From Chytridium lagenaria (taxonomy: Eukaryota > Chytridiomycota > Chytridiomycetes > Chytridiales > Chytridiaceae), in assembly GCA_025449115.1 (NCBI GenBank), contig JAHLKC010000053.1, positions 62,001 through 126,000 on the forward strand: DNA of 64,000 nucleotides. Direction: 5' to 3'. The notes under the pieces are model-generated. The model was given only the letters and a program-made list of their open reading frames with translations, was not told where the DNA came from and did not search any database. Position 1 is the stretch's first letter. Each line of letters starts with the position of its first letter. A program made the position numbers and the translations under genes. Positions 1 through 64,000 of the stretch are shown one piece after another.

Positions 1-3000
1 TGGGAACTGGTGGAAGAAGAGCGCCTCAGACAAGAAGAAGTCTGCAAACACAGCGCGTGCGAGTCCAATTGCCTTCATGGCTATTGTGCGTCAGGCTGAT
101 GCGGAGGCTGGGGAAGCCTTGTCGGTTAAGCTGGAGAAGCGGGATAACCGATGGATTCTGGACTCTGGAGCCACTCACCATATGACCTTCTCGAAGGAAG
201 GCTTGCGGGGTTACCGCGCCGCGAGCAGCCGCGTAAAAACTGCAGAGCACGGCGAAGGAATACACGTGGAGGGAGTAGGAGACTTGACTCTCAGCATCAA
301 GGTCGGTAAAGCCACGCAAACGATCACGCTCAAGAACGTACTCTATGTGCCGGAGCTCACGCGTAATCTCATCTCCCTGGGCGCAGCAGCGTCGCGTTGG
401 CGTTGTTTTGGAGTCATCCAGCGGCAAGTATCGCCTAAGACACGTCGGATCGAACGACGTGACGGCAGAGTTCAAGGTTGAGGACAACCTATTTATCTGG
501 TGCAGCCAGACACCGCAGCAAACACCACGATGTGTGTGAAAAGCCAGTCGCTCAACAGTGCGCAGATTTGGCATCGACGGATGGGTCACATCTCGATGAA
601 GGCGGTAAAGAAGCTTGAAAAATCGGCAACGGGTGTACGCATCACGTTGTATAACGACGACGACGACGTGCTGTGCAAGGGATGCATTGAGGGGAAGCTT
701 ACGCGCTCCTCTCATCCGGAGAGAGTTGAGAAGGACTACAAAGTCCTGGAACGCGTTCACGTGGATTTGGCGGGACCCATGAAGCGGAAGAGCTTGGGAG
801 GGTCGCGTTACTTCATGGTGGTTGTGGACGCATCAACGGGTTACTGCAACACGTACATGCTCAAGGAAAAGAAGCAAGCGTTTCAGTACATCAAGCAGTA
901 CAAGAGAGAGGCCGAGGCACTCACAGGTCGACGGATTGACGCGTTGAGATACTCAGAAGGGAACCCTAAGGATATGAAACGACTTCGAGAAAGGTCGCAT
1001 CTCCTAGAGATCGTTTCAGATAACGCTGGGGGAATTTAAGAACAAGAAGCTGGAGGTATGATGCTTGAAGGAAGGCATCAAGCTCACTCTCACTATGCCC
1101 TACACGCCTCAGCAGAACGGTGTCGCGGAAAGAATGTATCGGTCGCTCATTGAGAAGGCAAAGTGCATGAGTCTTGATGACAAATTCTGGGAAGAGGCTG
1201 TTACATGTGCCACGTACTTTTACAATCGATCTCCTCGTAAGGATGGGATTTCACCTCTTGAAGGCTTCACGGGAAGGAAGCCTAACCTGAAACGCGTTCG
1301 AATCTTCGGTTGCGCATGTTACGCGCACGTCCCAAAAGGAACGACTGAAGAAGTGGAGATATCGTCTTTATGACCCAGTCACGAAGAAAGTAGTGCGCAG
1401 CAAGACTGTTGTGTTTGATGAGTTGAACACTGGAGTGTGGGAAGGACACGACGCAGACATGTCCACCTGGAAGGTACACAGGAAGCTGCTGGACAAGGTG
1501 GGAAGCGATTCAGGGAGTTGGGGGAGCGATGAAGACTCCGACGAGTCATTGAGCTGTGAGGATGATGGAGATAACGCGTCACAGGTCAGTGAAGACAGCG
1601 AAGCGTTGGAGGATGATGTCGAGGATGCCCAGGAAGAGAACGACGCGTCAGAAGAGTTCGAAGACGCACCAACCTCGCCAAGAAGGACCCCTCTACGCGC
1701 TACACGCAGCATTTTACGTCTCCCGGTACCAGCAACACCACCAGCAGAGGAAGGCACTCGTTGTTATTCCCTGAGAGAGAGGAGGCCAGCAAACGCAGAA
1801 TGGTTTAAGGCTCAAACGCCAGGAAAGCGCGCTCCTGCTCCATGTAATCCTGCAGCACACACCGTTACCGTGATGAGTGACGAGGACGTGACAGATCCAG
1901 CAACCGTTGAGGACGCGTTGGGACGCGTCGATTCAGAAGAATGGATGAAGGCTCTCCAGGAGGAGTACCAGTCGTTGCTGGAGCATCAGACGTGGCGTCT
2001 GGTGCCTCGACCAAAGGTAAGCACATCATCAAGAGTGGATGGGTGCTCCGTTACAAAGCAAAAGGAAGACGGCTCCGTGGAAAGGAGAAAGCTCGATTCG
2101 TCGCGAAGGGATATTCGCAGAAAGAAGGCGTGGACTACTTGGAGACTTACGCGCCAGTCATGAAAGGGGCGACCTTTCGGACAGCACCTCGCGGTGGCAG
2201 CTCACGAGGGGATGGTCTTACGCCAATACGACGTCAAGACGGCGTTTCTCAACGGTAATCTTAAGGAGGAGATATACATCGATCAACCCAGAAGGTTTTG
2301 TGATTGCTGGGAAGGAAGACTGGGTTTGTCTTCTCTTGAAGACCTTGTATGGGTTGAAGCAATCACCCTTGGATGGAACGAGGTGTTGGATGAGTTTCTC
2401 ATCTCGATAGGCTTCACACGTTCGCTCTCGGATCCCTGTCTTTACTACCAACGCAACGGCGAGAGGTTATCGTTACTGGTTGTCTATGTTGACGACCTAG
2501 TGCACGCATGTCCTGATCAGGAGAGGCAGACGCGTTTCAAGACGATCTCAAGCGTCGGTTTACGGTCACAAACCAGGGGGAGCCAAGATACGCGGTTGGA
2601 ACCCAAGTTCGCTACAATCAACGCGAGAGGCATGTGCGTATCAAGCAGGAGGGCCTATATCATCTCAATGGTGAAGAAGCTACAAGTGCCAGAAGGAAAT
2701 CTCAAGAAGCTTCCGCTAAAGCCAGGAAACGCGTCTCAGACGCGTTGAAGATAACGAAACTCCATTGGAAGAAGTGGAGGGACTTGCCCAATCGAACCGT
2801 GGTCGGTTCATTGATGTACGCGATGGTTAATTCGCGTCCCGACGTTGCATTTGAAGTTGGAATGCTGGCGCGCTACCAGGCGCGTCCTCGAAACGAGCAC
2901 TGGGAGTGTGCTCGTGATTTAGTCGGGTATTTACAGTTGACGCCGTAGTTTGGGCATAAGTTATTCGCGTCAAGGGAACAAATTGAAGCTTGAAGGATTC

Positions 3001-3520
3001 AGCGACGCAGATCTTGGGAACGATCCGGACGAGAAGAAGTCAATCAGTGGATTCATCATCATGCTGAATGGAGGAGCTGTGATGTGGGATGCGCGTAAAC
3101 AAGCGTCAGTAGCTGTTTCCAGCGCAGAAGCCGAATATGTCGCGTTGAGTGAAACATCGTCGGAGCTCATCTGGTTGAAGCAGCTCCTGGAGGAGGTAGG
3201 ATACTCCTTTGACGATCCACCAACGTTTTGGGTGTGATAACACGGCAGCAGAGGGCATTGCAAAGAACCCCATCATCAGCTCAAGGACGCGACACGTGGA
3301 TCTTCGATTCCACGCGGTTAGAGATCGCGTTGCCAAGCGTTTGCTTCAGGTGGAGCACATTGGAACCAAGGAACAGCCTGCAGACATGCTCACGAAGGGG
3401 CTGGCGCGTAGGGACCTGGAGAGGTGTCGTGAACGCGTGGGGATGGTAGTCGTTGATGATGATGCTTCAGAGATGGGGGAGGCAGAAAAGTCGTGAGTAA
3501 AGTTCACGAAAGGGGGAGAA
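1..3520 (+). mobile_element. Ty1/copia retrotransposon, internal pol region (degenerate, 5' end outside window)
   Basis: Broken pol of a copia-type LTR retrotransposon. In order I see: the aspartic protease motif WILDSGATHHM (from about 152); the GAG-pre-integrase motif IWHRRMGH (about 565); the integrase core with HVDLAGPM (about 757), a SDNAGG-type third motif (about 1016) and YTPQQNGVAER (about 1100); reverse transcriptase with DVKTAFLNG (about 2230), YGLKQSP (about 2350) and the catalytic YVDDLV (about 2485); and RNase H with GFSDADLGND (about 2998) and SSAEAEYVALSE (about 3118). This protease-integrase-RT-RNaseH order defines copia rather than gypsy. At least six frame changes and internal stops split it, so it cannot make a polyprotein as read. 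Gag and the 5' LTR lie before the window. It ends in a polypurine tract just before the LTR at 3521. Confidence 0.95.
3508..3520 (+). other. Polypurine tract of the copia element
   Basis: The purine run ACGAAAGGGGGAGAA lies directly before the LTR start TGTTGGG. This is where plus-strand DNA synthesis is primed in LTR retrotransposons. Its position fixes the 5' boundary of the 3' LTR. Confidence 0.8.
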
Positions 3521-4024
3521 TGTTGGGTTTCGCTCACCTGACTCACGAGGACGCGTCAGGATCACTCGCACCATTAGTCCGCGGCGTCGGGCGCAACAAT
3601 AGAGTGCTCTGGAATTTACGCGTCGTTGAGTTGAGCGCGAACGCGCCCACTGGACTTCTCATTTACATTCTGGACTCATTTTAATTTCCCATTTTGATTT
3701 ACCTTCCTTGATTGGTTTATTTTCTTTATGCCAGTTTAATTATAATTCTACCTGTTTGTGATTGGACATTCCCTTCTAGCCTTTATTCCCTTTGTTCCCG
3801 TCAAGGCTCTCTGATTTGTTTATCTTTGTAGTGGAGAGTTTAACGCGTGAGTGTACGCGTCTCCGATAGGTTTACCTTTGTGTTGTCTTTCCTCTTTACT
3901 TGTTCGTTTTGTTTGAGTATTTAAAGACTCGCGTTTTGAGTCGAAATAAATCAAGAACGTTGTTCGAGCAAAAGTGCGTTTAACTTTGTTTTAATTGAGC
4001 CCCGTGAACAACAAGTATTCAACA
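3521..4024 (+). repeat. Copia LTR (3' LTR of the element at 1-3520), 504 bases
   Basis: Runs from TGTTGGGTTTCGC to AAGTATTCAACA, with short inverted TGTTG...CAACA ends. It directly follows the polypurine tract. It holds a TATA-like TATTTAAAG (about 3918) and an AATAAA polyadenylation-type signal (about 3943), as expected of promoter and terminator parts of an LTR. The same sequence recurs inverted at 5996-6500 and 7318-7839, and truncated at 7058-7317, which confirms both ends. Confidence 0.95.
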
Positions 4025-4367
4025 AACACTGACAACTCTTCAGAGCTCTATTTTTTTATTTATTTTGTGCACCAATCATTTTCCTACAGTATTTCAGTGC
4101 TGTATTTTCCCGCATATTGCAATATCTCTTGTTGAAAACAGTATTTTGAAAAACAGTATATTTCAATAAAGGACAAATTCCGTTCGGTGCCCTTTATTCT
4201 ATAAATTTTTAATATTCTATATTTTATGAAAATACTATAAAATTCATTTTGCGTCTTGCTCCACCGAACACGGCCTTAGTTATTTCGTGTAATTACAAGA
4301 GCCCGGTAAACCCCTGCAAATATCCCTCGCAACGAATCGAGCCGTTTTCGTTTCGCTTGTAACGTAG
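4025..4367. other. Spacer between two copia copies
   Basis: AT-rich, about 340 bases. I see no coding potential and no match to the copia internal region. The next copia segment begins abruptly at 4368. Confidence 0.5.
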
Positions 4368-5899
4368 CACCACGATGGGTGTGAAAAGCCAGTCGCTGAG
4401 CAGCGCTCAGATTTGGCATAGACAGATGGGTCACATCTTGATGAAGGCGGTGAAGAAGCTTGAAAAATCGGCAACGGGTGTACGCATCACGTTATACAAC
4501 CACCATGACGACGTACTGTGCAAGAGATGCATTGAGGGGAAGCTTACGCGCTCCTCTCACCCGGAGAGGGTTGAGAAGACCTACAAAGTCCTGGAACGCG
4601 TTCACGTGGACTTGGCAGGACCCATGAAGCGGAAGAGCTTGGGAGGGTCGCGTTACTTCATGGAGGTTGTGGACGCGTCAACGGGTTACTGCAACACATA
4701 CATGCTCAAGAAAAGAAGCAAGCGGTTCAGTACGTCAAGCAGTTTAAGAGAGAGGCCGAGGCACTCACAGGTCGACGGATTGACGCGTTGAGATACTCAG
4801 AAGGGAACCCTGAGGATATGAAACGACTTCGAGAAAGGCCGAATCTCCTAGATATCGTTTCAGATAACGCTGGGGAATTTAAGAACAAGAAGCTGGAGGT
4901 ATGATGCTTGAAGGAAGGCATCAAGCTCACGCTCACTATGCCCTACACGCCTCAGCAGAACGGTGTCGCGGAAAGAATGAATCGGTCGCTCATTGAGAAG
5001 GCCCAATGCATGAGTCTTGACGACAAATTCTCGGAAGAGGCTGTTACGTGTGTCACGTACTGTCAATCTCCTCGTATGGATGGGATTTCACCCCTGGAAG
5101 GCTTCACGGGAAGTAAGGCCTAACTTGAAACCCGTTCAAATCTTTGGTTGCGCATGTTACGCGCACGTCCCAAAGGAACGATAGAAGAAGATGGAGAAGA
5201 ACGCTCGCAAATGCACTGTCTTGGGATACGAGGGGATCAGACTTCGCCTTTATCACCCAGTCACTAAGAGAGTACTGCGCAGCAAGACTGATGTGTCTGA
5301 TTAGTTGAACACTGGAGTGAAGGAAGGACGCGACACAGATTTGTCTACCTGGAAGGTTCACAGGACAAGTGGAACGCGATTTAGGAAGATGGGGGAGCGA
5401 TGAAATCTCCGAGGATTCCGAAGATGAGTCGTTGACCTCTGAGGATGATGGAGATGATGCCTCACAGATCAGTGAAGACAGCAAAGCGTTGGAGAATGAT
5501 GTCGAGGATGCGCAGGAAGAGAATGACGCGCCAACCTCGACAAGAAGGACTCCTCAACGCGCTACACGCAGCGTTTCTTGTCTCCCGGTACCAGCAACAC
5601 CACCAACAGAGCAAGGCACGCGTCGTTATTCCCTGACGGAGAGGAGGCCAGCAAATCCAGAATGATTCGAGGCTCAAGCGCCTGAAAAGCGCCAGCCAAG
5701 CCTGCAGCACACACCGTTATCGTGACAAGTGACGAGGACGTGACACATCCAGCAACCATTGAAGATGTTTTGCGTCGTGTTGATTCAGAAGAATAGTTGA
5801 AGGCGCTTCAGGAGAAGTACCAGTCATTGCTGGAGCATCAGAGGTGGCGTCTGGTGCCTTAACCAAAGGGCAAGCACATCATAAAGAGTGAATGGGTGT
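4368..5899 (+). mobile_element. Second copia copy, forward half (integrase to start of RT)
   Basis: Closely matches window positions 526 to about 2050 of the first copy: GAG-pre-integrase motif IWHRQMGH (about 4410), integrase HVDLAGPM (about 4603), YTPQQNGVAERM (about 4946), then the acidic linker (about 5380-5560). It is more damaged than the first copy, with stops and a short deletion near 5060 where a YFYNR-type stretch is missing. It starts exactly where the antisense half at 5900-7057 stops in element coordinates, so the two halves look like one element split by an inversion. Confidence 0.9.
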
Positions 5900-7057
5900 T
5901 TACTGCGGTGTCTGGCTGCACCAGATAAAATAGGTTGTCCTCAACCTTGAACTTTGCCGTCACGTCGTTCGATCCGACGTGTCTGAGGCGATACTTGTTG
6001 AATACTTGTTGTTCACGGGGCTCAATTAAAACAAAGTTAAACGCACTTTTGCTCGAACAACGTTCTTAATTTATTTCAACTCAAAACACGAGTCTTTAAA
6101 TACTGAAACAAAACGAACGAGTAAAGAGGAAAGACAACACAAAGGTAAACCTATCGGAGACGCGTACACTCACACGTTAAACTCTCCACTACAAAGATAA
6201 ACAAATCAGAGAGCCTTGACGGGAACAAAGGGAATAAGGGCTAGAAGGGAATATCCAATCACAAACAGGTAGAGTTATAATTAAAGTGGCATATAGAAAA
6301 TAAACCAATCAAGGAAGGTAAATCAAAGTGGGAAATTAAAATGAGTCCAGAATGTAAATGAGAAGTCCAGTGGGCTCGTTCGCGCTCAACTCTAATGACG
6401 CGTAAATTCCAGAGCACTCTAGTGTTGCGCCCGACGCCGCGGACTAATGGTGCGAGTGATCCTGACGCGTCCTCGTGAGTCAAGTGAGCGAAACCCAACA
6501 ATACTGGCCGCTGGATGACTCCAGAACAACGCCGCGCGACGCTGCTGCACCAGGGAGGTGAGATTAAGTGTCAGCACCGGCACATAGAGTACATTCTTGA
6601 GCGTGATTGTTTTCGTGGTCCTCCGGACCTTGATCCTGAGGGTTAAATCTCCTACTCCCTCCACACGTATTCTTCGCCGTGCTCTGCAGTATTTACGCTG
6701 CTGCTCGCAACGTGGTTACCCCGCAAACCTTCCTTCGAGAAGGTCACATGGTGAGTGGCTCCAGAGTGCAAAATCCATCGGTCATCCCACTTCCCCATCA
6801 ACTGGACTCGCACGCGCCGTATTCGCAGACTTCTTCTTGTCCGAGGCGCGCTTGCTCCACCACTTCCCATGATGACGGTTCCTGCCACCATCATCTCCTT
6901 CGTTCTCTGAGGCATTATCACTAGACTCCTCCGAGTCCTTCTTCTTCCCAGAGAAACACTGGTTCGCAAAGTGTCCTATCTTCTGGCACTTTTATCAAGT
7001 CACTGACTTTTTATTTAAACTCTTCGACGCGTCCTTTCCTGCTGGTTTCTTCGCCAC
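5900..7057 (-). mobile_element. Second copia copy, inverted 5' half (gag zinc knuckle and protease), split by an LTR
   Basis: On the minus strand, reading down from 7057: a Lys-rich gag linker, a decayed CCHC zinc knuckle (KCQKIGHFANQC, about 6990-6955, with a stop where the first Cys should be), a Glu/Ser-rich spacer, and the protease motif WILHSGATHHV (about 6775). The usual DSG is HSG here, so the catalytic Asp is lost. It continues to the position equal to about 516 of the first copy. An LTR (5996-6500) interrupts it. This half supplies the gag end missing from the first copy. Confidence 0.88.
5996..6500 (-). repeat. Solo copia LTR inserted in a copia copy, with 5-base target duplication
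   Basis: A 505-base inverted copy of the 3521-4024 LTR. On the plus strand it runs TGTTGAATACTTG to GAAACCCAACA. It is flanked by ATACT at both 5991-5995 and 6501-6505, a 5-base target site duplication. The flanks join to give the uninterrupted protease-region sequence found near 420-435 of the first copy, so it is a later insertion that recombined to a solo LTR. Confidence 0.95.
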
Positions 7058-7317
7058 TGTTGAATACTTGTTGAAGTTAAACGCACTTTTGCTCAAACAA
7101 CGCTCTTAATTTATCTTGACTCAACACACGAGTCATTAAATACTCAAACAAAACAAGCATGTAATGAGGAAAGACAACACAAAGGTAAACCTATGAGAGA
7201 CGCGTGAACTCACGCGTTTCGTTCTCCAAGACAAAGGTAAACAAGTCAGAAAGCCTTGACGGGAACAAAGGTAGTAAAGTCTTAAAGGATATGCCTACTC
7301 ACAAAACCGGTAGAGTT
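7058..7317 (-). repeat. Truncated copia LTR inside the gag remnant
   Basis: Matches roughly the first 300 plus-strand bases of the inverted LTR (TGTTGAATACTTG onward, with a short deletion near 7072), then stops at the point where another LTR begins at 7318. The remainder of this LTR is not found beyond 7839, so it is truncated rather than cleanly interrupted. Confidence 0.85.
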
Positions 7318-7839
7318 TGTTAAATACTTGTTGTTCACGGGGCTCAATTAAAACAAAGTCAAACGCAATCTTGCTCGAACAACGGCTATTACTTTATTTC
7401 GACTCAACACACGAGCCGTTGAATACTCAAATAAAACAAACAAGTAATGGGAAAAGACAACACAAAGGAAAAGACAACACAAAGGAAAAGACAACACAAA
7501 GGCAAAGCGATAGGAGACGTGCAAACTCACGCGTTAAACTCTCCAATACAAAAATAAGCAAATTAGAGAGCCTTAATGGGAACAAAGGGACTAAAGGCTA
7601 GAAGGGAATGTCCAGTCACAAATAAGTAGAGTTATAATTTACTGGCATAAAGAAAATTAATCAATCCAGGAAAGTAAATTAAAGTGGAAAATTCAAAATG
7701 AGTCCAGAAAGGAAGTTTGAAGTCCAGTGGGCGCTTTCGCGCTCAACTCTAAACACTCTAGTGTTGCGCCATAAACCGCAGACTAATGATGCGAGTAATA
7801 CTGACGCGTCCTTGTGAGTCAAGTGAGAGAAACCCAACA
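7318..7839 (-). repeat. Full-length copia LTR abutting a truncated LTR
   Basis: A 522-base inverted LTR from TGTTAAATACTTG to GAAACCCAACA. It is longer than its sisters because a 17-base unit is triplicated at about 7451-7501. The flanks GAGTT and TTTTT do not match, so no target duplication survives. Confidence 0.9.
7451..7501 (+). repeat. Three tandem copies of a 17-base unit within an LTR
   Basis: GAAAAGACAACACAAAG occurs three times in a row, where the other LTR copies have it once. This is a local expansion after insertion. Confidence 0.85.
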
Positions 7840-9360
7840 TTTTTAGGTCCATTTTCCCTACTAATTTGTCTGCATTTTCTGGACTTAAATTTTGTCATGC
7901 CTTATTCATTAAACTTGTTTACTTGTGAGAGAGCCCAAGCTTGAAACTAGCCCAAGCTTGGAGTGCCAACCTTCACCTTAACGGTATTTTTTAGATGTCA
8001 TGGGAGTTAGTTCATAAGTAATATCAAGAAGTCATCATTTGAAACCAAGCTCACACTTTGCATTTTGTTAAATTCAGTGTATGAAAGGACGTGGCGGATT
8101 TTGTGGACGGAGGACTTGGTGGATTTTGTGGAGCTAGAGGACACGGAAAATGGAGGGGAAGTCAAGGAGGATAAAACAGTGGCCCTAATGCAAATGTGGC
8201 AAATCAAAACAACCGATAAAACAGTAAAAGTAATGGATAAAACGCCGTGGTGTTTGTTGCAGCTATATTAACCGTGAATCTGAGCCCAACCCTTTACCAC
8301 GTTGGTTGATATGCCTGCTGCTGTTATTTAACTAGCCTTAATGTATTTTTTGATAGAATGTGTAACATATTTACGTTAAACCTCTGAAGACTTGGACTAG
8401 CCCACTGCCTGCCAGCCTGACTTTCTTCTTTCTTCATTAATTCACTATAGTGCCATTAATTAGTACTTGGGACACTCAAGTAAGCGCACCACTGGATGAA
8501 ACTGCATCCACCGTTTTGCCGTGGATATACATCTCTTGCTATGATTCCCTCAAGGGTTGCAGTAGTACAAGAACCTTATGTTATCTCTGTATTATGATCT
8601 GCCAGCTACCTGTCTAGCAATGTAAGTGTGGCAAATAAAGAGTTGTAGATGGACAAGATAGACAGCACATGCTACACCAGCTTACCGCCAGAATTACTCC
8701 CAGCTCTTGATGACCCTTCCACCTAGATTGTGTGGGGCTAGACCCAGAAAGCAAAGGCAGCTTTTGAACTGGTTCACTCCCAGTATTTTTGCCTCCTAGC
8801 TGTAGCCTAGTTCTGGTCCCCTATCCTTTGATGGCAGTGAGCACAGCATGATGGGCTAGCCATCACTTCTTCCTATATCCCCTGATGACGTTGGCAGTTA
8901 ATGCTTTGAGCGATGCTGATGCCCTGCTTTAGAACGTGGGTTGGAAAGGAAGTGTACAACAAATGGTTAAAAAGTGATTGAAGCATGGTGCAGGGTGGCT
9001 CCCCCATGGCGTGGTCTAGGAACGCCAGGTGTGCAAGCTGCAAGGTATGTTATATGTGTTATTGCCCTTTTATTACTAGAAACCCTTGATTGTGAGATGA
9101 AAACCGCATCCCTTGATCAATTCATGAGAACCAAGCCAAAACAATGTCTGCTGGCTAAGCATTGAGAATAAACTGTCAAAGCTAAAAACCAAGCAGGGAC
9201 TTCCTACCTACAAAACAGCATGAGCCATGTTTCGCTGTGAGCTTGAAACTCTTGAAGATGTCCACCCCATCTTCCCATTTGAATATGAGGACATATGGAG
9301 GGCCAGATGTAAACAACGGATGATGTCACATTATCCTTCTACAAGGGACTTAGGATTAAA
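7840..9360. other. Gene-poor stretch
   Basis: No reading frame here is longer than about 70 codons and none resembles a known protein. I see no RNA gene and no terminal inverted repeats. Probably old transposon debris or true intergenic DNA. Confidence 0.4.
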
Positions 9361-9429
9361 TGGATGTGGACCACATGTAACTTTGTAATAGAATACTTCA
9401 TGTACATAAAAAGTTTGTTTAATTACTTT

Positions 9430-9612
9430 CAAGTCTCATATTTCTTAACTGTATTTGTTTTCTTCAACACCATCATCAAGAGCAACACCCGCGAAGTTAT
9501 TTATGATCTCTTTGGTATATGTTTTTCCAAGATTGAAACAACAGGCAGAAAGATATCCGCATTTGACATAGTAGTACAGCAGTCACAATGCTCAAAAAAA
9601 TTCATGATCTAG
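9430..9612 (+). pseudogene. Possible N-terminal fragment of a Tc1-like DDE transposase
   Basis: The frame reads SNTREVIYDLF, then SKIETTGRKIS, then AFDIVVQQSQ. This spacing resembles the N-terminal helix-turn-helix segment of Tc1-like transposases, where a conserved TR-x-x-(I/V)-x-x-(L/V) helix is followed by a Val-Val/Gln-rich helix. The match is weak and the frame stops at 9612. A DDE-like fragment lies 1.3 kb away on the other strand, so the two need not be one element. It could be chance. Confidence 0.25.
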
Positions 9613-9850
9613 CCTAAATATTACATTAGTATCTTGTCATTCAAAGTCTTTTCAATTGTATGGTAGTGCTTGAACATGGTACTAAAGAGGATCTTGATGG
9701 GTATAAAGAACGGGCAATATGGCAGGCAGGAAGATCACAACTATACCAAGACAGCTCAAGTAGTTGACTATGTGCTTAACTCAAAGGATTTTAGCTTTGT
9801 CCACTATCCATATAGAGGGCAATCTGGGTATGGCTCAACCCGCCCATTGA

Positions 9851-9916
9851 ATAAGTCATACATATAAGGAAAACACTTGCGCTATAAGTCATATATCTAA
9901 GGAAAACGCTTGCAGA
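9851..9916 (+). repeat. 33-base direct tandem duplication
   Basis: The unit ATAAGTCATACATATAAGG (extending to 33 bases) occurs twice back to back, at 9851-9883 and 9884-9916, with four or so differences. Function unknown. Confidence 0.7.
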
Positions 9917-9919
9917 GCC

Positions 9920-10860
9920 AAGACTTACTGTGAAATATTGAAGGTTTTCTCATATTTCACGTGATATATTTTACTATAAATAAAAGATATAATGACTATA
10001 AATGATTGTCTTTGCCTAGGCGTCACTTATATTTCCAAGAGTACATGTTCTCTTATATGATGATTCTTTGTTGTCAAATTACGACTGACGTCACTAATGC
10101 GTATTTGTTTAAAGTTATATAGGCGCGTTAGGAACAAGCAGAAGTACTTATGTATATAGGGGTTTATGTGTTTATTGTTTATATTTTTCTCGTTTCTTGT
10201 TTGTTTTGTTTTTACTATATCCTTTTTTGACTAACTTATTTTCAGCAGCAAAATTAATAATAAACTGAGAGAGAAGTTGTCCCCACAAAAATCATCATAT
10301 CCTGTCCTGTTTGTGCATGATCTTCCCCCCCACATTGCTTATATGACACCATGTCTTTCTATCTGCCTCTTACTTGGAATGGGCCCTGTTTTAATTAAAT
10401 TGTAAAGTGTACCATGGCACGGGATGTTGTGACATGCTCTTGAATGAGAACTCCTTCAATGCCCCTCCTGATGCTCATGGACGATGACAGGCAAGTAAGT
10501 TACGCTATTCCCCCTCTTATGCATGCCATTGAGTCCTGAAACGACTCCACCACCTGGGAGCGCGTGGAAATACGACTTGACTGCTGGTTTGCATAGGTAA
10601 TGGGTTATATAAAAGAGTTGTTGGAAGAGTCTTGTAGATTGACACCAGAATGGTTGTTAGACCTAGCTTAGAGCTTTGTCACCCTAGTATCTTCATTGAT
10701 CGGCATTGTTGGAAACCCTTAGAAAAATCCCCATTAGAATCACTTCATCCTCACACCTTAAATTCATACTACTACCATTGAGTGTAATAGCTCTTTAATG
10801 AGTAGACTTGTTACTGCCAATCTTTATTAGACATGTAATGACATCTTGTGATCTCCTCCT
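9920..10860. other. Gene-poor stretch
   Basis: AT-rich DNA with no reading frame I can support. Nothing recognised apart from ordinary homopolymer runs. Confidence 0.4.
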
Positions 10861-11139
10861 ATGGACTTAGAGTCCAAGGAGAGTGCCCAGAGATTTCACA
10901 TTACTTCCAGACAACTCCAATTTTTGGCAGTTTTCCATGAATTTTATTCTTGCATATATGTATTTTGTGTGGTAAGTAATAATCAAGGCGTCAACACCAG
11001 AAAAGCATAGAAGCAAAATCCTTCCATAGCGGTTATAGGGACAGCTCATGACAAGCTTTTCTCCCCGAAAGCCATATACACGTGTTCTCCACATATTGTG
11101 ATTATCAATTGAAACTTGGTCTAAAGAAACTAATGACAA
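10830..11139 (-). pseudogene. Fossil of a Tc1/mariner-like DDE transposase catalytic domain
   Basis: The minus-strand frame reads SLDQVSIDNHNMWRTR, GFRGEKLVMS and ILLLCFSGVDALIITYHT. This follows the first-Asp block of Tc1-like transposases of the type LDE-x-S-x-DNR-x-M-x-R, then an RGE segment, then LLAF-x-GV-x-GLI-x-x-Y. The usual acidic residue after the first Asp is Gln here. Past 10867 another frame continues with a VHRRRS segment resembling the next conserved block, after a stop. I found no intact N-terminus or third acidic motif, so it is a short degraded remnant. Confidence 0.45.
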
Positions 11140-12931
11140 TTTAATGCAAGAAGTTTATTAGCAAAGCGGATAATGTTGTTGTCGTTTATTGATATGGCTC
11201 AAAGCATCAGATTCTGTCTCCATGTAAGCAATAGAACTAATTTTTCTAAAAGCCCTTACAACAAAGTCGTAACCATTTGTAATCATCCATACTGTAGCCA
11301 GGCTGATGTTGCAATTCCATTTGCGCCAAAGGCTAGCTTTATTTCATCCAAGAAAGAAACAGATTTCTTGAGCAAAATTGTAAATCCTTCTCTCATGTTT
11401 GTTCTCTGGTTCTCAGGAGACTCGTTTCAAGCCACCAGTCTCTTCAAAACGGTTGATTCAATTTGAATAGTAGAGCAGCTCTTAGTAAAGATCTTTGCGA
11501 CCTTGGGGGCTTGAATCCAATGTAGTAGTGGGCATAAAGTGCGTGCATCTTTGTATTCTCTGATGCTTGATTACTGGAGATTTTACAACACTAATGCCAG
11601 TGTGGCAATACTTCTATGCAATGCCTAACAATTACGTTTGGTACCAATCTACAAGACCCTTTGCACAGCTCTTTTGTCTAAGCTGTGACCAAAGCAGTAC
11701 CAACATTTTAGTTGTACTTTCATGCACTCCCAGGTGGTGGAGCCATGCAGGACAAATCGCTCGCTTGAGAGGGAATTACTGTTGTGTATTTGCCTATCAT
11801 TTCCATAAGCATCAGGAGGATTAGGAAGGCTCACTCCAGAGCATGTCGCCCAATGTGCTATAGGGCCACTTTATAAGAGGAATAAAACAGGCCCATTCCA
11901 AGGTAGAGATATGTAGATGGACGGTGGTGTTAAATAAGCAATGTGGGTGGGATGACCATCCTTATAGGACATAATGATTTTTTATGAGGGACAGCTTCTC
12001 TCTCAGTTCATTAATATTCCAGCTGTAGCTCAAAGTGAAAGCTAATACAGGTGTAATTGAAACAATGCAAGCAACAACAAAAATGCTGTAAAACAATTAA
12101 TTTAACACATAATTACATGTTTACAAACAATGCCAAAGCTTCCTAAATGCAGAAAGAATTATTTACATTCTGCGACTTAGATATGGTAGACGCAATTGAA
12201 TAGCAGAGGTCTATATATAAAGAACACCAAGAGTTTGTGTGCTTACAGAGACTTACACAGGATACTAAGTCATCCCACTTACAATGATCTGACAACGCAA
12301 TAATTGTGAGACATATTTTTAGTAAATACTTGACAAACTGTAAAATAACTCACACCTTCGGTCGTTTGGCCGCTGAAGCTGCCAGGTTGCTGCATCGGAT
12401 TCTTCGCATCTATGAACTTATATAAAAAGAGAAAAAGAGAGGAAAAATGAGAGAAAAAGAGAAGGGGTATGCAAAAAATCTCACACTCGTCCTTAGATCT
12501 TTTCAAGGGGTTTTAATTTTTTTTGGAAGCTGTGTTTTGACCGAATCACGAAAGATTAGTCCTTCAGTGACTAATTTAATAGTTGCCATCGCACTTGAAC
12601 AGGCGAGCGGCAGTGTTCCATTTCATTAAAAGTCACTCGGAATTCGGCGTATTGTGTTGGTTTCTAACTTGGTAAGTCAGCAACTAACCCAGATTGGGAA
12701 ACAGCTTTATTAATGTTACTGTGTTTGTTTGCTCAGAATATCTAGGTTTCTAATGAAGATATGGGCAAATTTGGTTGACAGATACCCACTAAACCAACAA
12801 AGATAATCAAAAAGAACGACAGACGTTCCAACGGAGGGTCGATCAATTTCAAAAAAACAGAACGCGAAATAAAGGAAGTTCTCAATAAAGTGCCCCTCAT
12901 CCACATAACAAAAGAGATAAAAAACAAATAA
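11140..12931. other. Intergenic, gene-poor
   Basis: Short reading frames only, none recognised. The end nearest 12932 must hold the PDI 3' untranslated region. Nothing else can be supported. Confidence 0.4.
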
Positions 12932-15005
12932 TTAAAGCTCTGAATGGCTCTCAGTTGATCCAGCAAAAGATCCCAAAATGTTCTTCCGGATGCTGAAATC
13001 ATCGAGCTTCTCAACAGTAGTGGTTCCAGATCCTGCAATCTTGGTGAGACGTGCAGTTTCCTTGGCAACATAGCCATCGCCGTCTTTCTGAATCTTCTCC
13101 ATAACCTTGACGTAGTAGTTTGCGTACCTGAAAGAAATATGCAAATAAGTATGATAGACAGAAAAGGAAACAAGAGACTATGGAATACACTTACTTGCTG
13201 CTGTTTTGTGCCGTAACTTCCTTTTTCGCCTCCTCGATAACAGCGGTCCTGTCCGAAGGAGTGGAGAAAAACTTCTGTGCAAGGTTGTCAAGGGTGGCGA
13301 TCTTTCCAGCCTTCATGATGACAAAAAAGGTGTGAGTTTTTAATTGGGATAACGATATGCAATTCCGAAGAAAACACCAAAAAGCAAGCTATTACCTTGG
13401 GGCCGAGTCCACCACCAACAGTACGGTCGGTACCACAGTTCTCGTTCAGGAAGGTGATAAAGTCCTGCTCGGAACGTCCACCAGAGTACTCAACGGGCTC
13501 CTTGCCACCAGCGGGGAAAAACTACGGAAAGTCAAGTTAATCGCGATGATATATTAGGAAGAATAAGGTAGGCGCATGCACTAGTTTTATGGCCTATTTA
13601 AAAAAATGGTATGTTTACCTTGATCGTGGGGTATCCGGAAACGCCATAACGCTCACCGATCTCCTTTGCTTCCGTAGCGTCGAGGTTTGCGACAACACAC
13701 TTAAATTTATGTAAGCTTTCTTACATTTACATCTTAGAAAAACAGAACGTGGCAGATATGGCAAACATGTAGTAAAACTCACCTTTGTTTCGGTCGCAAA
13801 GGCGCGAGCAACTAAGCGCCATGTGAATTTATTCCAAAACGGAGCCGTCAGTATTCAGGAAAAAAAATATGTATTATACACGAGACGGTAAAAGTTAAAC
13901 CTACCCTTCTCGTAGTGGGAGCAAGGTTCTTGCAGTGTCCACACCTGTCATCAGTTTTTAGTATGGTAGCATAAAATCAAAATGAGAAAATATAACGTAC
14001 CAGGGAGCGTAGAACTCAACAAGTGTGTTCTTAGAAGTGTCGCCCTTAACCTCAGTGTCAAAGTTGGTCCCATCAAGAACTTTAACAAAGGTCTGGGCTT
14101 CTTAAGGTTGGCTCGAATACCTTAGTCCATGTTAGTTCAACAGAAGAAAACCGATGTCTTCTCACCAGACTTGTCTTGGATGAACTTAACGAAGGAGTCA
14201 AGGTCTCTACCGCCGTTGTAGTCTTCAGGCTTAGTTGAGCCCTTAGGGAACCTACATTACAAGTCAACCCCGACTCAAATAACCCACTTAGATTCCATCA
14301 CAAAACGCACCATTTCAAAGTGGGGAATCCTTGGATTCCGAACTTGGTTCCAAGCTCCTTGTGGGCGTCAGCATCAACCTTGGCGATGATCAAGTTCTTG
14401 TCCTTAGCGTAGAGATGTCCGAGCTCCTCGTAAATCTGCGAACATTTGGTCAGATGCATTCTTGAGTAAATAAGAAAGTTGAGCTTACGGGAGCGAGACT
14501 CTGTTTTCGTCATCGGAGAAAGGGTTTTCGTTAGAATATGATGACAAAGCATGTACCAGAAAACGCGAGTATTCTGGGTACAAACCTTGCAATGACCACA
14601 CCTAAGTTTAAGGAGTTAGACACTGAGTACAATCTCGTTGATTTCACTTACCACTATGTAAGCACGGAGACAGAAAGTAACAAGAATCGAATGAATGGTT
14701 AATTAACGTAAATGTAACGAAGCAATAGCGGGAACTCGCAATGAATCCTATTCAAATTACCGGGGCATAGAATTCCACAAGCGCATGCTTTGACCCGTCG
14801 ATGAACTAAATAAGAGGAAGGTCAGTCTTCTCTTGTGCAGCTCTTTGCATCAACTACTTCAGCTTCGCACCTGGCCAAAGTTCTTGGGGGTGAGGGTAAC
14901 GACGTCGCTGTCGTGATCATCATGAGAGTGCCCATGGTGACCGTGGTCGCCGTGTGCAAAGGCAAGAGCGACGAATCCAAAGACCACAGCAAAGACTGCT
15001 CGCAT
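12932..15005 (-). CDS. Protein disulfide isomerase, two thioredoxin domains plus ERp29-type C-terminal domain
   Basis: ER foldase that forms and reshuffles disulfides. The ATG at 15005 opens a signal peptide (MRAVFAVVFGFVALAFA) followed by a His/Asp-rich stretch. Two thioredoxin domains each carry WCGHCK; the C-terminal part fits the helical ERp29 domain; the last residues HSEL resemble an HDEL-type ER-retention signal. The order matches fungal ERp38/TigA and plant PDI-D. Exons, 5' to 3': 15005-14871, 14805-14761, 14653-14652 (2 bases), 14601-14586, 14500-14489 (12 bases), 14435-14311, 14251-14166, 14100-14001, 13944 to 13905 or 13901, 13811-13783, 13699-13619, 13521-13396, 13310-13195, 13137-12932. 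In the second domain a base seems missing near 13911 (expected PTYEK); the frame also closes if a donor 4 bases downstream is used. An upstream in-frame ATG exists at 15059, but the signal peptide favours 15005. Confidence 0.93.
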
Positions 15006-15477
15006 AGTATTGAGGTTCAAGTTTTGTTGAGGATGAATTTTTTTCAGACAAAATTCCACGTAGGAAAAGGAGGATGGCTGTCCGCAAATGCTAGTGTTGA
15101 ACTTGATTAGGGAGAACGATGGTGCTTACCACTTCAGCACTATTTTGGCATACTCCACGAGAAATTGAATCTTTAATAACAATACTCTGTGGAGCTGAAC
15201 GCATCCAGGATGTCAAAAGTTTTGCTTTGGAGAAATAGCTGTCTCGTAACTTGGTGGACGTCGTTCTCGATGAGCAAGAATCTGTATCGCGTTTTCTTGC
15301 TGATTAACTCCGGCTTGTGAGGCCATTAGCAACCAACCAGGAGTCTGATGATAAATATCAAGAGCATTTATTATTTATTTACTCGAAGTTATTATTTACT
15401 GCACGTAAAAAGCATTTATATTTGTGAAACATCGCATTCGCATTCAGACTTCTTTGACTGAACAAGCGTCAAACGAA

Positions 15478-17593
15478 ATGGCCTCAAACGTCACTGTAGA
15501 GCTGGAGGGCGAGCCTCTAAAGAAGGTCTCCCTGAAGACCACTCCTGCAATGTCCCTTAAGTCTATCGTCGATGCGGCATGCACAAAGCTCAAGCTTCCC
15601 AGTCCAGACTCTTTCTCACTTAAATATCAACGCAACATGCTCGACCTTTCCCTCTCTGTCCGATTTGCAAACTTACCAGCCGGCGCAAAGTTGTTCCTCG
15701 TGAAGGGAAGAACTCCTGGTGGTGGTGGGCTGATGGTGCTCCTCTTAGGGTACCCGAGGTGGATATTGCCCTGCAGGTGGAGGAGGGTGGCCGATATGTT
15801 GGAAAGTTTAAGGTCACGTCGTCGTTGTGGATATTCTCAAATTCTTTGAGGATAGGGAAAAGTGCGTGTACCTTTCCATCACTTAATTCGATCTTTATTC
15901 TCCTTCAATGCAAGTGTGCGCTTGAGCGTATCCCATTTAACCGTTTATGAGCACAGAGTCAACCTAACGATGAAAACCGCACCAGCTCCAGGTGCAACCT
16001 CGCCGTTCAAGATCGGAAAACCCAAGCCTGACATCTTCCTCATGCCCGCAGTTGTACTCATGAACAAAGAGGTGGGGAAGGGGACATTTCACGTTTGCAT
16101 GGCGACTTTGACTCAACAAAACCTTAGGTATCCACCATTGAAAGTTTAAGGAGCACCACGTTAAAGGATACGGGTTTACTCACTGGGAATTGCTGTCATG
16201 CGTCTTTTGTACCGCCCCACTGAAAAAAACTCTTGCCGATATGGAAGAACTGTTAAAGGAAGCTCCCAAATCGGCTACGCCAACCCCTGAAGTTCCCCGC
16301 GCCGACCCCACAACCTCCCAAACCAGGTTCGACGATGCTGATAGAATGACAGGAGCTCACCGTTTGGCTTTTGTATAGAACCCGTTGATAAGGAGCCTGA
16401 ACCATCGAAGTCCATCGCGCCCGCGATCCAGACCCCTGCCGTGGTTGCCCCAAAGGTAGTTTCTGCCGCCTTAAGCTCGGCGCCCGTCACTTTGAAAGAA
16501 GATATAACTTCGCCTGTCGAAGAGGTGTGCATTTGTGACTTTTTTTTACTGGCTTTAATTTGTATTCTTACGAATAGGCTGACCGCGGTGTTAAACTCTT
16601 TCGTCCCACGGCAAATGATATCGGACCTCAATCAAGTAAGATATATTACTTGATCAGGACTTCTTGTTTGACATGAAATAATTGACATAATGCCTTTTTT
16701 GTTGTAGTTGAACTACCCGATTCATTCTTTGAGCTGACGCCAAATGAATTGAAAATGATGATAAAGCTGCACAACTCTCGCTCAAAGGCACTCGAGGACG
16801 CGCCATTGATGACAAAGGCAATGAGGGACCGGGAAGAGCAATTGAGAAAGTCAAAATATCCTAAGGTTGGGAATTTATCAATGTCTTCATGGTATATTAA
16901 CCCTTTGATGATGCAGACCATGATTCGTGTAAAGTTTCCGAATAGACTTGTTCTTCAGGCAACATTTCTTTCAGACGAAACAAGTAAACTTGTATAAGTT
17001 CATTGATGATACTGACGTAAAATAGTTGGTGCTCTTTACGAATTTGTTCGGAGCTCCTTAAGAAATCCTTCAAGTAAATTCACCCCTCTACACGACTCCT
17101 CCACTCGAAAACCTTAAAGATCTAAAGCAAACCATGTGGACTGGAAAGTTGGCACCGGCTAGTTTGGTATACCTTCGATGGGAAGAAGACGAAGCTGGTT
17201 AGTCTAGCTTACCATTTTATGCTACTGTTTGGCTGATGAACCACAGGCGAACCTTTTCTCAAGGACGAGTTGCTGGATAAATCTGAGGAAATACCAAAAG
17301 TGGATATTGACATAAGCATGGTGGAGCAGGCGCTTTGGACCATGAAGGGGGATACCAAGATGGGTGAGGTACCTGTCGAAGCCTCATCGAAGGTGGTGAG
17401 TAATAGGAACGATATAATTGCTGGAGGTTCGATGTCGTCGTCGTATAGCGCCGAGAGAGAGCCAGCTCCAAAAAAATTGCCCAAGGTAAACATGGATGTT
17501 ATAATACTTCGCTATATATTTCTTTTTTTATTGCTCTTAATGGGTTAATCTGTTCTATCTATGCAGTGGTTTAAAATCGGCAAGAAGAACTGA
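15478..17593 (+). CDS. ASPSCR1: TUG/ASPL-like UBX-domain protein (Cdc48/p97 cofactor), frame-slipped
   Basis: Adaptor of the AAA ATPase Cdc48/p97. The start MASNVTVEL leads into a TUG-UBL1 ubiquitin-like domain. A second UBL-like part (about 15960-16220), the block FELTPNELKMMI (about 16731) and ALEDAPLMTKAMR (about 16790), then a UBX-like fold with MIRVKFPNRLVLQ (about 16919), and the terminal PKWFKIGKKN are the TUG family order. Exons: 15478-15861, 15915-16071, 16128-16524, 16578-16635, 16708-16865, 16917-16983, 17026-17197, 17247-17485, 17567-17593. As read, the frame slips about five times, near 15730, 15829, 16216, 16370 and 17082, almost all at short homopolymers; restoring one base at each brings back the family sequence. 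I read this as sequencing error, though a pseudogene is possible. Confidence 0.85.
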
Positions 17594-17652
17594 AGTTATC
17601 TCAATTCGTGTTTAAATAAATTTTTCGAGGGAAAAGAGAGAAAACTGTTGAC

Positions 17653-18075
17653 ATGCCTTTTCTCTCTCATCGTCTGAGGGACAGGATCGCTCGCTTCATC
17701 ATTGCAGAGAGGGAGCCCGAGAGGCAGTCCCTCCGTCTGGTGGCAAAGGATAAGAATGTGCCTCTCATGACTAGGCTTAAGGCATCGCTGGAGCTTCAAA
17801 AATTTCCGAGATACAGCAGACCCAATGCTGTTCACAACCGCTGCATCGAATCTGGAAAGACAAGAGTAGGTTTTCGACATTGGATTCCATCGGCTGGCCA
17901 CTTTTAATGTCCTCCTGTCTGAAACAGAGAAGATTCGCTCTCGGTGCATGCTTTTTTCTAACATTATGGGTCTGTTTAGGGATACATCTCCGCTTTCAAG
18001 CTCAGCAAGATCGTTTTCAGAGATAAAGCTTTGTCTGGAGAGCTTCCTGGAGTCCGCAAGAGCACCTGGGGTTAA
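17653..18075 (+). CDS. Mitochondrial small-subunit ribosomal protein uS14m
   Basis: Small basic protein of the mitochondrial ribosome. Two exons, 17653-17865 and 17980-18075, separated by a GTAGGT...TTTAG intron. Exon 1 ends in NRCIESGKTR, exon 2 reads FKLSKIVFRDKALSGELPGV and ends KSTWG. The RC-x-x-(S/T)G-(K/R)-x-R motif and the PGV-x-K-x-x-W tail mark the S14 family (yeast Mrp2). The zinc-binding Cys pairs of some bacterial S14 are absent, as usual for the mitochondrial form. Length is near 103 residues, typical. It starts 59 bases after the UBX gene stop on the same strand, leaving little room for a separate promoter. Confidence 0.9.
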
Positions 18076-18649
18076 TCTGTTTTTTCATCACCTACTTCCA
18101 ACCCGCTGCGAATTTCGAACGGCCATGTCATTCGACGGATCTTAGGCCTTTCCAACCCCTGTACGATCCTACCTTCCCTATCTCCCGCATTCTAGAAAAC
18201 CCGATACCTGTATTTTATGCATCGAAACTGCAATTGATTATTTACCGCTGATACATGTACTTTTCCATAAAGCTTTTGAGTTTTTTTTTTCCGCAATTGC
18301 TTCGTCGCCAAACTTTAGACTTATAAAGACACACACTGCATACATAAGTATTCATAAGTATTCGTTCAAATGTGTATCGATTTAAGGACAAAGGCGAAAC
18401 AGAGCATGAGGCAGTAATCCTACCTACGTACGTGGGTCTAAGCACTCGCGCTTGTGATGATGGGGACTTGGCTACCTGGCCTGAAAAAGCTTGAGTATAT
18501 AGTGTGAAAAAAGACGAATCTCTTGTGAGCGCACGCGCTTCGTTCCGGTGGTGGCTACTCTACCTCTAGTGCCATACACGTTCTGTATGTCCAGAGGATC
18601 AAGGTGAGCCAGGGCAGCGATGCCACCAGAAAATTTATAACTTCAAAAA
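18076..18649. other. Intergenic: uS14m 3' end and COG8 promoter
   Basis: About 570 bases without a supportable gene. Nothing specific recognised. Confidence 0.4.
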
Positions 18650-20863
18650 ATGACTGATCCCAACAACGTTGACGATGCTCCATCTCCCCTTCCCTCCACA
18701 TCCAATAGCATGACAAAGGCATCCCAACCAGCCCCATCTGATGATATTATCACTGATTTTCCTCGTCGGAGGTCGTCTGCAGCCGGCCACTCTTCCTCAA
18801 CACGCGGGGCATGATCTCCTCATCTCCATGCTCGTCTCCTCATCGACCCCCATCTCTACAACCAAATCCCTCGCCTCCCCGACTTCCGCCGCAACACCTT
18901 TTGATAGTTCATTGCCGTCTGAACGTCGCAACTCCCTTTCTCGATTTTCTTAGACGCCCAAGCGTCCCCGCTATCAAAGCGAGAAGCAAATGTTGTTTCG
19001 ACTCATTCCCTATCCTGGTCCATATTTCGTGACCCAGAATACATCGCCTACCTGGATCATCTCACCTCCTCCTCCCTCGACCACCTTCAGCGTCAGCCGG
19101 TCCATCTCCTGCAAGAATCTACTACTATCAACTCCCAACTCGCATCCCTTGCCTATACTGAACACCGGCTCCTTCCTTAACGCCAATGCCTGTTCCCGCT
19201 CCATTCGCTCCACCTTTGACGGTCTAGACTCCCGCATAGAATCCCTTCAAAGCTCTCTTACATCTCTTCAAACCTCTTGCAAAACCTTTGAAAGCTCTGC
19301 CACTCCCATCCTCTCCTCCCGCAAACACATCGCCATCGTCCTCAACCAACACCCAAAACTCCTCGACATTCTTGAAATTCCGCAACTCATTGACACATTC
19401 ATTCGAAACGGGTATTACGAGGAAGCCATGGAACTTCAGGTACACGTCGGTCGTCTTCTTTTAAGACACCCGGATATACCTATTCTTAAAACAATGGCTC
19501 AAGACGTTCATGACGCTATGCAAATCATGCTTACCCAACTCGTCTCTCTTCTTCGCGGAACCTCCAAACTTCCCATGAGTATCAGAGTGATAGGCTACCT
19601 CCGCCGCATGGAAGCTTTCCCGGAACCCGAGTCCGTCTCGTCTTTTTGAAACAAAAGGACGCGTACCTTTCCACACTTCTCAGTGAAATTGGGGATGTTC
19701 AAGGTGTTGAGTACATGAAGAAATATATTGAGGTCTTGCGTGAACATCTTTTTGACATCATCACGCAATATAAGACCATTTTCTCGGATACGCAGAAGCG
19801 TCACAATCGTCTTTGCTAATGACCGCTGAATCGACACCACATGCCACTATGTCGATTTTGTCGAGCTACGCGGTTCATCGCGTCACTCTATTTCGGGATG
19901 AGCTTGAACGCAATCTTCGGACGTCAACGACGCCAACGCCGTGCACAGTCTATTGACGCAAACCATGTATTTTGGTGCATCCCTGGGGCGTGTTGGCGTT
20001 GACTTTCGTGATATTGTCGCAACCTTGTTTGAGGAGGCCGTGATACGGCTCTTCCTCACAGCTGTCAATGAAGGCGTTGAGGCCTTTGTAAATACTGTGA
20101 TGCGAGTGATGGACGAGGATGGGTGTTAACGAAGCGTATACGGGAGTCGACGCCTCGAACGTCGACGAGTTACGTTGTAGTGCAGCCGCCGGGGAAGCTG
20201 ATGGCGTACCCAGCGCTGGCGAGACTTGTGAATGGGTTTTTTGGGGCGGTTTAATGTTGTGAGAGTTGTTGCTATGAGAGGGCTGTTCAGAGGGGTTTGT
20301 GGGGGGGTTGTTAAAGGGCTTTTGAGGTGTTTAGAAGCTTTGGGGAGATGTGGAGAACGGATTGGGGGTGGACGGAGGAGGGGATCTGTGGTATCGCCTA
20401 CGGTTGGTGACGGAGAAGCTGGTGAATTTGGGGAAGTCTGTGGGATTTATGTGGATGTAGTTGTGGGATGTGTGATGGATGGTGTTGGAAAATATTTGGG
20501 GATTTGGGGGTTGAAGAGGAGGTTGTGAGGGTTGTAGATGGGAGCGGGGTTGAGGTTAGTGCCAGGGTTAAGGATGTGCAGGCGAGAGCAAGAACTGTTT
20601 TGGCGAGGTTTTTGCCAGTTGTTGGGGCTAGCGCGAGGAGACGATCGAGCGTTGCGCTAGCGAAGGAGAATAATGTTGCTGAAGAGAAGGTGGTGGTGGA
20701 GGAGGGGAAGTTGGAAGAGGGAGAAGATGGGAAGAGTGCGGATGTTGAGGGTGATGATCTTTTGGTGGGTGATGCAATGGAGCCGGAGAAAAGGCCGATT
20801 ACTTCTGTCGAAGAAGTGGCGATTGCAGTTGAGACGGGGGTGTTAAAGGAAAAACGCGCTTGA
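18650..20863 (+). CDS. COG8: COG8 (Dor1-like), conserved oligomeric Golgi complex subunit, frame-slipped
   Basis: Subunit of the COG tethering complex for retrograde traffic within the Golgi. After a Ser/Pro-rich N-terminus, the frame starting about 19027 reads DPEYIAYLDHLTSSSLDHL, the Dor1 signature; a long helical block follows with LDSRIESLQSSL, LDILEIPQLIDTFIRNGYY (about 19360), EEAMELQVHVGRLL and QLVSLLRGTSKLPMS. Later frames give QTMYFGASLGRVGVDFR (about 19965), KLMAYPALARLVNGFF (about 20197) and an acidic tail ending EKRA at 20863. No intron is needed. At least six single-base frame shifts (near 18808, 18955, 19027, 19170, 19630, 19815 and others) separate these blocks, but their order and spacing are right. 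Either uncorrected indels or a decayed gene. Confidence 0.8.
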
Positions 20864-21506
20864 ATTGGATATCGAAGATGATACGTAATGAGGGGGGCGA
20901 TGTCTGTTTCCTCTCAAGGATTACATATCGCTGAGATTCTACCGCGCGATGTGTACATTTACGAGTTTTTTTCTCAAATTATTATTGCTTCTGGTACTGT
21001 GGAGGGTGTTTAGGGTACCTTTTTTTTTTTTTAATCCGTTATGTTTTCTGTTCTCCCTCCATGTTTCTCAACCGGTTTTTACCATGCTTCGATCCCGCTC
21101 TCGTCACTATTATTTGTTTTTCTCTCTTCTGCGTTTTGATTGCTTTTTAATTGTTCTCAAACCTCTTTTTGTTTTTTTCCACCCACATATTTTGCCTCTA
21201 GTATATAAACTACTCTTAGACGGTTGATCTAATACTTTCTACATTGAGTGTAGATCATGAGCCTATGATATAAAAAAACAAACTTTAAAACGAAAGAAAA
21301 AACATATTGACCTGCGGACCATTTTTTAAAAGCACGTTTTGACGCACAAGAATGACGCGTCGAGTGAAGTCGATCCTGTTCGACCTTCTTATAGTCCATG
21401 CAATCGAAATTTCTCGGTCTGACAAACCTTGCACTTTCTTCTTTCACTTCACCACACGCGATCCCCTTGCCCTTCTTTGCACCTGTCCCAGCTAGACATA
21501 TCAGCC
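20864..21506. other. Intergenic: COG8 3' region and SOD promoter
   Basis: About 640 bases, T-rich. No gene supported. Confidence 0.4.
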
Positions 21507-22813
21507 ATGCTCGTCAACACCTTCAAGCGGTTCGCTACCTCGTCGCGCGTCACTTCTATTGCCGCCCTCTCTGGCGTCAGGGGGAAGCACACTCTTCCTG
21601 ATCTCCCTTACGACTACAATGCGGTGAGTGTGTTGAGAAGTCTGTAGTGTACAAGTGTCAAATTCATTTCTTTCTCTTACTCTCTGCCCTTCGTTGAGCA
21701 TACGCGCTGACACTCTTTCAATCCCTATTATGTGATCGCTGAACATCCACTTCTGTCAGCTCGAGCCCTACATCTCCGGTAAGCATTCTTGTCGAGGAGA
21801 AATGGCATGACACTCATATTACTTTGTTTTTAGCCGAGATCATGCAGATTCACCATGCCAAGCACCACCAAACCTACGTCACCAACTTGAATGTTGCAGA
21901 GGAAAAGCTTGCTGAAGCTGTTCACAAGAACGACACTGGGGCTGTGCTTGCTTTGAACTCAGCTTTGAATTTCAACTATGGAGGTGAGTTTGAGAGGAGC
22001 TTCGTTTTGTATTAATATTGACCATACGTTTTGTTTGTAGGTCATGTTAACCACAGGTGAGCGGTTTTCGGATGTAAATGGATATTGATTGTGCATGTTT
22101 TTGGATTTGCTATTTTCTTTCAGCATCTTTTGGAAGAACCTTGCACCGCAAAAGGAGGGTGGTGGTGACCTTACCAAGGGTAAGCATTCACTCAATCCCA
22201 GCCCTTGGCGTGTATTTGTTTCGCAATAATTTTGGCAGATGCCTGACATCATTCGACCCACAGGTGTTCTCCTCTCGGCCATTCAAAAGGACTTTGGAAA
22301 CCTTGATGACTTTATCAGCAAATTCAACGCTTCTACTGTCGCTGTTCAGGGATCCGGATGGGGATGGCTCGTAAGTCCCTTTTTTTGAGAGAGTTTTAAG
22401 TAAGCGATAATCTAAAATGAGAGATAGGTTTACAACAAGGTCTCAAAGAAGCTTGAGATTACTACCACCGCCAACCAAAACCCCATTACTGGTGAGATGC
22501 CACTATAATATCCTTAGCTTATTTCTGCTTAAATGTTTCTGGGGAGTCGGACTGACATTCTGGCTTGTTTCTCATTCTGCAGGGCCCCTCGTTCCCCTTC
22601 TTGGCATCGACGTTTGGGAGCACGTGAGTATTCTCTTATTATTTTTTCGGGACCCACATACTGTCAACAATCTAATCGCATTTAATCTAATTCCAAATGC
22701 AGGCTTACTATCTTCAATACAAGAACGTCCGCCCCGACTACCTTAAGGCTGTTTGGGAGGTTGTTAACTGGAAAGACGTGACTTCACGCTACGTTGTCGC
22801 CACCCAGCACTAA
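21507..22813 (+). CDS. SOD2: Mitochondrial Fe/Mn superoxide dismutase
   Basis: Converts superoxide to hydrogen peroxide and oxygen in the mitochondrial matrix. The ATG at 21507 opens a basic, Ser-rich presequence ([15 protein letters not shown]). Metal ligands are in place: the His of [12 protein letters not shown], the His of GGHVNHSIFW, and the Asp and His of DVWEHAYYLQY. The tail is WEVVNWKDV. Nine exons: 21507-21623, 21760-21778, 21834-21983, 22041-22056 (16 bases), 22124-22179, 22264-22370, 22428-22491, 22583-22623, 22703-22813. No frame break. Family features suggest the Mn form, but metal choice cannot be fixed by eye. Confidence 0.96.
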
Positions 22814-23175
22814 ATAGCTTGCTTGGAGACCGCATATGCTGAGGAAGGTTATTTGCACGAAGCATTGGGATAAGCTGAAAAATCAACCCCTTGCTACCGC
22901 GAATGTTCGCAATAAAACTATACAAGCAATGCAGAACCTTACAAATTGTTTGAATTCGAATGTGCCTTTTCCCATCCCGACTTACCTATGGGTTATGGGT
23001 AGGGCAAGACATGATGTCGTCATGTCGTCACAGCCTCTCGCGTGACAAGTTCCACTCCTGTTTTGTGCGCCGGTTTCGAATTTCAAACTTGATCTCCCAT
23101 CACCTCAACTCACTATAAGCTGGGATCATACATCCGTCTTCCACCCGTTACCCTCTCGACGACACCGTCTTAATC
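22814..23175. other. Intergenic between SOD2 and HOG1
   Basis: About 360 bases. No coding signal; presumably the HOG1 promoter. Confidence 0.4.
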
Positions 23176-26448
<3,273 letters not shown>

Positions 26449-26622
26449 CGATTAGTACCTTCGTGAATAAACCTTTACCTCCATCATTGAAAACAATAAC
26501 GAGCCATTCTGCATTTTCTGTGGTTTCTTGAACTTATTAGAGTTAGGACCTTTGTACGACCATATTTTATTTTAAATCGAAGGAGACATGAGAGATAAGG
26601 ACCAACGAGTGTGGCGAACATC

Positions 26623-28013
26623 ATGGTTCTTGCAGCCGCAACCAGCTCCAAATGCACCGCCGGTCATCTTGACACCCGGATGGGACATCAGCCTGCTGCT
26701 CTCATCATTCTCAACCAGCCATTGTGTGCGATGAGGTGGTTGGAGCGTATGTGGATGGCGAGTTGAGTTTACTCTCATTTTTTTTTTTTTATTTATCCAA
26801 ATTACTTCCCATTACGAAACCTATATCCAATTTTTATTTCCATCACAACTCCACCTCCGTTCCCTTTGCCTTCTCCACTCCTTTCCAATTCTTAGTTTTT
26901 TAAACGCTCTATTTTTCTTCAACGGGCAATTCGCACATAAAAAAAAAACAAAAACCAACACACCGCGTCCGAATCTCCTTTTTTTCTTTGTTGAAGGTTT
27001 AACTGACAGGCCCCACACCCCTCCCCCCAAAAAAAAATAAAACAAAAAAAACCCCTTATTCTACAGCATCTCTCCATTTATGTGCGGACGGTGGCGCAAA
27101 CCGTCTCTACGACCTCTGCGGGAACGACCGAAACCCGTAAAAACTTCCTCCCAGACCGTATTCTCGGTGATCTCGATTCCATCCGCAACGATGTCAAGGT
27201 TTGGTACATTCAACATGTAAGCAATTCCCATTCCTTCCTTTTAAACAGGGTGGCAAAGTTCATGGGCAAATTTGGAAAGATAATGGTTCCCTATCCCTAA
27301 CAATTCATACTTTCAGGGCGTTGTCGTTGAAAAAATTCATGACCAAGATACCACTGATCTCGGAAAATGCGTGACCCACGTTGAGGCGATTGAAAGGAAA
27401 CGTGCGGTTCTGGGGTTAGATCCGGATATGCCACCCATGCCTGCTTCTGTCGCTGAAGCTGTTGAAGGCGTGAAGCCGGGGATGCTTAGACCTGGGGATC
27501 CCCCACCCCCAAAGTATGAGATTGTAGTGATGGGAGCGTTGGGTGGACGCTTTGATCAGACAATGTCGTCAGTGAATCGTTATTTGCGATTGAAGGCGGA
27601 CGAAAAGTTTATTTAGTGTGTTGTGATAGTATTGTGGTGTTGTTGACATCGGTGAGTGTGTTTTTTTTTTTACGAGGAGGAGTTTGGAATGGCTAATCAT
27701 TTTTGGGGTAGGAATTTGAGCATTTGATTGAATGTGATCGAAGCATTGAAGGACCGACGTGTGGTTTAATTCCTGTTGGATGTCCTGTCGCGCATATGGA
27801 GACTGAAGGGCTGAAATGGAATTTAGGTAACGATTACCTCTGTGTACCTTTTCTTTTGACTTTTAAAAAGATCACTCTATGCCATCGAAATTTGGGGGTA
27901 TGATCAGCACTTCCAACGCATTTGAGGTTGGTGGACATGAAGGAATGGCTGTTGTCAAGGTTCGCACTGATGCACCGGTGTTGTGGAGCGTTGAGTGTGA
28001 TTTATGGAAGTGA
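26623..28013 (+). CDS. THI80: Thiamine pyrophosphokinase
   Basis: Transfers pyrophosphate from ATP to thiamine, making the cofactor TPP. Exon 1 carries AALIILNQPL, then after a 320-base intron LCADGGANRLYDL, PDRILGDLDSI, DQDTTDLGKC, then GALGGRFDQTMSSVNRYL, and the C-terminal domain GLIPVGCPVAHMETEGLKWNL, STSNAF and LWSVECDLWK. These are the classic TPK blocks. Exons: 26623-26746, 27067-27216, 27317-27651, 27712-27826, 27871-28013. Single-base slips occur near 27123 and at 27611-27614 (TTT where TTTT is expected). The start ATG is chosen as the first in frame before the NQP motif. A Pro-rich insert sits in the middle of exon 3. Confidence 0.92.
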
Positions 28014-28411
28014 GAGAGAAGATTATTGATTTTGGCTCTTGCAATGGTTGGGGTGGGTATAGGTAAAAGCATGAGAGGGTTGATTTTTTTTTTGCATTTG
28101 TTTCTGTGTTCTTGTTTTATCATGTTTTTATCTCGCACGTTGGCTGTCGTGTATACCATGTTACATTGTTGCAAATCGTTGCCAATAAGTATAGATTGTT
28201 GTTGCAGATTATTATTCTTTATCATAAAAAAAAGTAAGCAAGTAGGAAGAAAGGAAGTGACATGAACGGTTTTTATGTCGAAAAGCAAGAATTATTGAAT
28301 ACGTTAACGCATACCTCACTCTCTACCCAAAAAATAACATAAAGATAAGAGGTAAAAAGACCTAGATCAAACAATAAACAAATTAACCAAGAAAATGCCT
28401 ACATCACAACA

Positions 28412-28446
<35 letters not shown>

Positions 28447-28748
28447 CATCCATCCGTTCGCAGGGTTGATATCGTGCTGGATCACACAGTCTTTCTGCCT
28501 CAAGAAAGATGCTGGGTTGGGCATCCACCTCAAAATCACACCCTACTTCTCTGACGCCAACACCATGCCCAAAGGCTCTGTCCAATCCTCAACTTACTAG
28601 TTAAACTCCCACTGTCCTCTTTGCTTCAGCGTTTAATGCAGAAAAAATGTCAACAGCCCCTGTAAACGATAGGGCGGCAGCGAGAGTGGTTAAATGGGTT
28701 GTCAGTTGTAGAACTTTTCTCTTCATCGATCATCTTGTCATTCTTGTC
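28014..28748. other. Intergenic
   Basis: About 730 bases, T-rich then A-rich, holding the poly(A) run. No gene supported. Confidence 0.4.
28414..28443. repeat. Thirty-base adenine run
   Basis: An unbroken run of about 30 A between the TPK and YjbQ-like genes. It could be a poly(A) tail of an old retrotransposed copy, but no gene body precedes it, so a simple-sequence tract is likelier. Its length is unreliable given the homopolymer problem in this window. Confidence 0.8.
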
Positions 28749-29310
28749 ATGGCTGTCTGGTTCCAGAAGACCGTAAGCATCATCGTTCTTACCTGAACAA
28801 CGTACCGAATACGTATTCTTTTGTAAACAGATATCGCTCAAAGCTCGGTCGCGGGGCTGCCACCTCGTAACATCCGAAATCACCTCCCAGATGCCCGAGC
28901 TCTCTCAAATCAAGATTGCATGGCCAACATTTTTCTCCAACACACCTCTGCCTCGTTGACATTGAACGAGAATGCGGATCCAGATGTGAGAAAGGATATG
29001 GAGATGTCATTGAATAATCTGGCGCCTGAGAGTGAGACTATGTATATACATGCGGATGAGGGGTTGGATGATATGCCAGGGCATGTAAAATCTTCGTTGA
29101 TGGGGGTGAGCTTGAATGTCCCTGTGACGAATGGAAGGTTAAATCTGGGGGACATGGCAGGGGTGAGTGTAATTTCAATGTTCCTCGCGGTTTAGGACCA
29201 TTCATAGATCAACCTCTTTTTCCTTTTGCAATTCCAGGGTTTGGCTGTGCGAGCACCGAAATCACGGAGGATCACGACGGGTCGTAATTACTGTGCAAGG
29301 CACGAAGTAA
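28749..29310 (+). CDS. YjbQ/UPF0047 family protein
   Basis: A small, nearly universal family; bacterial YjbQ has been linked to weak thiamine phosphate synthase activity, but its main role is unsettled. Three exons: 28749-28772, 28831-29162, 29238-29310. Blocks: MAVWFQKT joined to ISLKARSRGCHLVTSEI, then MANIFLQHTSASLTLNEN and ADPDVRKDM, YIHADEGLDDMPGHVKSSL, and after the last intron VWLCEHRNHGGSRRVVITVQ ending GTK. The His of QHTSAS and the CEHR motif are in place. Two single-base slips, near 28916 (missing G) and 29148 (five G where four fit), hide the continuous frame. It is next to the thiamine pyrophosphokinase gene, perhaps by chance. Confidence 0.92.
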
Positions 29311-29964
29311 CAGTAAACAACAAATGCTTAGTTTTTGCATATTATTCATACCACTTCAAGTACTTAGCAAGCCGAACTTGCTGTACTGACCTCCTCCATT
29401 CCTTTCCTCGTTGTCTTTTTTGCGCGTTTCGATTTAAACGCATTTCAGGAAGGTAGTTGTGCTTAGACATCAATACATATGAGCTATCCACCTAAGACTC
29501 CTCTGCTTGCCTGGCGTTTTGTTATATCGATGAATTACCACCTCTTTTAGTTTTAGGAGTCTCTCTATCTAAAGAAGGGGTGGAAATAGAAATAGTCACA
29601 AAAGTTAACGAAATGAATAATATTGACACGATGATGTTAAGTTTGCGTGAAAGAAGGCAATGCCAGAAACAAACAGGAAAGACAGGAACAAAAAATAATT
29701 GAGCCACAACAATAACAAAACTAAGACACGGTTGGCTAAACCAGCCATATCCAATATACCTATTCATCATTAATCTCCCCTCATCACCGTACCAACAACA
29801 TGCCCTAATAAAGAATCCTTGATATAACCAGAACAATAAAGTGTGTCGAATAATGACAGAAAAAGTCAGTTCAAATACGACGAAAGAATAAAGGGTGAAT
29901 AAACTAAGCAAAAACCCGCCAACATTCTTTTTGCAACACTCCCAGCCAACACTAAAAAACGTAA
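29311..29964. other. Convergent intergenic region
   Basis: Lies between the tails of the YjbQ-like (+) and NAPE-PLD-like (-) genes. Long minus-strand open frame is low-complexity and unsupported. Confidence 0.4.
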
Positions 29965-32081
29965 TCACTTTTTCCTTTCCCCAATTTTCACCTCCTCCCC
30001 AACCCCCCAAACCCTCGCCCCGCGTCCCCTCACAACCTCACTCCCCTTCTTCCCAGCCCCCTTCACAACAACGCATTCTCCAAGCGTCGTTGCAATACAT
30101 CCATCACGTGGCAGCCCTCGTTTCCGTGCTTCACCCTCAAACATCGCAGGCGGCTCAAGGTAATGCTCATCCGACATCATAAACGTTCCCCAATGCACGC
30201 CAACGGAATGCGAGGACTGGAGGTCTTGATGAATCTGGACGGCTTCAGTGGGGTCAATGTGCTGATGCTTCATGTATTCGCGGGGTTCATAGCTTCCGAT
30301 AGCTATATAATAACGTAAGTATACAACAGGAAAATGTGGTAAAGAGAGAGAGAAAGATGAATGAAAAAAAAATACTCACGAATGGCTGATAGCGTCACAG
30401 GCCCATATCTCCTCCCAATCTCCTTAAACGCTGAGCAGTACCCTGTATCCCCGCAGTGATAAAAGGATCCAGACGGTCCCTTCACAAGGAATGACGACCA
30501 AAGAGTTGAATTGACGTCAAGGAAATGTCTACCGCTCCAATGTTGAATAGGCGTTCCCACAATTTTTATATCGGGGCGTTCGGTATCGTGATGAAGAAAT
30601 TCCTCCCACCAGTCCAATTCGTGAACGTTAGTAACGCCTAGTGTGGCAAACCAACGGCGGAGACCTTTCGGGATGTACCATGTGACAGTGTTGGAAAGTT
30701 TGCGGACGACGGCGAGATCTACAGGTTTAAACGTTAAAAAAAATCGACAAAGGCAATATATGTTCGTTAAACACCAACTCACCCAAATGATCATAATGAT
30801 TATGCGACACTAGCACGATATCAATTTTTGGCAAATCCTCCAACCCACAAGGCACTTTCTGAATTCTTTTTGGACCCACCCATTCCCCAACAGTACGCGA
30901 GCTAAAGATAGGGTCGGTCAAGATATTGTATCCGTCCATTTGGACGAGACATGTGGATTGACCGAACCAGGTAAATGACATGATGGGTGCGTTGTATGAG
31001 GAATTGAGACGGGCGTTGCGAGCGATGGTGTGAAAGTTGGCCCAAAGTTCGTGATCGGGCTCAACAACGGGGAGGTCGGTGTCAAGGATCTTTATAGAAA
31101 TGAGAAAAGAAGAGTATTTAGAGAAAGGAAAGACCGAAAAAGGACACGAGATGGAAATAGCAGAAACGAAGGGAATAATGAATGGCAATCAAATGCGTAT
31201 ATAATAGACGCAAGAATGATGTTTGTAGAAATAATACACACCTCCTGATCTTTAGGAATCCCATTTCTGCAGGTCCTTGTAAGCTGCCAACCAAGGTACC
31301 CCAGGAAATCTCCAACGTTCCTATCTTCCCACTCCAGCCAGGGGTTCACAAACCTCCCAACAACAGTAAGCGAATGGAAGAGCTTTTGCCTGAACCCATT
31401 CATAGTTCCACTCCCCCGATTCCCAACAACCAATGCAGAAGAAGAAGACGATGACGCTAAAGAAGATGACGAGAGCCGTGTAAAGGATGCAGAGGAAACG
31501 GAAGATGACGGCGATATGGGAGGGTTAACGGAACAGCATCCACATCCGTCATCATCAGAAGAGACGACTGAAGGGGATTGGTTGATAGGTGAAGCTGGTG
31601 GTGAAAGTGGTAAAAGAGCGGCAGCGGCAATAGCAGCAGTATGTGATGCACCCGTTTTTGATAACGACAGGTCGCCCGCAGCTCTCGCAGCTGCAGCTGC
31701 AGCCCTCTTCTTTACTCTCAGTTGTTTCTTTCTTCTTTTTTTCCGATTAGGCCCACCCGCCCCCTCTGCAGCAGCCGCAACAGAAAGATCAACGACCTCC
31801 TCCCAATGTCCACGAACCACTCGTCTACGATGATTCTTGTTCCACCACCATCGGAACTGTTCGTACAGTGCCAGACCGGTGATGAGACCGACTGGGATAA
31901 GGGCGATATGATGCGGACGTAGAGGGGCAAAGATAGTGCGTGTGAAGATGAGGACGGTTGAGGTAGGTGAGTTGTGTGATGAGGAGGATGCGGATGAGAC
32001 TAGGGCGGAGGCGGCTGTGACGGCGATGAGAGCTTGTGGGTGAGATGCTGCACCCTGAGATGCAGAAGAGGAAAAGGACAT
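29965..32081 (-). CDS. NAPEPLD: NAPE-PLD-like metallo-beta-lactamase-fold phospholipase (FMP30 type)
   Basis: Zinc hydrolase that in animals releases N-acylethanolamines from N-acyl-phosphatidylethanolamine; yeast Fmp30 is a mitochondrial inner-membrane relative. Four exons: 32081-31242, 31089-30783, 30718-30380, 30302-29965, all in frame. A hydrophobic segment ALIPVGLITGLALYEQF near residue 60 suggests a membrane anchor, followed by a Lys/Ala/Ser-rich linker of about 130 residues not normal for the family. The catalytic domain has TWFGQSTCLVQMDG, LTDPIFSSR, the metal motif SHNHYDHLD, HWSGRHFLD, HCGDTGYC, and the later His in SVGVHWGTF. The zinc site looks complete. The frame is intact over the whole gene. 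Confidence 0.93.
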
Positions 32082-32335
32082 GTTTGATGGAATACTGCTA
32101 TATTAATGCAATATCCTCCTCTTTCCTCCACTCTTAATTTCTCTCAGTGAGCAGTGCGATCACAAAAAGTGTCAAACAGACTCAAGATCTTTATCCGCTC
32201 CCAAACCAACCCTTGGATAACAACGAACCGACCTCCTCTACACTACTGCAAGCTCTTTTGGAATCTAAATGCAGCGAACGACGGAAACAACGAGCCGCAA
32301 CGGAATCTTGATAAAAATAAATTAAACAAAAAAAC

Positions 32336-32361
32336 AATGACGATGACGATGACGATGACGG
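32336..32361 (+). repeat. Six-base microsatellite (ATGACG)n
   Basis: ATGACGATGACG repeated about four times in the space before the secreted-protein gene. Confidence 0.8.
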
Positions 32362-32447
32362 CTCCTTGATAAGCGGACTAGAAAAAACAGAAAAAAAAAA
32401 ATCTTGGACAAAAAATCAAGTAAAAATTGTCTCTTCAACAACAGAAA

Positions 32448-33221
32448 ATGCGTTACATCATCGTTGCATTGCTGTCGTTCTTACTGCTCGCCTTCGCCGT
32501 CACCGTCAAGGCGCATCCTCTGTCGTCCCCATCCTCAACCTCATCCGCTCAGAACAATGCCAACCTAACCTCATCATCATCGGGCATCAGCATTCTTCTT
32601 CACTCCTCGGACCCTTCGGAGTTGAACAACACCACCACCACCGTCGTCCCTCGCCCTGTTCTCGACACCGGCCTTCCCCCCGCATTCGACAGAGCAACAG
32701 GTACCGCCATCTTCCGTGGTCAATCTTCCGCCATCCGCTTCACCTCTCCTTCTGATGTCATTGGTGGGAGTCGTCTCCTCAGGATTCAGTTGGTTTTGAG
32801 GGGTGGAAACGCGCCGTCCAATGCTAGACTGTCAGTTGTAGATGACAGTGGGTTCAATTCGCCCAGCAAAACTGTTTTGGAGACAAGGACTTTTAGGGTA
32901 TATTTTCATCTGCCCCTATTCTTCGTTCCTTACACTCGCTTAAACCTCAGGTCCCGAAATACGACGGAAGGATCACCATCACTGCCGAATCCAACGGCAA
33001 CCTCATCCTCTACCCGTAAGTCCCGTTTTTTGTCTTCATCCTGGGCACGTTTGTCTCCACGAAAACACAGTATTGACGCGTCCTTTTCCACAAAATTACG
33101 TAGGGCGAAATTTTCTGGGTTGTCCTTGAGTAAGAAGACCACCTCCCCATCCCACTATCTCATCCTAACTTTTCATTCAAGGGGCGACGCGCGTTACGTC
33201 ACCGACTCCTTCTCTGCTTGA
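32448..33221 (+). CDS. Small secreted protein of unknown function
   Basis: The ATG at 32448 opens a clear signal peptide (MRYIIVALLSFLLLAFAVTV, cut likely after KA). A Ser/Thr/Asn-rich stretch with possible N-glycosylation sites follows, then a beta-rich domain: FRGQSSAIRFTS, LLRIQLVLRGGNAPSNARLS, RITITAESNGNLILYPGDAR, ending TDSFSA. Exons: 32448-32897, 32951-33015, 33182-33221; both introns are GT-AG and in frame. I do not recognise the family; the fold could be a carbohydrate- or wall-binding beta sandwich, but that is a guess. Degenerate repeats follow the gene directly. Confidence 0.7.
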   Translation: MRYIIVALLSFLLLAFAVTVKAHPLSSPSSTSSAQNNANLTSSSSGISILLHSSDPSELNNTTTTVVPRPVLDTGLPPAFDRATGTAIFRGQSSAIRFTSPSDVIGGSRLLRIQLVLRGGNAPSNARLSVVDDSGFNSPSKTVLETRTFRVYFHLPLFFVPYTRLNLRSRNTTEGSPSLPNPTATSSSTRKSRFLSSSWARLSPRKHSIDASFSTKLRRAKFSGLSLSKKTTSPSHYLILTFHSRGDARYVTDSFSA

Positions 33222-33299
33222 CAGCGAGAACGGACTCGGATGGACGGCATTCCGCGCATCATCGTTGAAACAACTTTCAAGGATCACAACTCCATTGAA

Positions 33300-33990
33300 G
33301 GAGTCTAACGTCAACGACGAAGAGTCGCAGATGAATGTTCAGACCAGCGCTGCTGGACTGGATCGTTGAGAAATCGAGGACGGCTAGTGCGGCTCTTGTT
33401 GTGGTATCTTGAATTCGTGAAAGTGCTTTCAATGTGGTTTTGGACGTTAAGATAACTTGACGTGAAAAGTATTGTTTAAATATGGTTCCCTTTTTAAATT
33501 TTGCGCCTAATTCGCCCAAACCGTGAGTTATATAATTTAAAAAAAATAAAATGACTCCATATCTTTCTCCGTGTCGTCTAAATCGATGACAGCGAGTCGC
33601 AGATAACCGTTCAAAGGCATATGGTGTTAAAAAAATCAAAACCGGCGAGTGCTGTTCTTGTTGTGGTAATTTGTAAAACCTACCTTACATGAAAAGTTGT
33701 TTTCCATGTGGTTTACAGACGTTAAAATAAATTTGACGTCAATAATATGAATTGTGTATGTTCCGCAACGATAACTTTTCGGGCTACGCGTTCATCCATC
33801 CAAATCTATTCAAAAATAAAAACAGCTCCGCATCTTTCTTTATTTCGGGATTCCCTTTGCGTCGTCTGACTTTGACAGCAACGCGATAAATGTGTAGACA
33901 AACGTAATTGGTGATTCGATTATGGACTGGTCTCGAACGGCGAGTTTGGTTGTTCTTTTGGTTATCATTTACTAAACCCTCTTGTGGATA
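33300..33990 (+). repeat. Three decayed tandem repeats of about 280 bases
   Basis: Anchors such as GACAGCGAGTCGCAGAT (about 33588), AAGAGTCGCAGATGA (about 33320) and GACAGCAACGCGATAAA (about 33874), each followed by a C-GGCGAGT(G/T)-type segment, a TTGTT(G/C)T-G-GTAAT(T/C)-type segment and GACGTTAA-A-AA-TTGACGT, recur at about 270-285-base spacing. Identity between copies is low. Confidence 0.6.
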
Positions 33991-34233
33991 CGTGGGATAT
34001 AGTTTTGTTGTTTGAAGATGGAGCAAGTTTGATGCTTAATTTGCTGTTTAAAAAGAACACACGTGTGAATTGGAAGTATGCATCCATTCAAAGCGTGGAG
34101 CATACTGTTTTCTAATACCGGACTTAAAAAGATGAATGTGGGGACACCCTCGCACATGTGAAGACTGGCAATGGATTTTCGCGTTTCTAAGATACACGTA
34201 GATTTAAATGTGCTTTCTTTAGAGAGACCTCGT

Positions 34234-35728
34234 TTAGAGATGTTTTTTTATTGATGTTTCGGTGGTATTCAGGCCCAAATGCACGTTCAAGTCCCACACT
34301 CCATTAAAACATCTCAAAAATGAAACACCTCCACATCTCTCCTCATTTCTCTCACCTCCTCCACTTCCTCCCCTCACTCCACCACACCATCTCAAATCCA
34401 CCATCTCCAAACTCCCAATCCCCATCAACTCCTTCACACCCTCCCACCGTCACCTTCCCACAAAACCCCATCGCAACCCGTTTAACCTTTTTCGCAGACT
34501 CCCTCACACTCTTACACCCCACATCACTCACATCAGATCGCGACACATCCAGAACCTCTAAGCCGTCTCCCATCGTCGCCATCACAATCGCGATAATCAC
34601 GTCGTTGACGAGACTTCGAGCGTATTCAGGTTGGTTAGCGTGATGGAGCGTAAGGTGACACCGGATCGGAGGTACCGACATAGAGGGATGACTTGGAATG
34701 CTGTTGCGTTGATGTCGAGGACGTCTAGGTTTCCTAGATTGCTGAAGGTAGCTTCTGACAGCGTGTCAATCACGGCTGTGTGGAGATGGAGGATACGGAG
34801 AGGAGTATTTTTGGGTGCCAGGAAATCGGTGAGGGATTCTTCGAGGGCTTGTGTGCATTTCAATGTTAGGCTTTTCAACCGATGGCTTAATGGTGTCAAT
34901 ATTTTTTTCAACGTATCGTTTGACACGTCTTTACATGATACGATCGCGAGGGTGGTCAGGTTTGGAAGATCCACGATGGGAGGATGTCACCGCAACAATC
35001 CTCGAGATGTAATGAATGTAGCGCTGTGAGTTGGAGAATGGGGATGACGCGATGGAGTCCGCGGAGAGAGAGGGTTGGAGAGATGTGGCGTGGGATTGGA
35101 AGGGTGATTTGATAACGTCGACACTTGAAGATTGTATGGGGTTTCGGACGTTATGAAATGCACGTCAAGATCTTGGATGGAATCACTGGGAGGTAAGATA
35201 AACCCTCTAAATCGTGTTCGGATTTCACCAGCATTGATAAAGAGCGTAGTAGCGATGATGGCCCCGAAAAACATCGCAAATGATCGATATCGCTTAACCC
35301 CAATATGTTCGTCAACTTTGGCATGGAACTAAACATGGCCCCACATAGTTCATCAGTGCCACCACCAACCTTCAACCATCTCACATCAAGACATCTCACG
35401 TGTTCAAGGTACGCCACGACACTTTTCCCCTCGACGCATTTTCGGACGAGCCGGCAAAACCGTCTCGCCCGCGATTGATTACGATCGTTGACGACAATGT
35501 CTCCGGTAGATGTGACTTGGACGTGCCCCCATGTCTCGTCATCCTCGACACTCGTGAACCGGTCCTGATGCCATGCGAGTTGGGACCAGAGGAGGCTGTG
35601 GTAGAGGGTGGGAGAGTGGCGGTGAACCAGCGCTTGGAGAGGGTGAGGAGAGAGGATTTGTGACGGAGAGGGATGTGGGTAATGATGAGGGAAATGAGTT
35701 CGTAAGGGAGGTGGGCTTCAGAGGGCAT
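34234..35728 (-). CDS. F-box/leucine-rich-repeat protein, frame-slipped
   Basis: Probable substrate receptor of an SCF ubiquitin ligase. Starts MPSEAHLPYELISLIITHIP, an F-box with L-P-x-E-(L/I)-(I/L)-x-x-I and SLLTLSKRWF. Downstream frames carry LRR-like units: VRCLDVRWLKVGGG, MPKLTNILGLSDIDHLRCF, LPNLTTLAIVSCKDVSNDTL, KSLTLKCTQALEE, LEVLDVSRSDVSDVGC and GSLEMVDLRWCGG. The F-box and LRR parts are joined only if one C is restored near 35620; at least two more slips occur near 35150-35000 and 34600. Order and strand are consistent, so I treat it as one gene. The end at 34234 is the last stop in the LRR-like frame. Confidence 0.65.
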
Positions 35729-36441
35729 TTGGTGGACGGGAGAAGAAAGTTGTGTGTGGGTGAGTTAGATGTGACGCGTCCAAAAATAAATTCTAAGTTG
35801 ACGCCACCCCGATTTTTTGTTTTCGTCATCAATCCCATGGATCTCTATAATATAGTCTGGACACGCTTTTACCCTAAATGAATTTCAACCAAACCGTTCA
35901 AGCTTCGTCCCCATGAAAATGCCAACTCCATCATCCTAAAAATAATAATTCCATTCCAACAATTCAATGGACAGAAAAAAGACAAACAAAAAAAAAAAAA
36001 ACATGAACCGAAGCAAACAAACAGAAACAAAGAACAAACGCGGGGTGAGAAGGAAAGGGTGAAAGGTAGTGAGTGAGAAAAAATAAACCAGCGTTGGGTT
36101 GACGAAAGTAAGTCGAGAGGCGTGTACAAGAACAACAAAAAAAGACCCCATAAGCACATTGAAAGAAAAGAGAAAAACCACCATCTACAGATACTCCTCC
36201 ACCTCTTCCTCCCCCCCAGCGAAATATTGCACACACTTAAAAACCTCCTACAGGTGGTTCTAGCAAGCTACGCCCCAGCCATCAAAAAAGGTCGATAAGG
36301 TAATGAAAACATGGTAGAATTTATTCTGACAATTACAAAAAAGACTCGTACAGGCATAGCGGGAACGGGTCGATAAAAATCATCAACTTGTGAAAAGAAA
36401 CATGTGAGATGATTGTATTTAAGGGGGAAAGGGGGAGAAAC
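35729..36441. other. Intergenic with A- and purine-rich tracts
   Basis: About 710 bases between the start of the F-box gene and the tail of the Rab gene. The open minus-strand frames are Phe-rich readings of A-rich DNA. No gene supported. Confidence 0.5.
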
Positions 36442-37840
<1,399 letters not shown>

Positions 37841-38867
37841 TGTTGGTTATAAATGTGAGGGTGAAGAGCGTGTGTATGTGTGTGTGTGTGTGTGTGTATG
37901 TTGTGTTCCGCGTGGAGGAATATCAAAAGTGATCTGTTTTGCGTAGTTGTTGATGTGCGGTATGAAGTGGTTTCCGAGAGTTTGATGCCGAGTGCGAGTA
38001 TTGAATAGCATGTGTCGATACGGTTAGTAATTTTGTTTAGATGATAGTTTTTAACCCGCCACCCATGTTGCAAAAATGGGTATAGGTATATTGTGCATGT
38101 ACTTGGGGATGTTATGGTATTGAATATGTATGGATGAAGATGTAAACATACCGGTTTGTGATATGCAAGGGTGAGAATCAGATGTAGAGAGAGAGAGAGA
38201 CGGGAAATGGGATGATGGATGGATGACGGACGTTGACTATGAAAAGACGGACTCCAGAGGTGACGAAATGAATATTTAGTTATTATTAAATGATACAACA
38301 CTAGGTAATAATTAATAGTAAAATGTCAATAATTAAATACTAATAATAGTAAATAATGGAATATGTGCAATTGGGAAGGGGGGTGCCTTTGGATGCGTTG
38401 TAAAATTTGATCAAAAATAAAATAATTCCAGAAGGGTTACACACACCATTCCCTTAAAATATTCTTCAACCCAAAAGACCGTTTTTCATGTGCTTAAAAA
38501 AACACACCCGTGCTTTAATTTTATACGTATTTTTTACGGTATGTATGTAAATAATAGTTGATAATCGGTGGATAAAAACAAGTCCAGTTTATTAACTTGT
38601 TGAATAATATATTTAAAACGAAAAGATTTGGTAAAGGTTGACTGTTTTAAACCGGCTGAACTGGAAAGAAAACAACAACAAAAAAAAAAAGGAAAGAGTC
38701 TAAAATGTATGTAATGCATATAGTAAAAACGTACACCAGAAAGAATAAAGGTCGAAAAAAAAGTAGTAATTGATGAAAGAAAGAAATGGGATAAACAACT
38801 CCCTGAAAACAAAAAGCGAAAACAGAGTTGAAACGAGAAAGAAGAAGAACAGAGAATGACAGACAAT
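37841..38867. other. Intergenic, about 1 kb
   Basis: AT-rich; holds the TG microsatellite and a GA tract (about 38184-38202). Contains the Rab promoter and the 3' end of the gene to its right. No gene supported. Confidence 0.5.
37870..37898. repeat. TG dinucleotide microsatellite
   Basis: TGTGTATG then about nine TG units, in the 5' flank of the Rab gene. Confidence 0.9.
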
Positions 38868-41545
38868 CTAAAACCATCTCCCTCCACCAAATCCTTTCAA
38901 AGCCGTCCCACTCTCCGCCCCTGCACTAACCGCCGCATCCGCCTTCAAATTACTTGACGACCCCGAACCCCTTAACCACCAAGACCCTCCACCCCCATTC
39001 CCTCCGAAATTGCTTAGACCCCCCTGCGCAGCAACAGCCGCAGCCCTTACTAATCCATCCGCGTCCCTCAACCACCTCGCAAAAGGTCCCATATCCGGTG
39101 CCGCAAACGCATTCACATATCCCGTCGCACTCGCCGGTGGAGGCGGCGGCGGGGTCCTCCCCGAATAATCCCCATTCCCTGCACTCTCAAGCGTAGCAAC
39201 AAGTAATTCACAACACGTATAAAACCGTCGTACTTCTGCAAAATCACGGTCAACAAGATCAACCACCATCGAACCAAGGAATCCTGACACACCACCTCGT
39301 CCTCCACCACCACTATGCGCAGCAGCAGCAGCAGCAGCAGCAGCAGCCACACCCCGGGCACGAGTCCTCACCATCCCACCCAACGTTTTCCCCAATCCCG
39401 CAAGCCCACCCGCTGCAAAGAACGAATCAGAGGTGGGTGACGTCTGGCCAGCGTTAAATTGCACCGTCGACGACGATGATGTGGAGAATATTCCTGAACT
39501 TCGACGCGGGGGTCCGCGTTCACGTTTTTTGCGTTCATCCATGGCGATGAGTTCTTCGGGGGATACCATTTGTTCGAGCCATTGACGGTCGTCGAGGACG
39601 TGACGACGGAGAGCAGCGATCCAGCGCACCTTGGACCACCGTTGACGGTCAAGAGGGGATGCCGACGGGTCGAATGTTGCAAACAATAGACCTTTTTCAA
39701 CCCTATTACCCCAATGATAAAGCATTAGATAATATATCCTTGACAACAAAACATGTATAATCAAATAAAAACAAAAGATATGCAATACCTTGCCATAAAG
39801 TCCAAAATCCTCGGCCTCGCCTTCTTTGTCACAAGCACAGACCTCGAAATCGGCCCAAAAAGGGACGGCTCAATCAACACCCCAGCCCCCTCCACCATCG
39901 CCTCAATCGAATCCCTCGTCGCCGCATCCGTATCTCTATCATCCTCCCCGTCCATACTCACCCCTCTCTCCTCCTCATCCCCGCATCCCCACCCCCCCTC
40001 CTCACCGGATTCTTCAACGTCCCCCCAATCACCATATCCACAAGACAAGCACTTGCAAAGGGATGTCGAGCCCCATACCTCGCTAAAATCAGTTGCCACA
40101 TCATATCCGTCATACCCCCCCTCGCCCTCCCTAACGCCGTCATAAACGGTATTTCCCCCAACGCATCGGGCGCAACAAGAAACGCCCTCGTCACAGCCTC
40201 CTCACGTAACTCAAATTCCAACAAAATTGTATCCGCAGCCTCAATTCATCTCTCCCACCACCTTTAAACAATTTCCCAAGCGCCGCCTCCGCATACCCAC
40301 TCAACACCTCCTCCCCAACACTCGACCTTAACAAATCAATCGCACTCATCCCAGCAATCGAATCCAACTGCAATACATCAGGGTTCGCCAATACCCTCAC
40401 CACAGCCCCCTCTGTAATCTTGAACCCATTCACCGTCATCCATTTCATAAAATTATCTTTGGTCTTGGGATCCCTCAAAGCCCTTGCTACAATCCCATCG
40501 TTGCTCTCCTTAGCGCTACACCCAGAATGTTCAATCACAAATTTCCCCACCTCCGCATCTGTCCTCACCAAATTCAACACTTTGGCCCACAACTCATCCC
40601 ACTCCTTGACAGTGGCGCACGGGTTCAACGCAGGCGTGTAATGATGTTCATACAACACCCGTTTCAAAACCTTCATATTAGGCACCGCAGACGCAAGGCT
40701 CCGTTCAAACAACCAAGCATCATCCTTCGCTTTGACCCCATCCCAACCACCCCAGTCCTAGCACCCTCCATCTTCTCCAACACCGAATTCACTGCCAAAG
40801 CAGCCTCAGACGGTAAATTCAACGCTAACCCGTCGCCGTAGAGTTTGTAACCTTGTGCTATCAAAAACTCGAGCGTGCCTTGCGGAATAGGGGGCGTGAG
40901 ACGTTGCCAACCGTCTCTTTCGTCCGCTGCGCGCTGATGTTCGAGATCGTACATTTTCTCGACAAAGTATTTGGGAAGGTGGGCGCCAAGTGTTAACAGG
41001 GCATCAGACATGTCAAAGGTGAGGTCCCAGGGACGAGTTGTGTAAACGTGGTTAAAAGCTAGGTGCTTGCAAGTTCTATAACAAAGACATAACGACGGAT
41101 AAGCGATACATACTAATTAAAAAAAGGCAAGGAATGAGAAACTCTTACCGTTTAATGAAAAACGAAGCCCTGAACGTCGGATCCGAACAAATTACCCTAA
41201 ACATCAAACACACCTGCCTCAACGTCTCCACCGTCTCCGGTTTATCCCCCAAAAACCAAAAGATCCTAGACCAAGGGATCGACGACCTCACACCATTATG
41301 AATCTCTGCCCGTCTTCCCCAATTTCAGGGGTGACAGGGGTGGTGGGATATCTGTGGGAGGTGGGGGGGGACTGATGACGCTGGTGGTGGTGGTGGTGGT
41401 GCTGATGTTGCGGGTGGTGGAGGTGGTGCTTTCTTTGCGTAGCGGTGTTGGGTAATCCATCGTCTGTGGAGAAACTCAGTTGGACCATGTCGGCTGCGGC
41501 TTGGGCGTCTTCCACGAGCCTGCTGCTAAGGGAAGTAGTGTCCAT
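38868..41545 (-). CDS. Large uncharacterised helical protein with poly-His and poly-Ala tracts, frame-slipped
   Basis: I do not recognise this protein. The ATG at 41545 (MDTTSLSSRLVEDAQAAADM) leads to a His-rich run from a GTG repeat, then a helical block with FRVICSDPTFRASFFIKR, an intron near 41148-41075, CKHLAFNHVYTTRPWDLTF and a long region (KFVIEHSGCSAKESN, FMKWMTVNGFKITEGAVVRV). After another intron near 39790-39700 comes GLLFATFDPSASPLDRQRW and a Gly/Ala-rich tail with nine Ala from a GCA repeat, ending GFGGGRWF. Frame slips occur near 41290, 40745, 40230 and 40000. The repeated short helices suggest an alpha-solenoid scaffold, but this is inference. Confidence 0.55.
39319..39346. repeat. 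CAG/GCA triplet repeat within coding sequence
   Basis: About nine triplets, encoding a run of Ala in the minus-strand gene. Confidence 0.9.
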
Positions 41546-42218
41546 AGTTCGCTTTAATCTTCTCCCTCCTCACAGACAGCTGTGATCTAGCCGGAGTCTG
41601 TTTTGAATGGGCTTGAGTTGGATGGGAATGTCGCCGAGGTGTGTGAGTGTGAGTGTGAAGGGGATCGTAACGTTTAGCAAAAATATGTACACGAAGCACC
41701 CTTGAATTGAAAGACGTTTTTTTGGTAAATATTGAAACCCTGTTCGGACTGACTTGTGGGACGACGATGGTTTTGCTTTTAGAAACCTTCCTTTTTTTTG
41801 TAAAGGACCAAGGATGTGAATCCAAATGGGATGATGGGATGATGGGATGGTGATGGTTCAATGGTACTGATATGAGGGTGCTGTGATGAATGCAAAGTTT
41901 GTGATTTAAGTTCCATCCATGAGATGAAGGCCTGATGACGATGATGCTCATTCAAAAGCAATCAATATGTATTCAAGCTCTACATGCGGTGTGGAATACG
42001 ACGCATGGCTACAGTATACAGCAGAATATACTTTTATACTAAATAGATGCCGTGGCTATGAGGCATAATAACTTTTTAGCTGTCTCCATGAAAGATCCCA
42101 AAAAGAAGAGGGAAGGAGGTGGAAAGACCCACACGTCCAGTCTCTCTGTTAAACTCATAAAACCACATCCACCGCTCGTCGCCTGAAGAACGAGCACCCC
42201 ATTCTTCAGGCTACCGTT
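41546..42218. other. Divergent intergenic region
   Basis: Separates the unknown minus-strand gene from the plus-strand gene to its right. No gene supported. Confidence 0.4.
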
Positions 42219-44098
42219 GTGCCTCCTTTCACCCGTCAAAAAAACCTTGCCCATTTCTCAAAAATGTCCTCATCATCCCCCCTCCCTGCATCCTTCCACC
42301 CGCAAAAGCCTAAACCCCCTCAAACCTACAAAAAGCGATCGCTACTCAGCGTCATTCAAACCACATCTTCATCCATCACCACGCACCGACCAGACGAGGT
42401 TTGGGATTTTCCCGACACAGAAGTGAAGGATGGGAAGGGGATAAAGAAAGAGACGAATGCGAAAGCTGGGAGCGCTTTAAAAAAGAGAGCGGCTAGGAAG
42501 ACGTCGAGCAGTGCTGAAGGTTGGAGATGTTAATTGTTAATGTTGTTTTTGGTGTTGTAATGCTTGTTGTTCGTCCGCTCAAGGGAAGTCTTGTTGCCCA
42601 ACTCTCCGTTGTCCATACTACGAACCTCCACAACACACTTCGTTCACGCGTTCACGCGTTCACTTCGTCGTTTCCCCGAAATTGTTTCGACTAAACTTAT
42701 TTTCAGAAACTATATACTTGTTGACTTTACCCACTAACACACTACTATTTTTGACACGTCAGAACGCACCGTCACCACGCCCAAAAACGTTCCACTCGAC
42801 GACCCCTCTCAAACCGATCCAACACCAACGAGCCGACAAGCTCTCAGAAAGATGTCACCTCAACCATCCCAAAAGATACCCCTAAAGTCCCCCATCCCTA
42901 TTCGCGGACGACCTGTTAAAAGGTCCTTTGAGGTGTACGTTGACGCAGAGGTGAAAGAGAAGTGGAGGAAAGTGGTGAAGGATGGGGATATGGTGTATCG
43001 GAAGAAACGGAGACGGAGCTCTGTTGCGACTGGAAAGAGGAAACGGGTTGCGGTTGAGCCCGGATTGTCGCCCGTGAAGGAGGAAAGAGGAGGAGGAGGA
43101 GATTATTGTAAGGAGAGGTGGCGTGAAGAGCGTGGAAAGGGGTGATGGGGGAGATTTGGGTGAGGTTGCTGAGATAACTAAACTTGGTGAAGTTGCGCAA
43201 AGTGAAATGGAAGAGATGAGTGAAGTTGAGGAGATCAGTGAAATCGCGTACGTACATCACAACGAGATCAGGGAATTCGAGGAAGAAGCTCAGGGAACAC
43301 TGACAGCCGTTCGGGAAGTGCAACATGCGGCAGACGGCGTTGAGGAACAATATGTGGTAGAAGGTGTTGAGGAACAATATGCTGCAGAAGGCGTTGAAGA
43401 AGGACATGCGAAAGAAGGCGCTGAAAAAGAATGTGCAAAAGAAGGCGTTCAAGAAGAACATGCGAAAGAAGTTTTTGAGACTTTGTCAACACTTTCGACA
43501 CCCGTGCTGCCGCCTCAGCCCATTTTTGAAGCGAGTATCTCACTGACGACAATCTTTTACCGAACGATGATGTAGTTGTTGACGTGACCCCTGAACCAAC
43601 GGTGATCGTGTTAAGGCGTTGATGGCGGAGGCGGAGGCGTCGTTGATAGAGTTTATGGGCGAAGCTGGGGTGGATATGGAAAAAGGTGTGATTGAAGAGC
43701 AAATTGGCGCTGTGGCTGAAATAGTCGATAACAGCAACGCTGATGATGAAATCGTGAATAACAACGTTGCGGATGAAATCGTCGATAAAAACAGGATTGA
43801 CGATAAGAAACCGGAGAAGGCAGACTTAGACGCGCGTCTTTCTGAAAAGGACACATCAAAGGAAGTCTTTTTGAACTCGACACCTCCATCACCAGTAAAT
43901 GCGACCATCGCCCAAGGTGGCGAAAATGACCTCGCGATCGCCGCTTGCAAAGAGTTCCTTGATAAACATCGAGATATCGGACCGGATGAGTTGTGGAACG
44001 CTAAGCCAGAGATGGCGTGGTTTGAGGGTGTGGAAGAGAGTGTTGTGAGAAAACGAAGAGTTGGTTTGAAAAGGGTTGGAGAGTGGTGGGAGATTTGA
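42219..44098 (+). CDS. Uncharacterised charged protein with Glu-rich nine-residue repeats
   Basis: No family recognised. Begins near MPPFTRQKNLAHFSK (an inner ATG at 42264 is also possible), with Ser/Pro/Lys-rich sequence including RPDEVWDFPD. After an intron (about 42520-42765) come PIPIRGRPVKRSFEVYVDAE and KKRRRSSVATGKRKR, a likely nuclear signal. A Glu-rich part holds five imperfect nine-residue repeats of the form (V/A)E-x-x-x-(A/V)(A/K)EG at about 43341-43475. The end reads ELWNAKPEMAWFEGVEESVV and GLKRVGEWWEI. Frame breaks occur near 43120 and 43550-43610. It could be a chromatin or kinetochore protein, judging only by charge and the nuclear signal. Confidence 0.5.
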
Positions 44099-44277
44099 TT
44101 GACATGCGGCTGTTTAGTGTACTCGGCGATGCGACCTTTTTCTTGTGTTTTTTTGATAGTATGTACCCTTTATTTAGTAGGCAGATGATAAGCTTTTATT
44201 TTGTTGGGTTGCTTCGATTATATATCTATCTTCATCTGTCACGCGCAACCAGTCATTAATTTCTCAAAAAAAGTTGT

Positions 44278-47200
44278 ATGGTTTCAAGTCCGAAAGTCTC
44301 GAAGTTGCCTTTGCGGAAGGGAGCTGTGAGACCGTCGGTGAAGACGGCAACGTCCATTCCGCCTGGAGTGCAGGGGAATGTGTCTGTGTTTGTAGATGTG
44401 GCTATAATTAAGTTGCGATGGACGGGGGGGAGGCGGTTGGCATCTCCCAAGGTCGTGCTGAAGTGGTGGGGAGATAAGGGAATGCCAAGTATCTTCCATC
44501 CGACAGTTGTAGATGATATGCCTCAAGACGATGATGAGGCATTTCAAAGACATTTTATTGCTTTCCCTGTCAAGAGCACGCTCGATGGGTTCAGGCTTTA
44601 CCTTGAGGACATGGGACGGTTGTCATTGGATGTGTTGGATGGAGATGTTTTCGCTGGGTAAAGCTTACATGCCGGACATTACAAAGATTCTGGATAGCTC
44701 GTCAAAACGACAGATGAACCGGTGGATACCCATTGAGGCGGGACCGTCGCTGTCTACGCAGGTTATGGGGGAATTGCAGGTCATGGTGCAGATCAGAGAT
44801 GCACCTAACAAGGCGAGTGAAAATCAAAATGGAGGGAGTCGACGCACGCAGGAGCTGAAAGATGACGACCGCTTCTTTGCGAACTGTCACTTCTAAGGCT
44901 GCTGCATGGGAACCGATTGTGGTTGAAAAGGATTATGGTATTTTCTCATTTTGAAACGGCTGGTTCTTACTGCATTTGATTTAGGCTCTTCCAAAGCCAA
45001 GGAGCCAACAAAGAGTATAGACTTGACTTCTGGCCAAAGCCGCCATGCCGAGACGGAGTACGCCATTTCGCACAAATCGTCGGAACTCTACCAGAGTATC
45101 TTTAAACGAGCGGTCAATCTGCGAGACAAGATTAACACGGCGCTCAACGCCACCTCTGAAAATGATATTCCCATAAGAGTTGAGGAACCTCGTCGGACGG
45201 AGAGAATACAAACATTGGCGCAACATCTTGATTCGGAGTCAGATTTTGACGATGCAGCCTTAAAAGGCGTATTGGATGATCTGGGCGAAGATGTGTCGGG
45301 TCTGGAAGATCTTGATGACCTTCTCGTTCTCGAAGCTTTAAACTCAAAAGGAAAGAGACTTGATAAAGATCTGGATGACTCGATACTTGAAGATGATTAT
45401 GATGCTTTGTTGACTGAGATTGAGAACTTGCATGACATCAGTAATCTCATTGATGATGATATGGTGACGATTGCAAAGGCGCCAAAGAGGAAGGAGTTAC
45501 CAGAGGAGGAGGAGGAGGTACCTTTGGAGGAAAGCACCAGGCAGAAAGAAGTGCGGTTTGAGGAGGCTAAAGTTGTCTCGAGGGACACTGAAGCGGTTAT
45601 GGCTTCTTTGAGTCAAGTTCATGCTGCAAGGATCAATATTGATCATTTTGCTATATCTTCAGCCTACGTTTATTCCTCCAAAGCCAAATTTACCGTCGAA
45701 TTCCTCTTCCCGCATGTCACAAGTGATAAGGTCGTGCAAATGACTGCTGTCGCGCTTCCCCGGTTCTCGTCAAGCTCCATCAAGTCAGTTGAACGAAACA
45801 TCTACACGATCCCCTTTGACAAACAAGACGTGTTTAACCTCCATTTTGGGGATTTACTGTCGTCTTGGTTCAAGTCTAAAGTCGAGGTCATGGTTTCCGC
45901 TGAACGGCTCAAGACGGAAGTACCGTTCAAGTCGGGAGCTCCTGAACTGTGGAAATGTTTTGGATCGCTGAATTGCAAAGAGATTGTGATGGCGGAGAAC
46001 TTTTTGTGGAAGGGACGTGTACCGTTATGGTGTCAAACTGTGAATGCCGCGGCGTTCCCACGGTTGAGTTTACCGAATCAAGCTTCGGGACGGAAGAAAA
46101 GTCAGAAGGTGACCCTCCCATCGCCAACTTTCATAGGGGATATGGTGCTGACGATTGAGTTATTGACGTTTCCGTCATTTGTGTACGGGTCGTTGCGGGA
46201 GGAGCCGGAAGGGAAGAAAAAAGATGAAACGCGCCCTTCATCACCTGTGAAAGAAGATGGGAGGAAGGAGGAGGCGCGCTCAAAGACTCCCATCGAGGAA
46301 ACACCATCACCATATTCGATCCCACCGCACTATCTTTACATCAAAATCTCCAACGCAAGGGCTCTTGCTCTTGCGCCTTCCACCACATTCCCGTCGTCGG
46401 TCTTATTACACCTTGTTCTCCGTCTCGTCTCCTCTATGCTCCCAGCAACCACAACACCACCTATTCCTTACATGCCCCCGTTTGACATTGAGACCGGACG
46501 CTTGAACCCTTCTCCGAATTTCGACTTCACTCTTACCCTTCCTCTGGCTCTGAATAGTACGCTCATCAGCTCTAGTGCAAAGTTTCCGGCCATTGTAGAA
46601 GTGTGGGCAACGTTTCTTGGAGACATGGATCGGAGGAAAGATTCTTCATCGGACGGGGCAACGTTGATTGGACTAGTTCGCTTACCCGTCAACCATCTCC
46701 TCGAAACCGCTTTCCACAGCCCTCTTTTGAACAAGAAGTCAGCTTCGAGTTTGGAAGATGGTATGAAAGAACTACCGTTGATGATTCCTGAGACTGAGTA
46801 TTGCATTGTGGATCCGTTTTCGGGGAGCCCGAAAGGATGGCTCAAATGTTTCATGAGTCTTGGGACGTGGGATCAGACTTTGAGAGTTCAAGAAGACCCA
46901 AAAGTGTTTCCGTAAGTATGCCACCTGAATTGAAGAAGGATAGAGGTCAGATTGTCAAAGAGGGTCAGAGATTACAAGCCATGGAGAAGGCGTTTAAGAA
47001 TAGGATAAGTGAGAAAGACGGAAAGCCTACTTACCTGAAATCCGTGTCTGCTACATGCTCTCTCCTGGTTTCGGTTCACGCGCCTGTGGAATTTACGCAC
47101 TTCTCCGACGCAAGCTTTTAAAGCGGAAGTCTGCTTACTTTAATTCACAGTTAGCTCAGGCGACTCACGACACGGCTTACACAGCCCTCGATTACGCATG

Positions 47201-50200
47201 TGAAGTGGCGCAATGTTTCCATCGTTCTCCGTCTCTTCCCTCCAGGTCTGTCAAAATCCGGTCTTTTCGTATCAAAAGTAAATCCGGGGACGAGTTCTAC
47301 GAAAGTGATATTGGGGATGGGATTGTATCAACACCGATTGTAGTGCATACTTTTGCGCCACGGTTTGAATTTAAGTCGATTTTAACGATGGAGGATGTAG
47401 GGAGTGGGCTTGTAGAGTGGATTGAGGATGGTGGGGCGTTTTTCGGGGAGGTGTGGCATAAACCGCTCAAGAGTTCAAAGGAGGATATGGATGTGGTGTT
47501 AGGGACATTTAAAATTCCATTAAAGGCCTTGCTGGAACGGCCTGGAGGGGTGGGACGGAGCATGGCTTCCTATACGACTATTGAAGAGGAGGATGAAACC
47601 TTCAATGTTCAGCGGCGCAAGCTACTGTCAAGTTTTTAAGTGGTTTTGATTTTGAAGATATCGATATTGCAAATTTGGGGACGGAGAGTTGTCTGGAGAT
47701 GAGAGTGAAGCTTAAAGAGGCGTTGATTCCGCCCAGGAATACTAAAGATCCTGCGCCTTACGATGAAGTTATTGAAAGAATATTGTTCGCTAGATGGAGC
47801 GTCCCACCGTCCTCTGGAGGTTTCTTCAAGAATTGAAGCAAGCACACGAGAATCGCCGAGGTTGAAAGCTGGGTTTGATGGGCGTTGCTTCAGAGTCAGT
47901 TTTGACTTTGAGGAGACGTACGTGTTGCCGAATGTTGCGAGCACGCTGAAGTGGTTTAGAGGGCGTTATTTACAAATACAGCTTTTTGAGGAGTTAGAGG
48001 ATGATTCTGGGTCAGAGATATTTATTGGGGGAGCTTCTGTTGATGTGTTTGGCTTGTTGAGTGGAGTCAAGATAGGTGGGGAACGGGAGAGTTTCCCGAG
48101 AAGGGTACCGTTGATTTGTCCTTGGAGTGAGGACTTAAGGGATTGCTATGTTGACGTGGACATATCGTTTTCGTCGAAACGGGCGGAGCTTGATCAAAAA
48201 CCATGGCCGAAAAGGTTACCAGGTAATACGGAATTAAAACCAATGTGACTAACTTATGAAAGGGAGGGAGATGTCAAGTTCTAAGCCTAACGCAGTTCAA
48301 CCAATTTCACCGCCACGCAAACCTCAAGAACAATCTACGGCCACGTCATCGCCGAAGAGCGATGATTCTCCAGAGAACATCTTTATCGATTTGAGGGTGG
48401 TTAGAGCTGTCGAGATTCCATCCATCCATGATGTTAATGCCCGGTATCTCTTCGTCGGATTCGCGTGGAATAGCGGACCCGCTACTACTGTTCTTCATCG
48501 AACCCATTCCGTAGAGTTTTATGTGAACCCGAATGGCAGTACCTAGCGGCATGTCCTATTCAGAACGACGAAACAACTGAAAGCCTTGAAAGACACATGG
48601 AGGTTTCTCAATGTCTACCTGTTTGGATCAAGGAAGAAGGTTGCTACTTTAGCAGAGAAACGCGTTGGGCGTGTCGATCCGAAAGCTTTTTTGGAGGAGG
48701 ATGTTTATTGTATTGGATGTGCGAGGGTGGATCTTTACCCTTTTTTCACGGGGATAATGGAAATTGAGGGGTGGTTTGATTTGAAGGATTCGGAGGGAAG
48801 GAATTGTGGGAGATTATTTTTGAGGGTTTCGGTGGACATGAATCTGGGGGAACGTTTCTTTTTTTTGGCAAGTGGCCCGTTGATCTCGAAGAGGAGGGTT
48901 GTGGGACGGGAGAGACGGGAGGAAAGGGATAGACATGATTTAAGCAAAGGAGTTGAACAAGAAACTTTTAAAAAGGTGTCTATTAAGAGGGCGGAGGCTC
49001 CCGTAGTCAAGTCTCCCGAGCCCGCGAAGGAGTCTTACGATGTATTGATGGACCTTACGGATGAGTTGGGAGGAATGGTGGTTCTGGGTTGGAGGCGCTG
49101 AAGTCATATGAAGGAGATGAAATTCCCTTGCGAACAACTAGAAACGGAGCCACAAGCAAGCCGCTATCACCACCAAAGTCTACGTCGTCAAGCCCAATAC
49201 CACTTTCGCAATTTCGCTTCAGTCGCTCTGAGAGCCCCGATCTACAGACATTTGCACCACACTCTTTGATACCCGAATTGAAACGCGATGGGGAAGAAGG
49301 AGTGCTTGATAAATCGAGGTTATCGCCACACCAGTACAGCGTCAAAAATCCCCCAAAGCTACGCCGTCGTTGGAGAATGCGTTCTCGGATAGCCTTCAAA
49401 AGGCAATCGACGAGCTTGAGGCTTTGCAGAGCGTTTTGGAAATGAGGACAAAGGATAGGGTTGTCAGGGCTCCGACACCTCAGGTCGTCGAGGCTAGCGC
49501 GTTTGAGTACCCGAATCTGATCTCGTTTGAGGAGGAAAGGTAAGGCCGAGTGTATCTACTTTTTGTGAGCTCATGTGTTGTAGGGCTAGGTCTCCAGGCG
49601 TTAGGACAGAAGCTCCTGAACTCTCTGATGGATGCGCCAGCGCGGCTAAGGATGTTGAAATTATGGACGATATCGACAGGTGAGTAAATAGATTACGTCT
49701 TTTGATTTTAATAGTTTTTTTATTTTCTCTTATAAACTTTTTCAGTATCTTAAAATATTCCGCTTCTCTCCGAGATGGGATCAATGCGGATATTACAAAG
49801 TCGCCACGTTTGAATATGGCCGATTTGAGGTGGATTTGTTTAATGTGCTTTTCTAAAAAATAATCAGTGCACGATTAGCAACGCGAACCCCGAGTCCCAT
49901 TCGAGATGGAACATATGTGGATCGAACACCTGAAAGAGGTGTGGATCGAAACTCCAATGATATCGCTGTAGTTCGAACTCCAGAGAGAAGCGGGAATCCA
50001 ACACCTGCTTTCCAACAATCCCCTTCTCATGAGAAATCCACACAAGTCAACTTCCAAAATCAAGCCGTCCCCTCATCCATCGTCTCACCAAAACTCGAGA
50101 ACAAGAGTGTGGCCATTATGACTGAAGAACGTGTCTCGCCAACACGAGTTCTTGTTGAAAAAAACACGCAGTATGAGAGACGTGTTAGTCCCTTACGCAG

Positions 50201-51013
50201 CATTGAGAATGTGGTGCCGTTTAGGAGGGATGGGATGTTCGCAATGGACGCTTATCGTGAGGAATTGCAGATACGGAAGGGTGGCCGGGCGAGAGGTGAT
50301 GGGGAATCGACCTTGTCCAAGACGTTGGCCTGGGCGAGTAGTTTAAAGGTTTATTCGATACAGACTCCTTAAGTATTAATTAATTTTTATAAAAGGAACC
50401 ATTTGAAATCGCACGGCAACCAGGGAGTATGCTTTCAAAACTATCGGCGATAGATGATGGTGATTCCGATGATGAGTCTTGCTCGTTATCTATGTCGTCG
50501 ATTCTAGGGGAGAAACATCTTGATCGTATTTTTAGGAAAGAGAAACTTCGGAAGGATGATGTAACGGGTGCGGGGAGGAAGGCTGACGTGAGAAATACGA
50601 AAAGCTCAATATCATGGCTTGACGATTTTCGGGAGAAGGCGGCGGATGAGTCGGATTCAGACGGGAGTGATAGTGAATTTAGTCTGATCTTACCGATTCG
50701 GTCAAGATTTTCAGAAGAAAGTTCGGGCTTGAAGATAAAGCGTGAGGCGGGGAAGGAGAAGAGGGTGGTGGCAAAGCAGGATAAGCCCATAGAGGTAGAA
50801 GATATCAAAGCAAGCTCAAGTCGCTTTTACAGAGCTGGGATTGCGAAACCTCGTTGGAAAGACCTTTCAGAGGATGCCATGTCATCATTATCGTCTTTGC
50901 AGGCGCAGATCGAGAAGAGAAAGTTGGCGAGAAATCGGCCTGCTGCTTCAGAGGGGAAACAAGAGATGGATTCGAATGTGGATAGGATGACGAAGATCTT
51001 TTTTGATATGTAG
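44278..51013 (+). CDS. C2CD3: C2CD3-like multi-C2 centriole distal-end protein
   Basis: In animals C2CD3 elongates centrioles and is needed to dock cilia. N-terminus: PPGVQGNVSVFVDVAIIKLR, VVLKWWGDKG, FRLYLEDMGRLSLDVLDGDV, KAYMPDITKIL and GELQVMVQI, the order of the C2CD3 N-terminal C2 domain. A 1.9-kb open frame (44951-46915) then ends with YCIVDPFSGSPKGWLKCFM, the family's VDPF-x-GS-x-(R/K)G motif. Later C2 units include FKIPLKALLER, GASVDVFGLLSG and IGCARVDLYPFFTGI with GWFDLKDSEGRNCGRLFLRV, matching the C-terminal C2. Three short introns near 49540-49860 and one at about 50349-50396 lead to a Ser/Glu-rich tail. Slips near 44657, 44860 and in 46915-48590. The tail is only 41 bases from the RTF1 stop on the other strand. 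Confidence 0.78.
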
Positions 51014-51054
51014 AATAATCAGTGTATATAATTGCAAGGAGTAAAAGCCATTAT

Positions 51055-53058
51055 TTATTGAAACTGTTTCTTTTCAGGTTTGAGGAGGGATTTTAGCTTA
51101 TCTATGTCGAGATTCTTAATGTATTCGTCATTGCCGAATACTATTTCTTCAACACGAACAAATGAGGAAAGTTCCAAAGGGAGTTTCCTCATGGTCTGAC
51201 GTCCACGTTTTGCAGGAGTTGACCTTAAAATAATATCAGCACAGGTTGTAGTATTCAAAATCATAGACTAACATAGCAAACGAATTCGATTTTTTAAGAG
51301 CCACTTTTGAATCATTCGAGGGTTTCGTCAAACTCGACACCCAGTTTTCTTCCATTTTTCTAGTCTCTAAGGCCATCTCCTCCATTTTCGCAAGCTGCTC
51401 CCTAATCTCTCTCATGGACTGTTCATCATTTTCCTCCTCTGCTGCATTCAATAGACGAAGCAAACGAATCTTTTCGGCTCCACTTCCTGGGGCTTTCAAA
51501 ACGGCTTGTTTTTCCCGAACCATTTCTTCGATCTCGTCCTAGCAAATGTTTTAATAGAGCCGGCGGAGTAGGATGCGTACGTTTGAAAAAATAATGGTTA
51601 CGGGCTTCACGAAGGCGTTCGGCTTTCGTAAAGACAAAGTTGGAGGATGGAAGGGATTCTTTGTCAGCTTCCACGGTAGAGACGTAGCGGTTGTATTCTG
51701 ACTGTAATTAGCTGTTAGTTATTTGAAGGAAGAAGGCAACTCTTGCCTCGGTAATAGGTTGGTTTGAGACAACGTCCATCAAAAACACTTTGCGGGCTTT
51801 TCCATGTGAAAGGCTGAGAGCTTTTCGAGTTGTGATCTTTCCTAGCTGGTAATTGCGATGATATTCGACAACGTCTTTAATGTTTAGAAGAAAAATCCAA
51901 ATATAATCATTCGTACCATTGATTTGAGTGACGCGATAGATAGGCTTTTTTTCCTGATTGACTCCCAATCCGACGCGAAGGAAGCAACCTGAGATAGATT
52001 TCGAAGGTTAGAAAAAGGGTATAAGACGTATTTTTTTTCTTCATTTCACCTTGAATGGTCTCCTTGAAGAATTTGGCGTAGGCCCATTTCTCCAATTCAT
52101 TTCGGGAAATAGTGATGGATTGAATTTGTTCCAGCGTGGCCTTTTCCTTAGATTCTGATTTCTACAATATACTTTAAACCATAGCCTAGGAATAATAATA
52201 ATACCCAATCCATGGCAGTAGCGCCTGGTGAATCCACTTCGCCTTCTTCCTCGTTTTCGCTTTGACTGCTATAATAACCCTTATTTCTGTCATTATCGCT
52301 ATCCCGCTTTTAAGAATTAATATAACATATGGGCGATGATCTCCTTTTACATCGGGTCTGCGGGATGATTTTTCATCTCGTTGACGCTTTAAATCACGCA
52401 ACGACTTGCTCGTTTTCTTTGTTGATTTACGAGACGAAGTTCCTAACAATCAATCAGAAAATTAGAGAAAATGCATGTACATACGCCGGTCAGAAGTATC
52501 ATTCTTCTTCTGCGATGAAGTCCCCTTCAGTTTCTTCTTAAGCTCAATTCGATCCAAGATTTTTTGACGCTGCAAATATAAGCCAAACAGCCATGATTAT
52601 AACAAACCTTTTCAGCACGGTCAGCCAAAGCACGCTCACGGTCCAAATCATTCATGGCATAAAGTCTGCAAAGTTGATGAGCTAACAAACCCTAAACATA
52701 TTGATGTAATATACCTTCTGCGGTCCTCCTCATCTCCCATAAGATCGTCGCCCCATGCCTTCACCTCTTTAACGTCATCGTCCTCTTCATCCTCGTCGTC
52801 GGAATTGACATCATCATCAGCGTCGTCGGATGAGAATTCGATTTCCTCTGAATCGCTGAAATCGCTTGCTGCCTTTCTTCTTCATTGTTGTTGCAACGCG
52901 GTCAGAGAAGAAATTGTAGTTTGGGGGGGGATATCCATCCAAAATATTGCAGACATGATATATCCTTACCTTGCTTGAGGTCTCTTGCGCTTTGTCTGGC
53001 CTCTCTGAGCAGTTGGCTCACCGAGGGAGGCCAGAATCTCTAAGTCAACGTTGTCCAT
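51055..53058 (-). CDS. RTF1: RTF1, Paf1-complex subunit with Plus3 domain
   Basis: Travels with RNA polymerase II and promotes histone H2B ubiquitination. Starts MDNVDLEILASLGEPTAQRG, then a Ser/Asp/Glu-rich region, LYAMNDLDRERALADRAEK, RQKILDRIELKKKLKG and DLKRQRDEKSSRR. The Plus3 domain has RNELEKWAYAKFFKETIQG, CFLRVGLG, IYRVTQIN, VVEYHRNYQLGKITTRKAL, VFLMDVVSNQPITE and SEYNRYV. The coiled tail DEIEEMVREKQAVLKAPGSG is family-typical, ending KPEKKQFQ. Exons include 53058-52970, 52879-52715, 52665-52608, 52569-52485 and one from 52442. The intron after PITE begins GC. One extra T seems present near 51592. A 63-base gap separates its start from that of POC5. Confidence 0.92.
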
Positions 53059-53121
53059 CTGCAATGAATTGCTTTTAGAATTATTTCTGGAGAGGTGGAC
53101 AATCTCTAAACTGCAGCACAC
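53059..53121. promoter_or_regulatory. Very short divergent promoter region between RTF1 and POC5
   Basis: Only 63 bases lie between the two start codons, which point away from each other, so the genes almost certainly share a bidirectional promoter. No TATA box is evident. Confidence 0.6.
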
Positions 53122-54840
53122 ATGTCTGAACTTGCATCAACAATAATGACGGACCCTGTTGAAGCTGCATCCTTCTACAAAACAACGAGCAACCACGGCG
53201 CAAAATCATCCGCATACCCTGTGTCAACATTGCCTAGAGATCCTTTCTCAGACTTGATTGATTTGACCTCGCTGGACGAGACATCCTCCCACTCTGCGTT
53301 CAAACCACCGATGCCATCCCAACAATCATCACCACATTTAGTACCCAACACTTCCCCACATAAAACAATTCCCCAACTACCTTTTCAACCCTCAGCTCCA
53401 AATGCAAATGTAACGCCAATGGAAACCCCTTAGTGCACGACGCTCAACCCTATGACGACCCTCACGTCCTCACGACCCGACTGACACAATTCGCAGCCAG
53501 CATGGATAAATGGACAGTATTAATGCGGAAAGCTATTATGGTATGTGGCTTTTTTATTCCTAATTACCCTAAGTCTGAATAGGCTGAATTTACGGACGCG
53601 CAAGCATCCATGGCGCGAAAGCAGGATAAAGCAATTGAAATGGTTGGAAGACGATACGTCGAAACTGTGGCTTCCTTGACGTCGCAATTGAGGGACGCGC
53701 AAGAGCTTGCATCCCTATACAGAAATAAGTTTGAGGCGAGGAATGTAGCGATGGATCATGCTGCTGCAGTGATAGCACGACAGGTAATGTTCTTTCTAAA
53801 TTTGCCAAAGATTAGTGTGGCTAAATAGTCTAACAGCAATCTCGTTCCACTTGCGCCGTTTTGTTTTCGCGTTGGAGATCAAAACTTGAAGAGGAACGAC
53901 GATATCGGCTTGCGGTGAAATTTGCGGACATGAAAGCTAAATCGTTCTTGCTGCGACGGATAGTATTGGGTTGGCAGAAGACTGCTGGCGCAACATGGAG
54001 GAGGGCGACGGAGAAGAGGATTAGGGTGAGTACACATTTAATCCTTTAGAGAGATTCCTCAATTATCATAGACTAATGATCTCATTTTGGCAGATGGAAG
54101 CGGAAAAGGCCATATCTCAGCTTTCTGTCGAATACGAATCTCGGATGACAGAGGTACCGTTTAAGTTTTAGCCATTTCCACCTCCTTTAAGAAATGTTAA
54201 CATACACCAATTAAGATGTCATCGCTACTCTCGGCAACTCAATCTAAGCTCCACGACAGCGAAATTGACCGGTCTCGAGCGCAGGAGGATATGAAGAGAG
54301 CTTTAATGAGAGGAGTGTGCGCACTCAACATGGAAGCCATGAGTGTTTTCCGCGGACAGAACAACCCTGACACTTCTATACCCTTTGTCCCCGCCCCCTC
54401 TTCCGCTTCAACATTTCCTTTCCCTGTTCCAACAACACTGGCGGATATCAAAGCATTTGAGGAGTCAAAGTCGACGCGCCCTCCCGTAGTTCCTCTACAG
54501 GACGCTGGACTGCCACTGCCCAGGAATTTTCACGGCAAGGAGTAACAGAAAAGGATTCAAGCATTCAAGCATGGCAGGGAGTTAAACCAATGTCTTTAAC
54601 CTCAACTCATCCTTTCCCGGCATTTGATAAGCCCCTTAAAGCAACTCGACATACCAAGAGTCAATACGTCCAGCCACCATGCCCGTCACCCTACCCAAGA
54701 ACCCCACTTCTAAACCTCGCCCAATGTCAGCGCTTGATACTGCTGTGCCGGCATTACGAAAAGCATCGCAGGGGAGGACGCCTGGTGTGATGGTGACGAG
54801 ACATGGGAAGGGAGATGGGCAGAGCCATGTCGCCAGTTGA
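53122..54840 (+). CDS. POC5: POC5-like centriole protein
   Basis: Centrin-binding protein that builds the distal half of centrioles. Starts MSELASTIMTDPVEAASFYK; a Ser/Pro-rich N-terminus is followed by coiled coil WTVLMRKAIM, MARKQDKAIEMVGRRYVE, then CAVLFSRWRSKLEEERRYRL, an Sfi1-like Trp-Arg helix for centrin, and FLLRRIVLGWQKTAGATWRR. The family signature MKRALMRGVCALNMEAMSVF is near 54290. The tail, in another frame, reads KNPTSKPRPMSALD and TPGVMVTRHGKG, ending at 54840. Introns at about 53539-53581, 53783-53837, 54027-54093 and 54154-54215. Slips near 53429 (four C where five fit), 54520 and 54670. Confidence 0.85.
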
Positions 54841-55092
54841 CTTGTTTTTTTGTGGTGTGTGAAACAGAGAAAAAGTTGGAAAGAAAGATGAGCAGATTCG
54901 TATTGCCTCTGACGCCGGAGTTCTTGGTAAGCGCTGGTCGCGGATGGAATGTCCAGGAAGAGATGTCTGGGTTCATTTTGGGTTGAAGTGAAGGCGCTGT
55001 TGATGTGTGCTCGCCACCTTGTTGTTTGTTAGGCGGGATAACGGACGTCAAACTTGTAACAAGTTGATGTACGGTTTCCAATGGGACTTCCG

Positions 55093-55561
55093 GATACTAC
55101 TACCTATATCGGTGCAAATACGAAGTCATTCTAAATGCGATTACTTTATTTGAAAATAATAGCCGCTGCAACCACCTACCAGGTGTTCAAGGTGAAGATG
55201 GAAGGCGATTTCGCCAACTTCCAGAAGCATCTGGACCGCATGAAAGACGGAATCGATCAAGGCTTGTTGAAGCCAGAGCGGTAAGCTTTCTTGATTTGTA
55301 TTTGGTTCTGTTGGAGTTGGTTATTATTATGGCATCTAAGTATAATCCAAAAGATCCCCGAAATCTCTCCAGAGCTTCAAGCAAAACTTCAAAAATCATC
55401 CGCCAGCTTTTTCCAGAACGATACGCCATCAACGAGGTTCGAATCTCATGTATTTTAAGCTTGTCTGACTTTCTATTCTCTCGTTTATCTGCAGTTTAAG
55501 GAACATTGGAACCGTCAAATTCGCTGGGTGTCCAGTTACCTCACTGGAAACGGAATCTAAT
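55093..55561 (+). CDS. Small protein of unknown function, exon joins uncertain
   Basis: Likely coding frame reads VFKVKMEGDFANFQKHLDRM then KDGIDQGLLKPER before a GTAAGC donor at 55281; the next part reads EISPELQAKLQKSSASFFQN, and the last exon FKEHWNRQIRWVSSYLTGNG, ending GI at about 55560. A first exon MGLPDTTTYI (from 55089 or so) can splice in with a GTGCAA donor. The phases of the middle exon do not fit both neighbours without one base change, so the model is provisional. About 98 residues, helical, no signal peptide. Not recognised. Confidence 0.45.
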
Positions 55562-56153
55562 CCCGTGCCCATTATTATGGATCTACTTTGCTTTTTTCGA
55601 TACCCAGCTGAAAAGTCGTTTTTTTTTAAACCACTTGTTTTACTATTTGCGCTTTGTTTGGGCGATGTATGAGTTTTTTTTTGAATATAAGGATAATAAG
55701 AGTAGGATCTCGTGTTTGCTTTAGTTGTGGCAATACAAGCTACACGGTCGTGCGTTTCTCTTAAAGTGGGTAACCAGTCATAGTGAAGAATCATGGGCTA
55801 AATATAAATTTGTCCTTTCTTTGTTTCTTATTTTTTCATTCCAACATTTCCGTTTTTCCTAACTCTTTGTTTTTACTTTCACTCTTTTCGTTCGTTACGC
55901 TTTTGTCCAATTGACTGCAGCACATTCAAACGGCCTTTGCACTGAAGTTACCGTTATTTATTTGTTCTTAGAGGCTGGATACTTCAAATGAAATTCACGG
56001 ATTAGTTTGTAATCATACACTTTCAACAACAAATTGCACTCGATTTTACATTTTTGCAAATCTCCGTCACGCATCTGAAGAACAAACAGAGGCTCTATTT
56101 TTCATAAAGCATGTACATACATATGTTAAACAAAACTAAAGTCAAATAACAGA
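55562..56153. other. Convergent intergenic region
   Basis: About 590 bases, T-rich. No gene supported. Confidence 0.4.
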
Positions 56154-58940
56154 CTATTTCACGGGTTGTTGTGGAGGCGGCCCGAACTGAACAGGACCAT
56201 TCGGCGTCGCGGTCAACACAAACGTGCCCATCCGGCCGCGTGACCGCAAGTCAATGTCACCACGTGGTTCAAAACGGTAGCCACGGGATGCGAGAAGGGA
56301 TTGGGTGACGGAGCTAACACGAATTTCTTGGACTATCAAAAAAGGTTAGAGGTGGAACTAGTCTGTGGGTGTTTTTACCGTTGCAAAGAGATTCAATGCC
56401 AGAAGCTAAGTTGACGGTTTCTGAGAAGAAGTTGGTTAGGGTGTGGTACGTGAAGGTGTGGGGAAAATATGAGGACTTACCACCCATTAGGAGAAATTTG
56501 GGCATTTCGCCAATGACACCTGAAAATAAGGAAAGAAGACGAGTAAGGAAAATATCATATAAGTAAATTAACGCACAAATAAAAAAGCGATTATTTTAAC
56601 GAGAAATATGGGGTTTAACAAAAAAGCAGGAAAGAAGAATAACAATGAAAAAATAGAAGAAATAGCTTGTTTACCGGCTGTTACAGGTCCACTATGTATC
56701 CCAACCCTTACACTAATCTCGCATTCGTCCCCCTAAAATATGACTTGCATCCCACCGTCCCGCCCACTCCAAAATCCTCATCCCAACATCCACCACATCT
56801 CCGCATGATTCTCTGTCCGATCCGGGGCTCCACCAACAAGAATACAAGCATCACAGATCCTCTCCACAACATGCACTCTTCCCCTTCCAGCCTCTTCTTC
56901 ATAAAAACAACGGCGGACGAGCAAGCGCAGAGGCTTCAATGGCATCTTCTATGGCGGTATAGTAGGCTTTGAGGAGGTCGATGAGGAGACGTGGGGCAGT
57001 GGAGAGGTGTTGGATGTAGCGGTTGAAGCCAGAGATGGAGGTGACGAGCATGGTGGCGGAATCGTAGACAGTGGGTTGGTAGAGTGCGTCGATGGATGTT
57101 CCGCGGTCGGAGGAAACGATTAAATCAGATAAAGGTTTTGGCAATAGACCGTTTTTATAAAGAACGGCTTCCCGTTGTGCCGCTGTGACGAGGGTCTGAA
57201 GTTTCTGAGCATCTGAGTTCTGATCTTCTTGACTCCTTTTCAATTCTTCCTTGAGACGTTGCAACGCGCGCGTGTGGTTGTCGCGTTCAGTGGCGAGGGT
57301 ATGTTGGAGATCTGTGATTTGGGATTGGGGTTTTTTTCGTGGATTGGTCCAGGTTTGTGAGACGAGTTGTGAGGGTTGTTGTGGTGAGGGTGGTGAGATT
57401 GTGGAGATGGAGAGTTGTGAGGGTGAGGAAGGTTGTGAGGTCTTGAGTGTGGAGATGGAGGAGTTGGACGGGAGTTTGCGAAGAAGCGAGAGGGTAAGGA
57501 GATAAGAGGGGAGATTTTGTAAGACGTAAAAGGAGGGTGTCAGCGTAAGGACGAGTGGAAGGACGGGAAGACCAGCATTGGGTGATCATCTATTTGTGTT
57601 GTGTTTAATGTAAAATCGCGGGTTTTCAAAAAAACAGATTGCACATTGAATAAATTTATAATAGCTAAATATACCTTTTTTTATGTCCTCCGGCGCCTCC
57701 TCTGCTATCCGCGGCCGATACTTTCCATCGGCTGCGTCCACAACGAGATTAGAAGCGCATCTGCGGGATTGTTGACGCGATCTGAAAATGGCATTTCTCC
57801 ATTCGACATGATGTAGTTGATGATCATCCCGCACCTATTTTGATCTTTGTAAGTATATCAATGGATAAGAAAGATACAAAAAATAGCGAGACAAATGGGG
57901 CTCACCCGTAAATATCCGACGCCAGCGTTACAGGCCCCCCCTTTAACGTCTCAGGCGCCAAAAACAGCGAATGGTAGGTCGGCCCCAATTCCCCATCCCC
58001 TTCATCCTTATCATCAAACGCGTACCTCAACGACGCCGGATCAATACCCCACGACAACCCCGCAACCACCGTCCCCCCATACCCCGGCGCAGGTGCAGTC
58101 TCTCTTTTGGATCCACTCACCGAATCACCAACCTCACAAACCCCTAACCCCCAAACCCCGCCACCTTCAACCTCCACCCTTCATCCACCAAACACATGAA
58201 CGGACTCAAAAACCCATGTACCCCCATCCCACCCCCACTTCGTTTCCGTCGCTCCCCTTCCTCCCCTTCCTCCTCGTCCACATCATTCGTCCCTCCATGT
58301 AAATACGAAATCGCCGCCAACAGATCCCTACACATGGACACTCAACACAAGATTCACCGGAAACCTCATCCCTGCAAAGACATCCACAATCGTCCCTCTC
58401 ACACATCCCGTATACGCGAAAACCATGCTCCCAACACCTCCACTACTTGGCGCTGCTACCATCGCAACACTGGGCAAACACACATGTTTCATCTCTCTCA
58501 CCTTCCCAAGCACCTCCCTCAACTTTTTCTCCTTAATCGTCGCGCTAACCCCACTCGTTTCCTCAACGCTTACCCTCCGTCCCCACTCCGTCCCGCCACA
58601 AACGTATACATATCCGATGCATCGCCACCACTGAACCCTTTAAACCGATACACGACCACATATCCACGATCACTTTTCATAAACTCACACGCCGTCTTAA
58701 CAGGCACAGCCAACCCCTTCTCAATGGTCGATCCACCACGCAATCCCATGTATCGCTTGTAGGCGGCTTTGAGTGATGCGTTGAAAGACGTTTGGCGTGG
58801 TCGTGGGAGGCTTCGATGAGGGTTTTAGGGGTGTTTGGGTACCAGGGTGTGAGGGAGGGGATTGGGGTTAGGGAGGTTTCGAGAGGGAGGAGGAGATCTT
58901 TGTCTTGGGCCTTTGGCATTTTTTTACCACCGCATCCCAT
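56154..58940 (-). CDS. Kinase-homology plus class III cyclase protein, probably catalytically altered
   Basis: Laid out like the inner half of a receptor guanylate cyclase but with no membrane segment. The ATG at 58940 gives MGCGGKK, a Gly-2/Cys-3 site for myristoylation and palmitoylation. The kinase-homology domain has CRDLLAAISYLHGG, HGFLSPFMCLVDEGWRLKVA then GFGG (HRD and DFG both lost) and LFLAPETLKGGPVTLASDIY. A linker coiled coil (QRLKEELKRSQEDQ) precedes the cyclase: ATMLVTSISGFN, VERICDACILVGGAP, VRVGIHSGPVTAG, MPKFLLMG and ETVNLASGIESLC. The first metal Asp (normally FSDI) is Ser and the Arg of NTASR is Gly, while Asp of the second metal motif stays. Introns include 56544-56523 region and two between 56485 and 56340. 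Several frame slips. Ends QQPVK. Confidence 0.78.
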
Positions 58941-59769
58941 TTGGGGTGTGTTGACGAGATGGGGTGATGGGTGTTTGACCCCCCACCTTGAGGCGAGTGG
59001 GATGGTGGTTGTGGGTTAAGGTAATGAAAAAAGTAGGGTGATGGGAGACGTGATTCGCGTTATATTTTTGTCATTGTTTTTTTGGTGATAAATATAGGAC
59101 AGAGGATTGGATTGTCTCGGAAACTAAGACCGGGCTGGTGTTATTCTAAGGAAATGGCATCTTGTAGCGTTTGGGACAACGAGCGACTTTGGAGGTTCAA
59201 TTTTAGATCCTGACGGAAAAATTAGGGACGTATAAAAGAGCTGGACACTACTGTTAGGAGCAACAAACATATTCCGATTCAAATCTCTACAGTCGCAGCT
59301 CAGCTGAAAAGAAGGTGGAAAGGAACGAGAAAATTCTATTTTTTAAGCCTTAATTCTTCTGTTCCCGCAATGAAAATGTACACAGTCGATGGCTATAGAT
59401 GATGAAAAACGTACTCTATTTTCTTGATGAAAGGCGGAACCCCAACACGATGGCGCTAAGATCATGCATTTTTATTCACTAAAAATATACACCCCCCCCA
59501 ATTCCACTAACAAGCTACCCTAATTCCTCACCATTCTACTGGTTTACCTTCCGAAACAGCCTCCATTTCCAAAAAACCCGTTTTCACGAGCCCCCTTAAG
59601 GTATCCAATCCTGTATTGTCCAACAATACCAATGATTAATAAAATTGGATACTTCCAGAACACCCTGTCCAGAAAAAAAAAAAACAAACCAAATATAAAG
59701 AACCACCCATCCCCAACCCCCTCATGTCATTTTCACAGACCTCCTTTCATTACAGTGTGTCAGCAACTC
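58941..59769. other. Divergent intergenic region
   Basis: About 830 bases with no supportable gene; promoter space for the cyclase-like gene and the DUF4436 gene. Confidence 0.45.
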
Positions 59770-61665
59770 ATGGGTATCGCTAAAAAATTCCGCGCCATCA
59801 TTCTCATCGGCGGCATCATCGCCGTCCTCGCCGCTGTCGTCGTCGTCGTCGGCGTGTTCAACGGAAAAGAGGTACCTCCCCAGTATCTTCTTTTTTCCCT
59901 TTCGCTAAAATCCGTCAAAAAAAAAAGGGTCAACGTAAAAAAGGCCTCGAATTCGATTCCCTCGAAGTCAACACTGATTTCCCCACATCCTCGCAACAGT
60001 TCAACAACAACGACATTGAAGCGGTCCTCACCGAAAAGGGGTTCATTGGTGAATTCTACAAAAACTGCGCATCGTACAATTACGTGATTGTGGAAGCCAA
60101 GATCACAAATCTGGATCTCGTCAATGGGATTTATAAGATTAAATTGGATTTCAGCCCGTGTGGGGATTTCATTGATCGGTCAAAGGTGTCGGTTGGGAAA
60201 AGTCTTGTGTTGGGGATGCCGTTGAGAATTAGTTTTGGTGGGTTTGGAGGTGTGAGGATGTATTGCTAAGCCCCCTTTTCCTTAGATAACAAGATTTATA
60301 ACTTTTCGGCGGGGACGCCGATGGCGTCGCAAGATTTCCAGACAACGTTTGATGCTGGAGGTACGTTATTTATTTCCCCTCAACTAAATATTCTCTTTTG
60401 CATCGATACCGTTTCCACCATTTATTTTTTCTCCTTTGCTTCCCAGTCTTTTTACTATACATTCTTTGCTCGCGTTTCCATCATTTTTATTTTTTCGCAC
60501 TCACTCTTTGCTTCCTTTGATACCATAACATCTACCTTTCCTCTTTTTCGTTGTAGCCCCTTTCTTCCACATCCTTTCACAAAACCCTCCCATTCCACTT
60601 TTCTTACCCCAAATAACCTTTTTTTTTCACCATCCTATCCCATACGGAAAAAAGACATCAACAATTACCCCTTTGACAAATACACTGCCGAGGATCTTTA
60701 CACTGAAGGCACCTACAATGATCCTAACTCCTCAAATCGTACAACCCCCGTCCCCATCGCCCTCTACTTTAACGGCGCGCTCCTAACGTAAGCTCACCCA
60801 CCCCTCCTATTCAATCCATACAACACACCACCTCTATCTCCCCCTCCCCTATTCAAAGTTCCCCCTTCTCCCTACCCATAAAACCCTCCCCCCATCCATC
60901 CATTCCAACTCATTCCCTAAAAACAACCCACCAGCTACTCCGTCTCAGTCACCACCTCAAAGACGAATCCACCACGAACCCCCCAAAAGGCGACATCATC
61001 CGTCTCGATTTCAACGTCTCAAGATCCCTCACCACCATCTTCTTCTCTACTCTCGTCATGGTGATCATGTGGGTGTTGAGTTTGTTGGCGTTCACATTGG
61101 CCGTCACGTTGTGGATGAGGGGGAGGAAAGTGGAACCCCCGACTATTGCGTTTTCCATCGCGTTGATGTGAGTGGGTACTTTTTTTCTTTTTTCGCTTGG
61201 CTTTTGGGATTGGCGTGAGGGAGGTTGTTTTTCTTTCTTTTCTCTCGTGTCGGATTTCTGGGGTTTTGTCGTGAGGGGGAGTGTGTGTGTGTGCGTTTGA
61301 CTAACGAGCCGTGTAGTTTCGCTTTACCCGGCATTCGGAACACTCAACCCGGAACACCACCTATCGGATGTACGGCAGACGCCGTATCCTTCTTTTGGGC
61401 AATGTCTCTCAGCGCCGCAACAGGTAACCCCACTTCCCCTCCAAAAAAACATCCCAATATTTTTTTCGCTCACCCTTTTTTTTTTTCTTAAGCCGCATGT
61501 CTCATGATCAACTATATCCTGAAATACAACTTCGATTACGACGCTGTCCCTGCTCCGATGAAACAGGAATCGAACGTTAAGACGACGACTGGGAAGGATT
61601 TGGAGGGTGGTGTTGTGGATGTGCCGTTGAGTGTTGTCGAAACTTCGAGTAAGACTGTTGCGTGA
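59770..61665 (+). CDS. DUF4436 family multi-pass membrane protein
   Basis: Fungal membrane protein family of unknown role. Seven in-frame exons: 59770-59871, 59928-60249, 60286-60360, 60655-60787, 60935-61167, 61317-61423, 61493-61665. Residues 8-30 form a membrane segment (AIILIGGIIAVLAAVVVVVG). The outer domain includes LEFDSLEVNTDF, INNYPFDKYTAEDLYTEGTY and VPIALYFNGALL. Three more membrane segments follow: IFFSTLVMVIMWVLSLLAFT, IAFSIALIFALPGIRNTQPG with the family motif, and VSFFWAMSLSAATAACLMIN. The cytoplasmic tail ends SSKTVA. The last exon's 3' end is partly duplicated downstream. The frame is clean despite long homopolymers in the introns. Confidence 0.9.
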
Positions 61666-61705
61666 ATGCGGAGGGATCGTTTCCCAATATATTTTTTTCA
61701 TCGAG

Positions 61706-62600
61706 TTTTAACATGGGGATCTCATTCAAATCCCATGGATCCATTTTCCCTGTTTTTTTTTTTTATTCTTTACTTTTCGTTTCCATGGTTCCCTTGCGCA
61801 ACGACACGGTGTTTTCTTTCCGATTTTCCGTCAAGTCGTTGCGCTTACAAAAATCACGCTTTAAGAGTTTTAACATGGGGACGTTGAGTGTTGTCGAAAC
61901 TTCGAGTAAGACTGTTGCGTGAATGCGGAGGGATCGTTTCCCAATATATTTTTTTTCATCGTGTTTTAACATGGGGACCTCATTCAAATCCCATGGATCC
62001 ATTTTCCCTGTTTTTTTTTTATTCTTTACTTTTCGTTTCCATGGTTCCCTTGCGCAACGACACGGTGTTTTCTTTCCGATTTTCGATCAAGTCGTTGCGC
62101 TTACAAAAATCACGCTTTAAGAGTTTTAACATGGGGATCTCATTCAAATCCCATGGATCCATTTTCCCTGTTTTTTTTATTTCTTTACTTTTCGTTTCCT
62201 TGGTTCCCTTGCGCAACGAAACGGTGTTTTCTTTCCGATTTTCGATCAAGTCGTTGCGCTTACAAAAATCACACTTTAAGAGTTTTAACATGGGGATCTC
62301 ATTCAAATCCCATGGATCCATTTCACCCGTGTTTTTTTTATTTCTTTACTTTTCGTTTCCATGGTTCCCTTGCGCAACGACACGGTGTTTTCTTTCCGAT
62401 TTTCAATCAAGTCGTTGCGCTTACAAAATCACGTTTTAAGAGTTTTTAACATGGGGATCTCATTCAAATCCCATGGATCCATTTCACCTTTTTTTTTTTA
62501 TTCTTTCCTTTTCGTTTCCATGGTTCTCTTGCGCAACGACACCGTGTTTTCTTTCCGATTACCGATCCGCATACAAAAAACACGTTTTATAACACATCAA
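61706..62600 (+). repeat. Tandem array of about 160-base units after the DUF4436 gene
   Basis: Each unit begins near GTTTTAACATGGGGATCTC and runs through CATTCAAATCCCATGGATCC, a T-rich tract, TTCGTTTCCATGGTTCCCTT, GCGCAACGACACGGTGTTTT and CAAGTCGTTGCGCTTACAAA. The ATGGGG of successive units lies at 61714, 61875, 61971, 62131, 62290 and 62451. The unit at 61875 is interrupted after 10 bases by a copy of the gene's last-exon end. Confidence 0.95.
61881..61960 (+). repeat. Duplicated end of the DUF4436 last exon
   Basis: From GTTGAGTGTTGTCGAAACTT through the TGA stop and GAATGCGGAGGGATCG, this repeats 61626-61700 almost exactly. It shows that a roughly 254-base segment spanning the stop codon and the first array unit was duplicated. 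Confidence 0.92.
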
Positions 62601-62967
62601 CGGTTCCCCAAGGCATCACGTTCCACGTCGTGCCCCCCTTACCTCTGTCACAACAATGTTGCTTTTGTTTTGTTTAAACGGGGATACCGTGACGCCACCT
62701 TGCTTTTCTTCTGTTTTTTTTTTGGCAAAGAGGTGTAAAGACGGCGTATAATCTAGCCCTAAAAAAACAACGAAAAGAGTATCAATCCTACAAAAAATCA
62801 TCATAACCCTCAAACAGAAAAAAAAAAAAAAAAAGTCACTAAAACCAAAAAACCCAAAGAAAACATCCAAAACGCCCAAGCTACACCCATAAAATCCATC
62901 TTTTCTATTTTCTTGCAAAAAAGGCCAACAAACCCATCCGACAAAAAGTCCCTCACTTTGCATCAAG

Positions 62968-63135
62968 AAACAGTCAAGTCTCCAGTCCCCCATCCAAACC
63001 GTATCAACCGCCAAACAGTCAAGTCCCCATCCATCCAAACCGTATCAAACGCCAAACAGTCAAGTCTCCAATCCCCATCCAAACCGTATCAAACGCCAAA
63101 CAGTCAAATCTCCAAAGCGTATCAAACGCCAAACA
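62968..63135 (+). repeat. Minisatellite, four units of 33-45 bases
   Basis: Unit starts AAACAGTCAAGTCTCCA and ends AAACCGTATCAAACGCC, at 62968, 63013, 63054 and 63098, the last one shortened. Confidence 0.92.
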
Positions 63136-64000
63136 CCCAACTTGAACGAAAAGTGTAAAAAAAATATAGAACGCCTAAACTAAAATTAAATAAAGATACT
63201 CCCCCCCGCAAAAAAAACAAACAAAAACAAAAAAAAAAAGCAAAAAAAAACATAAAAGGGATGATTGTGCAACAAAAAAAAAGGTATTCGAGAAACACCA
63301 AAAAGGGTTGAATTAAACCTTCCACCCCATCACTACAGAAAACACAGTTGGCGCAGAAGCACCTCACGCCCATAACCTCAACACCTCTCGTGCTTGTAAA
63401 CTCGGCGTATAAAAAAAAGAGATGTGTACGAAAAAAAAAAAAAAAAGAAAATCTCCAAAGAGGCAATTTTCACGCCCAAAAAAGGAAAAAGCCTATTTTG
63501 TCAAAGGAAAAGCCTTTTTCAAAAATAAAAAAAACATGCATGAAAAAACAAACCGAAATAAATAAATAAATAAACAAGTCATGACAACAAAAAGGCACAC
63601 TTTTGGTTAGGTTTCTTAACAATGAGGTACACCCTCCTATTTTCCCATGTTTTATTTTTCTTAAAGAAAAACGTGTTAGAAGAAGAGGTTCTTTTCTTGA
63701 TGCATCCACAAAAAGTAAAATAAGATTTCATTAAAAAAAAAGGGGGTGAGCAAAAAAACACACGCGCACGCGACAGCCAAAAAGAAATGAAAAAAAGGAA
63801 AACCCCCTGTCCCTACACATACTTTGGTAAGGGTTGGAGAGAAGGGGGGAAAAGGTCAAAATCAGCACTCCCCACCCTCCATCGTTGGATAAAGGGGGAG
63901 AGGGAAGAGACGCTTTTTTATAACAAGAGGTCTCGGGTGAACCCGTAGAGGGAGAAAAGATAAAACATAATAATTAAATGGGCGGGGGAAAGAAAGGGAG
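63136..64000. other. A-rich low-complexity region
   Basis: Dominated by short A runs, with a TAAA microsatellite near 63557-63573. Reading frames here are Lys- or Phe-rich artefacts. No gene supported. Confidence 0.6.

What the first reader, a model, noticed from the sequence alone, without database searches (positions are those of the whole stretch)
14586..14805. A 2-base micro-exon at the active site of a PDI gene
Exon 14805-14761 ends in CCG (the Pro before WCGHC) and the next clear exon (14601-14586) starts G TGT GGT CAT TGC, so the Trp codon needs TG from somewhere. Between them sits TACATAG, then TG (14653-14652), then a perfect GTAAGT donor. Using that TG as an exon gives WCGHCK exactly. 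In the second thioredoxin domain the same Trp codon is also split TG|G (intron 14000-13945), which shows the downstream intron is old and the upstream one landed two bases from it. Exons of 16 and 12 bases follow, so three tiny exons build one catalytic site. Exons this small are rarely documented and strain exon-definition models.
Basis: partly seen in the sequence, partly recalled or inferred. Interest (0 to 1): 0.88.

Follow-up and report, generated by a model that had tools for sequence, protein, structure and literature searches.

The report
Two-base exon in a chytrid PDI
A protein-folding gene of the chytrid fungus Chytridium lagenaria appears to need an exon only two letters long to spell its first catalytic site, a rare extreme of gene splicing with known precedents in plants and in Fusarium.

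Summary
A two-domain PDI (PDIA6/P5 type: two thioredoxin domains plus ERp29C) lies on the minus strand, 15005-12932, in contig C53. The Trp of its first WCGHC needs TG from 14653-14652, framed as AG|TG|GTAAGT. Of 1915 joins of one to three GT/GC-AG introns (minimum 30 nt), exactly one spells FYAPWCGHCK, and every listed join with WCGHCK uses this TG. Shuffles of the intron give such a site with a GTRAGT donor in 1 of 20000. Skipping TG, or keeping the intron after it, brings a stop. The deposited protein contains the Trp, so its model must already use this exon (inferred).

Among the 120 listed relatives, 11 of 29 chytrid models lack WCGHC in domain 1, against 1 of 29 in domain 2 and 0 of 91 other proteins in either. 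Tiny exons here are therefore probably shared by relatives.

Best reading: a real 2-nt exon, spliced stepwise. No RNA or relatives' DNA was available, and the assembly shows frameshifts in three PDI genes. One-nt exons are already published: new member of a known kind.

The parts
14871..15005 (-). Exon 1 (135 nt), start codon and N-terminal region
14761..14805 (-). Exon 2 (45 nt), ends ...TTC TAT GCC CCG (FYAP)
14654..14760 (-). Intron 2 (107 nt), GTAATT...TTACATAG, phase 0, between Pro and Trp
14652..14653 (-). 2-nt micro-exon TG, first two bases of the Trp codon of the first WCGHC
   Evidence: unique solution; chance estimate
14602..14651 (-). Intron 3 (50 nt), GTAAGT...CTTAG, phase 2, splits the Trp codon TG|G
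14586..14601 (-). Exon 4 (16 nt), G TGT GGT CAT TGC AAG, (W)CGHCK
14489..14500 (-). Exon 5 (12 nt), AGTCTCGCTCCC, SLAP; absent from the deposited protein P0121
14311..14435 (-). Exon 6 (125 nt), most of the rest of thioredoxin domain 1
14121..14165 (-). Intron 7 (45 nt) as re-read; the acceptor at 14101 used is dropped because relatives keep the SGIRANLKKP-like stretch
   Evidence: relatives P0122 and P0123
14001..14120 (-). Exon 8 (120 nt) as re-read, with an apparent frameshift after SGIRANLKKP; ends ...GCT CCC TG before the second active site
13945..14000 (-). Intron 8 (56 nt), splits the Trp codon TG|G of the second WCGHC
13905..13944 (-). Exon 9 (40 nt), starts G TGT GGA CAC TGC AAG, with an apparent frameshift after NLAP
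12932..13127 (-). Exon 14, last coding exon (end of the ERp29C part)

Best explanation
The gene carries a genuine, obligatory 2-nt exon (TG, 14653-14652) between a 107-nt and a 50-nt canonical intron. It supplies two of the three bases of the Trp of the first PDI catalytic motif. The G of the upstream acceptor AG is also position -3 of the downstream donor, so the two splice sites overlap and should not be occupied at once (the overlap is shown by sequence; the consequence is inferred). The two introns are therefore removed one after the other, each recognised across itself (intron definition; inferred). One order joins CCG to TG first and keeps a usable donor CCGTG|GTAAGT. The other removes the 50-nt intron first and leaves an 18-nt exon, TGGTGTGGTCATTGCAAG. 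Which order is used is not known. Failure of either step gives an early stop, so mis-spliced mRNA would make no full-length enzyme. Similar tiny exons at this active site are probably shared by related chytrids and are often missed in annotation.
For: A single join gives FYAPWCGHCK among 1915 combinations. The site with its donor arises in 1 of 20000 shuffles. All 13 introns of the hand-built 14-exon model are GT-AG. Skipping TG gives FYAPVWSLQ... and a stop; keeping intron 3 gives FYAPW and then a stop. The deposited C. lagenaria protein P0121, from a contig of the same length as C53 (236384), reads FYAPWCGHCK, which needs this exon. Relatives' models fail at this spot: four lack just WCGHCK (18 nt = 2+16) and one lacks WCGHCK plus the following four residues (30 nt = 2+16+12). 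Overall 11 of 29 chytrid models lack the domain 1 motif, against 1 of 29 for domain 2 and 0 of 91 other proteins for either. In the Podochytrium model the codon before CGHC is Leu, not Trp, and Val (GTN) follows FYAP directly, which fits introns on both sides of TG. In the same genome, the C13 PDI splits the Trp codon TG|G with a 22-nt exon after it, and the C7 PDI has a 21-nt exon around WCGHCK.
Against: No transcript reads were available. Three PDI genes of the assembly show apparent frameshifts (two in this gene, two in C7, two in C13), so a sequence error near the exon end cannot be fully excluded. The TG acceptor scores only averagely. Relatives' evidence is from protein models, not DNA, shares ancestry and probably annotators, and a missing 18 nt could be one 18-nt exon rather than 2+16. 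The Siphonaria model P0141 looks as if TGG is contiguous there. The C19 PDI-like domain has a contiguous Trp codon with no intron at the motif.
Confidence: 0.88

Rival explanations
1. Assembly error: two bases are missing at the end of exon 2, the true gene has one 159-nt intron at TG|G as in domain 2, and AG-TG-GTAAGT in the intron is chance.
For: Apparent frameshifts are seen in all three PDI genes that I read across several exons. Domain 2 and the C13 PDI have a single intron at TG|G, and the C13 intron is 163 nt, close to 159.
Against: It needs two adjacent lost bases at the one critical place, whereas the six frameshifts seen all fit single-base changes (by frame alone, one base lost cannot be told from two gained). 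It also needs a chance AG-TG-GTRAGT with proper intron lengths (1 of 20000 shuffles). Relatives' models that lose exactly WCGHCK, or continue with GTN straight after FYAP, point to a real intron after the Pro codon.
Confidence: 0.07
2. Non-functional gene copy: the reading frame is lost and the TG site has no meaning.
For: Apparent frameshifts in exon 8 after SGIRANLKKP and in exon 9 after NLAP.
Against: It is the only copy found by DNA search. The spliced protein, with X at the exon 9 break, matches the relative P0122 over 100% of its length at 69% identity. Breaks of the same kind are found in two other PDI genes, which points to the assembly.
Confidence: 0.03
3. Different splicing route: a recursive splice point or nested twin intron (stwintron) in which nothing is kept, with the Trp codon made by a non-canonical site.
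For: Abutting acceptor and donor resemble recursive splice points and stwintrons (papers).
Against: With nothing kept the frame is lost. No join of up to three GT/GC-AG introns gives FYAPWCGHCK without the TG.
Confidence: 0.02

Closest known systems
1-nt exon of Fusarium CYP621A (PMC12940212, 2026; abstract, introduction, discussion and passages read)
   Same: Fungal gene; ultra-small exon needed for frame inside a conserved motif; found by comparison of relatives; canonical sites around it
   Different: 1 nt and not 2; supported there by RNA reads; a P450; no neighbouring 16- and 12-nt exons described in what I read
1-nt exons of plant APC11 and VPS55 (PMC4674806 and PMC8831610, passages read)
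   Same: Ultra-small exon missed by annotation, conserved in relatives; GTRAGT donor conserved for VPS55; intron definition combined with recursive splicing proposed for APC11
   Different: Plants; 1 nt; experimentally confirmed
2-5 bp internal micro-exons of Arabidopsis, Drosophila and human (Volfovsky 2003, as cited in PMC12940212; the paper itself was not held)
   Same: Same size class
   Different: Other organisms; not seen by me
Fungal stwintrons (abstract starts, passages)
   Same: Two introns that must be removed in order at one place in a fungal gene
   Different: In a stwintron one intron interrupts a splice element of the other and nothing is kept; here TG is kept in the mRNA
Recursive splice exons (abstract starts; passages)
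   Same: An acceptor abuts a donor, so splicing must be stepwise
   Different: Those described there subdivide long introns; here the exon is coding and the introns are short

Membership tests
Ultra-small internal coding exon (1-5 nt) | Canonical acceptor and donor on either side at 1-5 nt distance | tested here: met
   AG|TG|GTAAGT at 14655-14646
Ultra-small internal coding exon (1-5 nt) | Its bases are required for frame and a conserved motif | tested here: met
   Only 1 of 1915 joins gives FYAPWCGHCK; skipping gives a stop
Ultra-small internal coding exon (1-5 nt) | Conserved in relatives | tested here: inconclusive
Ultra-small internal coding exon (1-5 nt) | Present in mature mRNA | not testable with these tools
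   No RNA data; the deposited model P0121 includes the Trp
PDIA6/P5-type protein disulfide isomerase | Two thioredoxin domains with WCGHC plus an ERp29 C-terminal domain | tested here: met
   PF00085 in two stretches, PF07749; several of the listed matches are named PDI A6
Stwintron (spliceosomal twin intron) | Internal intron interrupts a splice element of an outer intron, nothing kept | tested here: not met
   TG must be kept for frame and Trp
Recursive splice site with zero-length exon | AG directly followed by GT | tested here: not met
   Two bases lie between AG and GT

The most novel reading that the evidence does not exclude
The 2-nt exon, with its 16- and 12-nt neighbours, is an ancient feature of the PDIA6 gene in Chytridiales and perhaps more widely in Chytridiomycota. 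It has been held through many genera at a catalytic motif, is spliced by obligatory ordered removal of its two introns, and may act as a splicing checkpoint on the amount of PDI, since every mis-step tested gives an early stop.
Probability: 0.3. Interest if true: 0.68.

Novelty: new member of a known kind. Interest (0 to 1): 0.47.

Why it matters
It would extend the shortest-exon class to an early-branching fungal lineage and place such an exon at an enzyme's catalytic motif. It would also explain why several public chytrid PDI models lack their first active site. Because the splice sites on either side overlap, the locus is a clean test of stepwise splicing under intron definition.

Tried and rejected
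Exon 8: I used the acceptor at 14101, which removed a frameshift (SEAQTFVKVL). On re-checking, relatives P0122 and P0123 keep SG(I/L)(K/R)AN(I)KKPQTFVKVL, so the acceptor at 14121 and a frameshift are the better reading. Note 1 and the query still carry the dropped version. RNA folding of 14805-14586 showed nothing unusual (z 0.50). The thioredoxin loci L004-L006 and L008 are WCGPC types with a contiguous Trp codon and say nothing about this intron. A scan of prokaryote contigs for stray chytrid DNA gave 26 loci, all with bacterial record titles, none used. A splice-site matrix from only 11 introns of this gene is small and ranks acceptors poorly. Phrase searches for a 2-nt exon gave 1 and 2 papers; one was opened and is a figure legend on sequence logos, the other two were judged unrelated by title. 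Passages on thioredoxin and PDI intron positions named no Trp-codon intron.

I considered and set aside a sequence error, a dead gene copy and a stwintron (see rivals). Volfovsky 2003 was not held, so I rely on how PMC12940212 cites it.

Full report
What it is. I built the gene model by hand. The minus-strand gene at 15005-12932 has 14 coding exons; all 13 introns are GT-AG and 45-107 nt long. Its product is a two-domain protein disulfide isomerase with an ERp29 C-terminal domain, i.e. PDIA6/P5 type. The best database match, P0121, is a Chytridium lagenaria protein identical to this one apart from missing pieces and a few residues at the exon 9 break. P0121 comes from a contig of 236384 bases, the length of C53, which holds the window. 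So the window is very probably the public C. lagenaria assembly.

The 2-base exon. Exon 2 ends in CCG (FYAP) and exon 4 starts G TGT GGT CAT TGC AAG. The 159 nt between them hold one AG-NN-GT, which is AG-TG-GTAAGT at 14655-14646. I listed all joins of one, two or three GT/GC-AG introns of at least 30 nt between 14805 and 14586: 116 + 823 + 976 = 1915. Only one gives FYAPWCGHCK, and all 19 open joins that end in WCGHCK use this TG. Leaving TG out gives FYAPVWSLQ... and an early stop; keeping intron 3 gives FYAPW and a stop.

Chance. AGTGGT occurs 25 times in both strands of the window, 0.031 per 159 nt, and AGTGGTRAGT once, here. In 20000 dinucleotide shuffles of the intron, 404 had any AGTGGT, 214 had one leaving at least 40 nt on each side, and 1 of these had a GTRAGT donor. 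With a matrix from the 11 other introns, the TG donor scores 7.1 (155 of 7287 GTs in the window score as high). The acceptor is ordinary: 1.4, within the range -4.4 to 7.4 of the other acceptors, and 2400 of 7446 AGs score as high (one search gave 1.2 and 2511 with the older intron 7). The acceptor therefore adds little.

The deposited model. P0121 reads FYAPWCGHCK-IYEEL. By the Trp can only come from the TG, so the public model must already contain this exon (inferred; I did not see the record's exon table). The same model lacks the 12-nt exon (SLAP), the first part of exon 8 and all of exon 10, so it looks like a computed prediction rather than one guided by full-length RNA.

Relatives. I aligned the 120 proteins listed (of 7985 hits) and read domain 1. 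Counted by script, WC[GT]HC is missing from domain 1 in 11 of 29 chytrid models and from domain 2 in 1 of 29. In the other 91 proteins (35 of them metagenome proteins without an organism, which could include chytrids) it is missing from neither. I assigned organisms by hand from the names; the 29 include two Monoblepharidomycetes. The losses are informative. P0122 (Phlyctochytrium planicorne), P0128, P0130 and P0138 lack exactly WCGHCK, 18 nt = 2+16. P0123 (P. bullatum) lacks 30 nt = 2+16+12. P0127 (Podochytrium) and P0137 (Zopfochytrium) continue with Val (GTN) straight after FYAP, as does P0242, as if an intron were read through. In P0127 the codon before CGHC is Leu. P0216 and P0231 begin at or just before CGHC without Trp. 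P0173 and P0175 have lost the motif in other ways. Against a shared TG exon, P0141 (Siphonaria) reads ...LLAQWCGHC, which looks like CAG|TGG TGT with no split Trp codon. And 18 of the 29 chytrid models have the motif, so a missing or unreadable exon is far from universal. These models share ancestry and probably annotators, so the count is not 11 independent events. The further hits were not added to the count.

Other PDI genes in the genome. A genome-wide pattern search for CGHCK gave 18 sites, against 3 for the control pattern. By eye, 6 of the 18 are PDI-type domains (C7 twice, C13, C19, C53 twice); the rest look unrelated, several resembling zinc knuckles of mobile elements, and one on C10 was left unresolved. 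Of the 6 domains, 3 split the Trp codon TG|G: both here and C13, where a 163-nt intron is followed by a 22-nt exon. The C7 PDI splits the preceding Pro codon in both domains, and its first active site lies on a 21-nt exon. C19 has no intron at the motif. So the TG|G position recurs, which supports but does not prove its age. Which of the two introns around TG came first is not settled. Other thioredoxin hits (on C1, C10, C14, C15 and C75) were not studied.

Sequence quality. This gene shows two apparent frameshifts: in exon 8 after SGIRANLKKP and in exon 9 after NLAP. The C7 and C13 PDIs show two each. All six fit single-base changes. Breaks of one kind in three genes point to assembly errors rather than a dead gene. 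They also keep alive the rival that two bases are missing at the end of exon 2. That rival needs a two-base loss at the one critical place and a chance splice-ready TG, and it does not explain the relatives' models.

How it would work. The G at 14654 is both the last base of the acceptor and position -3 of the donor, so the two sites overlap. They should not be usable together, and the introns must then be taken out one after the other. For the Arabidopsis 1-nt exon the authors proposed intron definition combined with recursive splicing for a like reason (PMC4674806, passages). Either order leaves well-formed sites; the order is unknown. No unusual RNA structure was found.

Known background. 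A 1-nt exon in Fusarium CYP621A with RNA support is described as the first fungal case (PMC12940212; abstract, introduction, discussion). Plants have conserved 1-nt exons in APC11 and VPS55, also missed by annotation (PMC8831610, passages). PMC12940212 states that 2-5 bp exons were found in Arabidopsis, Drosophila and human, and PMC5639578 mentions 3-nt exons in a fungal lipS gene (passage). Eight searches of the open paper library listed no paper on a 2-nt exon in a PDI or a chytrid. Only part of the matches was listed in four of them (30 of 731, 30 of 67, 15 of 148 and 15 of 137 papers), and subscription journals are mostly not covered.

Verdict. A real 2-nt exon is by far the best reading (0.88). 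It is a new member of a known kind, made more interesting by its place at a catalytic motif, the 16- and 12-nt exons beside it, and the hint of conservation across chytrids.

Noticed in passing
window 14120-14001 and 13944-13905 (exons 8 and 9); also L010 and L013: Apparent frameshifts, all fitting single-base changes, in three PDI genes of this assembly (2 + 2 + 2), which suggests frequent single-base errors; other gene models in this genome may be affected.
   Followed up: partly
window 14500-14489, 14120-14001 and 13811-13783: The deposited protein P0121 omits the 12-nt exon, the first part of exon 8 and the 29-nt exon 10, so the public model of this gene needs correction even apart from the TG exon.
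   Followed up: yes
L010 (C7:381123 region) and L013 (C13:355404 region): Two other PDI genes have 21- and 22-nt exons that carry the CGHCK part of the active site, with introns at several different positions around the same motif: the active site looks like an intron hotspot in this genome.
   Followed up: partly
window 61625-62567: Long tandem repeats with periods of about 159 and 256 bp and 93-97% matches, with open frames running through part of them.
   Followed up: no
window 77-2748 and 4375-5484: Copia-type retrotransposon remains: pol beta-barrel, gag-pre-integrase and RVT_2 domains in the first stretch, and a second similar stretch by ORF resemblance.
   Followed up: no
window 15481-15849: Divergent neighbour on the plus strand starts a TUG ubiquitin-like domain protein (PF11470) about 0.5 kb from the PDI start codon.
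   Followed up: no
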